In this document: in pieces, positions 1-64,000 of the stretch | Position numbering within the stretch: the first letter of the stretch is position 1 | Layout: every line of letters begins with the position of its first letter | NCBI RefSeq assembly: GCF_947488715.1 | Contig: NZ_CANLAG010000002.1 | Location: 62,001 to 126,000, forward strand | DNA from: an uncultured Tateyamaria sp. | Lineage (GTDB): Bacteria > Pseudomonadota > Alphaproteobacteria > Rhodobacterales > Rhodobacteraceae | Direction: 5' to 3' | DNA length: 64,000 bases | The notes under the pieces: model-generated | Told to the model about the DNA's origin: nothing | Seen by the model: only the letters and a program-made list of their open reading frames with translations | Database searches by the model: none | Program-made: the position numbers and the translations under genes

Positions 1-173
1 ATGGGCGCCACGACGTCTCCGACTGGATCGCGTCACAGTTCCCCGACTTGTCGCCCCGCGCCATTCAGGACCGTCTGGGCCTGTGGGAACGTGACGGCTG
101 GACCTACGAGCAAACCGCGAGCTTTGGCCACTTCGGCCGCGCGGGCCTGCCTTGGGAAAAATCGCTTCTCTGA
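1..173 (+). CDS. metK: S-adenosylmethionine synthetase, C-terminal end only
   Basis: The reading frame enters at base 3 and ends at TGA 171-173, giving the last 56 residues. The late MetK signature is readable as SFGHFGR (usual form AYGHFGR), then a terminal WEK, preceded by an LSPRAI segment like the LSPRGI of the family. MetK makes S-adenosylmethionine from methionine and ATP in the cytosol. The tail is divergent from the usual alphaproteobacterial form, which suggests (inference) a second copy rather than the housekeeping gene. A methionyl-tRNA synthetase gene follows 66 nt later on the same strand. The catalytic part lies outside the window. Confidence 0.75.
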   Translation, partial: GRHDVSDWIASQFPDLSPRAIQDRLGLWERDGWTYEQTASFGHFGRAGLPWEKSLL

Positions 174-239
174 CACCTTTTGCCAGCTCTGCCCGCACGC
201 GGTGGGGCTGGCGACCTCAGCACATCCAAAGGACATCCA

Positions 240-1895
240 ATGACACAGAACACCCCCACCCGCGTGGTGCAAACCATCGCTCTGGCCTATGCCAACGGCG
301 ACCTGCATGTCGGGCACCTGGTCGAGGCAATCTTTGCCGACTGCCACGCCCGTCACCGCCGCGCCCGCGGCGACGATGTCGTCTTTCTCGGGGCCGATGA
401 TTGCCACGGCACGCCGATCGAGATCAAAGCCGCAGCCCAGAACCAGACCCCACAAGAACTGATCGCCGACATCGGCGCGCGCCACCGCGCGGACTATGCC
501 GCCTTCGACATTTCCTTGGACCACTATCACAGCACCGACAGCCCCGAAAACGAGGCCCTGTGCGCCGAAGTCTACCGCCACATGCAGGAGGCGGGCCTGA
601 TCGACCGCCGCAATGTCGCGCAACTCTTCGACCCGGACGCAGGCCGTTTTCTCAGTGATCGGCACGTCAAAGGGGGCTGCCCGAAATGCGGGGCGCTGGA
701 CCAGTATGGCGACAATTGCGAGGCTTGCGGCGCGACCTATCAGGCGACCGAACTGGCGCATCCCGTTTCAACGCTGACGGGCGCGACACCTGTCATTGCC
801 GACTCCGAGCACCTGTTTTTTCGCGTCAGCGCGCTGGAACCCATCGTGCGTGCATGGGCGCAATCGGGGACGTTGCAGTCCGGTGTGTTGGCCAAAATCA
901 GCGACTGGTTCGATGATGGTCTGCGCGACTGGGACATCTCGCGTGACGCGCCGTATTTCGGCTTTCCGATCCCGGACGAGCCGGGAAAGTTCTTCTACGT
1001 CTGGCTCGATGCACCGCTCGGCTACATCGCGTCGCTGATCGCCTATCTGAACGCCACTGGCAGCAGCCGGACGTGGCGCGATGATTGGGGCGAGGGGTCG
1101 GACACCGAAATCATCCACCACATTGGCAAGGACATCATCTCGTTTCACGCCGTGTTCTGGCCCGCCTTGCTGACGGCCGGCAAATGCCGGTTGCCCAGCC
1201 GCGTGCAAGCGCACGGCTTCCTGACGGTTGAGGGCGCCAAGATGAGCAAATCGCGCGGCACCTTCTTGCTGGCCAGCGATCTGGCGGCACATGTGGACAG
1301 CGACGCGGTGCGCTATGCGCTCTTGTCGCGCTTGGGCGATTTCACCACCGATATCGACTTTTCCGCCCGCGACGTGGTGGATCGGGTCAATGCCGAACTG
1401 GTGGGCAAGATCGCCAACATCCCCGTGCGGTTGCGCGGTCTGGTGCAGGACCCGGAGGCGGTGCACCTGTCTGACACCCTGCTGGACCCCGCACTCTGGG
1501 CCGAGTGCGCCGCACTTGCCGACGATGCGGTTGCGCAATTCCACGCCTTTGAACCGGGGCAGGCCATCCGCCGGATCGTCGACATCGCAACCCGCACCAA
1601 CGGCTTTATCCAGTCGCATGCGCCGTGGGCGCAAACCGATCTGGTGGCGCGCAATGCGGTCACCACGCAGGCGCTATGCCAGTTCCGCCTGATCGCCGCC
1701 CTGTTGCAGCCCGTTTCGCCACGCTTCGCGCAACGCTGCCTTGCGGTCTTTGGGACCGAGGCCGTCGCTTGGGCTGACCTGAGCACGCCAGTGCTGGGCA
1801 CAACTGCGGCCCTGCCCACACACCTGATGGACCGGCTCGACGCGGGCGGGATCGCCGCCCTGTTCAACCAACCCGCCACACCAAAGGAGGCCTGA
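240..1895 (+). CDS. metG: Methionine--tRNA ligase, E. coli-type core, probably a second copy
   Basis: 551-residue class I synthetase that charges tRNA-Met with methionine. The ATP-binding HIGH motif is HVGH (residues 23-26) and KMSKS is intact (334-338), so it looks active. One zinc knuckle is present, with Cys147, 150, 160 and 163, the pattern of E. coli MetRS. The protein stops after the anticodon-binding helices and has no C-terminal EMAP/Trbp111 domain. The ATG at 240 is preferred to an upstream in-frame start at 180 because homology begins just after it. It lies between a metK and a P-loop ATPase gene; its own end carries a strong AAAGGAGG for the next gene. That this is an extra, non-housekeeping MetRS is inference from context. 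Confidence 0.9.
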   Translation: MTQNTPTRVVQTIALAYANGDLHVGHLVEAIFADCHARHRRARGDDVVFLGADDCHGTPIEIKAAAQNQTPQELIADIGARHRADYAAFDISLDHYHSTDSPENEALCAEVYRHMQEAGLIDRRNVAQLFDPDAGRFLSDRHVKGGCPKCGALDQYGDNCEACGATYQATELAHPVSTLTGATPVIADSEHLFFRVSALEPIVRAWAQSGTLQSGVLAKISDWFDDGLRDWDISRDAPYFGFPIPDEPGKFFYVWLDAPLGYIASLIAYLNATGSSRTWRDDWGEGSDTEIIHHIGKDIISFHAVFWPALLTAGKCRLPSRVQAHGFLTVEGAKMSKSRGTFLLASDLAAHVDSDAVRYALLSRLGDFTTDIDFSARDVVDRVNAELVGKIANIPVRLRGLVQDPEAVHLSDTLLDPALWAECAALADDAVAQFHAFEPGQAIRRIVDIATRTNGFIQSHAPWAQTDLVARNAVTTQALCQFRLIAALLQPVSPRFAQRCLAVFGTEAVAWADLSTPVLGTTAALPTHLMDRLDAGGIAALFNQPATPKEA

Positions 1896-1896
1896 C

Positions 1897-2769
1897 ATGA
1901 AAATGAGCACAGCCCAGGAGTTTCGCAGCCTGGAGATCAAGAACATCGCCCTCATCGGCATGAGCGGCGTGGGCAAGACGCACCTGTCCAACATGTTGCG
2001 CGCCACGGGTGACTGGTTCCATTACTCGGTCGATTACCGCATCGGATCGGCCTATCTGGCGTCCCACATCGACGATGACCTGCGCCGCGCTGCGATGGAA
2101 CTGGCACCGTTCCCGAACCTGTTGCGGGCGGATGCGGTCACGATCAAGGCAAAGTTCGGGATCGACAACCTGGATGCCATGTCGGCCTATCTGGGTCAGA
2201 TCGGCGACCCGGCCAAGGGCGGCATGGATCGCTGCGCCTTTCTGGCGCGGCAGGCGGTCCACAAACGTGCCGAAACGGCTGCGATGCAGGACATCCGCGC
2301 CTTTCAGGACCGCGCGCGCGGCATCCTGAACTACAACCACTTCGTCTGTGACACGTCCGGCAGCCTGTGCAGCGTGGTCGATCCCAACGACCGCAACGAT
2401 CCGATCCTGCAAAAGCTCGCCCGCGATCACGTCCTGCTCTACATCGAAGGCGACGATGCCGCCCGCCAGGAACTGATCGACCGTTTCTGTGAACGGCCCA
2501 AGCCGATCTACTACTCCGATGCGTTCTTTGAGGCGGCTGAAAACGTCTATCTCGAAACGCAGGGGGCGGATGCCGATTGGCGCGATGTCGATCCAAACGG
2601 CTTTGCGATCTGGGCCTTTCGTCGGCTGATCGAATTTCGCCTGCCGATCTATCGCCAGATTGCCAAAAACTGGGGCTACACGATACCTGCACGCGATCTG
2701 GTGGGCATCAACACTGCCGAGGATTTTGTGGGCCTGATCGGCGAGGTTGTCGCACAGGGCAACGCTTGA
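1897..2769 (+). CDS. P-loop NTPase of unknown function, coupled to metG
   Basis: 290 residues, not recognised as a named family. A Walker A motif GMSGVGKT sits at residues 21-28, directly after a beta-strand (NIALI), as in small-molecule kinases and shikimate-kinase-like folds. No transmembrane segment or signal peptide is visible, so it is probably cytosolic. The start follows the metG stop by one base, with AAAGGAGG six bases upstream, so the two are co-transcribed. Context suggests a role linked to methionine, SAM or tRNA-Met, but nothing in the sequence names the substrate. Confidence 0.8.
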   Translation: MKMSTAQEFRSLEIKNIALIGMSGVGKTHLSNMLRATGDWFHYSVDYRIGSAYLASHIDDDLRRAAMELAPFPNLLRADAVTIKAKFGIDNLDAMSAYLGQIGDPAKGGMDRCAFLARQAVHKRAETAAMQDIRAFQDRARGILNYNHFVCDTSGSLCSVVDPNDRNDPILQKLARDHVLLYIEGDDAARQELIDRFCERPKPIYYSDAFFEAAENVYLETQGADADWRDVDPNGFAIWAFRRLIEFRLPIYRQIAKNWGYTIPARDLVGINTAEDFVGLIGEVVAQGNA

Positions 2770-2836
2770 GCGCGCGGGGCGATGCGGCGACGGGCTCTTA
2801 CATGCAGGTCGCCGCAAAACACCGGGGCAGGGGCCG

Positions 2837-4393
2837 CTACCAATCCATGCGGAATGCGGCCCATTTCACCTTGTGATCCGACAACTGAGAACTGCGCCAA
2901 CGCGTATAGAGGTTGCGGTTGCGATCCTCGCTCTGCGTCAGGGTCGTGGCCCGCGCCAGATCCGTCTGGAACAGCGGCATATCCTCGCGCCGCATCACGT
3001 GATCAAACGGATTGAACGTGCCCGTCTGACCAAAGACCAACCGTTTAGCCGCGTCGTTCTGGACGAAAATCTGATCATAAACCTTGTCGGTGAACACCGA
3101 GCTTGGCGCAGACCGCAACGCCGCATCGGTATAGAACCCGGCCTCTTCGACCGCAGCAATCACGGGGCCGTCCGGCGTTTCGGCATTGATGTCGCCAACC
3201 AACAGCGCGGGAATGCCACCAAAGGACCGCTTTGCATGATTGCCAAGGTTCTGCGCTATCACCTCAAGCTCTGAAATGCGGTCCGCGCGGGCATCAGGGC
3301 GCCCAAAGACGATATGGGTGTTGGCCACCAGTACTTTGCGGCCATTCACGGAAAACGCGGCAACAAACGGTGGGCGGGCCGGCTGCCCTGTCTCTGTGTG
3401 GCGCAGGTCAGAGGACGCCAGCACCATGTTGGACGAGACAGGGTCCACCTGTACCTTACTGGAGTCATAGAGAAACCCCAGCCGCTCCCGATTGCCTTGG
3501 GGGCCGGGCGATTCCAGCCCGTATTCCGCCCGCCATGCCGGACCGAGATAGCGCAGAATACGGTCCAACCCGTCTTGCGACTGCAATTCCTGAAAGGCGA
3601 CCACGTCAAAATGCGAGATGATCTGCGCCATGTGGACATAAGAGATGTCCAACCGATTGGCGCGCCCCAGCCACCGCATGTTCCACGTCGCAAAAAGCAG
3701 CGTGTCGTCCATCCGGCGCAGATCCGGGATTTCGTTCTGCAACCCTGCGGCCAGCCGGTCAAATGCGGCGCGGTCGCGGTCATGAACGGATGTTGCACCG
3801 GTGTCCAGCGCGTCGGGAAAGGGGATGCCCACCTGTGCAAACCGCGCCTCCAATGGCCGCGCGCCGCAGGTTCCGCGCCCCGGTGCGCTCCAGGTTCCGG
3901 GCCAACTGATCAACGCGGCATCATAGCAGACCAGCGCCGGACGTTCCGCCCGCTGCCAGGGCGCGCGCCAATACCGTTCGGCATAGCTGGCCTTGCAATC
4001 GGCTGGAACCGCGTCCGTGACCGGCTGGACCTTTTCCGCCTCGCCGCACGCCACCACAAGCGTGCCCAGCCCCGCAGGTCCCGCCCAATAGGACAGGGCG
4101 GCGATCCCGCCCAGCCCCAGGCTCACAACCACAGCCCGCACGGGCGAGGTGTCCGCGTGTTTCAGCGTCCGTGGCAACAACGACACGATGGTGGTCACCA
4201 CCCCGTCGTCCGCCCTGTCTGCGTCGATGACCCCCACCAGCACCAGCAGCGCCAAAATTCCCGTGCCCACAGCGGCCAACGCATATGCGGCCCGCTGCCC
4301 AACCTCTGCCGTCACCGCGACAGAATAGGCCACCACGACAATGCACAGCGTTATGGCACAGACCAAAAGAACCCGGCCGATCTTCAGTCTCAC
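2837..4393 (-). CDS. Endonuclease/exonuclease/phosphatase-family protein with N-terminal membrane segments
   Basis: 518 residues. The first ~130 residues hold about three hydrophobic segments (inner-membrane anchor). The C-terminal half shows the DNase I-like fold: FATWNMRWLG (metal-binding Asn), AFQE (metal-binding Glu), NTHIVF, GDINAE (catalytic Asp/Asn) and SDHK (catalytic His). The substrate cannot be told; relatives cleave DNA or phosphoesters. The GTG at 4393 is chosen over an upstream in-frame start because AGGGGAGA lies just before it. The gene converges with the P-loop gene. Confidence 0.8.
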   Translation of the reverse strand: MRLKIGRVLLVCAITLCIVVVAYSVAVTAEVGQRAAYALAAVGTGILALLVLVGVIDADRADDGVVTTIVSLLPRTLKHADTSPVRAVVVSLGLGGIAALSYWAGPAGLGTLVVACGEAEKVQPVTDAVPADCKASYAERYWRAPWQRAERPALVCYDAALISWPGTWSAPGRGTCGARPLEARFAQVGIPFPDALDTGATSVHDRDRAAFDRLAAGLQNEIPDLRRMDDTLLFATWNMRWLGRANRLDISYVHMAQIISHFDVVAFQELQSQDGLDRILRYLGPAWRAEYGLESPGPQGNRERLGFLYDSSKVQVDPVSSNMVLASSDLRHTETGQPARPPFVAAFSVNGRKVLVANTHIVFGRPDARADRISELEVIAQNLGNHAKRSFGGIPALLVGDINAETPDGPVIAAVEEAGFYTDAALRSAPSSVFTDKVYDQIFVQNDAAKRLVFGQTGTFNPFDHVMRREDMPLFQTDLARATTLTQSEDRNRNLYTRWRSSQLSDHKVKWAAFRMDW

Positions 4394-4506
4394 TGCGCAC
4401 TCTCCCCTGCATCCCCGTGGCGCACACCACACGCTCACAGGGCAGCGCAGGAACAGGCGGCAGGTCAAGCAAAACCTGCGTCCACTACGGTCAAATAGGC
4501 GCCGCG

Positions 4507-5097
4507 TCAGCCGCCCTTGTTGCGCAGGATATGCGCCTCCAGCGCGGCCAACCCTTCGTCCAGCCCGCAGCGGCCGAAGCCCAGACGGAACCGATCATCC
4601 GGTGTCTCTTGCAGGTCGGACCGGTAATTCGTGCTGGGCAAAAGCAGCGCACCACTGTCCTCGACCAGCGACTTACAGAACGCCCCGGCCCCACTTAGCG
4701 CGGAAAAGCCACGAACGACCCATCCGGGCGTCGCCAGTCGAACAGGTCGGGATGCCGGGCAAAGAACGCCTCCCACTTGGGCAGGGTCTGGTCCACGATG
4801 CCGCAATTGCGCTGCAACAGCCGGTCGCAGTTCTGCAACGTGATCATCGTCAGTTGCTCGCTTGGGCCGGAATGGCAGATGGAGAGGGAATGCTTCATCC
4901 GTTCCATTTTCGACAGGATGTCGGCATCCTGACAGGCGATCCACCCAACCCGCACCCCCGGCAGACCATAGGACTTGGACATCACGTTCAACCACAGCCC
5001 GCGCTCGTACACATCCGCAACAAAGGGCAGATGGCGCGCACCCGTTGGCCCCAACCCGTTGAAAATCTCGTCGTGCAGGATGTAGATGCCATAGGTC
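4507..5097 (-). pseudogene. Class I/II aminotransferase remnant, 5'-truncated and frameshifted
   Basis: Reading leftward from about 5097, the frame gives a PLP-aminotransferase middle: YILHDEIFNGL (the Asp that pairs with the PLP pyridine nitrogen) and then NVMSKSYGLPGVRVGW (the PLP-lysine segment SKSYG). The frame stops at 4695 after GSFVAF, and the protein resumes in another frame with GAGAFCKSLVEDSG, then the C-terminal RFRLGFGR, to a stop at 4507. The N-terminal half is missing: homology ends at the junction with an ornithine cyclodeaminase remnant on the other strand. So the gene has both a large 5' deletion and a frameshift and cannot make a working enzyme. Confidence 0.85.
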
Positions 5098-5229
5098 CGT
5101 CAAATCCTGAGCGGCGCAGCGTCCGGTCGCACCTCAGACACACAGATCACTCTGGCCGATCTGACGGGCATCGCGGCGCGAGACATCGCAATCGCAAATG
5201 TGGTGCTGGCCGCCCATTACGCGGGCTAG
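5098..5229 (+). pseudogene. Ornithine cyclodeaminase/mu-crystallin family, C-terminal remnant
   Basis: The frame from 5098 to TAG 5227-5229 reads ILSGAASGRTSDTQITLADL then TGIAARDIAIANVVL, the C-terminal end of ornithine cyclodeaminase/mu-crystallin proteins (GRTSxxQITLFxSTG). There is no start codon and no upstream part: at about 5097 the sequence switches directly to the aminotransferase remnant on the opposite strand. A single deletion appears to have removed the 5' parts of two divergent genes. Confidence 0.75.
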
Positions 5230-5254
5230 GCCAGCACGCCCCAAACCGGTTCCA

Positions 5255-6364
5255 TCACGCTGACGTCGTACCCACCGCAACCAGATGGTTGTCCCACTGC
5301 AACCGGGTCTGCCGCTCTCGGGCGGTGCCGTCCGCGCCGATCAAATGCAAGGCACCCGTTCCCGCACTCACGGCAAGCGCGCCACCCATCACCGCCACAC
5401 CACTCACATCTGGCATGGCCAGCGACGCCAATAGCTCCGCCGTGGCAACGTCGTAATGCTGCAACACGCCCCCCCTCGGTGACGTGACCGAAATGGTCCG
5501 CCCATTGGACGACAAAGCAATGCTGCCAACATAGCCCTGCATGTCCCGCATCGCCGCTTCGGGGGCGGTCATCAGCCTGGGCGTCTGACCCATGCGATGC
5601 GCACCCGCCAGCACCGGTGCTGGACCGTCCCCCTGCCACTGGATCCCGAACGCCACATGCCCGTCATGGCCCACAGACAGGTGCCGGATGGAGTTCTTGT
5701 GCAGATGGGCTGGCAAGGCTGCGGTCTCGACCACCACGCCGTCTTGGACATAGGCAAGGTTGGGCGCCATCGTGGCGATGTTCAGTTTGGTGCGGCCCGT
5801 GTCCGGATGCGTGTCGATGCCGCCATTGGCAACAACCAAGGTGTCCGATCCAGGCAGCAACGCAATATCATGGGGGCCAATCCCGCCGCTGTCCCAGTCC
5901 GCGATGCGCCGATACCCATGGCCCGCGTCCCACACCCCAATGCGCCCACGTCCCGCCTCATAATCGTTTTCAGTGGTGAACAGATAACGCCCGTCCGATG
6001 AAAACACCCCATGCCCGTAAAAGTGCCGCCCCTCCGGCGCTTCAAGGACCGCCATTTGCGTCCCCAACACGCAATCAATGACCAGCGCAAAGGTGCCGGG
6101 CCGTCTGGCAAAGGCAACCGCCTCGGGGCGCAATGGATGCGCCGCAGCGGCATGACCACGGGCGGGCAAGGACAGTGTAAACCGGATGTCGAGTTCACGA
6201 CCAATTCCGCACAACACAAAACGCCCGTCCGGTTGCGCAGCCGCCGACAAAAACGCCGGAGAGCCCGCATCCGCCCATGTCACACCGGGCGCCACGCCCA
6301 CAGCAATCAAACCGCCCAGAAACCGGCGGCGTCCTGTATCGGTCACCGTCACGTCAATCCCCAT
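5255..6364 (-). CDS. DUF1513 protein, Tat-exported, last gene of the iron operon
   Basis: 369 residues. A twin-arginine signal (GRRRFLGG, residues ~11-18) followed by a hydrophobic stretch predicts Tat export to the periplasm folded. The body reads as WD-like beta-propeller blades (GHGVFSSDGRYLFTTEND, GIGPHDIALLPGSDTLVVAN), the DUF1513 pattern. DUF1513 genes commonly follow imelysin and di-heme genes in iron operons; the exact role is unknown. The ATG at 6364 gives an 11-base overlap with the upstream gene and places the Tat motif correctly; the longer ORF start at 6439 would be inside that gene. Confidence 0.82.
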   Translation of the reverse strand: MGIDVTVTDTGRRRFLGGLIAVGVAPGVTWADAGSPAFLSAAAQPDGRFVLCGIGRELDIRFTLSLPARGHAAAAHPLRPEAVAFARRPGTFALVIDCVLGTQMAVLEAPEGRHFYGHGVFSSDGRYLFTTENDYEAGRGRIGVWDAGHGYRRIADWDSGGIGPHDIALLPGSDTLVVANGGIDTHPDTGRTKLNIATMAPNLAYVQDGVVVETAALPAHLHKNSIRHLSVGHDGHVAFGIQWQGDGPAPVLAGAHRMGQTPRLMTAPEAAMRDMQGYVGSIALSSNGRTISVTSPRGGVLQHYDVATAELLASLAMPDVSGVAVMGGALAVSAGTGALHLIGADGTARERQTRLQWDNHLVAVGTTSA

Positions 6365-7364
6365 CCAGCGCATTGAACCCCGCCGCCACGCCAAGCGTCG
6401 GTCCAAGATCATCGCGCACAGCGGCGCGGATGGCGTCAACGGATTGCTGGATGATCTCGATCTTCAACCGGGTTTGAGGTGCCGCAACCGTGGCAAAGGT
6501 CGGGTCATCCAGCGCGGCAAGCAGCGACAGCGCATGATCAAAACGGGCGTCCAGCCTGTTCGACATATCGCCCTCTGCCAGACGGGCAGCGAGATCGCGC
6601 AAGGACCGCAGGCTCAGCGCAACATGGGCAGCGGAGCGACCCGAGCGACGCGCCTCTGCCCGCGCCGGTCGAGGGCGGTCAAACGTGCCGAGGGGCCGCC
6701 CCAGACGAGATTCGGATGTGAATTGAAGCCCCGTCGAAAGCGCCTTGAACATCTCTTGCAGCACCTCCGCGTCACTGCGGTAGACGCCGTCCGGCGCAGG
6801 GGTCAGCATCACCGTGGCATAGGACGCTGTCCAATCGTCTTGGATGCTCCGGGACGTCGCCGCAATGTCGGCGCTGATCGTCCGAACCAACTGGCAGTGA
6901 TAGCGCGCATCGCTTTCCGCGCTCAGCGCATCGTCAAAAAGCAGAAACTCCAACGCGTAGAATCCACGCGCCGCGATAGAGACCTGAGCATAGCCCTGCG
7001 CCGAGGCTGCGATAGGGTCCTGATCCGCAAGCAACGCGTTCAACGCACGCGGCGTTGCCCCACGGCTGTCGGGCCAAAAGGCCAGCGCAAATGCCCGGTC
7101 GTCGACCTCGGTTGGACCAAAGCGCAAGTGACTTGCCGATATCCACGCATCAAAGGCTGTGCCATAGGCCGCTTTGAGGGGGGCGGATGCCGGGTCGCAA
7201 TCCTGCTGTGCCGCGACTGACAAGGCGTCTGCGCCATCTGCGAGCGCCTCGAACCGTGGCAGGATATGACCCGCTACGATGCTTTCGATTTTGTCGTCTC
7301 GCGTGTCAGCCAGGGCCACGACCGGGGCTGCAACGAGCGCAAGTGTCAGGCATATATGTCTCAT
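6354..7364 (-). CDS. Imelysin (peptidase M75)-family periplasmic protein, second copy
   Basis: 336 residues with a Sec signal peptide (hydrophobic residues 4-19, cleaved about ALA-DT). The helical body matches the imelysin/ICMP family: the segment GFYALEFLLFDD corresponds to the GxHxxE motif, but the His is replaced by Tyr, typical of the shorter second imelysin of such operons. Imelysins are periplasmic or lipid-anchored proteins of iron uptake; proteolysis is unproven. Its ATG overlaps the di-heme gene stop (ATGA, 7361-7364), so translation is coupled. Confidence 0.85.
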   Translation of the reverse strand: MRHICLTLALVAAPVVALADTRDDKIESIVAGHILPRFEALADGADALSVAAQQDCDPASAPLKAAYGTAFDAWISASHLRFGPTEVDDRAFALAFWPDSRGATPRALNALLADQDPIAASAQGYAQVSIAARGFYALEFLLFDDALSAESDARYHCQLVRTISADIAATSRSIQDDWTASYATVMLTPAPDGVYRSDAEVLQEMFKALSTGLQFTSESRLGRPLGTFDRPRPARAEARRSGRSAAHVALSLRSLRDLAARLAEGDMSNRLDARFDHALSLLAALDDPTFATVAAPQTRLKIEIIQQSVDAIRAAVRDDLGPTLGVAAGFNALDGD

Positions 7365-8899
7365 AGGCTCTCCAGAAATGCGATCAGGGCTTCGCGGTCA
7401 GCGGTGGCCATGCCCACCACTGTATCCCGTTGCGCCTGCGCTTCACCGCCATGCCACAACAGCGCCTCCAGCAGCGATCGTGCGCGACCGTCGTGCAGGA
7501 AATAGGTGTGTCCGCTCACCTGTTTGGTCAGTCCAATGCCCCACAGCGGCGGCGTTCGCCATTCCTGGCCGTTGGCGCGCCCCTCGGGACGATTGTCGGC
7601 CAGACCCGCACCCATGTCGTGCAACAACATGTCGGTGTAAGGCCAGATCAACTGAAAACTCTGTGCGGGCTGATCCACAAGGCGGTGAGTGACAAAGCTG
7701 GGCCTGTGACAGGCCACACAGCCCGTCGCATAAAAGACCTGCTTGCCACGCAACACCTCAGGGTCACCCGCCCCACGGCGCGCAGGCACCGCGAGATTGC
7801 GGCTGTAAAAGGTCACCAGGTCCATGCCCTCGGCGTCAATCTCGGTGCCGCGCGCGTCCTTGTCGCCGTGAATGGCATCCCGGCACCGGCTTTGCGTGGC
7901 GGTGCATTCCCCGGCACCTGCCGGGAACAGGGGGCTGGAAATGCCGATATCGCCGGCAAAGGCAGCGGCCGATTGTTCCATGACGGTTGGGCTGCCCGCC
8001 TTGAGGCCAAAGCGGCCAAGCATGGGGCGGTCATGTTCCACGGACCACACGACGTTGGGCCGCCCCGAAATGCCGTCACCGTTCAGATCATCGGGGTCGG
8101 CTCTGGCAAGGATGTCTGCCGCCGGGATCGCTTCGAGCAGGCCCAGGCCGATCATCTGTGGCGCAACGCGGGGCGACAGCATCGCGTCGGGATGCAATGG
8201 GCCATACCCAAGGTCAGCCGCCGCATAGGTCGGATGTCGCAGCGCAACCTCTGTCCCATCGGCCAGCACCACCACCTCTTCCTCGTAAGTGATGTCCAGC
8301 CGGTATTCCGCGGCGTGACCCTGCACCGCGAAATCCTGCAACTGCGTGCCATAGGTCGGTTCCGGCAAGGTCGCGATGTAGTCCTTGATCGCGGCCTCGC
8401 TGGCATCCACCGGTCCGGGGATCGAAACCCGTAGGAACATCGAAATCGCGTTGTCGTCCGCAGTCTCGGGCGGGTGGCCGCGCCCGTCCTTGATGTGGCA
8501 CCGCTGACAGGACCGCGCATTGTAAAGCGGGCCCAGACCGTCCGAGGCCAGTGTCGAAGACGGTGACGAAACCCAAAGCTTTCGAAACAGGCCGTTGCCC
8601 ACGCGAAAGTCCAGCTGATCTTCAAAACTGATATTGCCCGACGGTTGCGAAAACGCATCGGCATTTGTCATGGCCCGCACAGTCGCGGCCCCGCCGGGTT
8701 TGTCCTCGAACCGTTGCGGCGCATCGAAATCGGTCGCCAGTGCTGTCACCGTCGCAATGCGCGCCGCTTCCTCAGCCGCACGGGGGACCGTGTTCAGATG
8801 CGGATCGCCAAGGTCCCACATGGGGCCCTCGGCAGATGGTTCCGCCAATGCCACCGTGGCACCGGCCAGCACGACAACCAGCAGGTTACCCGGCTTCAT
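7361..8899 (-). CDS. Di-heme (DUF1111) thiol oxidoreductase-like c-type cytochrome
   Basis: 512 residues with a Sec signal peptide ([14 protein letters not shown]). Two covalent-heme motifs are visible: CQRCH near residue 135 and CVACH near residue 412. The spacing and the LGLLEAIP and GRFG(L)KA segments are typical of DUF1111 di-heme proteins related to MauG-like peroxidases. It acts in the periplasm; in iron operons a redox step on iron (Fe2+/Fe3+) is the usual suggestion, not proven. The ATG at 8899 overlaps the bacterioferritin gene end by 14 bases. Confidence 0.87.
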
Positions 8900-9371
8900 C
8901 CATCTTCGAGGCATTGAGCTGCGCATATTTTTCTTCACCGAGTTTTGCCACGAGGTCGAGCTGCGTCTCAAGAAAGTCGATATGACCCTCTTCGTCGGTC
9001 AACAGCGTCTCAAAGATGTTCTTGGTGACGAAATCACCCACTGTTTCGCAGTGTTGGCGGGCCTTCATATACAAATCCCGCGCGCCATGTTCGGCGGCCA
9101 GATCGCATTCCAGCGTTTCCTTGGGCGTCTGCCCAATGCGCAGCGGGTCCAGCTTTTGCAGGTTTGGATGCCCGCCCAGGAACAGGATGCGTGCGATGAT
9201 GGTGTCCGCATGGTTCATCTCTTCGATGCTTTCCTCACGCGATTTCTTGGCCATATGCCCAAGGCCCCAATCCTCCTGCATCCGGTAATGCAGCCAATAT
9301 TGGCTGACTGCGGTCAGTTCGCTGCGCAGGGCATCGTTGAGATATTCAATAACTTTCGTGTCGCCGTTCAT
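8886..9371 (-). CDS. bfr: Bacterioferritin
   Basis: 161 residues, the family's usual length. The ferroxidase-centre ligands are readable: E18 ([11 protein letters not shown]), E51 with H54 (EEMNHAD), E94 (AAEHG) and E127 with H130 (DEEGH). A Met near residue 52 (EEMNHAD) fits the heme-binding Met of bacterioferritin. It stores iron as a 24-mer in the cytosol. It lies downstream of and overlaps bfd by 26 bases, so iron storage and the ferredoxin that releases iron are made together. Confidence 0.95.
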
Positions 9372-9624
9372 GTGCTGTGTCCTGTGTGGCTGCGGCTTTC
9401 AAATTCCGCAGGTGCATGGGGAGGGTCGAGGGAACTTCCAGGTTGTCGTTGCTGCGCATGGTCGACAGGAACAGCGGCATACATCCGCCGCAATCCGCTG
9501 CCTTGCCCAATGCCCGATAGACTTTGCCTGGGGTGATGATGGTCTTGTCATCCGACGCCCGCATCCAGTCGATGGCTGCGTTGATGTCGTGATCCGTGAT
9601 GTTCTGACAATGACAGATGATCAT
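9346..9624 (-). CDS. bfd: Bacterioferritin-associated ferredoxin
   Basis: 92 residues, a BFD-like [2Fe-2S] protein. The four cysteine ligands are C4 and C6 (ICHC) and a later CGGC pair (about residues 45 and 48). Bfd delivers electrons to bacterioferritin to mobilise stored iron. The C-terminal ~30 residues beyond the domain are longer than in E. coli Bfd (64 aa) and overlap the bfr start. Confidence 0.92.
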
Positions 9625-9645
9625 GACGACAAGACCTTGTTTGAT

Positions 9646-10908
9646 TTAGTGGAAAACAGCGTCCGGATCATCGAGGCTGTCGGACCCTTCGAACGCGATC
9701 TGGTCCAGGCCAAGGGCCGAAACCACCCGCTCAATGGACCGCGTTTGATCAATGAAACCGTTCACGCCCCCCATGATCAGGGCTTCGCCCGCGTCGTTGC
9801 CGCGCTCCAGCATCTGATCATAGGCAAATCCCGCCTCTGCGGCGGTCTTGATCCGACCAAGCGACATCATCGTCGTGCTCAGTTTGCCACGCATCTCGGC
9901 ATCCAGTGCAGCGTCGGCCTCAGTAACCAGATCGGACAGGGACGGCCCTGAAATCACCGTGCCATCCACGCGGACATAGGCACCGAGGTAGATGTTCTGA
10001 ACACCCAACCCATCATAGTAGTGGTCGTTGTGCGTGTTGTCGGCAAAACAGGAATGTTCTTCCTCCGGATCGTTCAGCATCACGCCAAGGCGCATCCGTT
10101 CCCCGGCAACCTCGCCATAGGATAGGGACCCCATACCCGTCAGGATCGCAGCCAGCCCGGCATCGGCATTTGCGGTCAACGCGCCACGCGCGGCGCCCTC
10201 ATCGGCCCATTGCGAGGTCATCCATTCCAGATCAGAAATCAGCAGATCGGTCGCGGCAACAAGGTATTCGGCGCGGCGATCACAGTTGTCATTTGTGCAG
10301 GCATCGCCCGCTGCGTAATCCGTCCAGGGCCGGTTGCCCGCACCCGCCGCATGACCATTCAGGTCCTGACCCCAAAGCAGAAATTCAATCGCGTGATAGC
10401 CCGTGGCGACATTGGCCTCGATCCCGTCCGCCTCTTGCAGCGTGTCCTCAAGCAAAGCAGGCGTGATCCGGCGCGCATCCACCTCCGTGCCCGACAGCGT
10501 GAACACAGGGTTCGCAATCACGTTCAACGCGGCAAACTCGTTTTCATCCGATGGCCCGCCATAGGACGCGTCCACATAGTCGATCAGACCCTCGTCCAAC
10601 GGCCAGGCATTCACCTTGCCTTCCCAATCATCAACGATGGCATTGCCGAACCGGTACACCTCCGTCTGCTGATACGGCACACGCGCGGCCAACCACGCGG
10701 TCTTGGCGGCCTGCAGCGCCTCAGCCGAGGGTGCCGCGACCAGCGCATTCACCGCCACTTGCAAGGTCCGCGCGGTGGTCAGGCTGTCTTCGTATTTGGC
10801 GGCGGCAATGTCCGCATAGGTCGCCAAAACCTCGGCTTTTTCAACGGCGAGGGCAGGGGTCGCCAGGGAGGCAATCAAAGCCGTGGATGATAGAAAGGCG
10901 TTCTTCAT
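9646..10908 (-). CDS. Imelysin-family iron-regulated periplasmic protein
   Basis: 420 residues with a Sec signal peptide (STALIASLATPALA). The imelysin GxHxxE signature is intact as GYHAIEFLLWG near residue 168, and the second half holds HNDHYYDGLG, typical of the IrpA/ICMP group. These proteins sit in the periplasm and are induced by iron starvation. It is the longer and more canonical of the two imelysins here, 21 nt upstream of bfd in the same operon. Confidence 0.93.
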   Translation of the reverse strand: MKNAFLSSTALIASLATPALAVEKAEVLATYADIAAAKYEDSLTTARTLQVAVNALVAAPSAEALQAAKTAWLAARVPYQQTEVYRFGNAIVDDWEGKVNAWPLDEGLIDYVDASYGGPSDENEFAALNVIANPVFTLSGTEVDARRITPALLEDTLQEADGIEANVATGYHAIEFLLWGQDLNGHAAGAGNRPWTDYAAGDACTNDNCDRRAEYLVAATDLLISDLEWMTSQWADEGAARGALTANADAGLAAILTGMGSLSYGEVAGERMRLGVMLNDPEEEHSCFADNTHNDHYYDGLGVQNIYLGAYVRVDGTVISGPSLSDLVTEADAALDAEMRGKLSTTMMSLGRIKTAAEAGFAYDQMLERGNDAGEALIMGGVNGFIDQTRSIERVVSALGLDQIAFEGSDSLDDPDAVFH

Positions 10909-10920
10909 GAAATGGTCCTG

Positions 10921-11412
10921 TCAGTGAAGGGTGGTAGGAGGTGTGTGCATGGCATGGTCTTCGCCAGCCAAATGTCTGGGCGCGCGCAGGTTCATACGCT
11001 TCAGCGCCAACCCGAAATCCGTCGCAAGCGATGTCAGCAGCGGCGCAACATCAGCCCGCACAAGCAGCGTCGCAATAAGCATGGCGTCGTCACGGTCCCC
11101 GGTGACTGCCGTGCCGATAAAGTTGGCGAAACAGGATTCGTCCGCGCCAAGGCACTTGCAGTTCACTGCATGTCGCATCAGTGGCCGCCGCCCGAACTTT
11201 GAACACAGGCTGCACAGGTTTTCGAACGATGTCAGCGCCTTGCGCCCCTGTTCCACGCCCAGGCTCGCGGCAAAATCGCCCCATACGTTGTCGCGGCTGT
11301 CAGCCCCGTCGCTCCAAAGGCGCAAGTAGATGACAGACGCGGCCTCGATGCCGTCCAGTTCGGTGACAAAGCCAACAGGCGCGCCGCCGCGTTTTTGTGC
11401 TGCGTTGCTCAT
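10921..11412 (-). CDS. Unrecognised 163-aa protein of the iron operon
   Basis: 163 residues, no signal peptide or membrane span, probably cytosolic. A cysteine-rich centre reads LCSLCSKF, then a CKC and a further Cys, which could bind metal or an iron-sulfur cluster (inference). I do not recognise the family. The ATG at 11412 overlaps the hemP stop (ATGA), so it is translationally coupled to hemP, and the imelysin gene follows after 12 nt. Confidence 0.75.
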   Translation of the reverse strand: MSNAAQKRGGAPVGFVTELDGIEAASVIYLRLWSDGADSRDNVWGDFAASLGVEQGRKALTSFENLCSLCSKFGRRPLMRHAVNCKCLGADESCFANFIGTAVTGDRDDAMLIATLLVRADVAPLLTSLATDFGLALKRMNLRAPRHLAGEDHAMHTPPTTLH

Positions 11413-11576
11413 TTGGTCAGGATCAACTTGCCCGCCCGCGTGATCCGCAGCGTGTAGGTTTGATCGCCCAGCACGATATGGGCTTGATCCGCGCCCTTGG
11501 TCAGATCCTCTGCGGCATATGTCGGCAGGGTGATCGGGGCAGGTTTCAGTGTTTCTCTCGCTGAATGATAGGTCAT
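11409..11576 (-). CDS. hemP: Hemin uptake protein HemP
   Basis: 55 residues. The C-terminal pattern IVLGDQTYTLRITRAGKLIL is that of HemP, a small protein found beside heme and iron transport genes. It is known as a positive regulator of hemin-uptake genes in some proteobacteria. The ATG at 11576 is chosen: it overlaps the stop of the small upstream ORF (TGATG). No heme receptor gene is in this window. Confidence 0.85.
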   Translation of the reverse strand: MTYHSARETLKPAPITLPTYAAEDLTKGADQAHIVLGDQTYTLRITRAGKLILTK

Positions 11577-11752
11577 CACAGGTGTCTCCGCGCAGGCGTG
11601 ACCGTGTGGTCGTAACGGTCCAGAACCCACTCCATGCTGAAGCCTCCGGTAAACCCCGACTGAAGCCAGATATCGGCCACCTCAGATCGGTCAGGGCGCG
11701 GCGTACAGCGTTCACGATTCAGGTCTTTCAAATGGTCCACTTGGTCTCTCAT
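11576..11752 (-). CDS. 58-aa small ORF, first gene of the iron operon
   Basis: 58 residues, too short for a usual ORF cut-off. It starts with ATG at 11752 after AAGGACTT and ends TGA 11576-11578, overlapping the hemP start as TGATG. The coupling and its place right behind the iron boxes argue that it is a real gene. The protein is hydrophilic with one Trp-rich segment (IWLQSGFTGGFSMEWVLD). I do not recognise a family; it may be a leader peptide or a small regulator. Confidence 0.6.
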   Translation of the reverse strand: MRDQVDHLKDLNRERCTPRPDRSEVADIWLQSGFTGGFSMEWVLDRYDHTVTPARRHL

Positions 11753-11827
11753 CTTGGAAGTCCTTTCATCTGACGATTGTCGGGCTTCCCCATGGTCGAG
11801 CGGGGTGGCTGGATGCTGTCTTAAACC

Positions 11828-11842
11828 TGAGTAATTCGATCA
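11828..11842. promoter_or_regulatory. Iron-Rhodo-box (TGA-N9-TCA), proximal
   Basis: The sequence TGA-gtaattcga-TCA matches exactly the TGA-N9-TCA palindrome described for the Rhodobacterales iron-responsive regulon (RirA/IscR-type control). It lies 76 bases upstream of the first ORF of the iron operon. Confidence 0.7.
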
Positions 11843-11887
11843 GAATAGTCAACCCGACTTTTTTAGTCGGAAATAAAATTGTTTTGT

Positions 11888-11902
11888 TGACTCTTTTAAT
11901 CA
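11888..11902. promoter_or_regulatory. Iron-Rhodo-box (TGA-N9-TCA), distal
   Basis: The sequence TGA-ctcttttaa-TCA is a second exact TGA-N9-TCA match, 60 bases centre to centre from the first, about six helical turns, so both would lie on the same DNA face. It may control the operon start or a second upstream promoter. Confidence 0.7.
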
Positions 11903-12107
11903 GACAGGTCGCCGAGGCTGCCGTGCCCCAGTTGATCTTGGCGGGAACGCCCACGCAGGATGGATGCAGCGCGCGGAATTATTCATCAAAATGCGGGATG
12001 ACGCAGCAACACAACCGCCGACACGATTCTTCAAAAGCTAAGCACAGACCGAAAAAACGCGCGCGATCCCGTCACGTTCCGAACTGACAAATCAATGAAA
12101 GAGTATT

Positions 12108-12191
12108 TGGTGGGCGACCCTGGAATCGAACCAGGCGTGCGTCTCCGCGAGGGAGTTACAGTCCCCTGCCACACCTTGCGGCCTGTCGCCC
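12108..12191 (-). tRNA. tRNA-Tyr (GTA)
   Basis: 84 bases including an encoded CCA. Acceptor GGGCGAC pairs with GTCGCCC. The anticodon loop CTGTAAC in a 5-bp stem gives anticodon GTA. A long variable arm and the T-arm CCTGG-TTCGATT-CCAGG fit class II tRNA-Tyr. Position 8 reads A rather than the usual U. Confidence 0.95.
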
Positions 12192-12297
12192 ACTACGTCA
12201 TTAGGGCGCAAAGCCCGATGGCGTGAGCGCGTGATTACCGGGACGAATATCAGGGGTCAAGGCACAAAATCGGGCCGATGCCAGCAAAGGTGCACAG

Positions 12298-13074
12298 ATG
12301 AAAAAACCCAAATGGGTCGTTGAAAAGGAACAGGCCAAAAAGGCGGATGCCGCGGCGACCGTCTGGCTGTTCGGGTTGCACGCCGTGCGTGACGCGCTGA
12401 TGAACCCCGCGCGGCAGAAATTGCGCCTCATGGTGACGCTCAATGCCCAGACCAAACTGGCCGACGCCATCGACCATGCGGGCATCACAGCCGAGGTGGT
12501 CGACCCCCGCAGCTTCAAGCCGCCCATCGACCCCGGCTCGGTCCACCAAGGCGCAGTGCTCGAGGTCAAGCCGCTCGATTGGGGTGGGTTGGCCGACGTG
12601 GCCATCGGCGCTGATGCGCCCCGCCTGATCCTGCTCGACCGCGTGACCGATCCGCACAACGTGGGCGCCATCCTCCGCTCCGCCGAAGTGTTGGGGGCCT
12701 CCGCTGTCATCGGCACCCGTCACCACGCCGCCCCTGAAACCGGCGCATTGGCGAAAACCGCCTCTGGCGCTCTGGAACGCCAACCATATGTGCGGGTACG
12801 CAACCTGTCGGACGCGATCGTCGAATTGCAAGGCATGGGCTATCTCGTGCTGGGCCTCGACGGCGAGGCTGAACAGACCATCGAAACAGCGCTCGCCGGC
12901 AAAAAGGACCGCGCCGTGGCCCTCGTGCTGGGGGCCGAAGGGCCGGGCCTGCGCCAGAAAACCCGTGAAACCTGCGACGGATTGGTCAAAATCGACGCCG
13001 CGGGCGGCTTTGGCTCACTCAATGTTTCAAATGCGGCCGCCATCGCCTTATATGCGTCCAAGGACCACGCATAG
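12298..13074 (+). CDS. rlmB: 23S rRNA (guanosine-2'-O-)-methyltransferase RlmB
   Basis: 258 residues, SpoU/TrmH family. The N-terminal L30e-like substrate-binding domain starts at WLFGLHAVRDAL. The knotted SPOUT domain follows with the three family motifs: LLDRVTDPHNVGAILRSAE, ALVLGAEGPGLR and FGSLNVSNAAAIALY. It methylates G2251 of 23S rRNA in E. coli. It lies next to tRNA-Tyr on the other strand, and a zinc-ribbon gene follows. Confidence 0.93.
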   Translation: MKKPKWVVEKEQAKKADAAATVWLFGLHAVRDALMNPARQKLRLMVTLNAQTKLADAIDHAGITAEVVDPRSFKPPIDPGSVHQGAVLEVKPLDWGGLADVAIGADAPRLILLDRVTDPHNVGAILRSAEVLGASAVIGTRHHAAPETGALAKTASGALERQPYVRVRNLSDAIVELQGMGYLVLGLDGEAEQTIETALAGKKDRAVALVLGAEGPGLRQKTRETCDGLVKIDAAGGFGSLNVSNAAAIALYASKDHA

Positions 13075-13083
13075 GAGGCGGCC

Positions 13084-13377
13084 ATCGCTTACCCCACGAA
13101 AATCGCCACTTGCTGTTATTGCGGCACGCGCGCGGCACTGGTGCTGCGCGGGCGCGACCGTCACGAACTGGCCTGTTCGAGCTGTGGCGCGCCGCTGCAC
13201 GACCTGAAAATGCTGCCCAAGAAATCCAAGGCCGCCAAGGGCGACCGCGAATTGGTCAAACCCTCGGCTCTGCGCGCACAGACCCCCAAAAAATCCAAGA
13301 AATTCAAAAAGCGGAAATCGCGCTGGGGTGACTTCTTCGAAGAGGCCTTTGACCTGATCGAGGACATTCTGGACTGA
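13084..13377 (+). CDS. Small zinc-ribbon protein, apparent ATC start
   Basis: 97 residues from ATC at 13084. A zinc ribbon is formed by CCYC (about residues 11-14) and CSSC (about 34-37); a basic, Lys-rich middle (KKSKKFKKRKS) and an acidic C-terminus follow. No ATG, GTG or TTG fits: the first usual start (GTG 13141) would remove the CCYC half of the ribbon. AGGAGG (13073-13078) lies five bases before ATC, exactly where a start codon is expected. So either ATC is used weakly or the start has been lost. Function unknown. Confidence 0.65.
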   Translation: MAYPTKIATCCYCGTRAALVLRGRDRHELACSSCGAPLHDLKMLPKKSKAAKGDRELVKPSALRAQTPKKSKKFKKRKSRWGDFFEEAFDLIEDILD

Positions 13378-13439
13378 CGCGCAAAAAACCTGCGCCCGGC
13401 AGAAATTCGCCACCGCGACTTAACCCTTCGTTCACAGGT

Positions 13440-13580
13440 TTGAGAGAGGGTCTTTAACAGAGCCCAGACCACCATATCTGGAGTTGTGAACCGCAGGCTT
13501 GGAACTCCTGCAGGTTAATTCACTGTCCCTCGTTCCGTACCTTGCGCGCCCCTTTCGCTTTGCGATTGGGGCGCTTTTTT
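13440..13580 (+). ncRNA. Candidate structured small RNA with its own terminator
   Basis: Between two genes lies a stretch that folds well: outer helices GAGGG (13446-13450) with CCCTC (13527-13531) and ACAG (13457-13460) with CTGT (13523-13526); inside, hairpin CCAGA/TCTGG (13464-13481) and long hairpin GTGAACC-GCAGG/CCTGC-a-GGTT (13486-13523). It ends in a strong terminator. No ORF fits. I cannot name the family; 6S RNA was considered but not established. The 5' end is a guess. Confidence 0.4.
13546..13580 (+). terminator. Rho-independent terminator
   Basis: GCGCCCC (13546-13552) pairs with GGGGCGC (13568-13574), followed by TTTTTTG. It ends the candidate small RNA and any read-through from the zinc-ribbon gene. 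Confidence 0.8.
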
Positions 13581-13607
13581 GTCAGCATGCCCAAAAACGG
13601 GGAAATG

Positions 13608-14081
13608 ATGGACGAAACCTATCCTGACGCGCTGCTGCGCGATGTGCTCAAGCGGACCAAAACGGTGGCCGTCGTGGGGGTGTCGGCAAACCAGGTGCGC
13701 CCCAGCTATTTCGTGGCGCGCTATCTGACGCTCAAGGGGTTTTCGGTGATCCCGGTCAACCCGGTCTATGCCGGTCAGGTCCTCTTTGGCCACACCACGG
13801 TAGCGTCACTGGCAGAGATTGAAACACCCGTCGACATGGTCGACATCTTCCGCCGCTCTGACGCAGTGCCAGAGATCGTGGACGAGGCGTTGGAACATCT
13901 GCCGGGTCTTGGCACCATCTGGATGCAGATCGGCGTCTCCCATCCGGACGCCGCAGCCAAGGCGCGTGCGCAAGGCATCACCGTGATCCAAAACCGCTGC
14001 CCCAAGATCGAATACCAGCGTCTCTTTGGCGAACTCAGGATGGGCGGGTTCAACACCGGCATCATCTCGTCCAAGCTCTGA
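13608..14081 (+). CDS. CoA-binding (Rossmann-fold) domain protein
   Basis: 157 residues, a stand-alone CoA-binding domain like that of succinyl-CoA synthetase alpha. It shows the dinucleotide-type start VAVVGVSANQVRPSYFVARYL, the strand VIPVNP, and GTIWMQIGVSHPDAAAKA with the Cys of QNRCPKIEY in the last third. Its ligand and role are not proven in relatives (YccU-like). The ATG at 13608 is chosen for spacing from GGGGA; ATG 13605 and 13587 are possible. Confidence 0.85.
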   Translation: MDETYPDALLRDVLKRTKTVAVVGVSANQVRPSYFVARYLTLKGFSVIPVNPVYAGQVLFGHTTVASLAEIETPVDMVDIFRRSDAVPEIVDEALEHLPGLGTIWMQIGVSHPDAAAKARAQGITVIQNRCPKIEYQRLFGELRMGGFNTGIISSKL

Positions 14082-14082
14082 A

Positions 14083-14115
14083 ACGCAAACACCCGCGCCG
14101 AGTGGGGCGCGGGTG
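14083..14115 (-). terminator. Terminator hairpin between convergent genes
   Basis: CACCCGCGCC (14090-14099) pairs with GGCGCGGGTG (14106-14115). On the minus strand it is followed by the T-rich TTTGCGTTT, so it most likely ends the DUF2147 transcript; it may also act for the plus strand. Confidence 0.55.
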
Positions 14116-14140
14116 CAGGTAGCCGTGTATGCGGCAGGCC

Positions 14141-14518
14141 TCAGTTGAGGCGCTGCCAGGTCTGGCCGCGGCAGATTGGGCCGACACAGCCCGACACTTT
14201 CAACGCGTTTCCGCTCAGCGACATCTTGGACCGATAGGTCTTGTCGGTGTCCGGGGCCCAGATCTTGCCACCGGAATAGCTGCCGTTGCCTTTGGCTTTC
14301 ATGTCCCAGATGATCGGCTTGCCGACGCTGGACGTGTCATCGCTGCCAACGACCTTGGTGATGGTGCCGCAGATGTTCGAGCCGCAGGGCGCGATCTTGA
14401 CGTGCAGGAATGCGCCTTCGTCGCTGGTCTCGGTCTTCCATGTGCCGGTGGCGGGCTCTGCCATTGCCATACCGGCGCCCATGACGGCCACACACGCGGC
14501 TGCAAACAGGTGTTTCAT
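14141..14518 (-). CDS. DUF2147 secreted protein
   Basis: 125 residues with a Sec signal peptide (HLFAAACVAVMGAGMAMA). The mature part begins with TGTWKTE and contains CGSNICGTI, GKIWAPDTDKTY and the terminal CRGQTWQR, the DUF2147 pattern; four Cys may form two disulfides. Periplasmic, function unknown. Monocistronic and convergent with the CoA-binding gene. Confidence 0.88.
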   Translation of the reverse strand: MKHLFAAACVAVMGAGMAMAEPATGTWKTETSDEGAFLHVKIAPCGSNICGTITKVVGSDDTSSVGKPIIWDMKAKGNGSYSGGKIWAPDTDKTYRSKMSLSGNALKVSGCVGPICRGQTWQRLN

Positions 14519-14652
14519 TGAGTGTCTCCTCCGTTATGCCCGGAACCTTGGGGCAGGGGGGCGTTGCAAATCAAGAATGACCTAGGGTCGCGTTGCAAAT
14601 CGTGACGTAAGGTGCCAAACGGCGGATAACTGCAGAAAAAGGGCTGATTTCC

Positions 14653-15372
14653 ATGATCCTCTACCCCGCCATCGACCTCAAAGACGGGCAGGCCGTGCGC
14701 CTTGTGCATGGGGATATGGACCGCGCAACCGTGTTCAACGATGACCCCGCAGCACAGGCGCGTGCCTTTGTGGATGCGGGCTGTGAGTGGTTGCATCTGG
14801 TGGATTTGAACGGCGCGTTCGCCGGCCAACCTGTCAACGCCGCCCCGGTCGAAGCGATCCTCAAGGCCTGCAAGGTGCCCGCGCAACTGGGCGGGGGCAT
14901 CCGCGACATGGCCACGATCGAGGCATGGCTCGACAAGGGGCTGCAACGTGTGATCCTGGGCACCGTCGCGGTCGAGGACCCCGACCTGGTGCGCGAAGCG
15001 GCGCGCGCCTTTCCCGGACATGTGGCGGTGGGCATCGACGCACGTGGCGGCAAGGTGGCGACCAAAGGGTGGGCCACGGAAACGGATGTGGATGCAACCG
15101 ATCTGGCCCGCTCGTTCGAGGACGCGGGTGTGGCGGCGATCATCTATACCGACATCAACCGTGACGGCGCGATGGGTGGCCCCAACATCCCTGCCACGCA
15201 AGCGCTGGCCGAGGCGGTCAACATCCCTGTGATTGCCAGCGGTGGGGTGTCGTCGCTGGCGGACCTGACCGCGTTGAAAGACACCGGCGTGATCGCCGGT
15301 GCCATTTCTGGACGCGCGCTTTACGATGGTGCAATTGATCTGACCGCCGCTCTGGCAGTGCTCAAGGGCTAG
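14653..15372 (+). CDS. hisA: Phosphoribosylformimino-5-aminoimidazole carboxamide ribotide isomerase
   Basis: 239-residue TIM barrel. Catalytic Asp8 is in PAIDLKDG and the second catalytic Asp in [15 protein letters not shown]; phosphate is bound by ASGGVSS and ISGRALYDG. It converts ProFAR to PRFAR in histidine synthesis. It stands alone on the plus strand, separated from hisF by an opposite-strand DUF302 gene. Confidence 0.96.
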
Positions 15373-15374
15373 GC

Positions 15375-15830
15375 CTACTTGGCGACGCTGCCGGTGAACT
15401 TGCCCAAGGCGCCAGTCATGGTCTGGATATAGGCCGCGTCTTCGGACACGCCGCCCAGACGGCCCAGCATCTTGGCGGGCTCTTCGTAGGCGATCATGGT
15501 TTTGCCGGTCCCGTCTTCGTAGACGAGCACTTTCATCGGCAAGAACAGACCCGACACCGGATCATCCTGGATGGCGGGTGTGCCGACCTTGGGGTTGCCA
15601 AAGATCACCAGTTGCGACGCGCCGATGTCGACCCCGATGCTTTGCGCGCCTGCGCCGTGGTCCACGCGAGCAAAGATCTTGAGCCCGGCCCCTTCCATCG
15701 TTGCGATCAACTGGTCCACCGTCTCGGTCACACCTGCTGCCGCTTCCTTGCGCACAATCCCGTTTTCGCCTGCCATCGCAGCCCCCGTCAAAAAAGCGCC
15801 CATCACCAGAGCCATCAAAATCCGCATCAT
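15375..15830 (-). CDS. DUF302 protein, secreted
   Basis: 151 residues with a signal peptide (MALVMGAFLTGAAMA). DUF302 features: FARVDHGAGA, LVIFGNPKVGTP and LPMKVLVYEDGTGKTMIAYEEP. Periplasmic, function unknown. It lies between hisA and hisF on the opposite strand and ends two bases from the hisA stop. Confidence 0.88.
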   Translation of the reverse strand: MMRILMALVMGAFLTGAAMAGENGIVRKEAAAGVTETVDQLIATMEGAGLKIFARVDHGAGAQSIGVDIGASQLVIFGNPKVGTPAIQDDPVSGLFLPMKVLVYEDGTGKTMIAYEEPAKMLGRLGGVSEDAAYIQTMTGALGKFTGSVAK

Positions 15831-16005
15831 GCGTCTCCTATTTTTTGCAATAGGCCAAACCTGTCACACAGACGAGCGGACGCCATGCACCTTTCCGTGA
15901 TGGGCGGAAATATTCCCGTTTCCTGTCGGATAATCTGGGGGCCGGGACGCGGGCCGGAGGCAGAGCCCCTTTTCCCCGCCGGGAAAGCAAGTTACGAGAT
16001 GACCC

Positions 16006-16770
16006 ATGCTGAAGACCCGTATCATTCCCTGTCTCGATGTCGCTGATGGCCGTGTGGTCAAGGGCGTGAACTTTGTCGATCTGGTCGACGCGGGCGATCC
16101 GGTCGCAGCGGCGCGGGCCTATGATGCCGCCGGTGCGGACGAGCTGTGTTTTCTCGACATTCATGCGACCCACGAAAACCGCGGCACCATGTTCGATCTG
16201 GTCCAGCGCACCGCAGAGCAGTGTTTTATCCCTCTGACGGTCGGGGGCGGCGTGCGGACGGTTGCGGATGTGCGGGCGCTGCTGTTGGCGGGGGCGGACA
16301 AGGTGTCGTTCAACTCGGCCGCCGTCGCGGACCCCGACGTGCTGACGCGCGCGGCGGACCAGTTTGGCAGCCAGTGCATCGTTTGCGCCATTGACGCCAA
16401 GACGGTCAGCCCCGGCAAGTGGGAGATCTTTACCCACGGCGGCCGCAAGCCCACGGGCATTGACGCGGTGGAATTTGCGCGCACGGCTGCGGCCAAGGGC
16501 GCGGGCGAGATCCTGCTGACCTCGATGGACCGCGACGGCACGCGCGCGGGGTTCAACCTGCCGCTGACCCGTGCGATCTCCGATGCCGTGACCATTCCCG
16601 TGATTGCGAGTGGTGGAGTCGGCACGCTGGATCACCTGGTGGACGGCGTCACCGAAGGCGGGGCGTCGGCGGTGCTGGCGGCGTCGATCTTTCACTTTGG
16701 CGACTACACCATTGCTGAGGCCAAGGCGCACATGGCTGCGGCGGGTATCCCGATGAGGTTGACCACATGA
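16006..16770 (+). CDS. hisF: Imidazole glycerol phosphate synthase, cyclase subunit
   Basis: 254-residue TIM barrel. Catalytic Asp11 is in [11 protein letters not shown] and the second Asp in [13 protein letters not shown]; phosphate loops are VGGGVRT and ASGGVG. With HisH it makes imidazole glycerol phosphate and AICAR from PRFAR and the ammonia HisH supplies. hisE overlaps its end by four bases (ATGA). Confidence 0.97.
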
Positions 16771-17075
16771 CGCTCGACGATCTTTTTGCCACGATCGAGG
16801 CGCGCAAGGGCGCGGACCCCGAGAGTTCGTGGACCGCCAAGCTGTTGTCCAAGGGGCCGGAGAAATGCGCCGAGAAATTCGGTGAAGAGGCCGTTGAGGC
16901 GATCATCGAGGCGGTGAAGGACGACAAGGCCGGGCTGACATCGGAGGCGGCGGACGTTCTCTATCATCTGCTGGTGATGCTGGCCGCGCGGGACGTGGCG
17001 CTGGGCGACGTGATGGACGAGCTGGCGCGCCGTCAGGGCACGTCGGGGATCGCCGAAAAGGCGGCGCGAACCTGA
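16767..17075 (+). CDS. hisE: Phosphoribosyl-ATP pyrophosphatase
   Basis: 102 residues of the MazG-like fold. Metal-binding acidic residues are in [12 protein letters not shown] and [14 protein letters not shown]. It hydrolyses phosphoribosyl-ATP to phosphoribosyl-AMP, the second step of histidine synthesis. Coupled to hisF by a 4-base overlap; a separate hisI would be needed for the next step and is not in the window. Confidence 0.95.
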
Positions 17076-17086
17076 GCCGGGCCGGT

Positions 17087-17104
17087 CTGTCCCCGCGGGG
17101 ACAG
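17087..17104. terminator. Perfect 8-bp stem-loop after hisE
   Basis: CTGTCCCC-GC-GGGGACAG lies 11 bases past the hisE stop. There is no T-tract, so it may slow polymerase or protect the 3' end rather than terminate on its own. Confidence 0.4.
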
Positions 17105-17244
17105 GGTGTGCGGTGTGTTCACGACATCTTTGCCACCTGCAATTTCAGACCGAATAACAGAGGCTTGTGCGGCGCACGGTGCCCTAGGGGGATATTAAGC
17201 CGCCCTATGGCACGCTGCACCCCGAACCGGGGCGGCAGGCCGCC

Positions 17245-17886
17245 TCAGGGGGCCCAGGTCAGGAAATTGCGGATCATGCGCAGGCCGACATCCTGGCTTT
17301 TCTCGGGGTGGAACTGCATCCCCACCATCGTGTCGCGCCCGACCACTGCGGTGACATCACCGCCGTAGTCCACATGCGCCAGACGCAGGGCGGGGTCGGC
17401 CACTTCGAAGTGGTAGGAGTGGACGAAATAGGTGTGATCGCCGGTGGACACGCCATCAAACAGGGCGTGATCCGCATCCAGCACCAGATCGTTCCAGCCC
17501 ATATGCGGCACCTTGAAACCGGGGTCCGAAGGCGCGATTGGCACCACCTGACCGCCGACCCAATCGAGGCCGGGCGTGTCGGTGTATTCGCGGCCCATGC
17601 TGGCCATCAGTTGCATGCCGACGCAGATGCCCAGAAAGGGACGCCCGCGGTGTTCCACAGCCTCGACCAGCGCGTCATAGACGCCACCCGCACCGCGCAG
17701 CGCCGCCGCACAGGCCGGAAAAGCGCCGTCGCCGGGCAACACGATCCGGTCGGCGCGTGCCACGACGTCGGCGTCCGACGTCACGACGACGGTGCCTGCG
17801 TCCGCCTCGCGGGCCATGCGCTCAAAGGCTTTGTGGGCCGAGTGGAGGTTGCCGCTTTCGTAGTCGATCAGGGCGGTGAGGCTCAT
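17245..17886 (-). CDS. hisH: Imidazole glycerol phosphate synthase, glutaminase subunit
   Basis: 213-residue class I glutamine amidotransferase. The nucleophile elbow is GICVGMQ (catalytic Cys) and the other triad members are in QFHPEKSQ (His, Glu). It feeds ammonia to HisF. It is read opposite to hisF-hisE and overlaps the hisB stop by four bases. Confidence 0.97.
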
Positions 17887-18470
17887 AGCGTGCCTTTGGT
17901 CGAGGGAACGGCATTGGCCTGGCGCGGATCCACTTCGAGCGCGTCGCGCAGGGCGCGGGCCACGGATTTGAACGCCGCTTCGGCGATGTGGTGGCTGTTG
18001 AGGCCGTGCAGCATGTCCACGTGCAGCGTGATGCCGCCATGGGTGCTGAGGGCTTGAAAGAACTCGCGCACCAGTTCGGTGTCAAAGGTGCCGATCTTGG
18101 GCGTGGGAAGGTCCACGTTCCAGATCAGAAAAGGCCGACCCGAGAGGTCGAGTGCGGCGCGCACCAGTGCGTCGTCCATCGGCAGCAGGCAGGACCCGTA
18201 GCGGCGGATGCCCGTTTTGGCCCCAACCGCCTGTGTCAGCGCCTGGCCGATGGCGATGCCCACGTCTTCGACGGTGTGGTGGTCGTCGATGTGCAGGTCG
18301 CCAGTGCAGCGCACGGTCATGTCGATCAGGGCGTGGCGGGCCAGTTGGTCCAGCATGTGATCAAAGAACCCCACGCCGGTCTGGTTGTCATATACGCCGG
18401 TGCCATCGAGGTTCAGGGACACCGAGATGTCTGTTTCGGCGGTGGTGCGCGTGATGGTGCTGCTGCGCAT
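17883..18470 (-). CDS. hisB: Imidazoleglycerol-phosphate dehydratase
   Basis: 195 residues, the single-function enzyme without the phosphatase domain of E. coli. The metal-binding motifs are [14 protein letters not shown] and [12 protein letters not shown], with later [12 protein letters not shown]. It forms imidazole acetol phosphate. The ATG at 18470 is chosen because homology starts there; GAGGAG lies upstream. It forms an operon with hisH. Confidence 0.96.
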
Positions 18471-18620
18471 TGCGCGGCTCCTCTTGGGGTGTTGCGGTCT
18501 TGGGCCTTCTATAGGCAGGCGGGCGGCTGTCGCCAAGGGTGCGGCCACGCGACTTGCGTGCGCCAGTGCAGACATGTCACTACGGGTGGGCAATGTCCGC
18601 CACGCTAGAGAGGCCCGCCC

Positions 18621-18860
18621 ATGACCACCTGTGTCTTTATCCAGATCCGTTGTCGCCCCGGCACGACCTACAAGGTGGCCGACGAGATCGCGCTGCGCGA
18701 GATCCATTCCGAACTGTATTCCACCTCCGGTGATTTCGATCTGATGATGAAGGTCTACATCCCCGAGGGGCAGGACGTGGGCAAGTACATCAACGAGCAG
18801 TTGCTGGACATTGACGGGATCGAGCGGTCGCTGACCACGATGACGTTCAAGGTGTTCTAG
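18621..18860 (+). CDS. Stand-alone Lrp/AsnC ligand-binding (RAM) domain protein
   Basis: 79 residues that match only the C-terminal ligand-binding domain of Lrp/AsnC regulators ([44 protein letters not shown]); there is no helix-turn-helix. Such single-domain proteins form oligomers and may bind an amino acid. Divergent from hisB, which makes a link to amino-acid sensing conceivable (inference). Confidence 0.85.
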
Positions 18861-18875
18861 GCACCCGCGGCAGTC

Positions 18876-18925
18876 TTACAAAATTGTAAGCCACGCGTCA
18901 GGCGCGGGGCAGGTGGGGTGTCTAC
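18876..18925 (+). promoter_or_regulatory. Response-regulator box and promoter, copy 1
   Basis: The palindrome TTACAA-AA-TTGTAA (18876-18889) is followed by CGCGTCAGGCGC and AGGTGGGGTG, a block repeated almost unchanged at 22223. The core equals the CATTACAAAATTGTAATG box known for CusR and HprR. It lies 31 bases before the reductase ORF and probably binds the OmpR-type regulator encoded two genes downstream. Confidence 0.65.
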
Positions 18926-18955
18926 ATCCGGTCGGATCATCGATCGGAGCCTGAA

Positions 18956-20275
18956 ATGAACAAGACGTCCCTCTCTATCGCTGCAGCCTTTGCTGGTCTG
19001 CATGTGGCTGTTGTTGCCCCCTTTGTCCCGTTGGCGAGTGTTGTGCCTGCGGCCCTTGGCATGTTGGCCATGACGTCGATGGCGCTGACTCTCATTCTGG
19101 CGGCGCGGTGGCGTGTGGTGGATGTGATCATGGGCGGGCCGGACAAGTCCTATGGGGCGCATCGGTGGCTGGGGTTTTTTGCGCTCTTTGGTGCGATGGG
19201 CCATTGGGCCACAGCCGAGTCCATTGGTGCGGGTCTGGCGCCGCTGTTGGCCGAGAGCGGCGAAGAGGTCGGCACGCTTGCGGCCATGGGATTGCTGGTC
19301 ATGACGGGGGCGGCAATGGTGCGCGCGATCCCGTATCACTTGTGGAAGGCGAGCCATATGCTGATGGGTCCGGTGTTTGTGCTGGCGGCCTATCATACGT
19401 TTTTCGTGGCCAGCCCGTTGGCTGTGGGGGCAGTGCCGTGGACCCTGGTGGCGGTTGTGTCCGGGGTTGGGTTGCTGGCCTGGGGGCAGACCTTGTGGCG
19501 CAAGATTGTGCCGACGCGGCTGGTCACGGTGGAGCAGGTCACGCCCTTTGAGGGTGGGGTCGAGGTGCGGTTTGTGTCCGATGCGCCGCTGTCGGCCTTT
19601 CGGCCCGGCCAGTTTGCGACGCTGGCGCACAATCGCGCGCGGGCCGAGGCGCATCCGTTCACCATTTCGGGCGGGGATGCGCGGTCGCGGTCGTTTGTCA
19701 TTCGCGATGCGGGGGATTGGACCGGTGCGTTTGTGCATACTGTCGCGGCGGGGGATCGGTTTCGCATCAGCCGAGCGGTGGGCCGGTTCCTGCCGCAGGT
19801 GGGTGCCGCCCGCAAGGAACAGTTGTGGGTTGCGGGCGGTGTGGGGATCACGCCGTTCATGGCCGCGATGGAGCGGATGCAGCCCGATGACGGGGCGCGT
19901 GTCACGCTGTTGTATTGCATCCGCTCGCGGGAGACCGCCGGTGGCATCGCTGCAGTCGAGGCCCATGCCCGCCGGTTGCCGCAGCTGGATCTGGTGGTGC
20001 TGTCCAACGACCGTGGCGAGGGTCTGACGCCGGCGCGCTTTGCAGAGATCGCAAGTGCATTGCCCGCTGGCACGCAGGTCTATCTGTGTGGACCCGAGGG
20101 GTTGAAGGGCATGGTGACGCGGATCTGGACCCATTTGGGCAAGACGGGCCGCATACACAGCGAACGCTTTGATTTTCGGGGGGCAATTGGATTGACCGAA
20201 ATGATCTATATCGGCAAGTCTGTGCTGCAAAAGGCCCGGATCACAGGACAGACACATGCGCCTTCTCGTTCTTGA
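18956..20275 (+). CDS. Ferric-reductase-like membrane flavoprotein (FAD/NAD(P)H)
   Basis: 439 residues. Six or so membrane helices (residues ~7-195) carry histidines placed for heme (AHRWLG, GAMGHWA, SHMLMG, AAYHTF). A ferredoxin-reductase module follows: FAD site AHPFTIS and the NAD(P)H part GGVGITPFMAAME and YLCGPEG. It would move electrons from NAD(P)H across the membrane to an extracytoplasmic acceptor such as ferric iron. The RR gene overlaps its end by 20 bases. Confidence 0.85.
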   Translation: MNKTSLSIAAAFAGLHVAVVAPFVPLASVVPAALGMLAMTSMALTLILAARWRVVDVIMGGPDKSYGAHRWLGFFALFGAMGHWATAESIGAGLAPLLAESGEEVGTLAAMGLLVMTGAAMVRAIPYHLWKASHMLMGPVFVLAAYHTFFVASPLAVGAVPWTLVAVVSGVGLLAWGQTLWRKIVPTRLVTVEQVTPFEGGVEVRFVSDAPLSAFRPGQFATLAHNRARAEAHPFTISGGDARSRSFVIRDAGDWTGAFVHTVAAGDRFRISRAVGRFLPQVGAARKEQLWVAGGVGITPFMAAMERMQPDDGARVTLLYCIRSRETAGGIAAVEAHARRLPQLDLVVLSNDRGEGLTPARFAEIASALPAGTQVYLCGPEGLKGMVTRIWTHLGKTGRIHSERFDFRGAIGLTEMIYIGKSVLQKARITGQTHAPSRS

Positions 20276-20933
20276 AGATGACAAAACGCTGGGTCCGTGG
20301 ATTGAAAAGGGGCTGCGTGAGGCAGGGCATGTGGTGGACCTGTTTGGCGACGGCAAGGACGCGATGATTGCGGCGATGGCGCAGGACTATGACGTGCTGG
20401 TGCTGGACCGTATGGTGCCGGGGCTGGATGGTCTGGCGGTGCTCAAGGCGCTGCGGCAGGCCAAGGTCACGGCGCCAGCCATCTTCCTGTCCGCGCTGGG
20501 CGACATTGAGGACCGTGTCGAAGGTTTGCAGGCGGGAGGCGATGACTATCTGGTCAAGCCCTTTGCCTTTCGCGAGTTGGTGGCGCGGATCGAGGTGCTG
20601 ACCCGTCGGCAGGGCATGCCGGAAGCGCAGACATCGCAGCTGTGCGCGGGGGACATTGTGCTGGACCTGCACAAGCGGACCTGCACCCGGCAGGACCGCG
20701 AGATCGACCTGAACCCCAAGGAATTTCTGCTGCTGGAGGTGTTCATGCGCGCCAAGGGGCGGGTGCAGACCCGCACGATGCTGCTGGAGCGGGTGTGGGA
20801 CATGAATTTCGACCCCACCACCAGCGTCGTCGAGACCCACATCAGCCGTTTGCGCAGCAAGATCGAAAAGCCGTTCGGGGACACGGTCCTGCGCACGATC
20901 AGGGGATCGGGCTATGTTTTCGAACCGCGTTAA
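20256..20933 (+). CDS. OmpR/PhoB-type response regulator
   Basis: 225 residues. The receiver has acidic residues 7-9 (EDD), phospho-acceptor Asp51 (VLVLDRMVPGLDG), a switch Ser/Thr in FLSALG and Lys in YLVKPFAFREL. The winged-helix DNA-binding domain ends with RTIRGSGYVFEPR. It overlaps the reductase gene upstream and the kinase gene downstream, each by 20 bases. The flanking TTACAA-AA-TTGTAA boxes resemble CusR/HprR sites and are its likely targets. Confidence 0.93.
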   Translation: MRLLVLEDDKTLGPWIEKGLREAGHVVDLFGDGKDAMIAAMAQDYDVLVLDRMVPGLDGLAVLKALRQAKVTAPAIFLSALGDIEDRVEGLQAGGDDYLVKPFAFRELVARIEVLTRRQGMPEAQTSQLCAGDIVLDLHKRTCTRQDREIDLNPKEFLLLEVFMRAKGRVQTRTMLLERVWDMNFDPTTSVVETHISRLRSKIEKPFGDTVLRTIRGSGYVFEPR

Positions 20934-22236
20934 ACGGCTCGGCCAACAGTCTGCGGTCCGCCTGACGCTGAGCCTGATACTGGTGTTTGCGGTTGTGACG
21001 GCGCTGGCCGGGGTGGCCACCTATGTGCTGGTCCAGAAAGAGATGAACCGGATGGTCGATGCGCGCCTGAATGCGCAGGCGGATCAAGTCGCGCAGGCAC
21101 TGACACAGCAGGCGGCGCTGCCGGATCCGGGGTTTGGCCAGCACATTGCAGTTCAGACAGGGGGGGGCGTGCAGGGCGCGCTGCCGTTTGCCATGCCGAC
21201 CCGTGGCGACGGTGCCTATCTGTTTGATCGGCGCGGCGCGGATTACCGGGTTCTTGTGCGCACGACCGGAGCAGGTGACAGGATCATCGTCGCCGAAAAC
21301 GTCGAACGTCAGGACGAACTGCTGGATACGCTCATCGGTGGTTTGCAGGTGTCGTTGTTGGGGATGCTGGCGGCGGGGATACTGGCAGGCCTGTGGTTTG
21401 CCGCACGCGCGCAGCGCCGGGTTGATCTGATCAGTGCCGGGTTGTCGGACGTGGCACAGGGCAGGTTGGACGCGCAGATCACGCTGCCGGGACGGCGTGA
21501 TGACCTGAGCCTGTTGGCCGATCGCATCAATGCCACAACCGGGCGGCTGGCGCAGTCCATGGAACAGATGCGCGTGCAGTCGTCCAACATTGCGCACGAT
21601 TTGCGCACACCGCTGGCGCGGCTGCGCGCGCATGTGGAGACCAGCCTGACCGATCTTGTCGACCATGACCGCGCCGTGGACGCAGACACGCTTGTGGCGG
21701 CACTGGACCAGATTGACCACATCGTGGGCACGTTCAACGCGCTGTTGCGTCTGGCGCGGGTCGAAAGCGGTGCGGGCAAGGCCGCGTTTGAGGACGTGGA
21801 TCTGGGGCGTCTGACCCATGAGGTTGCCGAGACCTTTGCGCCCGTGATCGAGGATGCGGGCCAGCGACTGAGTGTCGAGGTCACCGCCCCGGCCGTGGTG
21901 CGCGGTGACCGCGATCTGTTGGTGCAACTGTTGGCAAACCTGATCCAGAATGCGCTGCGCTATGGTGCGGCGGGGCAGGTGGTGCGCCTGATGGTGCATG
22001 GGGCCGTTGTTGCGGTGGTGGATCAGGGGCCGGGCATCCCGCTGGATGCGCGCGACAAGGTGCGGGAGCCACTGTATCAGATTGAGGACACGCGGCAGGG
22101 TACGGGCTACGGGCTTGGGCTGTCGATGGTGGCGGCCATCAGCGCCCTGCATGACGCCACGTTGAGCCTGACGGACGGGGACGGCGGGCGCGGGCTGGCT
22201 GTGACGGTCCGGTTTCCGACGCTTACAAAATTGTAA
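20914..22236 (+). CDS. Sensor histidine kinase
   Basis: 440 residues. Two membrane segments (~16-40 and ~142-163) frame a periplasmic sensor of about 100 residues; HAMP follows. Phospho-accepting His228 is in IAHDLRTPLARLRAH; the ATPase has LANLIQNALRYG (N box), VDQGPGIP (G1) and GYGLGLSMV (G2). It would phosphorylate the adjacent regulator. The periplasmic domain shows no obvious metal motif. Its last codons and stop lie inside the second regulatory palindrome. Confidence 0.93.
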   Translation: MFSNRVKRLGQQSAVRLTLSLILVFAVVTALAGVATYVLVQKEMNRMVDARLNAQADQVAQALTQQAALPDPGFGQHIAVQTGGGVQGALPFAMPTRGDGAYLFDRRGADYRVLVRTTGAGDRIIVAENVERQDELLDTLIGGLQVSLLGMLAAGILAGLWFAARAQRRVDLISAGLSDVAQGRLDAQITLPGRRDDLSLLADRINATTGRLAQSMEQMRVQSSNIAHDLRTPLARLRAHVETSLTDLVDHDRAVDADTLVAALDQIDHIVGTFNALLRLARVESGAGKAAFEDVDLGRLTHEVAETFAPVIEDAGQRLSVEVTAPAVVRGDRDLLVQLLANLIQNALRYGAAGQVVRLMVHGAVVAVVDQGPGIPLDARDKVREPLYQIEDTRQGTGYGLGLSMVAAISALHDATLSLTDGDGGRGLAVTVRFPTLTKL

Positions 22237-22272
22237 ACCGCGCGTCAGGCGCCGGTGAGGTGGGGTGCCTAT
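22223..22272 (+). promoter_or_regulatory. Response-regulator box and promoter, copy 2
   Basis: TTACAA-AA-TTGTAA (22223-22236) followed by CGCGTCAGGCGCC and AGGTGGGGTG repeats the element at 18876 with only a few changes. The palindrome overlaps the last codons and stop of the kinase gene. It lies in front of the 61-aa membrane protein gene, which would so be a second target of the regulator. Confidence 0.65.
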
Positions 22273-22309
22273 CTGTTTCTCATCGTAATGAGAGACAAAG
22301 GAAAACCCA

Positions 22310-22495
22310 ATGAACCGCATCAAATCCGCCGCCCTGACCGCTGCCGGGACCATCACCGCGCTGGTATTTCTGGGCTTTTTCGCCTCGGTCGGGCTGGTGC
22401 TGATGGGTGGTTTGCTGGCCATTGGTGCGGCGGCTGCGGGTGCTGCATGGGTGGCGTCCTGGGGCGCGCCCGCGCAAGAGAATGCATCCGCATAA
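22310..22495 (+). CDS. 61-aa membrane protein behind a response-regulator box
   Basis: 61 residues with two likely membrane helices (about 8-30 and 31-50) and a short polar tail. AAAGGAAAA precedes the ATG. No family recognised. It follows the second copy of the regulator box, so it is probably induced together with the ferric-reductase-like operon. Confidence 0.65.
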   Translation: MNRIKSAALTAAGTITALVFLGFFASVGLVLMGGLLAIGAAAAGAAWVASWGAPAQENASA

Positions 22496-22504
22496 ACCGC
22501 GACC

Positions 22505-22531
22505 GGCCAGGAGGCATGACGCCCTCTGGCC
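22505..22531. terminator. Stem-loop between convergent genes
   Basis: GGCCAGGAGGC and GCCCTCTGGCC form an 11-bp stem with one mismatch and a 5-base loop in the 43-base gap between two converging genes. No T-tract; a two-way terminator is plausible. Confidence 0.45.
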
Positions 22532-22538
22532 ATCTGGT

Positions 22539-25500
22539 TCAGTAAAAGATCAGATCGTCCAACAGCAGGTTGAAATCCGTTACGCCGTTGATTTGCAGGG
22601 TGTTTCCGTTGCCAAAGTCGCCCACGAGGTTGTCGCCGACAACGGTGAACACATCCGCGACGGTTGCAGGACTGAGGTCGATGGTGACTGTTTCATCCAG
22701 CAGGCTCATGTTCAGCGCGATGGTGTCGAAGTTGTTGGCAAAGTCGGTGATCGTGTCGTTGCCCAGATCAAAGAAGAACGTGTCCCGCGCCAGGCCGCCA
22801 TCGAGCAGGTCGTCGCCTGCGCCGCCATAAAGGCTGTCGTTGCCGGCGTTCCCAAAGACAAAGTCGTCGCCGTCGCCACCGAACAGGGTGTCGGTGCCGT
22901 TGCCGCCGTTCAGCGTGTCATTGCCTGCGTCGCCGAACAGCAGGTCGTTGTTGATGCCGCCGTTGAGCACGTCGTTGCCGTCTTCGCCGCTGAGGGTGTC
23001 CGCGCCTGCGTTGCCGTTCAGCACGTCGTTGCCCGACCCGCCATCAAGGACGTCAAAGCCGGATTGGCCGTTGAGTGTGTCGTTGCCTGCGTCGCCGCGC
23101 AGGGTGTCGAGGCCCAGACCACCCGAGAGCAGGTCGTTGCCATCGCCGCCTGCGAGCAGGTCGTCGCCGTCGCCGCCGTTCATCGTGTCGAACCCGATGC
23201 CGCCCAAGAGCGTGTCCTGACCGCTGTCACCGTTCATCAGGTCATTGCCCGCATTGCCGCGGAGCAGGTCATTGTCGGCTCCGCCGTCCAGCGTGTCGAA
23301 CCCGCCGCCGCCGTTCAATTCGTCGTTGCCTGCGGCCCCGGCGAATGCGTCGCTGGCGATATTGCCGTTCATGATGTCATCACCGTCCTGGCCGGTGGCT
23401 GCGACCGAGAACGCCTCGGCGCCGACAGTGAGGGTGTAGACTTCGCCAAAGTGGTTGGCGGTGAGGCGCAGGCCGGTGATGTCCAGCGCTTCGAGCTCGG
23501 CCGTCAGGGCGGCGCGTTCTTCTTCGGTGAGGTCGTTGTATTCCCAGAACCGGTTCAGGGCGAGCCAGATGCTTTCGAACTCTTCCTGCGTTTCCGGGCG
23601 CTTGCCGTCCACCTCGATGGTCATCCAGGCGATGGTTACGGTATAGCCGTCCTCGGTTGTGCCGTCGCCGAATGGGGTCATGACGCCTGCGTCCATCGAC
23701 ATCAGCTCGATCGGGTCCGACGTCAGCGTGGCGTCGGTCAACAGGGCAACCGTTTCCAGCACTATGGGTCCAGCGACGCCGTCGGGGTCCTCTGCTTCGC
23801 AGGGGGCAAAGCCCCATTCGCATCCGCCAATAACCTCTAATCCTGCAATGGAGCTCGATTCCCCGCCTATGTTCGTTGCGATCTGTGTCGCTACGGTGGG
23901 CGTGCCCTCGGCGTCATGCACCACCGCATAGCCATCGCGGCTGCCGGCCATAAACAGCGTGTCGCTGTCCGCCCCGCCATCGAAGGTGCCGCCCAGGCCG
24001 GTGTGCTGGATGTGGTCGTCGCCCGCGCCGCCGTTGATCGTGGTGGTGTCTGTGCCGCTGGCTTCGAGTGTGTCGTTGCCCGCGCCGCCGTTCAGGGTGT
24101 CGTTGCCGCCGTCTCCGATCAGGGCGTCGTCGCCGCCAAGGCCGTTCAATACGTTGTCGCCCGCGTTGCCGATCAGTGTGTTGTCGCCGCTGTTGCCGGT
24201 GGCGTTCGCGGTCATGGCCCCGGTCAGCACCAGAGTTTCGACATGATCGCCAAGGGTGTAGTCGCTGTCGCTGACCACGGTGTCGCTGCCGCCATCCGCC
24301 TGTTCGACCACGATGTCGCCGCTGTCCACGCGGTAGGTGTCATCGCCATCCAGGCCGATCAGCGTGTTGGCGCCGGTGTTTGTGCTGCCCACGATGAGGT
24401 TGTCACCGGCATTGCCCGTGCCGGACACATCAGCGGTGCCATCCAGAACCAGGTTTTCGACGTTATCGGCGAGGGTGAAACTGTCGTTTTGGGCCGCGTA
24501 TACGGTGTCGTTGCCTGCGTCGGCGTCTTCGGTGACCGTGTCCGCAGCACTTGCATAGTAGGCGTCGTCGCCCAGACCGCCAGCCAGCACATTGGCGCCG
24601 CCCCCGCCAAAGATGCCGTTGTTGCCCGCGTTGCCGGTGACCGTATTGTCCAGCCCGTTTCCGGCCCCGTCGATGTCGTCTGTGCCCGTCAGGGTCAGGG
24701 TTTCGAGGTTGTCGCCCAGCACATAGGTGACAGAGGCCAGGACGGCGTCGGTGCCTGCGCTCTCAAGTTCGACAATCATGTCGTCCGCATCGTCGACCGT
24801 ATAGGTGTCATCCCCCATTGCGCCGGTCATGGTGTCCGCGCCCGCGCCGCCGTCGATCCGATTGCCGGCAAAGTCGCCCGTCAGCACGTCGTCACCGGCG
24901 GACCCGGTGATGTGCTCGATGTTGAAGATCTGGTCGCCTTCGGCATCGCCGCCCGATCCGAAAAAGGCCGACAGGTCCACCATGACCGCCTCGGCAGAGG
25001 TTGCATAGCTGACCGTGTCCTGGTCCGCGCCGCCGTCGATGATGTCCGCACCTGCGCCGCCGATGATCAGGTCGTCGCCGCTCTGGCCGGACAGCCCGTT
25101 GCTGGCATCGTCGCCGGTCAGGGTGTCGTCAAAGGCGCTGCCGCGCAGGTTGTCGATGTTGATCAGCACGTCGCCATCGGCGTCACCGCCCGTGTTGATA
25201 CCGGTGGCCAGGTTCACGTTTACGCCGCTGGTTGCACCATCGTAGGCAGCCGTGTCGGTCCCGCCGCTGCCGCCATCCAAGGTGTCCGCGCCCGCGCCGC
25301 CCTCGAGCGTGTTGTTGCCAGCATTCCCGGTCAGCACATCGTCCTGTGCCGATCCGATCAGGTTTTCCACGCCGGACAACACGTCGCCCTCAGCTTCGCC
25401 GCCGGTGCCAAGGCCGGTCTCGAGGTTGACCTGCACGGCGGCGGTTGAGTTCGCATAAGTGGCGGCATCTTGCCCGCTGAACCCGCCAACGATGCTGTCG

Positions 25501-25955
25501 GCGCCCGTTCCACCCTCGAACAGGTGCTGCCGGAAGCCGCCCTGTAGCGTGTCGTCACCGGCCCCGCCAACCAGATGGCCGTCGGCAAAGTTCTGACTGA
25601 TCAGGAGGTCGTTGTGGTCTGACCCGGTCACGTTCTGGATCTGGACATAGGTATCGCCCTCGGCGTGTCCGCCGCTGCCCGAGAAATTTGCAAGATCGAC
25701 GGTCACAGCGCTGTCTGAGCCTGCTTAGCTCGCCGTGTTCGAGCCGGAGCCGCCAATCAGGTGATCCGCACCCGCGAGGCCAATCAGCGTGTCATCCCCG
25801 CCAAGGCCCGACAGCGTATCGTCGCCATCGGTGCCGAGCAGGAGGTTGTCGGTGTCATCCGCGACGGGCGGCATATCATTTTGAAGAGGGATGGTGCCTT
25901 GATTGGTCAGGTCGGCGTTGCTTGCGGCCTGAAGGCCGTTCGTCGAAATGCGCAT
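22539..25955 (-). pseudogene. RTX-type calcium-binding secreted protein, interrupted by one in-frame TAA
   Basis: The gene starts at ATG 25955 and would encode 1138 residues, but TAA at 25725-25727 stops it after 76. The same frame then stays open for 1055 codons to TAA 22539. The protein has many Ca2+-binding nonapeptides (GGxGxDxLx) and repeated ~90-residue units. In three later units the residue at the stop position is Tyr (ATYANS, AAYDGA, VSYATS), so one base change from TAC or TAT made the stop. The C-terminus (FFFDLGNDTITDF ... LIFY) is a type I secretion end; no ABC exporter is nearby. Sequencing error or read-through cannot be excluded. Confidence 0.8.
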
Positions 25956-26308
25956 GGTTCATCCTGTGCGTCGGAGCTCAAAGTCTCAAAACAGGCCAAT
26001 GCTGTGGACGGAAATCAGAGCATCAAATGAACGTGAGAGCGGTTTAGGTTAAACAATATGGGAATGACGCTAGCAGGCTTTTTCAGAAAAGATACTCTCT
26101 TTGTGCGGGTTCTATCTGTGGATGTATGCCCGGTTTGAGGGGCGAGGCACCGCCCCTGTCGTGGGGTGGCAGCGGTATGTTGTGGGGGCATGTGCCGTTG
26201 CGACGGTGCAGGGCGTCGTCGTGCCGCAGGCGTTTAAACGGGTGGCCAAAACGACGAAGGGCCGCCCGGAGGCGACCCTATCGATACCACATGGGGTGGT
26301 GTGGTTGT
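25956..26308. other. Intergenic region upstream of the RTX gene
   Basis: 353 bases with no supportable gene. It should hold the RTX promoter on the minus strand and, near its right end, the tRNA-Gly terminator. A GGGGCG/CGCCCC hairpin at 26140-26157 has no T-tract and no clear role. Confidence 0.5.
26245..26278 (-). terminator. Terminator of tRNA-Gly
   Basis: On the minus strand GGGTCGCC-TCCG-GGCGGCCC is followed by TTCGTCGTTTT, 31 bases past the tRNA-Gly 3' end. Confidence 0.65.
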
Positions 26309-26383
26309 TGGAGCGGGCGAGGCGATTCGAACGCCCGACCCTAACCTTGGCAAGGTTATGCTCTACCCCTGAGCTACGCCCGC
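26309..26383 (-). tRNA. tRNA-Gly (GCC)
   Basis: 75 bases including encoded CCA. Acceptor GCGGGCG pairs with CGCCCGC; D-arm GCTC-AGGGGTA-GAGC; anticodon loop CTTGCCAAG gives GCC; T-arm CGGGC-GTTCGAAT-CGCCT fits. Discriminator base is U, normal for tRNA-Gly. Confidence 0.96.
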
Positions 26384-26534
26384 TTCCTTGGGTGAGGCGG
26401 AGATACTTATCCCCGCCTTGCGCTGCAAGAGGAAAAACACCCCCAGTGGCAAAATATTTCTCCGCGCGCCCCGGTTTATCGAAAAGATGGCCGGAAGGCG
26501 CGACGGAAATCCAATCGAAGGGCGTTAGATCAAG

Positions 26535-26921
26535 ATGAAGCACCACTCACACCTGCCGAGACGCTGTGTTGTCTGTGCCTTGGGGCTGGTTTTGGCCCTA
26601 CCGGTGCTGGCGCATGATGGGGCGCATGGTCCCGACGTGATGGCCGACGTTGTGTCGGCTGTTGCGTCGGGGGATGCGGTGACGGTTTCTGTCACGCTGA
26701 CGGGCTTGGGCGGGCCTTTGCGCCTGATCGCTGTCAGTGCAGAGGGTGCGGCGACGCCGCCCATGCCGCCCGCCGATGTGAGATTTGCGGAGGATGTGCC
26801 GGTCGATGTCACGCTGCGGTTTGCGCGCGGTGTGCCGGATATTTTCACGCTGGTGTTCGACTTTGGCATGGCCGGGCGTGGGGCAGTCAGCGTTGTGCCG
26901 CAACAGGCGGTGCCTGACTGA
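26535..26921 (+). CDS. Unrecognised exported protein, 128 aa
   Basis: 128 residues with a Sec signal peptide (hydrophobic residues ~11-25, cleaved about VLA-HD). The mature start HDGAHGPD is His/Asp-rich and could bind copper or another metal; the rest reads as beta-strands resembling small copper-chaperone folds, but the Met/His ligand motif of PCu(A)C is not evident. It lies 21 bases before a YHYH protein gene and is probably co-transcribed with it. Confidence 0.65.
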   Translation: MKHHSHLPRRCVVCALGLVLALPVLAHDGAHGPDVMADVVSAVASGDAVTVSVTLTGLGGPLRLIAVSAEGAATPPMPPADVRFAEDVPVDVTLRFARGVPDIFTLVFDFGMAGRGAVSVVPQQAVPD

Positions 26922-26942
26922 CACGAACAGGAGGATCACCCC

Positions 26943-27833
26943 ATGACCATCACATTTGCACAGATCAAACCGCTGATCCTGACAATCGCCATCGTGCTGG
27001 GATGCGCCGCGCAGAGCGATGCGCAGCCGCGGTTGCGCGTCCACACCGCAACCGAAGCCGCACCTCTGAGCCTCGCGCCTGCGACGCGGGCCATGGATGC
27101 GCAGACCGTGCGGATCGAGGTGTCGGGCGCGTGGCGGGTGATCCGGTCCAACGGTGTGCCGACACACCCGGTTGGGGTCTTTCCCAATTCGGGCAACCCC
27201 AACCGGTTGTCGGGCCAGAGCCATGTGTTCCACGTCCCGCTCACCCCTCAGGTGGTCGCGGCCACACCCTTGGCGCGGGGGGCTGCGTTTGGCGTGGCGG
27301 TCAACGGTGTGCCGTTCGATCCCAATGCCGCCGAGTTTTGGCAGGGCCAGCCGCGTTCGGGCTGGGACTACGCCGCGCTGGGCGGTGCGGTGTCACTGGG
27401 GTTGGATGCGAATTTTGGCCATGTGCAGGCGACAGGGGCCTATCACTACCACGGGCTGCCGATTGGTTTGATGCAGGAACTGGGGTGGACCCGCATGGGG
27501 CCATCGCCCCTGCTGGGCTATGCGGCAGACGGGTTTCCGATCTATGCGCTGACGGCCGAGGTGGACGGTGTGGTGCAGCCCATGACGTCATCCTACCAGT
27601 TGAGGCGCGGAGAGCGGCCCGGTGGGGATGCGCCCGGCGGCAACTTTGATGGCGCGTTCCATCAGGACTATGCCTATGTCGCGGGGGCGGGCACGTTGGA
27701 CGCCTGCAACGGCACTTTTGTCACCAACGACGCCTATCCGGACGGCACCTATGCCTATGTGCTGACCCAAGGCTACCCGGTTGTGCCGCGTTGTTTGATG
27801 GGCGTGGCGGGGCGCGGATTTGCCAAGCGCTAG
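26943..27833 (+). CDS. YHYH-domain exported protein
   Basis: 296 residues with a signal peptide (LILTIAIVLGCAAQSDA). The naming motif is present as TGAYHYHGLP, then LLGYAADGFPIYAL and, near the end, NDAYPDGTYAYVLT, as in YHYH proteins. The His-rich motif suggests metal or ligand binding; function is unknown. The AGGAGG at about 26929 is a strong ribosome-binding site. Confidence 0.87.
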   Translation: MTITFAQIKPLILTIAIVLGCAAQSDAQPRLRVHTATEAAPLSLAPATRAMDAQTVRIEVSGAWRVIRSNGVPTHPVGVFPNSGNPNRLSGQSHVFHVPLTPQVVAATPLARGAAFGVAVNGVPFDPNAAEFWQGQPRSGWDYAALGGAVSLGLDANFGHVQATGAYHYHGLPIGLMQELGWTRMGPSPLLGYAADGFPIYALTAEVDGVVQPMTSSYQLRRGERPGGDAPGGNFDGAFHQDYAYVAGAGTLDACNGTFVTNDAYPDGTYAYVLTQGYPVVPRCLMGVAGRGFAKR

Positions 27834-28207
27834 GCCTTTTGGATCAGATCCCAGCGGCTGCCGAAGGGATCGCGGAAGACAGCCACCGTGCCGTAGGGTT
27901 CGTGGCGGGGGGCTTCCTCGAAGGTGATGCCTTGTGCGGTCAGGTGGGCGTGGTCGCGGTCGAAGTCATCGGTTTCCAGAAACAGCCACACCCGGCCTGC
28001 GCCCTGTTGCCCGATTGCGGCGGTTTGTGTCGGGCCGTCAGCGCGGGCCAGAATGACACTGGTGTTGGCGCCCGGTGCCTTGACCTCGACCCAGCGTTTG
28101 CGCCCTTGATCGATGTCCGCTACCAGGTCAAAGCCCAATGTGCCGCAGAAAAATGCGATGCCCGCGTCGTAATCGGGGATGATGTATGTGAAAGCGGTTA
28201 TGTTCAT
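27830..28207 (-). CDS. VOC (glyoxalase/bleomycin-resistance) superfamily protein
   Basis: 125 residues. Two beta-alpha-beta-beta-beta modules: AFTYIIPDYDAGIAFFCGTLGF and, in the second, AVFRDPFGSRWDLIQ. It belongs to the PhnB/Glo_EDI_BRP group; substrate unknown. ATG 28207 is chosen because the fold starts there; an upstream in-frame start would run into the AT-rich promoter. It converges with the YHYH gene (4-base overlap). Confidence 0.85.
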   Translation of the reverse strand: MNITAFTYIIPDYDAGIAFFCGTLGFDLVADIDQGRKRWVEVKAPGANTSVILARADGPTQTAAIGQQGAGRVWLFLETDDFDRDHAHLTAQGITFEEAPRHEPYGTVAVFRDPFGSRWDLIQKA

Positions 28208-28237
28208 TTGCGCACCAATGCCCTGCTTAGCTATGCG

Positions 28238-28264
28238 TTGATATATATTTTCACACATATATGT
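28238..28264. promoter_or_regulatory. AT-rich divergent promoter with palindrome
   Basis: Between the VOC and SnoaL genes lies an AT-rich core with the perfect 10-bp palindrome ACATATATGT (28255-28264) next to GATATATATTTT. It is a candidate operator for both genes; the regulator is unknown. Confidence 0.35.
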
Positions 28265-28315
28265 TGCTGGTTGTAGCCACCGCATATCGCGGCGTGCAAA
28301 TCAGGAGTATAGACA

Positions 28316-28666
28316 ATGTCGATCCGGGAAAATGTACAAGCGGTGATTGATGGCACGTTGCGAGGCGAGATCCTCGAGACGTTCGAGGCCTATTATGCCG
28401 ATGATGTGGTGATGAGCGAGAACGGTGTCGAGGACCGGGTGGGCAAGGATGCCAACCGTGTGTTCGAAGAGCAGTTTGTCGCCAACGTGACCTTTCATGC
28501 GGCCCGTGTGGGCCGGGTGGTTGTGGACGGCGATCAGGCCGCGGTCGAGTGGGAGTTCGAGATGACGCCCAAGGGCGGTGCGCGCATCACCCAGCGACAG
28601 GTGGCGTTCCAGACGTGGAAAGACGGCAAGGTTGTGCGCGAAGTCTTTTACTACAACAAGGGCTAG
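28316..28666 (+). CDS. SnoaL-like / NTF2-fold protein
   Basis: 116 residues of the NTF2-like fold (ILETFEAYYADDVVMSENG at the start, QVAFQTWKDGKVVREVFYY at the end). Such proteins can be isomerases, hydrolases or stress-induced proteins with no known reaction; the active site here cannot be assigned. Start ATG 28316 has AGGAG upstream. Confidence 0.85.
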   Translation: MSIRENVQAVIDGTLRGEILETFEAYYADDVVMSENGVEDRVGKDANRVFEEQFVANVTFHAARVGRVVVDGDQAAVEWEFEMTPKGGARITQRQVAFQTWKDGKVVREVFYYNKG

Positions 28667-29826
28667 GCGCGGGACCGGCGCACCGCCGGTGCCAGAACGA
28701 CGATCAGCACGGCCAGCAGGGCAAGCACACCAAACCCGGTGCGCAGGTCGCTGGCATGGGCCACAAAGCCGATGATCGGCGGCCCCAAGAGCAGCCCGCC
28801 ATAGCCCAGCGTCGCCACGCTTGCGATGGCGGTGCCGGGGGGTAGGTTGGGGTCGCTGGCCGCGCGCGAGAATGCCAGCGGCACAATCACCGCATAGCCC
28901 ACGCCCATCAGGCAGAACCCGGTCAGGGTCATGGCAAAGCTGCCCGAGAGAACTGCGCAGAGCGTGCCAGCGGTTGCCACGAGGCCCGCGACACGTGCCG
29001 TCGCAACAGGCCCCATCAGGCGCGTCGCCTGATCGCCCAGCAGGCGTGTGATCACCATTGCGACGGAAAAGGTGGTGTAGCCCAAGGCGGCCTTGGCCGG
29101 GGTTTGGGTTGTGGTTTCGATGATGAGCAGGGCGCTCCAGTCGACCATCGCGCCTTCGCCCATCGAGGTGCAAAAGGCGATGAGGCCCACGGCAACCAAC
29201 GGCCCTTTGGGCAGGGAAAAGAGTGGCGCATCCGTGGTGGTTGCATGGCGCGGCGACTGCCAGCGGATGCGGGCGATCCAGAGGGTCAGCAGGGCCGTAA
29301 CCGTGCCAACAGCGGCGAAATGCGGGCCGGTGCCGATGCCCCAGTGTTCCGCGGCAAACCCTGTTGCGGCACCCAAACCGGCGCCCAGGCTGAACATGGC
29401 GTGAAAGGACGACATGACTGCGCGGCCGATATGGTGCTCGGCCTCGCCCGCCCAGGCGTTCATGGTGACATCCATCGCCCCGTGTGTGACCCCAAAGCAA
29501 AAAAGCGCGACGGCCAGCAGGGCCACCGAAGGTGCAAAGCCGATGGCGACCAGCATCACCGTATAGGCCACTGCAATGGTCAGCGTCACGGGTGCCGCCC
29601 CGCGCCGGTCCGCCAACCGTCCGGCCAGTGGAAAGGCAGTGATGGCGCCAGCGGCCAGCAGCAGGAGGAGCCAGCCGAGGTCGGCCTTGTCCAGCGCGTG
29701 GGTCTGCGCCACGGCAGGGATGCGCGAGGCCCAGATGCCATAGAGCGCGCCGTTGAGCGCAAACATCGCTGAGACGGCGCACCATGCGGTGCGGTTCATG
29801 TGGGTGTTTGTGGGGTTTGGCGTCAT
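28663..29826 (-). CDS. Major facilitator superfamily transporter
   Basis: 387 residues with about 12 membrane helices. The loop 2-3 signature is GRLADRRGAAP and the YbjJ-like segment FGVTHGAMDVTMNAWAGEAE resembles fucose/sugar-type MFS exporters of this size. Substrate unknown. ATG 29826 is taken as start; ATG 29799 would also leave all helices intact. It converges with and overlaps the SnoaL gene by four bases. Confidence 0.85.
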   Translation of the reverse strand: MTPNPTNTHMNRTAWCAVSAMFALNGALYGIWASRIPAVAQTHALDKADLGWLLLLLAAGAITAFPLAGRLADRRGAAPVTLTIAVAYTVMLVAIGFAPSVALLAVALFCFGVTHGAMDVTMNAWAGEAEHHIGRAVMSSFHAMFSLGAGLGAATGFAAEHWGIGTGPHFAAVGTVTALLTLWIARIRWQSPRHATTTDAPLFSLPKGPLVAVGLIAFCTSMGEGAMVDWSALLIIETTTQTPAKAALGYTTFSVAMVITRLLGDQATRLMGPVATARVAGLVATAGTLCAVLSGSFAMTLTGFCLMGVGYAVIVPLAFSRAASDPNLPPGTAIASVATLGYGGLLLGPPIIGFVAHASDLRTGFGVLALLAVLIVVLAPAVRRSRA

Positions 29827-29893
29827 GGCGCGCAGGTTTGACCGGATAAGTGGCGCGGGCAAGCGCAATCAAACCGCTTTGAGCGCTGATGTT

Positions 29894-30586
29894 TCAGTCT
29901 GTAAACTGTTGTGCGAGCCTGCGGGCGCGTTCGGGTTCGATGTGCCAGCAGCAGGCGATTTCCCAGGCCAGAACGGCGCGCGGGGTTGGAGTTTGGGACC
30001 ATGTGGCGAGATCAAAGGTTGCGGCGTCGCTGCGGGCTTCGTCCCAGTCGATCAGGTGCGGGGTGCTGTTGGCGTCGGTGAGGATGTTCGAGGGGTTGAG
30101 GTCGCCGTGGATGACTGTGCGTTCGGCGGGCAGGGTGGCCCACGCCGCGCGCAAGGCGGTCACGAGGGGCGGTGGCATGTCCGTCAGATCAACGTCGCCG
30201 CCCGCGTCGATGGTGCAAAGGTCGCGGGCGCTGGCAAAGCCGGGGCGTTGGGGGTGGCTGCGCAAGCGGATGTGCAGATCGCGCATCGCCGAGGCCACAC
30301 GGTTGGGCGGGGTCGGGACGCCGTCTACAAAGGGCTCGCATGTCCAGCCGTCGACAACGAGCGACCCGGAACGCGACGCGATTGGCGCAGGGACGGCGAG
30401 GCCAAACCGGGCCGCCGCCCTGCATATCGGCACAAGCCAGGCAATCGCCGCTTCGGTCCGGCGGGTGGATTTGAGCACATGATCGCCCAAGCGCAACACG
30501 GTGTTGCGGTGCCCGCCATGTAGGTGTTGCACGGGGCCAGAGAGGCCCCATGCGTCCAGTGGAGGAGGCGCGACACAATTCGACAT
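29894..30586 (-). CDS. Aminoglycoside-phosphotransferase-like (APH) family kinase
   Basis: 230 residues, shorter than classical APH enzymes. The Brenner motif VIHGDLNPSNIL and the DFG-like metal motif HLIDWDEA are intact, so it may be an active small-molecule kinase. Substrate unknown; antibiotic resistance should not be inferred from the family alone. Confidence 0.8.
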   Translation of the reverse strand: MSNCVAPPPLDAWGLSGPVQHLHGGHRNTVLRLGDHVLKSTRRTEAAIAWLVPICRAAARFGLAVPAPIASRSGSLVVDGWTCEPFVDGVPTPPNRVASAMRDLHIRLRSHPQRPGFASARDLCTIDAGGDVDLTDMPPPLVTALRAAWATLPAERTVIHGDLNPSNILTDANSTPHLIDWDEARSDAATFDLATWSQTPTPRAVLAWEIACCWHIEPERARRLAQQFTD

Positions 30587-30620
30587 GGCCCCAGTCTAGG
30601 GCGGTGCCGCTGCCGTGTCG

Positions 30621-33600
30621 CTATTCCAGTTCGACCAGCAGGTCCTTGGCGTCGATCTGACCGCCGGGGGCGACGTGCACGGCCTTGACCACGGCATCAC
30701 GTTCGGCGTGGATGCCGGTTTCCATCTTCATCGCTTCGATGGTCAGCAACAGATCGCCTTCGGTGACTTCCTGACCGACCTGCACACCCACCGATGCCAC
30801 AACGCCGGGCATGGGCGCCCCGATGTGGCCCGCATTGCCCAGTTCGGCTTTGGGCCGCTGCACGGTTGTGGATTTGACCATACGGTTGGGAACGCGGATC
30901 ACGCGAGGCTGGCCGTTGAGTTCAAAGAATACCTTGGCTTCGCCGTCCTCGTTGGTTTCGCCCACGGCTTGCAACCGGATTTCCAGCGTCTTGCCGGGGT
31001 CGATTTCGGCGGTGATCTCTTCGCCGGGCTGCATGCCGTAGAAAAATGTCTTGGTCGGCAGGGTCCGGACGGGTCCGTAGGTGCGGTGGCGGCCCATGTA
31101 GTCGAGGAACACCTTGGGGTACATCAGGTAACCCGACAGGTCTTCGTCATCGACTTCGCGCCCTTCGAGTTGCGCGGACAGGTCGGCGCGTGTCGCGTCG
31201 AGGTCGACAGCGGGCACATCTGCGCCGGGGCGCTGGGTGTTGGGTGCCTCGCCCTTGAGCGCCTTGGTCTGCACCCCGATGGGGAAGCCGCCGGGAGGCT
31301 GGCCCAGGTTGCCGCGCATCATGTCCACGACGGAATCGGGGAAGGCCACGTCCTTGTCGGGGTCTTCGACTTCGGCGCGGGTGAGGCCCTGTGAGACCAT
31401 CATCAGCGCCATGTCGCCCACCACCTTGGAGGATGGTGTCACCTTGACGATATCGCCGAACATCTGGTTCACGTCGCGGTAAGTGCGCGCGACCTCGTGC
31501 CAGCGTTCTTCCAGCCCCATGGACCGCGCCTGTGCCTTGAGGTTGGTGAACTGACCGCCGGGCATTTCGTGCAGGTAGACTTCGGAGCTGGGCGCTTGCA
31601 TGCCCGACTCAAACGCGGCGTAGTGGTCGCGGACAGCTTCCCAATAGTCAGAGATGTCGCGGATGGCGTCGATGTCGAGGCCGGTGTCGCGGTCGGTGTG
31701 TTGCAGCGATTCCACCACGGTGCCCAGTGTGGCCTGGGACGTGTTGCCCGACAGTGCGTCCATGGCGCAATCGACCGCATCCACGCCAGCCTCAGCGGCG
31801 GCGAGGATGGTGGCGCAGGCGATGCCGGCCGTGTCGTGGGTGTGGAAGTGAATCGGCAAGCCGACCTCTTGTTTCAGCGCCTTGACGAGCACGCGGGCCG
31901 AGGCGGGTTTCAAGAGGCCGGCCATGTCCTTGAGGCCCAGCACATGGGCGCCAGCCGCTTTGAGCTGGTTGCCCATGTCGACATAGTATTTCAGGTCATA
32001 CTTGGCGCGGTCGGGGTTCAGGATGTCCCCGGTGTAGCAGATCGTACCTTCGCAGATCTTGTTCTGCTCTTGCACTGCGTCCATGGCGACGCGCATGTTT
32101 TCGACCCAATTGAGGCTGTCGAACACGCGGAAGACGTCGATGCCGGTGGTCGCGGCCACGCGCACAAATTCCTGCACCACGTTGTCGGGATAGTTGGTAT
32201 AGCCCACGCCGTTGGCACCGCGCAGCAGCATCTGCGTCATCAGGTTCGGCATACGCTCGCGCAGGTCGCGCAGGCGCTGCCACGGGCATTCCTGCAAGAA
32301 CCGGTAGGCCACGTCGAATGTCGCACCGCCCCAACATTCCATTGAGAACAGCTGCGGCAGGTTGGCGGCATAGGCCGGGGCGACCTTGATCATGTCGTGG
32401 CTGCGCATCCGGGTCGCGAGCAGCGATTGGTGCCCGTCGCGCATGGTTGTGTCGGTGATCAGGAGCTGTTGCTGGGCCTTCATCCAATCGGCCACGGCCT
32501 GCGGGCCTTTTTGCTCCAGCAGGTTGCGGGTGCCCATCTGGGCGTCACCGAGGGCGGCAGGTGGTTTTGGCGGTTTGAGGTCGGCGCGCGGTTTGGGCCG
32601 GTCCTTGACCTCCGGGTGGCCGTTGACGGTGATGTCGGCGATGTAGGTCAGCACCTTGGTGCCACGGTCGCGGCGACGCTTGAAGCTGAAGAGGTCGGGC
32701 GTGTCGTCGATGAACTTGGTTGTGTATTCGTTCGACAGGAAGGTCGGGTGTTTCAGCAGGTTTTCGACAAAGGCGATGTTGGTGCTGACACCCCGGATGC
32801 GGAATTCGCGCAGGGCGCGGTCCATGCGGGCAATGGCCATTTCGGGTGTGGGGGCCTTGGCCGTGACCTTGGTCAGCAGGCTGTCGTAGTAGCGCGTGAT
32901 CACGCCGCCCGCATAGGCGGTGCCACCGTCCAGACGAATGCCCATACCGGTCGCCTCGCGGTAGGCGGTGATGCGGCCATAGTCCGGGATAAAGTTGTTT
33001 TGCGGGTCCTCGGTGGTGATCCGGGTTTGCAGCGCGTGGCCGGTCAGCACGACGTCATCCTGGCTGGGTTTGCCGGTGGCGTCCTGAATGGTCTTGCCTT
33101 CGGCGATCAGGATCTGGGCCTGCACGATGTCGATACCTGTCACTTCTTCAGTGACAGTGTGTTCGACCTGCACGCGCGGGTTCACTTCGATGAAGTAGAA
33201 TTTGCCGTCGTCCATATCCATCAGGAATTCGACGGTGCCTGCGCATTCGTAGTTCACGTGTTTGCAGATTTTGTAGCCAAGGTCGCAGATTTCGGTCCGC
33301 TGTTCGGGCGTCAGATAGGGCGCGGGCGCGCGTTCCACGACCTTTTGGTTGCGGCGCTGCACCGAACAGTCGCGTTCAAAAAGGTGGTACATGCCGCCAT
33401 GTTTGTCGCCGAGGATCTGCACCTCGACGTGGCGGGCGCGGGTGATCATCTTTTCGAGATAGCCTTCGCCATTGCCAAAGGCCGCTTCGGCCTCGCGGCG
33501 CCCCTCCAGCACTTTTTCCTCGACCTCATCCGCGCTGAGGATCGGGCGCATGCCGCGACCGCCGCCGCCCCAGGACGCCTTGAGCATCAGCGGGTAGCCG

Positions 33601-34061
33601 ACCTCTTTGGCCTCTTTGCGGATGGCGTCCATGTCGTCGCCCAGCACTTCGGTTGCGGGGATGACGGGCACACCGGCCTCGATGGCCACGCGGCGCGCGC
33701 TGGCCTTGTCACCCAAGGCGCGCATGGTCTCGGCCTTGGGACCGATGAAGGTGATGCCGTTTTTCTCGCAGGCATCGACAAATTCGGGGTTTTCAGACAG
33801 CAGGCCGTAGCCGGGGTGGATCGCGTCAGCGCCGCTTTCGCGGGCGACGCGGATCATTTCGTCGATGCTCAGATAGGCCGCGACAGGTCCCAGACCCTCG
33901 CCGATGCGGTAGGCTTCGTCGGCTTTGAACCGGTGCAGGCCCAGCTTGTCCTCTTCGGCAAAGACGGCGACCGTCTTTTTGCCCATCTCGTTTGCGGCGC
34001 GCATGATGCGGATTGCGATCTCTCCGCGGTTGGCGATGAGAATCTTTTTGAATTCGGGCAT
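30621..34061 (-). CDS. pyc: Pyruvate carboxylase
   Basis: 1146 residues in a single chain. N-terminal biotin carboxylase (KILIANRGEIAIRI, ATP-grasp loop KASWGGGGRGMR, EVNPRVQVEHTVTE), central carboxyltransferase (TTMRDGHQSLLATRMR, metal site HFHTHDTAG), then a C-terminal biotinyl domain with the biotin Lys in AMKMETG. It makes oxaloacetate from pyruvate and bicarbonate to refill the TCA cycle. ATG 34061 is chosen; homology starts at EFKKILIANRG. The upstream gap holds an imperfect palindrome around TTTACGTAAC. Confidence 0.97.
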   Translation of the reverse strand: MPEFKKILIANRGEIAIRIMRAANEMGKKTVAVFAEEDKLGLHRFKADEAYRIGEGLGPVAAYLSIDEMIRVARESGADAIHPGYGLLSENPEFVDACEKNGITFIGPKAETMRALGDKASARRVAIEAGVPVIPATEVLGDDMDAIRKEAKEVGYPLMLKASWGGGGRGMRPILSADEVEEKVLEGRREAEAAFGNGEGYLEKMITRARHVEVQILGDKHGGMYHLFERDCSVQRRNQKVVERAPAPYLTPEQRTEICDLGYKICKHVNYECAGTVEFLMDMDDGKFYFIEVNPRVQVEHTVTEEVTGIDIVQAQILIAEGKTIQDATGKPSQDDVVLTGHALQTRITTEDPQNNFIPDYGRITAYREATGMGIRLDGGTAYAGGVITRYYDSLLTKVTAKAPTPEMAIARMDRALREFRIRGVSTNIAFVENLLKHPTFLSNEYTTKFIDDTPDLFSFKRRRDRGTKVLTYIADITVNGHPEVKDRPKPRADLKPPKPPAALGDAQMGTRNLLEQKGPQAVADWMKAQQQLLITDTTMRDGHQSLLATRMRSHDMIKVAPAYAANLPQLFSMECWGGATFDVAYRFLQECPWQRLRDLRERMPNLMTQMLLRGANGVGYTNYPDNVVQEFVRVAATTGIDVFRVFDSLNWVENMRVAMDAVQEQNKICEGTICYTGDILNPDRAKYDLKYYVDMGNQLKAAGAHVLGLKDMAGLLKPASARVLVKALKQEVGLPIHFHTHDTAGIACATILAAAEAGVDAVDCAMDALSGNTSQATLGTVVESLQHTDRDTGLDIDAIRDISDYWEAVRDHYAAFESGMQAPSSEVYLHEMPGGQFTNLKAQARSMGLEERWHEVARTYRDVNQMFGDIVKVTPSSKVVGDMALMMVSQGLTRAEVEDPDKDVAFPDSVVDMMRGNLGQPPGGFPIGVQTKALKGEAPNTQRPGADVPAVDLDATRADLSAQLEGREVDDEDLSGYLMYPKVFLDYMGRHRTYGPVRTLPTKTFFYGMQPGEEITAEIDPGKTLEIRLQAVGETNEDGEAKVFFELNGQPRVIRVPNRMVKSTTVQRPKAELGNAGHIGAPMPGVVASVGVQVGQEVTEGDLLLTIEAMKMETGIHAERDAVVKAVHVAPGGQIDAKDLLVELE

Positions 34062-34206
34062 GAATGCTTCCCCCGGAGCAGTATTGTGCAGTTGCAGCAT
34101 CCTTTATGACGTTTACGTAACGCAAACAACACGTAGTTCTGGGTAGGCGGCGGGGACGCGCGGTGCCCACGGGGGGCGGGCACCGGTTTTGTGGGGTGTT
34201 CTGGCG

Positions 34207-34755
34207 TCAGCCTGCGGTCACGATACCGCAGAGAATGCGCGCGCCTGCTCCGCCGATGGGTTGGCTGATCTGGTCGTCGGGACCAGCGTGAACGACAATC
34301 GCCGTACCGTCCGCATCCAGAAGCGGCAGGTCCCCGCCGGACAGGCGGGCCCCGGTTTTGAACACCTGCATTTCGCCGATGCCGTCCGTGCCGACATAGA
34401 TGTTGCCCAGATCACCCTTGCCCGGACCGGCCGGGTTCAGGAGGCCGTGCGCACCCTCGGGTTCGCCGTGGTGACCGTGGGATGACTTGAAGCCGGTGTC
34501 GGCGCTGCAGTGCGCCTTGGCATGAAAGTGGACACCTTTGGCGCCGGGCGGCAGATCGCCCACACGAATGTGAACCAGCACGCCGTGCGGGGTTTCTTGC
34601 AGATCGGCGGTGCCGACCACGTCGCCTGTCAGGTTAACGAGGTCTGCGGTGGCGGCGGTGGTGGCGTGGCCATCGGCCAGCGCTGTTTTCCAGCCAATCG
34701 CGAGGCTGCCGACCAGTACGGTCGAGGCCATCAGTGTCCGAATGAAAGTCGTCAT
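34207..34755 (-). CDS. sodC: Superoxide dismutase [Cu-Zn], periplasmic
   Basis: 182 residues with a signal peptide (residues ~8-27). Copper and zinc ligands are visible in GVHFHAKAHC (the first two His, with the disulfide Cys), the His-rich SSHGHHGEPEG, GDLGNIYV and VVHAGPDD; GGAGARILCG contains the second Cys. It removes superoxide in the periplasm. It lies between a hydroxyacid dehydrogenase gene and pyc, all on one strand. Confidence 0.92.
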   Translation of the reverse strand: MTTFIRTLMASTVLVGSLAIGWKTALADGHATTAATADLVNLTGDVVGTADLQETPHGVLVHIRVGDLPPGAKGVHFHAKAHCSADTGFKSSHGHHGEPEGAHGLLNPAGPGKGDLGNIYVGTDGIGEMQVFKTGARLSGGDLPLLDADGTAIVVHAGPDDQISQPIGGAGARILCGIVTAG

Positions 34756-34850
34756 TGCAGTGCTCCGTTGCTGTGTGTTTCGATTGCACTGACAACGGGC
34801 GATGGTGTGCTTTTATGCGGTTTCGGGTGGTGGCCAAGTTGTCGCAGCCC

Positions 34851-35990
34851 CTAGGGGTGCTGAAACGGCTTGGGCAAATCATTGAGAGTGCGGGCGCCCA
34901 GTTGGCCCATGTTGGACTTGAGGTCTTCGGACAGGATGTGCACCAGATGGTCGATGCCGTCCGGTCCCAACGCCGCAAGCGCGTAGTGCCAGGCGCGGCC
35001 CAACATGACGAAATCCGCGCCTGATGCGAGCGCGCGCAGGATGTCGAGGCCGCCCTCGATGCCGCTGTCGAAGATGATGGGCAGGCGGGTGGCGCGCCGG
35101 ACGGCGGGCAGGACCTCGATCGTGGCGGGGGCGGCGTCGAACTGGCGACCCGCGTGGTTGGACACCCAGATCGCGTCGACGCCCAGCGTTTCGAGCCGCT
35201 CGGCATCGGTGCCGCGCATCACGCCCTTGACCACAAACGGCCCGTCCCATGCGTCGCGCAGCCACGAGACATAGTCCCATTCGGGCGACGTGCGCAGCAG
35301 GTAGCCCACGTGCGCTGTGACGGGCAGGTTGGGGGATGCGGCGGTGGTGTAGGCGTCGAGCATGCGCATATGCGGCATGCCTTTGCGCGCCATCGCCATG
35401 GCCCAGGCGGGGCGCATCGCGACCTGCGCCAAAAGGCGCGGCGTCAGGCGTGGGGGATTGGTCAGCCCGGAGCGGGTCTGGCGTTCGCGGCGCGAGGCCA
35501 CGGGCACATCCACCGTCAGCACCAATGTCTTGAAACCCGCCGCCCGCGCACGGTCGAGCATATCGCGGCGGATGCCTTCGTCGCGGGGGGGGTACATCTG
35601 GAACCAGGCGTCGTCGCCCAGCACGGGGGCCACGTCTTCGGGGGATGCGGCGGCGACAGTGGACAGGGTATAGGGCAGGTTCAGCCGGGCCGCACCGCGC
35701 GCAAGATGCCGTTCGGCGTCGGGCCACATCAGCCCCGACATGCCCACCGGCGCGATGCCAAATGGCAGCGGACGGGATTGGCCCAGCAGTGTGGTCGACA
35801 GGTCAGGATCAAATTCGCCGTGCAGGATCGACGGCATCATGCCGATGCGGTCCAGTGCCGCGCGGTTGCGCCGGCGTGTGGCCTCTTCGCCCGTGCCGCT
35901 GTCGAGATATTCCCACACAAATTTCGGGATACGGGTCTGTGCGCGGGCGCGCAGATCGGTCAGGGCGGGAAAGCGGCTGTTGAGGTCCAT
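34851..35990 (-). CDS. FMN-dependent alpha-hydroxy-acid dehydrogenase (lactate dehydrogenase-like)
   Basis: 379-residue FMN TIM barrel. It starts with LTDLRARAQTRIPKFVWEYLDSG and shows the FMN site (GIAPVGMSGLMW, STVAAASPED), the catalytic His-Arg motif VSNHAGRQFD and the phosphate loop FDSGIEGGLDILRALASGAD. It oxidises an L-2-hydroxy acid, possibly lactate or mandelate. A much longer reading frame that runs on to 38843 is an artefact antisense to the helicase gene. Confidence 0.92.
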   Translation of the reverse strand: MDLNSRFPALTDLRARAQTRIPKFVWEYLDSGTGEEATRRRNRAALDRIGMMPSILHGEFDPDLSTTLLGQSRPLPFGIAPVGMSGLMWPDAERHLARGAARLNLPYTLSTVAAASPEDVAPVLGDDAWFQMYPPRDEGIRRDMLDRARAAGFKTLVLTVDVPVASRRERQTRSGLTNPPRLTPRLLAQVAMRPAWAMAMARKGMPHMRMLDAYTTAASPNLPVTAHVGYLLRTSPEWDYVSWLRDAWDGPFVVKGVMRGTDAERLETLGVDAIWVSNHAGRQFDAAPATIEVLPAVRRATRLPIIFDSGIEGGLDILRALASGADFVMLGRAWHYALAALGPDGIDHLVHILSEDLKSNMGQLGARTLNDLPKPFQHP

Positions 35991-36122
35991 GCGCCATCTG
36001 TAGGGATTGACGGATTTATGTCCACCCAAAGCCAAAAACATGCGGACTGTTAAAGCAAATTTTAACGGCAATTTTGCAAAAGTGGAATCATCATCAAAAA
36101 CACCCAAAGAGGACACACCCAA

Positions 36123-36611
36123 ATGCAAGCACTCATCATCGACCGCCAAGCTGCCCGCCTTGATCATTGCCAGATTGCTTTGATGAATGCGGGGGTTCAG
36201 GTGACAGGCACGGGCAGTTTGCTGGTGGCGGAAACCTGCATCACGCGTATGGGCGTTGACCTGTTGGTCATTGAAAAGACAACCATTGGCGATGCGTTGG
36301 GCGACACACTTGGCATGGCCGAGGATCGCAATCCCAATCTGGTCGCGATCCTGCGCACGCCAGATGTGGCGGATGATCAGGACAGCCTGTCGCCGCATTT
36401 CCCATCTCTGCACTGTGTGGTGGGGCAGGACGTGTCGAATGAGGTGGCGATCAAACTGGGACTGGCATCGCTGCGGGCGCAGGCGACGCGGTCGGTAATG
36501 CCCGCGCGAGCGGTGCGATTGGCGCCCAAAACGGTCAAGGCGATGCCGGTGCCTGCCGCATATGCTGCGGGTGCGGCTGTGGCGGACAACATCTTTTCCG
36601 AAGTGATGTAA
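36123..36611 (+). CDS. Pseudo-receiver-domain protein
   Basis: 162 residues. The first ~115 read as a response-regulator receiver fold (ALIIDRQAARLDHC, GVDLLVIEKTT, LVAILRT), but the phospho-acceptor position is Glu51 and the conserved Lys is not seen. The C-terminal ~45 residues are basic and Ala-rich with no output domain. Glu at the acceptor site could mimic the active state (inference). Function unknown. Confidence 0.65.
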   Translation: MQALIIDRQAARLDHCQIALMNAGVQVTGTGSLLVAETCITRMGVDLLVIEKTTIGDALGDTLGMAEDRNPNLVAILRTPDVADDQDSLSPHFPSLHCVVGQDVSNEVAIKLGLASLRAQATRSVMPARAVRLAPKTVKAMPVPAAYAAGAAVADNIFSEVM

Positions 36612-36698
36612 GACCGGGCGCGGGGATACGCGCCAAAACACGCGGAACAGATCAGGAACGGGTTTCGCTTTGTCATGGCGCGCGCTATCATGTGCGCC

Positions 36699-39128
36699 AT
36701 GAGCAGTTTTGACGATCTTGACGCCTTTGAGGGCGCATCGCTGTCGGCCCGCGCGATGGCGGCGCGGCCGCAGCCCTATCTGGATGGGTTGAACCCCGCG
36801 CAACGTGCAGCGGTGGAGCAGATGGACGGCCCTGTGCTGATGTTGGCGGGGGCCGGGACGGGCAAGACCCGTGCGTTGACGGCGCGCATCGTACATCTGC
36901 TGAACACCGGGCGTGCGCGCCCGAATGAGATCCTGGCCGTGACCTTTACCAACAAGGCCGCGCGCGAGATGAAGAATCGCGTGGGCCAGATGCTGGGGCA
37001 GCCGATTGAAGGCATGCCGTGGATGGGCACCTTTCACGCGATTTGCGTAAAGCTGTTGCGGCAGCACGCGGAATTGGTTGGGCTGAAGTCGAACTTTACC
37101 ATTCTGGATACGGACGATCAGATTCGCCTGCTGAAACAACTGATCCAGGCTGCGGGCATCGACGACAAGCGCTGGCCCGCCCGGCAGTTGGCAAGCATCA
37201 TCGACGGCTGGAAGAACCGTGCGCTGACGCCTGAAACGGTGCCTGCGGCAGATGGCGGGGCGTACAATCACAAGGGTGTGGAGCTGTATGCGCAGTATCA
37301 GGCGCGTCTGAAAGAGCTGAACGCCTGCGATTTCGGCGACTTGTTGTTGCATATGGTCACGATCTTTCAGACCCATGACGACGTGTTGCAACAGTACCAG
37401 CGCTGGTTCGCGTATATTCTTGTGGACGAGTATCAGGATACGAACGTGGCGCAGTACCTGTGGCTGCGGTTGCTGGCGCAGGGGCACAAGAACATTTGTT
37501 GCGTGGGCGACGACGACCAGTCGATCTATGGCTGGCGCGGGGCCGAAGTGGGCAACATCCTGCGGTTTGAAAAGGATTTTCCGGGCGCGCATGTGGTGCG
37601 GCTGGAGCAGAATTACCGGTCGACGCCGCATATTCTGGCGGCCGCGTCGGGTGTGATCGACGGCAATGAGAATCGACTGGGAAAGACACTGTGGACGGAC
37701 AAGGACGAGGGCGAAAAGGTTCGCCTGATCGGTCATTGGGATGGTGAGGAAGAGGCGCGCTGGATCGGAGAAGAGATCGAGGCGGCGCAGAAGGGCACGC
37801 GCGGGATGCGGCCCCTGTCCCTGGAGGACATGGCCATTCTGGTGCGGGCCAGCCACCAGATGCGTGCGTTTGAAGACCGGTTTCTGACCATTGGGTTGCC
37901 CTACCGTGTCATCGGCGGCCCCCGGTTCTATGAGCGGATGGAGATCCGCGATGCGATGGCCTATTTCCGTGTGGTGGTCAGCCCGGATGATGATCTGGCC
38001 TTTGAGCGGATCGTGAACACGCCCAAGCGTGGTCTGGGCGACAAGGCGCAACAGACGATCCAGATCACGGCACGGGCCAACGGTGTGTCGCTTCTTGAAG
38101 GGGCGCGGATTGCGGTGGAGCAGGGGTTGATCAAGGGCAAGGGCGGCAACGAGCTGCGCAGCCTGGTCGACTGGGTTGCGCGGTGGCACAGCAAGCTGCG
38201 CGGGCCGCGGATCGAAGTGGTCGAAGATGACGCTGTGCTGGACGACGGGGTTGCGCCGTTGCGTGTTGAGTACGGCCCGCCGCCAGTCAGCCATGTGGAG
38301 CTGGCCGAGATCATTCTGGACGAAAGCGGCTATACCGCGCATTGGCAGAACGACAAGACACCCGAGGCGCCGGGACGGCTGGAGAACCTCAAGGAACTGG
38401 TGAAGGCGCTGGAAGGGTTTGAAAACCTTCAGGGATTTCTGGAGCATGTCTCGCTGGTGATGGACAATGCCAGTGAGGATGCGGAGGCCAAAGTGTCGAT
38501 CATGACGCTGCATGCGGCCAAGGGGCTGGAATTTCCTTGCGTGTTCCTGCCCGGCTGGGAAGACGGGCTGTTTCCGTCGCAGCGGTCCATGGATGAGAGC
38601 GGGATCAAGGGGCTCGAGGAAGAGCGGCGGCTGGCCTACGTGGGGATTACGCGGGCAGAAGAGGTCTGTACCGTGTCTTTTGCCGCGAACCGGCGGGTGT
38701 TCGGGCAGTGGCAGTCGTCGATGCCATCGCGGTTTATCGACGAGTTGCCGGAGGCGCATGTGGAGGTTTTGACGCCTCCGGGGCTGTATGGCGGCGGATT
38801 TGGTGCGGCGGCCCCGTCGATGGGGATGGAATCGCGCCTGCATGAAGCGGCGGCGGAGGCCAATGTCTACAACTCCCCCGGTTGGAGGCGGTTGCAGGCG
38901 CGGTCAAGCACGCGGCCGATCAGTCAGCCGAAAGAAAGCAAGAACACTGTGATCGACCTGAATGCAGTGTCGAGTTTCACCATGGGCGAGCGGGTGTTTC
39001 ACCAGAAGTTTGGCTATGGGGCCGTGATTGGCATCGAGGGCGACAAGCTGGAAGTGGCCTTTGAGAAGGCGGGGACCAAGAAGGTTGTGTCCCGCTTTGT
39101 CTCCGGGTGTGACGATATTCCTTTTTGA
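36699..39128 (+). CDS. uvrD: UvrD/PcrA-family DNA helicase
   Basis: 809-residue superfamily 1A 3'-5' helicase. Motifs in order: Q motif LNPAQRAAV, I GAGTGKT, Ia TFTNKAAREM, II DEYQDTN, III GDDDQSIYGWRG, IV QNYRST, V TLHAAKGLEF and VI YVGITRAEE. The C-terminal HQKFGYGAVIGIEGDKLEVAFEKAG is the Tudor-like domain of PcrA/UvrD that contacts RNA polymerase. Used in nucleotide-excision repair and fork clearing. ATG 36699 is preferred; ATG 36675 is also in frame. Confidence 0.95.
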   Translation: MSSFDDLDAFEGASLSARAMAARPQPYLDGLNPAQRAAVEQMDGPVLMLAGAGTGKTRALTARIVHLLNTGRARPNEILAVTFTNKAAREMKNRVGQMLGQPIEGMPWMGTFHAICVKLLRQHAELVGLKSNFTILDTDDQIRLLKQLIQAAGIDDKRWPARQLASIIDGWKNRALTPETVPAADGGAYNHKGVELYAQYQARLKELNACDFGDLLLHMVTIFQTHDDVLQQYQRWFAYILVDEYQDTNVAQYLWLRLLAQGHKNICCVGDDDQSIYGWRGAEVGNILRFEKDFPGAHVVRLEQNYRSTPHILAAASGVIDGNENRLGKTLWTDKDEGEKVRLIGHWDGEEEARWIGEEIEAAQKGTRGMRPLSLEDMAILVRASHQMRAFEDRFLTIGLPYRVIGGPRFYERMEIRDAMAYFRVVVSPDDDLAFERIVNTPKRGLGDKAQQTIQITARANGVSLLEGARIAVEQGLIKGKGGNELRSLVDWVARWHSKLRGPRIEVVEDDAVLDDGVAPLRVEYGPPPVSHVELAEIILDESGYTAHWQNDKTPEAPGRLENLKELVKALEGFENLQGFLEHVSLVMDNASEDAEAKVSIMTLHAAKGLEFPCVFLPGWEDGLFPSQRSMDESGIKGLEEERRLAYVGITRAEEVCTVSFAANRRVFGQWQSSMPSRFIDELPEAHVEVLTPPGLYGGGFGAAAPSMGMESRLHEAAAEANVYNSPGWRRLQARSSTRPISQPKESKNTVIDLNAVSSFTMGERVFHQKFGYGAVIGIEGDKLEVAFEKAGTKKVVSRFVSGCDDIPF

Positions 39129-39289
39129 AAACTGATTGTGTCGTCGGGCGGGACTGTTCGCCTGACGGCAAATGCGCCCGCCCACCGACCCATTTTGGGC
39201 GCTGACTACCCGAGTGGTCGATGCGTGGTGTGGGTGTTTGTGCCGGGCTGATGGTCTGCGCGCAGCCTGCGCTGTTGCGCTGTCCCGAA

Positions 39290-39333
39290 ACGCAAAAAAC
39301 GGCGACGCCAGGGAGGAGGAGGGCGCCGCCGTT
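39290..39333 (-). ncRNA. CcsR-like hairpin RNA 4, with terminator
   Basis: On the minus strand a 12-bp stem (arms AACGGCGGCGCC and GGCGTCGCCGTT, 39298-39333) exposes CCTCCTCCC in its loop and is followed by TTTTTTG, so the last unit also ends the transcript. It is the fourth copy of a motif seen in the CcsR RNAs of Rhodobacter. Confidence 0.75.
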
Positions 39334-39347
39334 CTTGCAACATCGCG

Positions 39348-39371
39348 CCGGTCAGGGAGGAGGAGGACCGG
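39348..39371 (-). ncRNA. CcsR-like hairpin RNA 3
   Basis: Stem CCGGTC/GACCGG encloses the loop CTCCTCCTCCCT. Third unit counted from the DUF1127 gene. The processed RNA is probably longer than the hairpin. Confidence 0.7.
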
Positions 39372-39419
39372 GTGGCAATGTATGTCGGTGCATCTGGTCA
39401 GATGCGGAAGAAAAAGTGC

Positions 39420-39449
39420 GACGACGCCAGGGAGGAGGAGGGCGCCGCC
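39420..39449 (-). ncRNA. CcsR-like hairpin RNA 2
   Basis: Stem of nine pairs, GGCGGCGCC with GGCGTCGTC (two G-U pairs), encloses CTCCTCCTCCCT. The loop is complementary to Shine-Dalgarno sequences. Confidence 0.72.
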
Positions 39450-39459
39450 GCCAATTTAC

Positions 39460-39490
39460 AGATGTCCCAGGGAGGAGGAGAGGAACACCT
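39460..39490 (-). ncRNA. CcsR-like hairpin RNA 1
   Basis: Stem AGGTGTTC/GGACATCT (39460-39467 with 39483-39490, two G-U pairs) encloses CTCCTCCTCCC. It lies 13 bases after the DUF1127 stop and is the first of four similar hairpins. Confidence 0.72.
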
Positions 39491-39502
39491 GATCCTTGTG
39501 TC

Positions 39503-39736
39503 TCAGTTGGACGCTGTGCCGTAGGCCGATTCCCAGGCCACGCGCTTGAGTTCCGAACGGTGCATGCCCAGATCCGCCAGTTCGCGGTTGGTCAATGTGT
39601 TCAGTTCGTCCAGTGTTGTGCGGTACACGCGGCGTGTTGCATGACGCTCGGCCGCGGCTTCGAAGAAACGCGCAACGGCACCCAGGGTGCGTTCAACCAG
39701 ATCGCTGCGCTGTGCTATGTCATTGTAGTAGGCCAT
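39503..39736 (-). CDS. DUF1127 protein (homologue of the CcsR-linked RSP_6037)
   Basis: 77 residues. The DUF1127 core TTLDELNTLTNRELADLGMHRSEL is clear. In Rhodobacter sphaeroides a DUF1127 gene is co-transcribed with the stress RNAs CcsR1-4 from an RpoH-type promoter; here four matching hairpins follow directly. DUF1127 proteins can act in RNA and phosphate metabolism, but the role of this one is unknown. Confidence 0.9.
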   Translation of the reverse strand: MAYYNDIAQRSDLVERTLGAVARFFEAAAERHATRRVYRTTLDELNTLTNRELADLGMHRSELKRVAWESAYGTASN

Positions 39737-39769
39737 TTTTCTCGCCTCTTGCTCAATTTCGTTGAGACA

Positions 39770-39797
39770 AACATAAGCGAATGCTGCGCCTGCACAA
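39770..39797 (-). promoter_or_regulatory. Candidate promoter of the DUF1127-CcsR operon
   Basis: On the minus strand TTGTGC (39792-39797) and TATGTT (39770-39775) are spaced by 16 bases, 34 bases before the DUF1127 ATG. RpoH control is expected from the Rhodobacter case but cannot be told from sigma-70 here. Confidence 0.45.
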
Positions 39798-39961
39798 TAG
39801 ACACGGATACAATGCTGCTATGCAGCATTTGCATAGACCTTGGGTTGAAAAGGCGGGCAGGTTGCACAAGGTTTTGGCGTTGTGCCGTTGGGTGTGGTCT
39901 GGGCCTTGCCTCTTTGGGGATTTCTGCCAGTTAATGCGGCAGCTCAGCGGAGAAAACAGAC

Positions 39962-41035
39962 ATGGCGCGAACCAAGGACGATATTCTGGAAACACTGGCG
40001 CGCGTGGCGATGCCGGATGGTGGGGATCTTGTGAGCCGCGATTTGATTCGCGCCGTACAGGTGTCGGGCGATGCGGTTCAGTTTGTGATCGAAGCGCCAA
40101 GTCCTGAACTGGCCGCGCGGATGGAGCCGGTGCGTGCCGCAGCGGAAGCCGCCGTGCGGGGCATGGACGGTATCAATGAGGTGCGCGTTGCGCTGACGGC
40201 CCATGGACCAGCGGCAAAGCCGCCCGCGCCGCCCAGCCTCAAGATTGGTGGTCATCCCAAACCGCAGGACGGGCCGACCAAGCCCAGCGGTGTGCAGCGC
40301 ATTTTGGCCATTGGTTCGGGCAAGGGCGGTGTGGGCAAATCCACCGTGTCGTCCAATCTGGCCGTGGCGCTGGCCAAGCAGGGGCGCAAGGTGGGCCTGC
40401 TGGATGCAGATATATACGGTCCGTCCCAGCCGCGCATGATGGGTGTCAACAAGCGCCCCGCCAGCCCGGATGGCAAGACGATCATTCCGTTGCACGCGCA
40501 TGGGGTCACGTTGATGTCGATCGGGTTCATGCTGGAGGAAGGCAAGGCTGTGGTCTGGCGTGGTCCCATGCTCATGGGCGCGTTGCAGCAGATGCTGGGG
40601 CAGGTGGAGTGGGGCGAGCTGGATGTCTTGCTGGTCGATCTGCCACCCGGCACGGGCGATGTGCAACTGACCCTGTGTACCAAGTCGGAGCTGACTGGGG
40701 CGATTGTTGTTTCGACCCCGCAGGATGTGGCCTTGATCGACGCGCGCAAGGCATTGGATATGTTTACAACGCTGAAGACACCGGTGCTGGGCCTGATTGA
40801 GAACATGTCGATGTTTGTCTGCCCGGACTGCGGTGCGCAGCACGAGATTTTCGGGCAAGGCGGCGTTGCAGCGCAGGCGGATGCGATGGGTGTTCCGTTG
40901 CTGGGTGCCTTGCCGATTGACCTGGAGACCCGGCTGGCCGGGGATGGTGGCACGCCCGTCGCGGTAGGCGACGGGCCGATGGCGCAGGCCTATGCGCGCA
41001 TTGCCGAAGGGTTGATCAAGGGCGGTATGGCCTGA
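39962..41035 (+). CDS. mrp: Mrp/ApbC-family iron-sulfur cluster carrier ATPase
   Basis: 357 residues. An N-terminal MIP18-like domain (~1-80) is followed by a ParA-type ATPase with the deviant Walker [12 protein letters not shown] and [16 protein letters not shown]. The CPDC pair near residue 285 is the cluster-binding CxxC. It carries Fe-S clusters to apo-proteins. It diverges from the DUF1127 gene. Confidence 0.94.
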
Positions 41036-41797
41036 TCAGACGTCGCGCCCTTCGACGGCGATGCCATATAGGGTAGTCAGGACGCTTGCGCTGACCAGGG
41101 CATAGAGCACGGAGATCACAACCGAGACCACGCCGCCCAGGATGCTGGCCGAAGGGAGCAAGCCCAGAACCTGATTGATCAGGAAATCGGCCAGCGCCAT
41201 GATTATGGTCAGCATGGCAATGGTGCCCGACAGCTCTTTGGTGGCGTCCCAGCTTGCGCGGACTTTCATGTCATGGTGGATCGTGCAGGCGGGCAGGATC
41301 AGGCTGAGCCGCAGGAACACCCAGATGAGGATGGCGATGGCCGGGATGGACGCGATGGCGGACACCAGCACGCTGTTTGTTGCGGCGGCGATGATCCCGA
41401 CGGGGATGAACACCGGGATTGCCAGTAGCATCATCAACAGGCCCAACAGAATGCTGCGCCCCAGATAGCCAAGTACAATTCCGGCGCTTGGGGTAAAGCC
41501 GCCGCTCCGCTGATCTTGCGGGAGCAGCACATACCGGTGCCATGCGGCCACCATGGTCAGATACCCAATCGCCATCAGCAAAAAGGCGGCCACCACCAGT
41601 CCGACATTCGGGATCACGGCGTCGGTATCGAAGGACTGAGTGATCAAGGTGCCAAAGGATGCGGGTGCGGAAGCAATCAGCGCCACGACGGACAGGGCCA
41701 CAAGGGCGACGCCAACCGACGTCGCGCGGAGGGTGGCACCGAAGTCCCGAAAGACCATTGAAATGGCATGGCTAAAAATACGGATGGCGTCGGACAT
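41036..41797 (-). CDS. Multi-pass membrane protein of unknown function
   Basis: 253 residues with about six membrane helices (first at ~24-44, last near the C-terminus). The sequence resembles generic glycerophosphoryl-diester-type or DUF975-like membrane proteins, but no family is certain. ATG 41797 with AAAGGGAAC upstream is chosen over an in-frame start at 41971, which would precede the promoter. It converges with mrp without a gap. Confidence 0.75.
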   Translation of the reverse strand: MSDAIRIFSHAISMVFRDFGATLRATSVGVALVALSVVALIASAPASFGTLITQSFDTDAVIPNVGLVVAAFLLMAIGYLTMVAAWHRYVLLPQDQRSGGFTPSAGIVLGYLGRSILLGLLMMLLAIPVFIPVGIIAAATNSVLVSAIASIPAIAILIWVFLRLSLILPACTIHHDMKVRASWDATKELSGTIAMLTIIMALADFLINQVLGLLPSASILGGVVSVVISVLYALVSASVLTTLYGIAVEGRDV

Positions 41798-42249
41798 AGG
41801 GTTCCCTTTCTGAATGTGCGTCAGGTGGCGTGCCTTGGCGCGGGATGCAAGGGGGGTGGGCAGAAATGGGAGGCGGCATGGGAAATCATGGGCGATTACC
41901 GGGATTTCCGCTTCGATTCGAATCATTTTCGCCGGAGTTTTGGAAATCACTTGAGAACAAAGCAAAAACACCGTAGATGTTCGGCCTCGGTTGCCAAGTT
42001 TTTTGGGAATTTATGGGCGGTTCAGGATGTCATTTTCAGGCTACTAGATATTGTGTGTGTTGGTGATTGAGCAACAGTATCCGCCGGAAAATCACTGAGA
42101 TAGCCTTTCAATCCGCCTATTTTCTTGCATTGATCTGCTGGTCATTGCCCTGGCGCGCCGTAAAAAACCATTGCGTACCATGTTTTCCCACGTCATACCT
42201 TATGACATCAGATGAGAACGAGCACGGGGCAGCAAACGACCCCAAGCAA

Positions 42250-42424
42250 ACAACAAAACTCTAGCAGGTTTCATACAGGCACCTCGCTTTCATCAGACCA
42301 GAGATCCGGCGCGCGAGCGAGCAGACATCCCCCCAGGTGGCGCGCGCAGCTGGACATCCCGCAAGGCGGGACGAGGGCGGCGGGTTGATCAGTGGCAGCA
42401 GATCAACCCGCCGTTTCCATTTTC
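42250..42424 (+). ncRNA. UpsM-like RNA from the mraZ leader
   Basis: The dcw cluster of Rhodobacter sphaeroides makes the abundant RNA UpsM by early termination in the mraZ 5' UTR. Here the same place has hairpin CCCGC-aagg-CGGG and a strong terminator that ends 82 bases before mraZ. The 5' end is not visible in the sequence and is approximate. The name rests on position and the terminator, not on alignment. Confidence 0.5.
42379..42424 (+). terminator. Strong terminator inside the mraZ leader
   Basis: GGCGGGTTGATC (42379-42390) pairs perfectly with GATCAACCCGCC (42401-42412) over 12 bp, followed by GTTTCCATTTTC. It would stop most transcripts before mraZ. Confidence 0.75.
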
Positions 42425-42506
42425 AGGGGGCGGTGAATTCAGGCGCGGGGGCGCAGACAGAGACAAGGCGCAGGCAGGCGCAAAAACAGAGGGACGGGCC
42501 AAGACA

Positions 42507-42998
42507 GTGGCACGCAGGTTCAGAGGCGAAAGCGACCACAAGGTGGACGCAAAGGGGCGGGTGTCTATCCCGGCCTCGTTTCGTCGTGTGATCGAAGCCT
42601 GTGATCCGGATTGGACGGACGGCCTGCCGCCACGCATCATCATCGTCTACGGCGGTGCCACGCGCGACTACCTCGAAGGGTTCACCATCGAGGCCATGGA
42701 CGAGGTGGACGAGAAAATCTCGAAACACCCGCGTGGTTCGGCCAAGCGGAAGGCGATGGAGCGGCTCTATAGCGCGCAGTCCATCGAGACGGTTGTGGAT
42801 GATACGGGCCGTATCGTGTTGCCCGCCAAACTGCGTGAAAAGATCGGCCTTGATGGCATGGCGCGTTTCGTCTCGTCCGGCGATACGTTCGAGATTTGGC
42901 AGCCCGAGACCTATGACGCCAGCATTGCCGCCCTCGACGATGACGGGTTTGACCCGGACGTTGACCCATCAGTCTACCTAGACGGGGATATGGACTGA
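42507..42998 (+). CDS. mraZ: Transcriptional regulator MraZ
   Basis: 163 residues, two SpoVT-AbrB-like repeats with the DxxGR signatures [14 protein letters not shown] and [14 protein letters not shown]. It binds upstream of mraZ and represses the dcw cluster in E. coli. Start is GTG 42507 (no ATG fits). It is the first gene of the cluster, behind a terminator-bearing leader. Confidence 0.94.
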
Positions 42999-43000
42999 TC

Positions 43001-43966
43001 ATGGGGGCTGGGGGGCCACATATTCCGGTACTGATCGACGCGATCCTGACGCAGTGCGCGCCGATTGGCGGCACGTGGCTGGATGGCACATTCGGGGCGG
43101 GCGGCTATACCCGCGCGTTTTTGGAAGCAGGGGCCGCGTGTGTGATCGCGGTGGACCGCGATCCGCTGGCCTTTGATATGGCCGCGCCTTGGGCGGGCGA
43201 CTATGGCGACCGGCTCGTGATGCAGGCAGGCGTGTTTTCCAAAATGGACAGCTATGCGCAGGACCTCGACGGCGTTGTCCTCGACCTTGGGGTCAGTTCG
43301 ATGCAGTTGGATCAGGCCGAACGCGGGTTTTCGTTTATGAAGGACGGCCCCCTCGACATGCGGATGAGCCAGGACGGCCCCTCGGCAGCCGATCTGGTCA
43401 ACACCGCAGACGAGGCCGTGCTGGCCGACATCCTCTATCACTACGGCGAAGAGCGGGCGAGCCGGCGCATCGCCCGCGCCATCATTGCTGCACGTCCCAT
43501 CACCACCACGCTGGAGCTGGCAACGATTGTCGAAAAATGCCTGCCACGCGCCAAGCCCGGCCAGTCGCACCCGGCGACGCGCAGTTTTCAGGCGTTGCGT
43601 ATCGCGGTGAATGACGAATATGGTGAGCTCTATCAGGGGCTTATGGCCGCCGAGCGCGCGTTGAAACCCGGCGGGCGTCTGGCCGTCGTGACGTTCCATT
43701 CAGTCGAGGACCGGATGGTCAAACGGTTCCTAACCGCGCGTGCGGGAAAACAGGCCAACGCCAACCGCTATGCGCCGGAAACCACGCAGGCCCCGGCGCA
43801 ATTCACCGTCAAAAGCCGCAAAGCCATCGGCCCGGACGCGGACGAGCTGGCCGCGAACCCGCGCAGCCGGTCGGCAAAGCTGCGAGTCGCGATCCGCACG
43901 GATGCGCCCAGCGGGGCCATCGACGCAAAGAGCATTGGGATGCCACAGATCAAGGGGGCCGCGTGA
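43001..43966 (+). CDS. rsmH: 16S rRNA (cytosine1402-N4)-methyltransferase
   Basis: 321 residues. SAM site [13 protein letters not shown], the acidic [34 protein letters not shown] and [13 protein letters not shown] are all RsmH (MraW) motifs. The methylation tunes the ribosomal P site. It follows mraZ by two bases and overlaps ftsL (TGATG). Confidence 0.97.
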
Positions 43967-44313
43967 TGCGTACCGTTTTGTACATTCTGACCACGCTGGG
44001 CGTGATCGGCCTGGCCTTTTGGGCCTACCGTGAAAACTATGCCACACAGGAGTCACTGGCGCGCACCGACAAGCTGCACCATGACATCCGCACGGCGCAC
44101 GCGCGGTTGGCAGTGCTCAAGGCCGAATGGGCCTATCTGAACCGCCCTGACAGGTTGCGCGATCTGGCAGACATCAACTTTGACCGGCTGGGCCTGTTGC
44201 CGTTCCGCCCGGATCAGTTCGGACATGTGGACGAAGTCGCCTATCCGGCGCCACCTGAGTTGATTTTCGATAACGCCGTCGAAGTTCGCGGCGAACGGGA
44301 GGCAGGCGAATGA
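43966..44313 (+). CDS. ftsL: Cell division protein FtsL
   Basis: 115 residues: one N-terminal membrane helix (~4-20) and a periplasmic coiled coil with heptads, ending at RLGLLPFRPDQ. Identified by length, topology and place between rsmH and ftsI, since FtsL is poorly conserved. ATG 43966 overlaps the rsmH stop; GTG 43963 is an alternative. It forms the FtsQLB complex that activates FtsWI. Confidence 0.85.
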   Translation: MRTVLYILTTLGVIGLAFWAYRENYATQESLARTDKLHHDIRTAHARLAVLKAEWAYLNRPDRLRDLADINFDRLGLLPFRPDQFGHVDEVAYPAPPELIFDNAVEVRGEREAGE

Positions 44314-46097
44314 TCCGGACCCCGCTGCGCCCTCTGGCGCGTATCCTGCCTGCGCGCGATGCCGGCGAAAACCCGGACGCAATCGAGCGCGAGAATCTGC
44401 GTGCACGCCACGACGAGATGCGCGATCGGATGCGCCAACGCGCCGAAGGGCGTTTGTTGGTGTTGGGTCTGTTTTTCCTTTGTGCTTTTGTGACGGTGGG
44501 GCTGCGCATGGGTGCGCTGGCCACATCCGAGCCGGTCGAGCCGCGTGCCAGTGCCCAAGGGGCCGCCATCTCTGCGGCGCGCGCGGACATTGTGGATCGC
44601 AACGGGCATCTGTTGGCAACGAATTTCGAAACGCACGCGCTTTATGCGCAACCGCCGCACATGGTTGACCCGGCCGCCGCCGCCAAGGGGCTTGCGGCTG
44701 TGTTCCCGGACCTCAAGGAAGACGAGCTGCTTGAGGACTTCACCGGTAAGCGCAAGTTCCTGTGGATCAAGAAGAAAATCAGCCCCGAGCAGATGCAGGC
44801 CGTGCATGAAATCGGTGATCCGGGCCTGTTGTTCGGGCCACGTGACATGCGGCTTTATCCGAACGGGCCGTTGGCGGCGCATGTGCTGGGTGGTGCGAGC
44901 TTCGGCAAGGAAGGCGTCAGTGCCGCGGAGGTGATTGGCGTGGCTGGTGTTGAAAAGCAATTCGACGACTATTTGCGTGACCCGTCTAACGGTCAGAAAC
45001 CGCTGCAATTGTCGCTGGACCTGACGGTGCAGGCTGCTGCTGAACGTGTGCTTTATGGTGGTATGCGGCTGCTCAATGCCAAGGGTGCTACATCTGTTCT
45101 GATGGACGTGCACACGGGCGAGGTGATCTCGGTCGTGTCCTTGCCCAGCTTTGATCCCAACAACCGTCCGCGCCCGGCCACCGAAGGCGACCAGAGCGAC
45201 AGCCCGCTCTTTAACCGGTCGGTGCAGGGTGTGTACGAGCTTGGCTCGGCCTTCAAAATCTTTACGGCCGCACAGGCGGTGGATCTGGGGCTGGTGGCGC
45301 CGTCGACCATCATTGACACCTCCGGACCGATGAAGGTTGGCGGGTTCAAGATCGGTGAGTTCCGCAACAAGAACTACGGCAAGCTGAGTGTGGCCGACAT
45401 CATCGTCAAATCCTCGAACCGTGGGACCGGACGCATGGCGTTGCAAATCGGGGTCAAGCGCCAGCAGGATTTCCTCAAACGGTTGGGGTTCTTTGAGGCG
45501 ACGCCGTTCGAGATTGTCGAGGCGCGCACGGGCAAGCCGCTGTTGCCCAAACGTTGGACCGACCTGAGCGCCGTCACGGTGAGCTATGGTCACGGGCTGT
45601 CGTCGTCGCCGATGCATTTGGCGGCGGGCTATGCTGCGATTGCCAACGGCGGGATGGCGGTCAAACCCACGATCCTCAAGCAGTCTGGCGCGCAGACCGG
45701 TGAGCGCGTGATGAGCGAGGGTGCCGCACGCGCCGCGCGTGCCATGTTGCGCAAAGTGGTGACGTCCGGCACGGCCAGCATGGGCGAAGTGCCGGGGTAC
45801 GCAGTGGGTGGCAAGACCGGCACAGCGGACAAGCCGAAACCGCGTGGCGGTTACTACGATGACAAGGTGATCGCCACATTTGCCACCATGTTCCCGGCCC
45901 ACGATCCGAAATACGTGCTGGTTGTCACGCTGGACGAACCGGTCGAGACATCGGGTGACAAACCGCGCCGCACGGCGGGTTGGACAGCAGTGCCGGTGGC
46001 CGCCGAGATGATTGGCCGGATTGCGCCGCTCTTGGGGCTGCGCCCGACCGTTGAACCCGCGACATTGGCTGATATAACGCTGACCAGCAGCAACTAG
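44310..46097 (+). CDS. ftsI: Peptidoglycan transpeptidase FtsI (PBP3)
   Basis: 595 residues. Membrane anchor at ~50-67, pedestal domain beginning at ARADIVDRNGHLLATN, transpeptidase with SAFK (active Ser313), SSN (KSSNRG) and KTG (GKTGTADKP). It cross-links septal peptidoglycan with FtsW. It overlaps ftsL by four bases; murE follows. Confidence 0.97.
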   Translation: MIRTPLRPLARILPARDAGENPDAIERENLRARHDEMRDRMRQRAEGRLLVLGLFFLCAFVTVGLRMGALATSEPVEPRASAQGAAISAARADIVDRNGHLLATNFETHALYAQPPHMVDPAAAAKGLAAVFPDLKEDELLEDFTGKRKFLWIKKKISPEQMQAVHEIGDPGLLFGPRDMRLYPNGPLAAHVLGGASFGKEGVSAAEVIGVAGVEKQFDDYLRDPSNGQKPLQLSLDLTVQAAAERVLYGGMRLLNAKGATSVLMDVHTGEVISVVSLPSFDPNNRPRPATEGDQSDSPLFNRSVQGVYELGSAFKIFTAAQAVDLGLVAPSTIIDTSGPMKVGGFKIGEFRNKNYGKLSVADIIVKSSNRGTGRMALQIGVKRQQDFLKRLGFFEATPFEIVEARTGKPLLPKRWTDLSAVTVSYGHGLSSSPMHLAAGYAAIANGGMAVKPTILKQSGAQTGERVMSEGAARAARAMLRKVVTSGTASMGEVPGYAVGGKTGTADKPKPRGGYYDDKVIATFATMFPAHDPKYVLVVTLDEPVETSGDKPRRTAGWTAVPVAAEMIGRIAPLLGLRPTVEPATLADITLTSSN

Positions 46098-46132
46098 AGG
46101 CGCGGTGCGCGCCCGAGCCAAAAGGCCGACTT

Positions 46133-47608
46133 ATGGGTGAACAGGCACGTTTCCTTTCGTCATTGGGCCTGACCGCCCGCGCGGGACGCAATCCCGGGAT
46201 CACCGGCATCGCCGTCGACAGCCGAGAGGTGCGCGACGGTTTTCTCTTTGCCGCTATGCCGGGCAGCCGGGTGCACGGGGCCGAGTTCGTCCAATACGCC
46301 GTCCGCATGGGTGCGGCGGCTGTGCTGACCGATGCGGAAGGGGCTGCATTGGCGGCTGAATGGCTAGACAATGTGGCTGTTGTCGTGACCGATGCCCCGC
46401 GCGAGGTGCTCAGTAGGACAGCCGCGTTGTGGTTTGGTGCGCAGCCCGAACACATGGTGGCGGTGACCGGGACAAACGGCAAAACCTCGGTCAGCACTTT
46501 TGTGCGCCAGATCTGGATCGAGATGGGTTTGGCCGCGGTCAACCTTGGCACCACTGGGGTTGAGGGCGCGTGGAGCGCCCCGCTGGCCCACACCACGCCA
46601 GAGCCGATCACCTTGCATCGGACATTGGCGGAGGCGGCGGCCAACGGCATCACCCATGCGGCGATGGAAGCCTCATCGCATGGGTTGGACCAGCGGCGGT
46701 TGGACGGCGTGACGCTCAAAGCGGCTGGGTTCACAAATTTTACCCAGGATCATCTGGATTATCACGAGACGTTCGAGGCCTATTTTGACGCCAAGGCGGG
46801 CCTTTTTGCCCGTGTGTTGCCCGAGGATGGTATGGCCGTCATCAACCTGGACGACGCACGCGGTGTGGATATGGCCGCGATTGCGCAGGCGCGAGGGCAA
46901 CAGGTGCTGGCCGTGGGGCGGGATGGCGGCGATCTGCGTCTGACAGCGCAACGGTTTGATGCGCGCGGGCAGGACGTCCGCTTTGAATATGATGGCAAGG
47001 CCTATGCGTCGCGCATGCCGTTGATTGGCGGGTTTCAGGCGGACAATGTGATGCTGGCCTGTGGGTTGGTGATCGCATGTGGCGCAGCACCCGCGCGCGT
47101 TTTCGAGACGCTGGAGTTTTTGGATACCGTACGTGGGCGTATGCAGTTGGCCGCCACGCGGGACAATGGTGCGACGGTCTTTGTTGACTACGCACACACG
47201 CCGGACGCCGTGGCGACAGCCCTGCGGGCGATGCGTCCGCATGTGATGGGCAAGCTGGTGGCGATTGTCGGTGCGGGTGGTGACCGGGATGCGGGCAAGC
47301 GGCCCTTGATGGGCGCGGCCGCCGCGACCCATGCGGATGTGGTGTTTGTAACCGATGACAACCCGCGCTCCGAAGATCCTGCGACCATTCGGGCGGCTGT
47401 GATGGCCGGATGCCCGGATGCGACCGAAGTGGGCGACCGCGCAGAGGCGATCCTGAGGGCGGTAGACGCGCTTGAGCCCGGCGACGCCTTGCTGATCACG
47501 GGCAAGGGCCATGAGACGGGCCAGATCGTCGGGGATGATGTGCTGCCCTTTGATGATGCCGAACAGGCAAGCGTGGCCGTGGCCGCATTGGAAGGACGAT
47601 TGACATGA
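46133..47608 (+). CDS. murE: UDP-MurNAc-L-Ala-D-Glu:meso-diaminopimelate ligase
   Basis: 491 residues, Mur ligase. ATP loop VTGTNGKTSV, carbamylated-Lys region, and DDNPRSEDP, whose DNPR selects meso-diaminopimelate rather than lysine. So the cell wall is the Gram-negative DAP type. It overlaps murF by four bases. Confidence 0.97.
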   Translation: MGEQARFLSSLGLTARAGRNPGITGIAVDSREVRDGFLFAAMPGSRVHGAEFVQYAVRMGAAAVLTDAEGAALAAEWLDNVAVVVTDAPREVLSRTAALWFGAQPEHMVAVTGTNGKTSVSTFVRQIWIEMGLAAVNLGTTGVEGAWSAPLAHTTPEPITLHRTLAEAAANGITHAAMEASSHGLDQRRLDGVTLKAAGFTNFTQDHLDYHETFEAYFDAKAGLFARVLPEDGMAVINLDDARGVDMAAIAQARGQQVLAVGRDGGDLRLTAQRFDARGQDVRFEYDGKAYASRMPLIGGFQADNVMLACGLVIACGAAPARVFETLEFLDTVRGRMQLAATRDNGATVFVDYAHTPDAVATALRAMRPHVMGKLVAIVGAGGDRDAGKRPLMGAAAATHADVVFVTDDNPRSEDPATIRAAVMAGCPDATEVGDRAEAILRAVDALEPGDALLITGKGHETGQIVGDDVLPFDDAEQASVAVAALEGRLT

Positions 47609-49026
47609 CGCTCTGGACTTCGGACGCCGCCGCGATGGCTACGGCTGGCACGGCAACGACCAACTGGACCGCAACGGGCGTGTCGATCGACACACGCACC
47701 GTGCAGGCCGGCGATCTCTTTGTCGCGCTCAAGGCCGCGCGGGACGGGCACGAGTTTGTGGCGCAGGCGCTGGAGAAAGGGGCCGCAGCGGCGCTTGTGA
47801 CGCATGTGCCTGATGGCGTGGCCCAAGACGCGCCGCTGTTGATCGTCGAGGACGTTCTGACGGCCCTTGAGGCATTAGGCGTCGCTGCGCGCGCGCGGAC
47901 GGATGCGCGTGTGGTTGCCATCACTGGCAGCGTCGGCAAAACGTCGACCAAAGAGATGTTGCGCGCCATTCTGGGGGATCAGGGGCGCACACATGCAAGT
48001 GTGGCGAGCTACAACAACCATTGGGGCGTGCCGCTGACGCTGGCGCGCATGCCGCAAGACACCGAATACGCGGTGATCGAGATCGGGATGAATCATCCGG
48101 GCGAGATCGCGCCGCTGGCGCGTATGGCGCGCCCGCATGTTGCGATGATCACAACGGTCGCGGCGGCGCATCTGGAAGCATTTGAGAATATCGAAGGCAT
48201 CGCGCTGGAAAAAGCGGCGATCATCGACGGCCTGGAATATGGCGGCACTGCGATCCTGAACAACGACTGTTCGACGGCTGCAATTTTGCAGGCCAAGGCG
48301 CATGATGCCAAGCGCAGAGACATTGGATTTGGTGAGCACGGTTTTGATTTTGTGTTGAAATCAGTGGACCTGCAGCGCGAGAGCACCGTTGTGCAAGCCA
48401 CCGCCCATGAGGCGCCACTGCTGTTCAAGATCGGTGCGGTGGGCAAGCATTATGCGATGAACGGTCTAGGCGCGCTGGCCGCGGCAGAGGCCTTGGGGGC
48501 CGATCTGGCGCTGGCCGCACAGTCCCTGGGCCGATGGTCGCCTTATGAAGGGCGTGGCGCGCGCGAAGTCATCGTGCTGGACCCTGTAGAGACGCATCTG
48601 ACGCTTGAACTGATCGACGACAGCTATAACGCAAACCCCACGTCGATAGCGGCGGCTTTGGACGTTTTGGCGGCAGCACAGGTCACCCATGACATTGGCC
48701 GTGTCAGCAAAGGGCGGCGGATTGCCTTTGTCGGCGACATGAAGGAATTGGGCGATCTGGGGCCACAAATGCACGCGGATCTGGCTGCGTTGCCCGCGAT
48801 GGATGCCATCGACAAGGTGCATTGCGTGGGGCCGCTCATGCGGCACCTGTACGATGCGTTGCCCGCTGACAAACAGGGTCAATGGACGGAAACCGCGCAA
48901 GAGATGGCGGTCAACATACGGCGCAGTCTGGACAGTGGCGATGTGGTGCTGGCCAAGGGGTCGTTGAGCATGCGATTGGCTCAAATCGTTGACGCGATCC
49001 GCAAAATGGGCCATCCGGTGAGTTAA
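47605..49026 (+). CDS. murF: UDP-MurNAc-tripeptide D-Ala-D-Ala ligase
   Basis: 473 residues. Walker-type ITGSVGKTSTKEML, IGMNHPGEI and DDSYNANPTS are MurF motifs. It adds D-Ala-D-Ala made by Ddl, encoded in the same cluster, to complete the UDP-MurNAc-pentapeptide. Confidence 0.97.
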   Translation: MTLWTSDAAAMATAGTATTNWTATGVSIDTRTVQAGDLFVALKAARDGHEFVAQALEKGAAAALVTHVPDGVAQDAPLLIVEDVLTALEALGVAARARTDARVVAITGSVGKTSTKEMLRAILGDQGRTHASVASYNNHWGVPLTLARMPQDTEYAVIEIGMNHPGEIAPLARMARPHVAMITTVAAAHLEAFENIEGIALEKAAIIDGLEYGGTAILNNDCSTAAILQAKAHDAKRRDIGFGEHGFDFVLKSVDLQRESTVVQATAHEAPLLFKIGAVGKHYAMNGLGALAAAEALGADLALAAQSLGRWSPYEGRGAREVIVLDPVETHLTLELIDDSYNANPTSIAAALDVLAAAQVTHDIGRVSKGRRIAFVGDMKELGDLGPQMHADLAALPAMDAIDKVHCVGPLMRHLYDALPADKQGQWTETAQEMAVNIRRSLDSGDVVLAKGSLSMRLAQIVDAIRKMGHPVS

Positions 49027-49083
49027 CCGGGCAAAATCTACAAAAAGACAGCCCCACAAGATGATGAGTAGGGACAGGCAGCA

Positions 49084-50166
49084 ATGCTCTATTGGTTGAC
49101 GGAACTTTCGGACGGCGGAGATTTTTTCAACCTCTTTCGCTACATCACTTTTCGGGCGGGCGGGGCGTTTTTGACGGCGCTTGTGTTCGGCTTTCTGTTT
49201 GGGCGCCCGTTGATCGCGGTGCTGCGGCGAAAACAGGGCAAGGGCCAGCCAATCCGCGACGACGGTCCCGAGGGGCATTTCGCCAAGGCCGGAACGCCTA
49301 CGATGGGTGGGCTGTTGATCGTGGGCGCACTGGCCACGTCGACGCTGTTGTGGGCGCGCTGGGACAATCCGTTTGTGTGGATTGTCCTTGGGGTCACGTT
49401 GGCCTTTGCGGCCATTGGCTTTGCGGACGACTATGCCAAGGTGTCGAAACAGACGACCGCAGGTGTTCCGGGCAAGGTTCGCTTGTTGCTTGGGTTCCTG
49501 ATTGCGGCGATCGCGGCGTATTTCTCGACGATCAACCACCCGGAAATGCTTCAAAACCAGCTGGCTGTGCCGGTGCTCAAGGATGTTCTGTTGAACCTTG
49601 GGGTGCTGTTCATCCCGTTTTCGATCATCGTGATTGTCGGATCGGCCAATGCGGTGAACCTGACGGACGGCCTAGACGGTCTGGCGATCATGCCGGTTAT
49701 GATTGCCGGCGGGACATTGGGCATTATCGCCTATGCAGTTGGACGTGTGGATTTCACCGAATATCTGGATGTGCATTACGTGCCGGGCACGGGTGAATTG
49801 CTAATCTTTACCTCTGCGCTGTTCGGCGGTGGGCTTGGGTTTCTGTGGTATAACGCACCGCCGGCTGCGGTGTTCATGGGTGACACGGGGTCACTGGCGT
49901 TGGGTGGCGCATTGGGGGCGATTGCGGTCGCGACCAAACACGAGCTGGTGCTGGCGATTGTCGGCGGCTTGTTTGTCGTCGAGGCGCTGTCGGTCATCAT
50001 TCAAGTGCTATATTTCAAGCGGACCGGCAAACGTGTGTTCCTGATGGCACCGATCCACCACCACTATGAAAAGAAGGGCTGGGCAGAACCGCAGATTGTC
50101 ATCCGGTTCTGGATCATCTCGCTGATCCTCGCGATGATTGGTCTGGCCACGCTCAAGGTGCGCTGA
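49084..50166 (+). CDS. mraY: Phospho-MurNAc-pentapeptide transferase
   Basis: 360 residues, ten membrane helices. Catalytic loops FADDYAK (Asp pair), [14 protein letters not shown] and the cytoplasmic HHHYEKKGW are present. It transfers phospho-MurNAc-pentapeptide to undecaprenyl phosphate, giving lipid I. The next gene starts on its stop codon. Confidence 0.98.
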
Positions 50167-50822
50167 TGGCCCGCGCGCTTGTCACCGGGGGCAATCGTGG
50201 GATTGGCTATGCCATCGCCCAAGGGCTGATTGCGCGCGGTGTAGACGTGGTGATTGGGGTGCGCGATGCGCAGGCCGGTGCGGCGGTGGCGGAAACGCTG
50301 GGCTGCGCGTGGGTGCATCTGGATCTGGAGGCACCTGAGACCTTTTACCCCGCCATCGCGGCGGCCGGGGACATAGATATCCTGATCAACAACGCCGGTA
50401 TCCTGATCGAAGACAGCATGATCTACAATCCGGACGGACTGCGCCGGTCCATGCAGGTGATGTTTCATGCGCCCTTTGACCTGATCTGCGGTGTTCTGCC
50501 TTACATGACGCGCGCGGGTGCCGGGCGGATCATCAACCTGACGTCCGGTTGGGGGGCATATGACGAAGGCATGGAGGGGCCGGGGGGCTACGGCGTCGCC
50601 AAGGCGGCGCTCAATGCGCTGAGCTATGCCCTGCCGCGCGATTTGCCGCCCGGTGTCAGTGTGAATGCCATGTGCCCCGGCTGGGTGCACACGCGGATGG
50701 GGGGCAACGCCGCGCCGCGCACACCGGAAGAGGGTGCGGATACGGCGATTTGGCTGGCGCTTGATGCGCCGGGTGACGTGACGGGCAAGTTCTTTCGTGA
50801 CAGGCAGGAAAAGGCATGGTGA
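50166..50822 (+). CDS. Short-chain dehydrogenase/reductase inserted in the dcw cluster
   Basis: 218-residue SDR. Cofactor motif TGGNRGIG (residues 7-14), NNAG, catalytic Ser in LTSGWGAY and the YxxxK pair YGVAK. Substrate unknown. It overlaps the mraY stop by one base and is followed by murD after 25 bases, so it is transcribed with cell-wall genes. It is not part of the usual dcw set. Confidence 0.9.
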   Translation: MARALVTGGNRGIGYAIAQGLIARGVDVVIGVRDAQAGAAVAETLGCAWVHLDLEAPETFYPAIAAAGDIDILINNAGILIEDSMIYNPDGLRRSMQVMFHAPFDLICGVLPYMTRAGAGRIINLTSGWGAYDEGMEGPGGYGVAKAALNALSYALPRDLPPGVSVNAMCPGWVHTRMGGNAAPRTPEEGADTAIWLALDAPGDVTGKFFRDRQEKAW

Positions 50823-50847
50823 TGGCGGCGTGTGAAAGGCTGGAGCG

Positions 50848-52242
50848 ATGATCCCTGTTCAGGGATTGGCGGGCGCGCGGGTCGCCGTACTTGGGTTGGG
50901 GCGTTCGGGGCTTGTGGCTGCGCGCGCGCTGGAGGCCGGTGGCGCAACGCCTGTGTGCTGGGACGACAACCCCGATGCGCGGGACAAGGCGACGTCCGAA
51001 GGGTTCGCCTGTCTGGATCTCAAGCGTGCGGGTGCCTTTGATGACGTGGCCCGTCTGATTGTCAGCCCCGGTATTCCGCATCTTTATCCTGCGCCCAATC
51101 CGGTTGTGGTCGCCGCCCTTGCGGCTGGCGTACCGGTCGACAATGACATCGGGCTGTTCTTTCAATCCTTTGCCACGTCGGCGTGGCACAATTTCGATAC
51201 GGCGCCACGCGTGATTGCCGTGACAGGGTCCAACGGCAAATCCACGACATCGGCATTGATCCACCACATTATGGAGGTGGCGGGACGCCCCAGCCAGCTG
51301 GCGGGCAACATTGGGCGCGGGGTGTTGGACATTGATCCGCCGCACGACGGCGAGGTCATCGTGTTGGAGTTGTCGAGCTATCAGACTGATCTTGCGCGCA
51401 GTTTGACGCCGGATGTTGCGGTCTTCACTAACCTGACGCCGGACCATCTGGACCGTCACGCGGGCATGGGCGGCTATTATGCTGCCAAACGCAGGCTGTT
51501 TGCCGAAGGTGGCCCGGACCGCGCCGTCATCGGCGTGGACGAAGACGAGGGGCGATTTCTGGCGGGACAGATGTGCGAGGCACCGGCAGATGACCGGGTG
51601 ATCCGCATTTCGGTTGATGCCAAGTTGACCGGGCCGGGCTGGAACGTCCACGCGCGCAAGGGATTTCTGGCCGAGACCCGAAAGGGGCGGCAGGTTGCGT
51701 CGATTGACCTGCGCGGTGTTGCCGGGTTGCCGGGCAGTCACAATCATCAGAACGCCTGCGCAGCCTATGCCGCGGCGCGGGCGGTGGGTATCGCACCCAA
51801 GGTGATCGAACAGGCGTTCCACAGTTTTGCAGGTCTGCCGCATCGCAGTCAGGTGATCGCCGAGGCGGGCGGCGTGCGTTATGTAAACGACAGCAAAGCC
51901 ACCAATGTTGATAGTGCGGCCAAGGCTTTGGCGGCTTTTGAGAACATTCACTGGATCTGTGGCGGTTTGCAAAAGGACGGCGGGCTGGAGGTGGTGAATG
52001 CCGCATCTGGGTCCGTCAAGGCGGCCTATGTCATCGGGCGCGAGGCGGCGCAATTTGCGATGCAGCTAGAGGTCGAAACACAGGTGTGTACCTCGATGGC
52101 GGCTGCGGTTGAGGCGGCAATGGCGGCGGCAGAACCCGGCGATGTTGTGCTGTTGGCTCCGGCGGCGGCGAGCTTTGATCAATACGACAGCTTTGAGCGG
52201 CGCGGGGAGGACTTCGTTGCGCAGGTGACCAAGCGGCTGTGA
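50848..52242 (+). CDS. murD: UDP-MurNAc-L-alanine:D-glutamate ligase
   Basis: 464 residues. Rossmann start [20 protein letters not shown] loop [22 protein letters not shown] and [11 protein letters not shown] are MurD signatures. It adds D-Glu to UDP-MurNAc-L-Ala. The plus-strand run of the cluster is broken after this gene. Confidence 0.97.
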
Positions 52243-52311
52243 TCCAAAGGAGCGCGCTGACGCGCGCACGACATGTTTTGTACGCAGGGCCAGACGTGGT
52301 CGCGTTACGGC

Positions 52312-53478
52312 TCAGGAGGTCAAGTCGTGGGCTGCCGCCATGGCTGATGACCAGGCCCATTGGAAATTGTACCCGCCCAGCCAGCCGGTGACATCCAGGG
52401 CTTCGCCGATGAAATAGAGGCCGGGCGCCAGCTGGGACTGCATCGTTTTGGAGCTGATGTGATCCGTGGCGACGCCGCCGCGTGTGACCTCTGCGGTGCG
52501 GTATCCTTCGGTGCCGCCGGGTGTCAGGTGCCAATGCGTCAGTGCCTGCGTGACCCTGTCGATACGCGCGTCTGACAGATCGCCGAGACGGCCAGAGAGG
52601 TCCATATGTGTGCTCAGGTAATCGACCAGCCGGGACGGCAGGTGACGGGCCAGTTCGGTGGTCAGGGCTTTCTTGCCGTCGCTTTGGCGTTTGTCGCGCA
52701 GTAGTGCGCTGAAATCAGTGTCCGGGGCAAGGCACAGCGTGATCGGCTGGCCCGCATCCCAGTAGCTCGACGCTTGCAGGATGGCAGGCCCGGACAGGCC
52801 GCGGTGTGTAAAGAGCAAGGCCTCTTCAAAGCTGGGTCCGTTGGCGGTGACACGGGCCGGGCAGGCCACGCCAGAGATATCGGCAAAGCGGCGATCGGGG
52901 AACGTGAATGGCACCAAGGCCGGTTCTGGCGCCGTGATGCGGTGACCGAATTGCCGGGCGATGTCATAGGCGAAGCCGGTGGCCCCCATCTTGGGGATGG
53001 ATTTTCCACCCGTGGCGATCACCACGTTACGGGCGGTGCCGGGTTGGGCGCCGTTCAGGGTGAATGTGAAGCCATCGTTACACTTTGCAAAATCAGTGAC
53101 CGAGGTTTGCAAATACAGATCGACCCCTGCGGATTGCAGCATGCCGCGCAGCATGGCGATGATGTCCTTGGCCGAGTTGTCGCAGAACAACTGCCCCAAT
53201 GTCTTTTCGTGCCATGGGATGCCGTGTTGATCGATGAGGGCGACAAAATCCCATTGGGTGTAGCGCGCCAGAGCGGATTTGGCGAAGTGGGGGTTTTCGG
53301 ACAGAAATGCGTGGGCGTCGCAATACATGTTGGTAAAGTTGCAGCGCCCGCCGCCTGAAATCCTGATCTTTTCCCCCGGCGCTTTGGCGTGATCCACAAG
53401 CAAAACACGCCCGCCCGCGTGGGCGGCGCACATCATACCGGCGGCACCGGCACCAATGACAAGAGTGTCGTAATCCAT
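52312..53478 (-). CDS. HI0933/BaiN-like FAD-dependent oxidoreductase, antisense in the dcw cluster
   Basis: 388 residues. FAD site VIGAGAAGMMCAAHAG, the family motif GEKIRISGGGRCNFTN, VIATGGKSIPKMGATG and the C-terminal FIGEALDVTGWLGGYNFQWAWSSG-like region (here ending WAWSSAMAA). Relatives are flavoproteins of mostly unknown substrate. It is on the minus strand between murD and ftsW. ATG 53478 is chosen as homology starts there. Confidence 0.9.
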   Translation of the reverse strand: MDYDTLVIGAGAAGMMCAAHAGGRVLLVDHAKAPGEKIRISGGGRCNFTNMYCDAHAFLSENPHFAKSALARYTQWDFVALIDQHGIPWHEKTLGQLFCDNSAKDIIAMLRGMLQSAGVDLYLQTSVTDFAKCNDGFTFTLNGAQPGTARNVVIATGGKSIPKMGATGFAYDIARQFGHRITAPEPALVPFTFPDRRFADISGVACPARVTANGPSFEEALLFTHRGLSGPAILQASSYWDAGQPITLCLAPDTDFSALLRDKRQSDGKKALTTELARHLPSRLVDYLSTHMDLSGRLGDLSDARIDRVTQALTHWHLTPGGTEGYRTAEVTRGGVATDHISSKTMQSQLAPGLYFIGEALDVTGWLGGYNFQWAWSSAMAAAHDLTS

Positions 53479-53733
53479 GGCGCTGCCGTGCCGGATTGTG
53501 GGCGAAGGGTCAAGCGCGTGACAACGGGACCGTCTACAAAGCGAGGGATCGACAGGAGCCCTTTGCTTGAATGGGTTTGCACGTTGGCACGCTGGGCTGA
53601 AAATCGCACAATGCTTGCGGCGCCGCGATCCGACTAGGGCTAGCCCGCGCACATTTTTCGCGCTATGCTTAAAAATGAGTACCTCGGAGCAACCGGGGAC
53701 CCGAGGCAGTGTTAGGCAGCAAGGCGGCTGATC

Positions 53734-54900
53734 ATGACAGAGATGGTCTATGGCGCAGTTCCAGTGCGGGACGGCGAACCGATTCTTCCAAAATGGTGGC
53801 GCACCATTGATAAATGGTCGCTGAGTTGCGTGCTGATCCTGTTTGCGATTGGGTTGCTGCTGGGGTTGGCGGCCTCTGTGCCGCTGGCGGAAAAGAACGG
53901 GTTTCCACCCTTTCACTATGTGGCGCGGCAAGCGTTTTTCGGCACAGTTGCGTTGATCGTGATGATCCTGACGTCGATGATGTCGCCCGTCGTGGTGCGG
54001 CGTCTGGCTGTTCTTGGCTTTCTGGCTGCATTTGTTGCGCTGGCGATGTTGCCGTTCTTTGGCACGGATTTTGGTAAGGGGGCGGTGCGTTGGTACAGCC
54101 TTGGTTTTGCCTCGGTGCAGCCGTCGGAGTTCCTGAAGCCGGGTTTTGTCGTGGCGGCAGCCTGGATGTTGGCGGCCAGCCAAGAGTTGAACGGCCCTCC
54201 TGGCAAGGCCTGGTCCTTTGCGCTGTGCGTGTCGATTGTACTGATGTTGGCGCTTCAACCTGATTTCGGTCAGGCGTGCCTTGTCTTGTTTGGCTGGGGT
54301 GTGATGTATTTTGTGGCGGGTGCGCCGATGATCCTGTTGGTGGGCATGGCGGGGCTGGTCATCTTTGGTGGTACCATCGCCTATTCCAACTCCGAACACT
54401 TTGCGCGCCGGATTGACGGCTTTCTCAGCCCGGATGTCGATCCGCGGACACAGCTGGGGTACGCCACCAATGCCATTCAAGAAGGTGGTCTGTTTGGTGT
54501 TGGCGTGGGCGAGGGGCAGGTGAAATGGTCGCTGCCTGACGCGCATACCGATTTCATCATTGCTGTTGCGGCTGAGGAATATGGGCTGATTCTGGTGCTG
54601 TGCATCATCGCGCTCTATTCGGGGATCGTGGTGCGGTCGCTGTTGCGGCTGGTGCGCGAAAGGGACCCGTTTATTCGGCTGGCAGGCACGGGCCTAGCCT
54701 GCATGTTCGGTGTGCAGGCGATGATCAACATGGGGGTTGCGGTGCGTCTGCTGCCGGCCAAGGGCATGACCCTGCCATTTGTCAGCTACGGTGGCAGTTC
54801 GGTGATTGCGTCGGGCATTGCGGTTGGCATGTTGCTCGCCTTTACGCGGTCGCGCCCACAGGGCGAGATATCTGACCTTTTGGGGCGGGGACGTCGATGA
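53734..54900 (+). CDS. ftsW: Peptidoglycan glycosyltransferase FtsW
   Basis: 388 residues, SEDS family, ten membrane helices. ASVQPSEF-type segment and [14 protein letters not shown] are diagnostic; the catalytic Asp lies in the large periplasmic loop (SLPDAHTDF). It polymerises septal glycan together with FtsI. The 255-base gap upstream must hold its promoter; it has a CCTCGG/CCGAGG hairpin near the gene. murG overlaps by four bases. Confidence 0.96.
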
Positions 54901-55991
54901 CCCAACCGCTTTTGTTGATCGCAGCCGGTGGCACCGGTGGGCATATGTTCCCGGCACAAGCGCTGGCCGAGGCAATGCTGGCGCGTGGCTGGCGCGTCAA
55001 GCTGAGCACGGATGCACGCGGCGCACGCTACACGGGCGGGTTCCCTCACACCACTGAGATTGAGCAGATTTCCAGCGCGACCTTTGCGCGTGGTGGGGCG
55101 CTGGCCAAGGCCGCTGTGCCGTTTCGCATCGCAACGGGTGTGATGGGCGCATTGCTCAAGCTGATGCGCGACAAACCGGCGGTGGTTGTGGGGTTCGGTG
55201 GGTATCCGACCATCCCGGCCATGGCGGCGGCGACCCTGTTGCGCTTGCCACGCATGATCCATGAGCAAAACGGCGTACTGGGCCGGGTGAACAAGCTGTT
55301 GGCAAGCCGGGTGGACGCGGTTGCATGCGGCACGTGGCCCACTGACCTGCCTGAGGGTGTCGAGGGTGTGCATGTGGGCAACCCGGTGCGGGGCGCCGTG
55401 CTGGAACGGGCAGGGGCCGGATACATTGCGCCGGGCGACTACCCGATGGAAGTGCTGGTGATCGGCGGCAGTCAGGGCGCGCGCATTCTGTCTGACGTGA
55501 TCCCGCCCGCCATCGCGAGCCTGCCGATGGAGCGGTTGTCCAATCTGCGGGTCAGTCATCAGGCGCGCGGCGAAGACGAAGAGCGGGTGCGTGCCTTTTA
55601 TGCGGCACAAGGGATTGCGGCAGATGTGCAGCCGTTTTTTCAGGATGTCCCGCGTCGAATGTCCGAGGCTCAGTTGATCATCAGCCGGTCAGGCGCGTCG
55701 TCGGTGGCCGATATTTCGGTGATTGGACGCCCTTCGATTTTGATCCCATACGCTGCGGCGACAGGTGATCACCAGACCGCGAACGCGCGTGGATTGGTGG
55801 ATGCGGGTGCGGCCATTCTGATCCCGGAAAGCCAGCTTTCCATTGAAAGCGTGACGTCACAGATCGCCATGGTTCTGGACAATCCGGGCGGTGCCACGCA
55901 AATGGCCAACGCCGCACTCAGCGTAGGCAAACCCGAGGCCACCGAAAGCATGGTCCACATGGTCGAAACCCTCAGTCAGAAAGGGACCTGA
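54897..55991 (+). CDS. murG: UDP-GlcNAc--lipid I N-acetylglucosaminyltransferase
   Basis: 364 residues, GT28 fold. The glycine-rich [22 protein letters not shown] and the nucleotide-binding [13 protein letters not shown] and [13 protein letters not shown] are MurG motifs. It makes lipid II at the inner face of the membrane. Confidence 0.97.
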
Positions 55992-55994
55992 ACG

Positions 55995-57401
55995 ATGAAC
56001 GCAGCCACAAAACTGCCCGGAGACGTGGGCCCCATTCATTTCGTGGGCATCGGCGGGATTGGCATGTCGGGCATTGCCGAGGTGCTGTTGAACCACGGGT
56101 ATGTCGTGCAAGGCTCCGATCTGAAGGCGTCCAAGATCACCGACCGGCTGGCCGAGCTGGGGGCACATATCTTTGTCGGTCAACAGGCGCAGAACATCGA
56201 GGATGCCGAGGTTGTCGTGATTTCGTCTGCGATCAAGCCGGGCAATCCAGAGCTGGATGCGGCGCGGGCGCGGGGCCTGCCCATCGTGCGGCGCGCCGAG
56301 ATGTTGGCCGAGTTGATGCGTCTGCGTTCGAACATCGCCATCGCCGGGACACATGGCAAGACGACCACCACAACCATGGTTGCGGCCCTTCTGGACGAGG
56401 GCAAGTTTGATCCTACGGTCGTGAATGGCGGGATCATCCACGCCTACGGGTCGAATGCGCGCAAGGGCGATGGCGAGTGGATGGTGGTCGAGGCGGATGA
56501 GAGCGACGGCACCTTTAACCGGTTGCCCGCCACCATTGCCATTGTCACCAATATCGACCCCGAGCACATGGAACACTGGGGCACCGAAGAGGCGCTGCAC
56601 CAAGGGTTCTACGAATTTGTGTCGAACATTCCGTTTTACGGTCTGGCGGTGTGCTGTACCGACGATCCCGATGTGCAGGCATTGGTCGGCAAGATCACCG
56701 ACCGCCGCGTGGTCACCTATGGGTTCAATGCGCAGGCCGATGTGCGCGCGATGAACCTGACCTATGACAAGGGCGTGGCCCATTTCGACATCGCCTTGCA
56801 AGCCGAGGAAAAGCTGATCGAAGGGTGCGCCTTGCCGATGCCCGGCGACCACAATGTATCCAACGCCTTGTCCGCTGTCGCCGTGGCGCGGCATCTGGGC
56901 ATGAAGGGTGAGGAAATCCGCAAAGCGCTGTCTGAATTTGGCGGTGTTAACCGGCGTTTCACCCGTGTGGGCGAAATTGACGGTGTGACAATCATTGACG
57001 ATTACGGCCACCACCCGACAGAGATTGCCGCCGTCCTGAAGGCGGCACGACAGGCCAGCGATGGGCGCGTGATCGCGGTGCATCAGCCGCACCGCTTCAC
57101 CCGGCTGCACCACCACTTCGAAGACTTCTGTTCGTGTTTCAACGATGCGGATGTGGTGGGCATCACCGACATCTTTGCCGCCGGAGAGGACCCGATCGAA
57201 GGGGCATCGCGCGATGATCTGGTTGCCGGGCTGATCCGTCACGGACATCGACACGCCCGCGCGGTGATGGGCGAGGACGATCTGGAACGGTTGGTCCGAG
57301 AACAGGCACGTCCTGGTGACATGGTGGTCTGCCTTGGCGCGGGTACAATCAGTGCGTGGGCAAACGGATTGCCGGGTCGTCTGCAAAAGGGCGCGGCATG
57401 A
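55995..57401 (+). CDS. murC: UDP-MurNAc--L-alanine ligase
   Basis: 468 residues. [18 protein letters not shown] loop [22 protein letters not shown] and [12 protein letters not shown] are MurC signatures. It starts the stem peptide by adding L-Ala to UDP-MurNAc. Three bases after murG; the next small gene overlaps its stop. Confidence 0.97.
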
Positions 57402-57643
57402 ACGTCGTCGTTCTTCTCTTTGTTTTTCTGGCGATCCCGCTGGGCATGTGGCTGCGACAGGGGTCGCGATCCGCGCTATTGGGGGGCGTGGTGGTTTTCC
57501 TTTTGCTCCTGAGCGCAATCAACCTTGCGTTCGGGTCGGCCACGGGCCCGCTGTTTTACGCGGCACCTTGCGCGATGATGGTTCTGGTTGGCTGGTCCTT
57601 TGGAAAAGCGCGGAACAAGGCCACAGAGGAGGGCCAGAAATGA
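57398..57643 (+). CDS. Small membrane protein between murC and murB, unrecognised
   Basis: 81 residues with two to three membrane helices and a charged C-terminus. ATGA overlap with murC and again with the next gene. No family recognised; it is the first of four such genes in a row. Confidence 0.7.
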
Positions 57644-57903
57644 TCCTGTTGCTGGCATGTGTCGGTTGGGTTCTTGCCTCCACTGCGGTGGCCATGTTGC
57701 CGATGCGGCATCAGTATATTCCGGGCATTGCGTTGTTGATCCTTGCGCCCGTTCTGATCCTCTGGATCGGAATTTCGGTCGCATGGTGGGCCGGGGCGCT
57801 GGCGGCTGCGGCGTTTGTGTCTATGTTCCGCAACCCTTTGCGATATTTCTGGGCCAAGCTGCGCGGCCAAAACCCTCAATTGCCGCCGGAGCTTCGGTCA
57901 TGA
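57640..57903 (+). CDS. DUF2484 membrane protein, copy 1
   Basis: 87 residues, membrane protein (LLACVGWVLASTAVAMLP, a second hydrophobic block, then a basic tail FRNPLRYFWAKLRG). It matches the DUF2484 pattern found between murC and murB in Rhodobacteraceae. Overlaps both neighbours by four bases. Function unknown. Confidence 0.75.
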   Translation: MILLLACVGWVLASTAVAMLPMRHQYIPGIALLILAPVLILWIGISVAWWAGALAAAAFVSMFRNPLRYFWAKLRGQNPQLPPELRS

Positions 57904-58148
57904 GTCTATCCCTTATCCTCGCCTGCGCCTGGGCCCTGATTGCCAACGTGATGGCGATGTTTCCCAGCAAGGACAATCACTGGACCAATGCCTATGGGTT
58001 GATTGCCATCGGCATTCCGATCCTGGGATTTGTGACATGGCAACATGGGCCGTGGATAGGGTTGCTGGTGCTCGCGGCCGGGATGAGCGTGCTGCGTTGG
58101 CCGGTCATCTACCTGAGCCGCTGGATCAAGCAGAGGGTGGCACGATGA
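57900..58148 (+). CDS. DUF2484 membrane protein, copy 2
   Basis: 82 residues, a diverged tandem paralogue of the previous gene: the same start LACAWALIANVMAMFP, central hydrophobic block and tail LRWPVIYLSRWIKQR. Overlaps both neighbours by four bases. Function unknown. Confidence 0.78.
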   Translation: MSLSLILACAWALIANVMAMFPSKDNHWTNAYGLIAIGIPILGFVTWQHGPWIGLLVLAAGMSVLRWPVIYLSRWIKQRVAR

Positions 58149-58414
58149 CGGCCATTGCCATTGCTTGCGTCATAATCGGCTGTGCTGTGGGTTACGTGAT
58201 GGCGCGCCGGTACATGGTGCGCTTGCTCGTTGCCCTGATCCTGGCGCTGATCGCGGCTTTCCTCTTTGTGCTGAATGCGCCGCATGACGCGTTGCCGGGG
58301 GATGGATATGCTGCGGTGGTTGTGTCCTTGTTGATGGCCCCGCCGATGGTGTCCGGATTGATCGGTGGCGCGATTATCGCCTGGTTGGCGAACCGCCATG
58401 CCAAGGTCTCTTGA
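58145..58414 (+). CDS. Small membrane protein upstream of murB, unrecognised
   Basis: 89 residues with three membrane helices (about 2-18, 24-43 and 58-82). Coupled to the DUF2484 gene by ATGA. No family recognised. Confidence 0.68.
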
Positions 58415-58445
58415 CCTGGTGGCCTCATCAGGAGATGCCCCGCAC

Positions 58446-59369
58446 GTGACATACGAATTGCCCACGGTGCGCGGCAGGCTGACGCCGCAAAAAGATTTGT
58501 CGACGCTGACCTGGTTGCGGGTTGGCGGACCTGCGGACTGGTTGTTCCAGCCTGCAGATGTTGAGGATCTGAGTGCATTTCTGACAGCCCTTGGCCCGCA
58601 GGTCGACGTGTTTCCCATGGGCGTGGGCAGCAATCTGATTGTGCGGGATGGTGGCCTACGCGCTGTGGTCATCCGTCTGGGGCGCGGCTTCAACAGCATC
58701 AAGATCGAGGGCGATCTGGTCACGGCAGGAGCTGCAGCGCTGGATGCGCATGTGGCGCGCCGTGCGGCAGAGGCGGGGTTGGACTTGACGTTCCTGCGCA
58801 CCATTCCCGGTTCGATCGGCGGTGCGGTGCGCATGAATGCAGGCTGTTATGGCAGCTATACCGTTGACGTTTTTCACAGTGCGCGCGTGGTGCTGCGGGA
58901 TGGTCGTGTTGAAACGCTGGACGCAGGCGACATGAATTTTCGCTACAGGCAGAGCGATTTGCCGGAGGGCGCTGTGTTGACGGATGTGACCCTGCGTGCG
59001 CTTGCCGGTGATCCGGCCGCACTTGAGGCGCGCATGGTTGACCAAATCGCCAAGCGGGATGCCACCCAGCCGACCAAAGATCGCAGCGCGGGGTCCACAT
59101 TCCGCAACCCGGCGGGCTTTTCCTCGACCGGGCAGGCCGATGACGTGCATGACCTGAAGGCGTGGAAGGTCATTGACGACGCTGGCTTGCGCGGCGCGCG
59201 GCGTGGTGGCGCGCAGATGAGCGAAAAGCACTCGAACTTCCTGATCAACACGGGCGACGCCACGGCGGCGGACCTCGAAGGATTGGGTGAGGAGGTGCGA
59301 AAAAAGGTTTACGATTCAAGCGGTATCACGCTAGAATGGGAAATTATGCGGGTCGGCGAACCGAAGTAG
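58446..59369 (+). CDS. murB: UDP-N-acetylenolpyruvoylglucosamine reductase
   Basis: 307 residues. FAD loop [34 protein letters not shown] and [10 protein letters not shown] (catalytic Ser) with [14 protein letters not shown] are MurB motifs. It makes UDP-MurNAc. GTG 58446 behind AGGAGA is chosen: homology starts at ELPTVRG; an ATG at 58398 would overlap the upstream gene. Confidence 0.93.
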
Positions 59370-59457
59370 GTCACGACGCGCAAGGCAGGCCAGAAAACAA
59401 CGAAAAACTGGCAACAATCATGAGGGTCCGCAAAAGGACTCCGGGATTTAGAGGCAC

Positions 59458-60381
59458 ATGGCGGGTCAGTCGAGCAGGACGTCCCCGAAAGTGGCGGTGT
59501 TATTGGGTGGCCCCTCGGCGGAACGCGAGGTGTCCTTGTCGTCAGGCAACGCCTGCGCGACCGCGCTTCGGGACACAGGATATCAGGTGATCGAGGTCGA
59601 TGCTGGCCCCGATCTTGCCTCTGTTCTTACACGTGAAAAACCGGACGCTGTACTCAACTGCCTGCACGGGCGTTGGGGCGAGGATGGCTGTGTTCAGGGG
59701 ATTCTGGAGTGGCTGGGTATTCCCTATTCGCATTCCGGTGTTCTGGCCTCTGCGCTCGCGATGGACAAGCAGCGCAGCAAGGACGTGTACCGCGCCGCCG
59801 GATTGCCGGTTGTCGACAGTGTCATCGTGGCCGCGTCCGAGGTGTCGCGCAGCCACGTGTTGGAGCCACCCTATGTGGTCAAGCCCAACAACGAAGGGTC
59901 CAGCGTCGGCGTGTATCTCGTGCCCGAGGGCAGCAATGCGCCGCCCGTTCTTGGCTCCGAGATGCCTGAAACTGTGATGGTCGAAGCCTTTGCGCCCGGA
60001 CGCGAGTTGACGACCACAGTGATGGGCGCCCGCGCATTGGGTGTGACGGACATCCTGACCGACGGCTGGTACGACTACGATGCCAAGTACAAACCCGGTG
60101 GATCGCGGCACGTGATCCCGGCGGATGTGCCAAACGAGATTTCCGAGCTGTGCCTCGACTATGCCGTCCGTGCGCACAACGCGTTGGGGTGCCGGGGTAT
60201 CAGCCGCACGGACTTCCGGTGGGACGAAAGCAAAGGCGCTGACGGCCTGATCCTGCTTGAGACCAACACGCAACCGGGCATGACACCGACATCTTTGACG
60301 CCCGAACAGGCGCAATTTGCAGGCATTTCCTTTGGTGAGATGTGCGCGTGGATGGTGGAGGATGCGTCATGCAACCGCTGA
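59458..60381 (+). CDS. ddl: D-alanine--D-alanine ligase
   Basis: 307-residue ATP-grasp enzyme. [29 protein letters not shown], the ATP loop [11 protein letters not shown] and EVNTQPGMT-type end (here [13 protein letters not shown]) are present. It supplies D-Ala-D-Ala for MurF. It overlaps ftsQ by 13 bases. Confidence 0.96.
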
Positions 60382-61247
60382 ACCGGCGCGCCAACAAGGC
60401 CGATCCGGCGCCCTCCCGCTGGTCCTGGCGGATGCAGCGTTTGATGCTGACGCCGCTGTTCCGCCTGACGGTACGGGCAGGCGTTCCCTTTGCCCTGTCG
60501 CTTGGTGTGGCCACGTGGTGGTTGTCTGATCCCAACACGCAGCAGGCCATTCAGGACACGGTTGCCGAGGCGCGGGCGAGTATCGAACAGCGCCCCGAAT
60601 TCATGGTTAACCTGATGGCCATTGATGGCGTGGACGAAGGGTTGGCGCAGGATATACGTGCCGCTATCCCGCTCGATTTTCCTGTGTCGTCTTTCGATCT
60701 CGACCCCGCCGCAATGCGCGCGCAGATCATGGATATGGCCCCGGTGCGCGAGGCGAGTGTCCGCATCCGCCCCGGCGGGGTTTTGCAGGTCGATGTGACC
60801 CCACGTGTGCCAGTCGCAATCTGGAGACGCCCCGAAGGCCTGACGTTGATTGATGCCAGCGGGGCGCTGGTCAAGCCGATCGCGCGTCGCATCGCGCGCC
60901 CGGATTTGCCCGTGATCGCGGGCGAGGGGGCGGCTGAACAGGTTGATCAGGCTCTGGCGCTTGTCTCTGCGGGTGCGCCGCTGGGGGATCGGTTGCGCGG
61001 GCTTGTGCGCCTTGGCGACCGTCGTTGGGACGTGGTGTTGGATCGCAACCAGCGCATCATGTTGCCAGAGGCCGACGCCGTGCAGGCGTTGGAACGGGTG
61101 ATCGCACTGAATGGTGTGGACGAGGTGTTGCACCGCGATATTGCGAGCATCGACCTGCGGCTGCCGCATCGTCCAACCGTGCGCATGAACAGTACCGCCA
61201 CAGAAGAATGGTGGCGTATCAGACAGTTGAATTCCGGGACCGAGTGA
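60369..61247 (+). CDS. ftsQ: Cell division protein FtsQ
   Basis: 292 residues: cytoplasmic N-terminus, one membrane helix (~36-56), a POTRA domain ([21 protein letters not shown]) and the FtsQ beta domain ([24 protein letters not shown]). It joins FtsL and FtsB in the divisome. ATG 60369 is chosen; an in-frame start at 60342 lies deeper in ddl. Confidence 0.93.
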
Positions 61248-61252
61248 CATTG

Positions 61253-62587
61253 ATGACCGACCTTTATGACAACCAGCGCAGCATGCGGAACATGCGCAAG
61301 ATTGCGATGCAGCGGGGCGTCGTCGCCATTCTGGACGTTGGCAGTTCCAAGATTGCCTGCCTTGTGTTGCGGTTCGACGGGACGACCAAGCTGGGCGATG
61401 AGGGCGAGATTGGTTCATTGGCCGGTCAATCCGGGTTCCGGGTGATCGGGGCCGCAACCACGCGGTCGCGCGGCGTGCGCTTTGGTGAAATCTGCGCGAT
61501 GCAGGAAACCGAACGCGCCATTCGTACTGCCTTGCAGGCCGCGCAAAAGATGGCGGGTATCCGGGTGGATCACGTCATTGCATGTTTTTCAGGGGCAGAG
61601 CCGCGCAGCTATGGGCTGGACGCGCAGGTGGATCTGGAAGGGCAGGTGGTCACGGAACAGGACGTGGCCCGTGTCCTGTCGCGGTGTGATGTCCCGGATT
61701 ACGGTGAAAACCGCGAGGTGCTGCACGCGCAGCCGGTGAACTTTGCCCTGGATCATCGTTCCGGGCTGTCGGACCCACGTGGGCAACTGGGCAATGCTCT
61801 GGCCGTCGATATGCACATGCTGACGGTGGACGCCGACGCGGTGCAGCATTTGGCGCATTGTGTGAAACGCTGTGATCTCGAATTGGCGGGCATTGCATCA
61901 TCGGCCTATGCGTCCGGTATTGCCGCGCTCGTCGAGGACGAGCAGGAGCTTGGTGCCGCCTGTATCGACCTTGGCGGTGGCTCGACCGGTGTGTCGATCT
62001 TTATCAAAAAACACATGATCTATGCCGACGCTGTGCGCATGGGTGGCGATCACGTGACGTCGGACATTTCGATGGGGCTTCAGGTGCCTACGGCCAATGC
62101 GGAACGGATCAAGACGTTTTACGGCGGGGTGCATGCTACGGGCATGGACGACCGCGAGATGATCGAAATTGGTGGCGACACAGGCGACTACGAACATGAC
62201 CGCCGCACTGCGTCCCGTGCCGAATTGATTGGCATCATGCGCCCCCGTGTCGAAGAGATCCTCGAAGAAGTACGGGCCCGTCTGGATGCGGCCGGGTTTG
62301 ACCATTTGCCCAGCCAGCAGATCGTTTTGACCGGTGGCGGCAGTCAGATTCCCGGCCTTGATGGCCTCGCCTCCAAAATTCTGGGCCAACAGGTGCGTCT
62401 GGGGCGTCCGCTGCGCGTGCATGGATTGCCACAGGCGGCAACCGGTCCGGGATTTGCCTCTGCCGTCGGTTTGGCTCTCTTTGCGGCGCATCCCCAGGAC
62501 GAGTGGTGGGATTTCGATATCCTACACGACCGCTATCCCGCACGCAGCCTGCGCCGGGCCGTGAAATGGTTCCGCGACAACTGGTGA
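61253..62587 (+). CDS. ftsA: Cell division protein FtsA
   Basis: 444 residues, actin-like. ATP site AILDVGSSKIACLVLR, the 1C domain, GAACIDLGGGSTGVSIF and VLTGGGSQIPGL; C-terminal amphipathic end RRAVKWFRDNW for membrane binding. It anchors FtsZ to the membrane. Five bases after ftsQ. Confidence 0.97.
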   Translation: MTDLYDNQRSMRNMRKIAMQRGVVAILDVGSSKIACLVLRFDGTTKLGDEGEIGSLAGQSGFRVIGAATTRSRGVRFGEICAMQETERAIRTALQAAQKMAGIRVDHVIACFSGAEPRSYGLDAQVDLEGQVVTEQDVARVLSRCDVPDYGENREVLHAQPVNFALDHRSGLSDPRGQLGNALAVDMHMLTVDADAVQHLAHCVKRCDLELAGIASSAYASGIAALVEDEQELGAACIDLGGGSTGVSIFIKKHMIYADAVRMGGDHVTSDISMGLQVPTANAERIKTFYGGVHATGMDDREMIEIGGDTGDYEHDRRTASRAELIGIMRPRVEEILEEVRARLDAAGFDHLPSQQIVLTGGGSQIPGLDGLASKILGQQVRLGRPLRVHGLPQAATGPGFASAVGLALFAAHPQDEWWDFDILHDRYPARSLRRAVKWFRDNW

Positions 62588-62762
62588 TCGCTATATCTGG
62601 TCCAAACGCGGACATAGAGTGAACAACAGCAAGATTTCGCCCATATTTTGCGGTAAATTTGTGTTTTATGGGTGACGCTGGGGCCGTGAATCGCTAGGAT
62701 TGTGGGGATTTAGGCACAAAAACACCCGCGAATGCGGCAAACCAGACAGGCGGACCTGACCC

Positions 62763-64000
62763 ATGACCCTGAACCTCTCCATGCCCGGACATGACGAGCT
62801 GAAACCCCGCATCACCGTCTTTGGTGTCGGTGGCGCGGGTGGTAACGCCGTCAATAACATGATTGAAAAACAACTGGATGGCGTCGAATTTGTTGTCGCC
62901 AACACCGATGCGCAGGCGCTGCAGCAGTCCGCCGCGACAAACCGGGTCCAGTTGGGCATCAAAGTCACCGAAGGTCTTGGGGCAGGCGCGCGTGCATCCG
63001 TTGGTGCCGCAGCCGCCGAAGAATCAATCGAACAGATCGTGGATCACCTGGCCGGTGCGCACATGTGCTTTATCACTGCGGGTATGGGCGGTGGCACGGG
63101 TACAGGTGCTGCGCCAATCATCGCGCAGGCCGCTCGCGAATTGGGTGTTCTGACCGTTGGTGTTGTGACCAAGCCCTTCCAGTTTGAAGGTGCCAAGCGG
63201 ATGCGTCAGGCCGAGGACGGCGTTGATGCCCTGCAAAAGATGGTCGACACGCTAATCATCATCCCGAACCAGAACCTGTTTCGTCTGGCCAATGAAAAAA
63301 CGACCTTCACCGAGGCGTTCTCGATGGCCGATGACGTTTTGTACCAGGGTGTCAAAGGCGTGACCGACCTGATGGTCCGTCCCGGCCTGATCAACCTCGA
63401 CTTTGCGGACGTTCGTGCCGTGATGGATGAGATGGGCAAAGCCATGATGGGTACGGGCGAGGCGGATGGCGAAGATCGCGCGATCCAGGCCGCCGAAAAG
63501 GCGATTGCCAACCCGCTGCTCGACGAGATTTCGCTGCGCGGTGCCAAGGGTGTTCTGATCAACATCACCGGCGCGCACGACCTGACCCTGTTCGAACTGG
63601 ACGAAGCGGCCAACCGTATCCGCGAAGAAGTGGATCCGGATGCCAACATCATCGTGGGTTCGACATTGGATACGGCGATGGAAGGCATGATGCGCGTCAG
63701 CGTGGTTGCCACCGGCATCGACGCCAGCGACGTGCAAACGGAAATTCCCGTTCCACGCCGTTCCATGGCTGCACCATTGACGCCGACAATCGCGGCCGAG
63801 CCAGCGCCTGCACCACAGCCGATGCCTGAACCGGCGCCTGCGCCTGTTGTCGCCGCTGCCGAAGAGCCATCGCTGTTCCAGGAACTGGATGTTGCGCAGG
63901 CTGCAGCACAGGATATGGCCGAAGACATCTTTGTAGACGAGGCACCGGTTGCCGCGGCAGATGATCTGCCTCCGCCCGCGTACCAGCCGCAGGTTGCAGC
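62763..64000 (+). CDS. ftsZ: Cell division protein FtsZ, 3' end outside the window
   Basis: The frame is open from ATG 62763 to the window edge (412 codons). GTPase motifs: [33 protein letters not shown] (tubulin signature) and the T7 loop [11 protein letters not shown]. After ~320 residues an Ala/Pro/Glu-rich spacer begins; alphaproteobacterial FtsZ has a long disordered linker. It forms the division ring. The 175-base gap after ftsA probably holds its own promoter. Confidence 0.98.

Follow-up and report, generated by a model that had tools for sequence, protein, structure and literature searches.

A five-gene operon with second copies of methionine enzymes in an uncultured Tateyamaria sp., and a metA-linked P-loop ATPase family as candidate homoserine kinases

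Why would a bacterium carry a second S-adenosylmethionine (SAM) synthetase and a second methionyl-tRNA synthetase (MetRS) next to a P-loop ATPase? The question arises at the start of a 64,000-nucleotide stretch of DNA from an uncultured Tateyamaria sp. of the Rhodobacteraceae, referred to here as the window. An earlier note had read its first 2,769 nucleotides as the tail of a SAM synthetase, a complete E. coli-type MetRS with HVGH and KMSKS, and, one base further on, an unrecognised P-loop protein. The features on which the argument turns are these.

C2:60154-60699, outside the window, upstream: GNAT gene, same operon.
C2:60696-60986, outside the window, upstream: SemiSWEET-like gene, same operon.
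Window 1..173, plus strand: 3' end of metK2, SAM synthetase, second copy.
Window 240-1895, plus strand: metRS2, complete E. coli-type MetRS, 551 aa, second copy.
Window 306-317, plus strand: HVGH (HIGH motif) of MetRS2.
Window 1239-1253, plus strand: KMSKS motif of MetRS2.
Window 1897-2769, plus strand: ATPase2, P-loop kinase-like protein, 290 aa, diverged paralog of a metA-linked ATPase family.
Window 1957-1980, plus strand: Walker A GMSGVGKT of ATPase2.
Window 2032..2034, plus strand: D46 of ATPase2, identical in 53 of 53 other aligned relatives; the Walker A lysine lies 19 residues before it.
Window 2371..2373, plus strand: S159 of ATPase2, E in 53 of 53 other aligned relatives.
Window 2638..2664, plus strand: R248-x-P-x-Y252-x-x-x-A256 of ATPase2, aligned with RxPxYxxxA of AroK.

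The two methionine enzymes were read correctly. Window 3-173 encodes the SAM synthetase tail in frame, with a match to Pfam S-AdoMet_synt_C at E 2.5e-6; MetRS2 scores 592.3 bits against the E. coli-type model NF001100 (cut-off 587); and a single base separates the metRS2 stop from the ATPase2 ATG. Both are indeed duplicates, as a search of the full genome located another metK, with its C-terminal domain at C4:96074-96502, and a housekeeping metG at C10:106889-108469, and ordinary housekeeping by a sole metK and metG is thereby rejected. The complete MetK2 is 372 aa long, its gene beginning at C2:61055, 946 bases before the window; against TIGR01034 (cut-off 309.4 bits) MetK2 scores 289.7 bits and the other MetK 499 bits, while all three of its Pfam domains pass and its catalytic motifs are kept in alignment with the E. 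coli enzyme. MetRS2, which lacks the extension found at the C-terminus of the 676-position model, has the HIGH, KMSKS and zinc knuckle of the E. coli type by motif check and alignment; the housekeeping MetRS is 30.8 % identical to it over aligned columns and differs in its active-site signature, with QFSTS aligned to KMSKS. Since MetK2 and MetRS2 both keep, in these alignments, the residues of the E. coli enzymes that we take to serve catalysis and methionine binding, both look active, as judged from sequence.

Together with ATPase2, these genes form part of one five-gene operon that begins outside the window and runs from a GNAT acetyltransferase through a SemiSWEET-like membrane protein to MetK2, MetRS2 and ATPase2, with intact reading frames and intergenic gaps of -4, 68, 66 and 1 base. 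The operon is real, and each spare enzyme in it uses ATP along with methionine or, probably, homoserine. The protein at its head could not be assigned to a known GNAT type: Acetyltransf_1 was the only Pfam family above cut-off, NCBIfam gave nothing at E 0.1, and none of the solved structures matched better than E 0.19. Riboswitch control was rejected, the five Rfam matches among 12 loci being weak, all below gathering score and none of Met or SAM type; so was a role in anti-phage defence, as none of the five proteins had a PADLOC match at E 0.01. Reading frames were inspected by eye over 18 kb on the upstream side and 6 kb on the downstream side, and no biosynthetic genes were recognised.

The earlier note had suggested looking for the three-gene order in other genomes, and it was not found there. 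At E 1e-100, MetRS2 occurs in the host alone, i.e. in one of 295 genomes of its taxonomic family, one of 20 of its genus and one of 385 of its class, two of these three surveys having scored part of each genome's first-look candidates. The GNAT at E 1e-12 likewise matched only the host in the samples searched; no ATPase gene lay beside metG among the 80 best metG loci, many of which have short flanks; and no orthologous operon was found for a selection test. A mobile or phage origin is not supported: the operon's GC content of 0.60-0.65 (1-kb bins) is like that of its surroundings, without a compositional break; no tRNA was found within 20 kb upstream, and downstream the first is at window 12108; and the ATPase has neither relatives found in phages or viral contigs nor a PHROG at E 0.01. 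The PHROGs that MetK2 and MetRS2 match have no assigned function. Phage and plasmid metG genes of the E. coli type reach at most 44 % identity and are no closer than gammaproteobacterial metG, and the metK of a Thioclava plasmid and the metG of a plasmid of Phaeobacter G2 were set aside, neither being accompanied by the cassette.

It is the last gene that opens the question out. The P-loop protein was rightly called unrecognised insofar as GMSGVGKT is present and no Pfam family reaches cut-off, but ATPase2 is no orphan: nearly every sampled genome of the taxonomic family has a gene of which ATPase2 is a diverged paralog, with relatives in 284 of 295 genomes (294 genera, about one genome per genus). 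Two matches were seen in five of the 295, and of these the host and G214, whose second copy is at a contig end, were looked at. ATPase2 sits on a long branch of the ATPase tree, in which bootstrap is unsettled and branches are long, and it has lost an otherwise invariant Glu (S159); the count of lost conserved columns leans against ATPase2, because the columns were chosen without it. An AlphaFold2 model of ATPase2 alone was unusable (mean pLDDT 36.3).

The neighbours of the family are strikingly constant. Among 30 family loci, comprising the best-scoring 29 from the other genomes with a match (284 in all) and the host's own copy, metA follows the ATPase gene on the same strand in 29 (within 300 bases in 28, at 640 in one), and in the thirtieth it stands one gene further on; in other taxonomic families metA follows in 12 of 13 full-length loci. 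This linkage led to the dropping of an early idea that the ATPase modifies tRNA-Met. Given that the nearest model for MetA at these loci is homoserine O-acetyltransferase, the two neighbours would share homoserine. A kinase acting on that compound is what these bacteria appear to be missing. All 21 ATPase-carrying genomes tested have ThrC (threonine synthase) above cut-off and five have a known ThrB, so that in 16, all chosen for carrying the ATPase and two of them incomplete (81 and 86 %), ThrC is present and known ThrB absent at curated cut-offs; ThrB is absent above cut-off from all six taxonomic-family members tested. Sub-cut-off matches to TIGR00938 in five more genomes, and to TIGR00191 in 12 (including G447 of taxonomic family f136, at 40.7 bits against a cut-off of 168), are taken for other kinases. 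The same gap is found in the literature: for Phaeobacter inhibens, no homoserine kinase is reported by Price et al. (2018) or by GapMind (2020), the latter of which also records a gap for Dinoroseobacter shibae, and the fitness data of Price et al. offered no candidate. If the ATPase is the kinase, polar effects on metA might be why rescue with threonine alone did not reveal it. With no homoserine kinase named in either source, a hole in the threonine synthesis of this marine group stands in print.

We consider that the conserved metA-linked family is probably this missing ThrB, and would convert homoserine and ATP to O-phosphohomoserine, homoserine being the substrate that we infer. Gene position elsewhere points the same way. 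In all five ThrB genomes, thrB lies between ispH and rnhA, and in all three f136 genomes without ThrB a short ATPase relative lies between those same two genes. The slot is thus common to APH-type ThrB (TIGR00938) and the short relatives, whereas the ATPase family is of a different sequence family, with a Walker A P-loop. It is filled by short relatives, one of them 30.7 % identical to ATPase2, and not by metA-linked members or ATPase2 itself. Neither metA nor ispH nor rnhA was present in the available flanks of two short members (f48) and of G557.

Profile comparisons bring the family near shikimate kinase. Its best match among solved structures is a weak one to shikimate kinase 1kag (E 0.00097), and when 12 E. 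coli proteins were compared by hhalign, AroK came first, end to end over 173 columns at 89 % probability, ahead of cytidylate kinase (64 %), with AroL low (10 %); the hmmsearch runner-up was gluconate kinase. Walker A, Asp and RxPxYxxxA occur in order over the whole length of ATPase2, where R248, Y252 and A256 are identical in 53 of 53 other relatives and the proline in 48 of 53. We presume that these motifs have the roles they have in shikimate kinase, and that in AroK, too, the substrate-binding Asp follows the Walker A lysine at the 19-residue spacing of D46. The family shares with AroK the collinear whole-length match, the Walker A and the RxPxYxxxA near the C-terminus, but it differs in long insertions in the alignment and in genomic slot, and no aro genes were seen beside ATPase genes. 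Another parallel is DvMF_0971 of Desulfovibrio, a shikimate-kinase-like P-loop protein that was identified by Price et al. (2018) as a homoserine kinase by complementation of E. coli thrB, and that we equate by name with model NF040667. That model weakly matches 18 of 22 ATPase members at E <=0.05 (best E 1.1e-5), and the next-best family matches five of 22. For ATPase2 itself the match is below cut-off (20.4 bits against 197) and covers only residues 16-55; the protein exceeds the model in length by 127 residues, with only some 40 N-terminal residues matching, and, unlike the Desulfovibrio kinase, belongs to a family that adjoins metA. On its sequence, ATPase2 looks more like a shikimate-kinase-type homoserine kinase than a methionine-activating enzyme.

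The family might instead use ATP to work with MetA or to regulate it, or might phosphorylate some other small molecule of methionine metabolism. The linkage is, after all, to metA; the second copy of the ATPase stands with metK and metRS; and known ThrB is retained beside the ATPase-metA pair in five of the 21 genomes, from which it follows that the family is not a simple ThrB replacement. We regard this as rather unlikely, as it accounts neither for the short relative in the thrB slot of three genomes where ThrC is present and known ThrB was not found, nor for the absence of known ThrB above cut-off from all six family members tested. Returning to homoserine kinase, the fuller proposal is that the metA-linked P-loop proteins are new homoserine kinases that fill the Phaeobacter and Dinoroseobacter gap and replace ThrB in its slot in another lineage, and that ATPase2 is a neofunctionalised paralog recruited by one genome into an operon protecting methionine use; taken whole, this seems to us evenly poised between right and wrong.

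As to the operon, we tentatively favour its being a tolerance set against an antimetabolite resembling methionine or homoserine, at something clearly short of even likelihood, and we infer the analogue itself as well as the role of each part. Tolerance of a methionine analogue was among the possibilities raised in the earlier note. In this scheme MetRS2 and MetK2 would be versions of the targets that the analogue does not affect; its amino group would be acetylated by the GNAT and its export carried out by the small membrane protein, and ATPase2 would act either as a kinase that the analogue does not inhibit or as one that phosphorylates the analogue. There is a likeness to the immunity synthetases and N-acetyltransferases directed against aminoacyl-tRNA synthetase inhibitors (AgnB2, MccE; the second MetRS of Streptococcus pneumoniae), in that a GNAT and an additional synthetase of different build are encoded together, as in the host operon; the host operon differs in that no producer genes were recognised and in adding a second MetK and a kinase.

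The same genes could also be isozymes, horizontally acquired or old duplicates, that back the housekeeping copies in some growth condition and serve no special purpose. Normal active sites, a composition like that of the surroundings and the precedent of a second MetRS gene in S. pneumoniae, taken from the title of a paper, would all suit such redundancy, yet it appears unlikely when three separate paralogs of methionine or homoserine enzymes share one operon with a GNAT and a transporter-like gene, when MetRS2 and the GNAT are in no other sampled genome, and when ATPase2 is on a long branch with an invariant residue lost. Some GNAT-fold enzymes take aminoacyl-tRNA or SAM as substrate, and the operon may conceivably supply one, with MetRS2 providing Met-tRNA and MetK2 SAM, the GNAT-fold enzyme joining a methionine or SAM part to an acceptor, ATPase2 phosphorylating a precursor, and the membrane protein exporting the product. 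A single tightly spaced operon with a GNAT and two apparently active methionine enzymes is consistent with this, but no gene specific to a product, such as one for a synthase or methyltransferase, was recognised in it and the GNAT is without the NCBIfam and structural relatives noted above, and we judge it improbable. The best combined explanation remains a homoserine kinase family together with analogue tolerance by the operon, a pairing to which we give a little less than an even chance.

For these bacteria, the conserved gene adjoining metA is a candidate for the threonine-synthesis gap in print for the marine group, and, if it is the homoserine kinase, predictions of threonine auxotrophy would be mended for genomes of the taxonomic family. 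The operon supplies a natural paralog of the metA-linked ATPase and, should the tolerance reading be true, would point to an antimetabolite acting on several methionine enzymes simultaneously.

The operon at the start of the window runs in one direction through five genes, with genes for a GNAT protein and for a SemiSWEET-like protein (the latter matching its family below the cut-off) upstream of second copies of genes for MetK (metK2), methionyl-tRNA synthetase (metRS2) and a P-loop kinase-like protein (ATPase2). Its features, with the gene that bounds it upstream, are as follows.

L007:14126-17983, minus strand: divergent gene upstream of the GNAT gene, 1285 aa, matching AAA_22 and PADLOC mad8 weakly
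Gene start 946 bases upstream of the window, whose start falls inside the gene: metK2, 372 aa
Window 240-1895: metRS2, next after metK2
Window 1897-2769: ATPase2, next after metRS2

Spacing across the five genes is -4, 68, 66 and 1 base. None of their reading frames has a stop other than the one that ends it, and their base composition is about that of the surroundings. Because the upstream gene is divergent and an endonuclease/phosphatase-family gene downstream of ATPase2 is convergent, the operon is closed at both ends. On the same locus, L007:12953-13999 (contig C2:54953-55999) encodes a 348-aa protein made up mostly of ~30-residue repeats (SRRKP...AFAFPRHARMA), and the gene adjoining it resembles PucC.

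The earlier note had read these genes as a possible second methionine-activation unit, and the duplication is borne out, as a search of the whole genome (99.98% complete by computed estimate) found one further copy each of metK and metG. Over the aligned columns of global alignments, MetK2 is 43.4% identical to the housekeeping MetK1 and MetRS2 30.8% identical to the housekeeping MetG1 (L010:6769-8478, minus strand), which carries HLGN and QFSTS at the places of HVGH and KMSKS in MetRS2. In alignments, MetK2 and MetRS2 retain the residues that serve catalysis and methionine binding in E. coli.

No close relative of MetRS2 was found in the collections searched; of at least 594 genome_contigs loci, the 80 top-ranking ones, nearly all gamma- and betaproteobacterial, are 41-46% identical, and at E 1e-100 the source genome alone is matched (1/295 family, 1/20 genus and 1/385 class genomes). 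The GNAT protein at E 1e-12 is likewise matched in one of 295 family genomes, the source genome itself, and metK genes of the plasmid collection are at most 40% identical to MetK2. A full-length metG ~44% identical to MetRS2 is present in many ~110 kb E. coli plasmid records (189 Escherichia records match in total) and in phage records related to them, and one ~42% identical in Pseudomonas phage Y5 and Acinetobacter phage MD-2021a; genes with a class I tRNA ligase family annotation on Rhizobium, Sinorhizobium, Klebsiella and Streptomyces plasmids match a part of MetRS2 (~24-28% identity). By tblastn, the ATPase, GNAT and SemiSWEET genes are absent from the available flanks of the best 80 metG loci and 19 viral loci, and the order of metK, metRS and ATPase genes that the earlier note had picked out was not found around them; at one of the 80 (L088), metK lies ~0.6 kb further on. 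A scan of genome_contigs, which relies on exact short stretches, found no relatives of ATPase2. The five-gene operon is thus an orphan within the data searched.

The P-loop protein, unrecognized in the earlier note, is no orphan, as 284 of the 295 family genomes (255/260 of good quality) hold a relative, five of the 295 with two matches each; the two copies of the source genome are 38% identical. At 30 loci, namely the best 29 from other genomes and the housekeeping copy of the source genome, metA lies downstream on the same strand in 29, no more than 300 bases away in 28 of these and 640 bases away in the other, and in the 30th one gene stands between. On an annotated Paracoccus plasmid, too, the ATPase gene is followed by one for homoserine O-succinyltransferase. 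The neighbouring MetA is nearest the homoserine O-acetyltransferase model, with one of three tested above cut-off and two just below. Class-wide (E 1e-6), relatives occur in 23 of 347 sampled genomes, five of the same family and 18 of others; metA lies downstream of 12 of the 13 full-length relatives from other families (the exception being L161), its product 37-61% identical to the MetA query from the source family, and adjoins none of the five short ones. In some loci (L041:2380-3312, L014:2409-3311), a DMT-type exporter gene, weakly YedA-like and possibly for amino acids, lies 5' of the ATPase-metA pair.

With a profile built from 22 diverse members, the best solved structure is shikimate kinase 1kag (E 0.00097, in two collinear pieces), followed by 3trf (E 0.0059), with small GTPases and an adenylate kinase close behind (E 0.008 and up). 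Against 12 E. coli proteins, two being fragments, hhalign places AroK best (173 columns end to end, 89% probability), then cytidylate kinase (64%), AroL (10%) and the remainder below 1%, adk giving no alignment; hmmsearch on this panel ranks AroK top, then gluconate kinase. The motif RxPxYxxxA is common to AroK and the ATPase family, and its R, Y and A, like the Walker A lysine, D46, R118, Q119, E126, D152 and PKP 201-203, among others, are invariant in ATPase2 and 53 aligned relatives. NCBIfam matches (E 0.05) are weak and far under cut-offs: the model matched most often is NF040667, the Desulfovibrio homoserine kinase (18 of the 22 members, best E 1.1e-5), and second comes an IS21 helper ATPase (five of 22).

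The source family is presumably that of Phaeobacter, judging from named relatives (Paracoccus, Pseudorhodobacter) and taxonomy. Price et al. (2018; PMC5764234) report that fitness data gave no homoserine kinase candidate for Phaeobacter inhibens and that its shikimate kinase failed to rescue an E. coli thrB mutant, and the GapMind paper (2020; PMC7311316) that P. inhibens and Dinoroseobacter shibae apparently lack ThrB and contain no TIGR02535, a suggested alternative to it. A search limited to open-licence papers turned up none that names a candidate. Among 21 ATPase-carrying genomes, all have threonine synthase above cut-off, whereas ThrB reaches it in five by TIGR00938 and in none by TIGR00191; matches below cut-off (TIGR00938 in five further genomes, TIGR00191 in 12) we take for putative other kinases. 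The 16 genomes without ThrB above cut-off include all six same-family members of the survey. In all five ThrB genomes, which span four families (three labels plus f56) and include two pairs of close kin, ThrB lies between ispH and rnhA, and in the three f136 genomes without ThrB at cut-offs a shorter ATPase relative occupies exactly that slot. This in-place displacement is the strongest single sign of common function. Against such a function count the coexistence of known ThrB with the ATPase-metA pair in five genomes, and two f48 members and G557 in which metA, ispH and rnhA are all absent beside the ATPase gene; in G557, which has no ThrB above cut-off, they are absent across 10.6 kb around the relative (L223). 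On balance, the ATPase family is probably the missing homoserine kinase.

ATPase2 itself is a changed copy, because it has a long branch, has lost conserved columns and has Ser at position 159, where all 53 other aligned relatives have Glu. The tree places it with the family and one f56 sister row (37 rows; support 98/97), the bootstrap being unsettled. Of the 67 columns in which at least 90% of the 48 full-length relatives agree, ATPase2 retains 57, thus losing 10 against at most nine in any other full-length row, a comparison biased against it, as the columns were chosen without it. Its substrate may therefore differ from that of the family.

Counting ATPase2, which we infer to belong here, the operon holds three second-copy enzymes of methionine/homoserine metabolism. 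They might be spare isozymes, a plain redundancy that we consider rather unlikely, or provide Met-tRNA or SAM for a product, which we consider improbable; the second copies are distant from the housekeeping ones, and their neighbours in the operon are an N-acetyltransferase and a small protein that resembles a transporter. The pairing of N-acetyltransferase and synthetase, together with MetK and a homoserine-type kinase, fits a role in tolerance, by analogy with immunity against synthetase inhibitors (AgnB2, MccE). We therefore put forward, tentatively, that the operon could make this bacterium tolerant of an antimetabolite that resembles methionine or homoserine.
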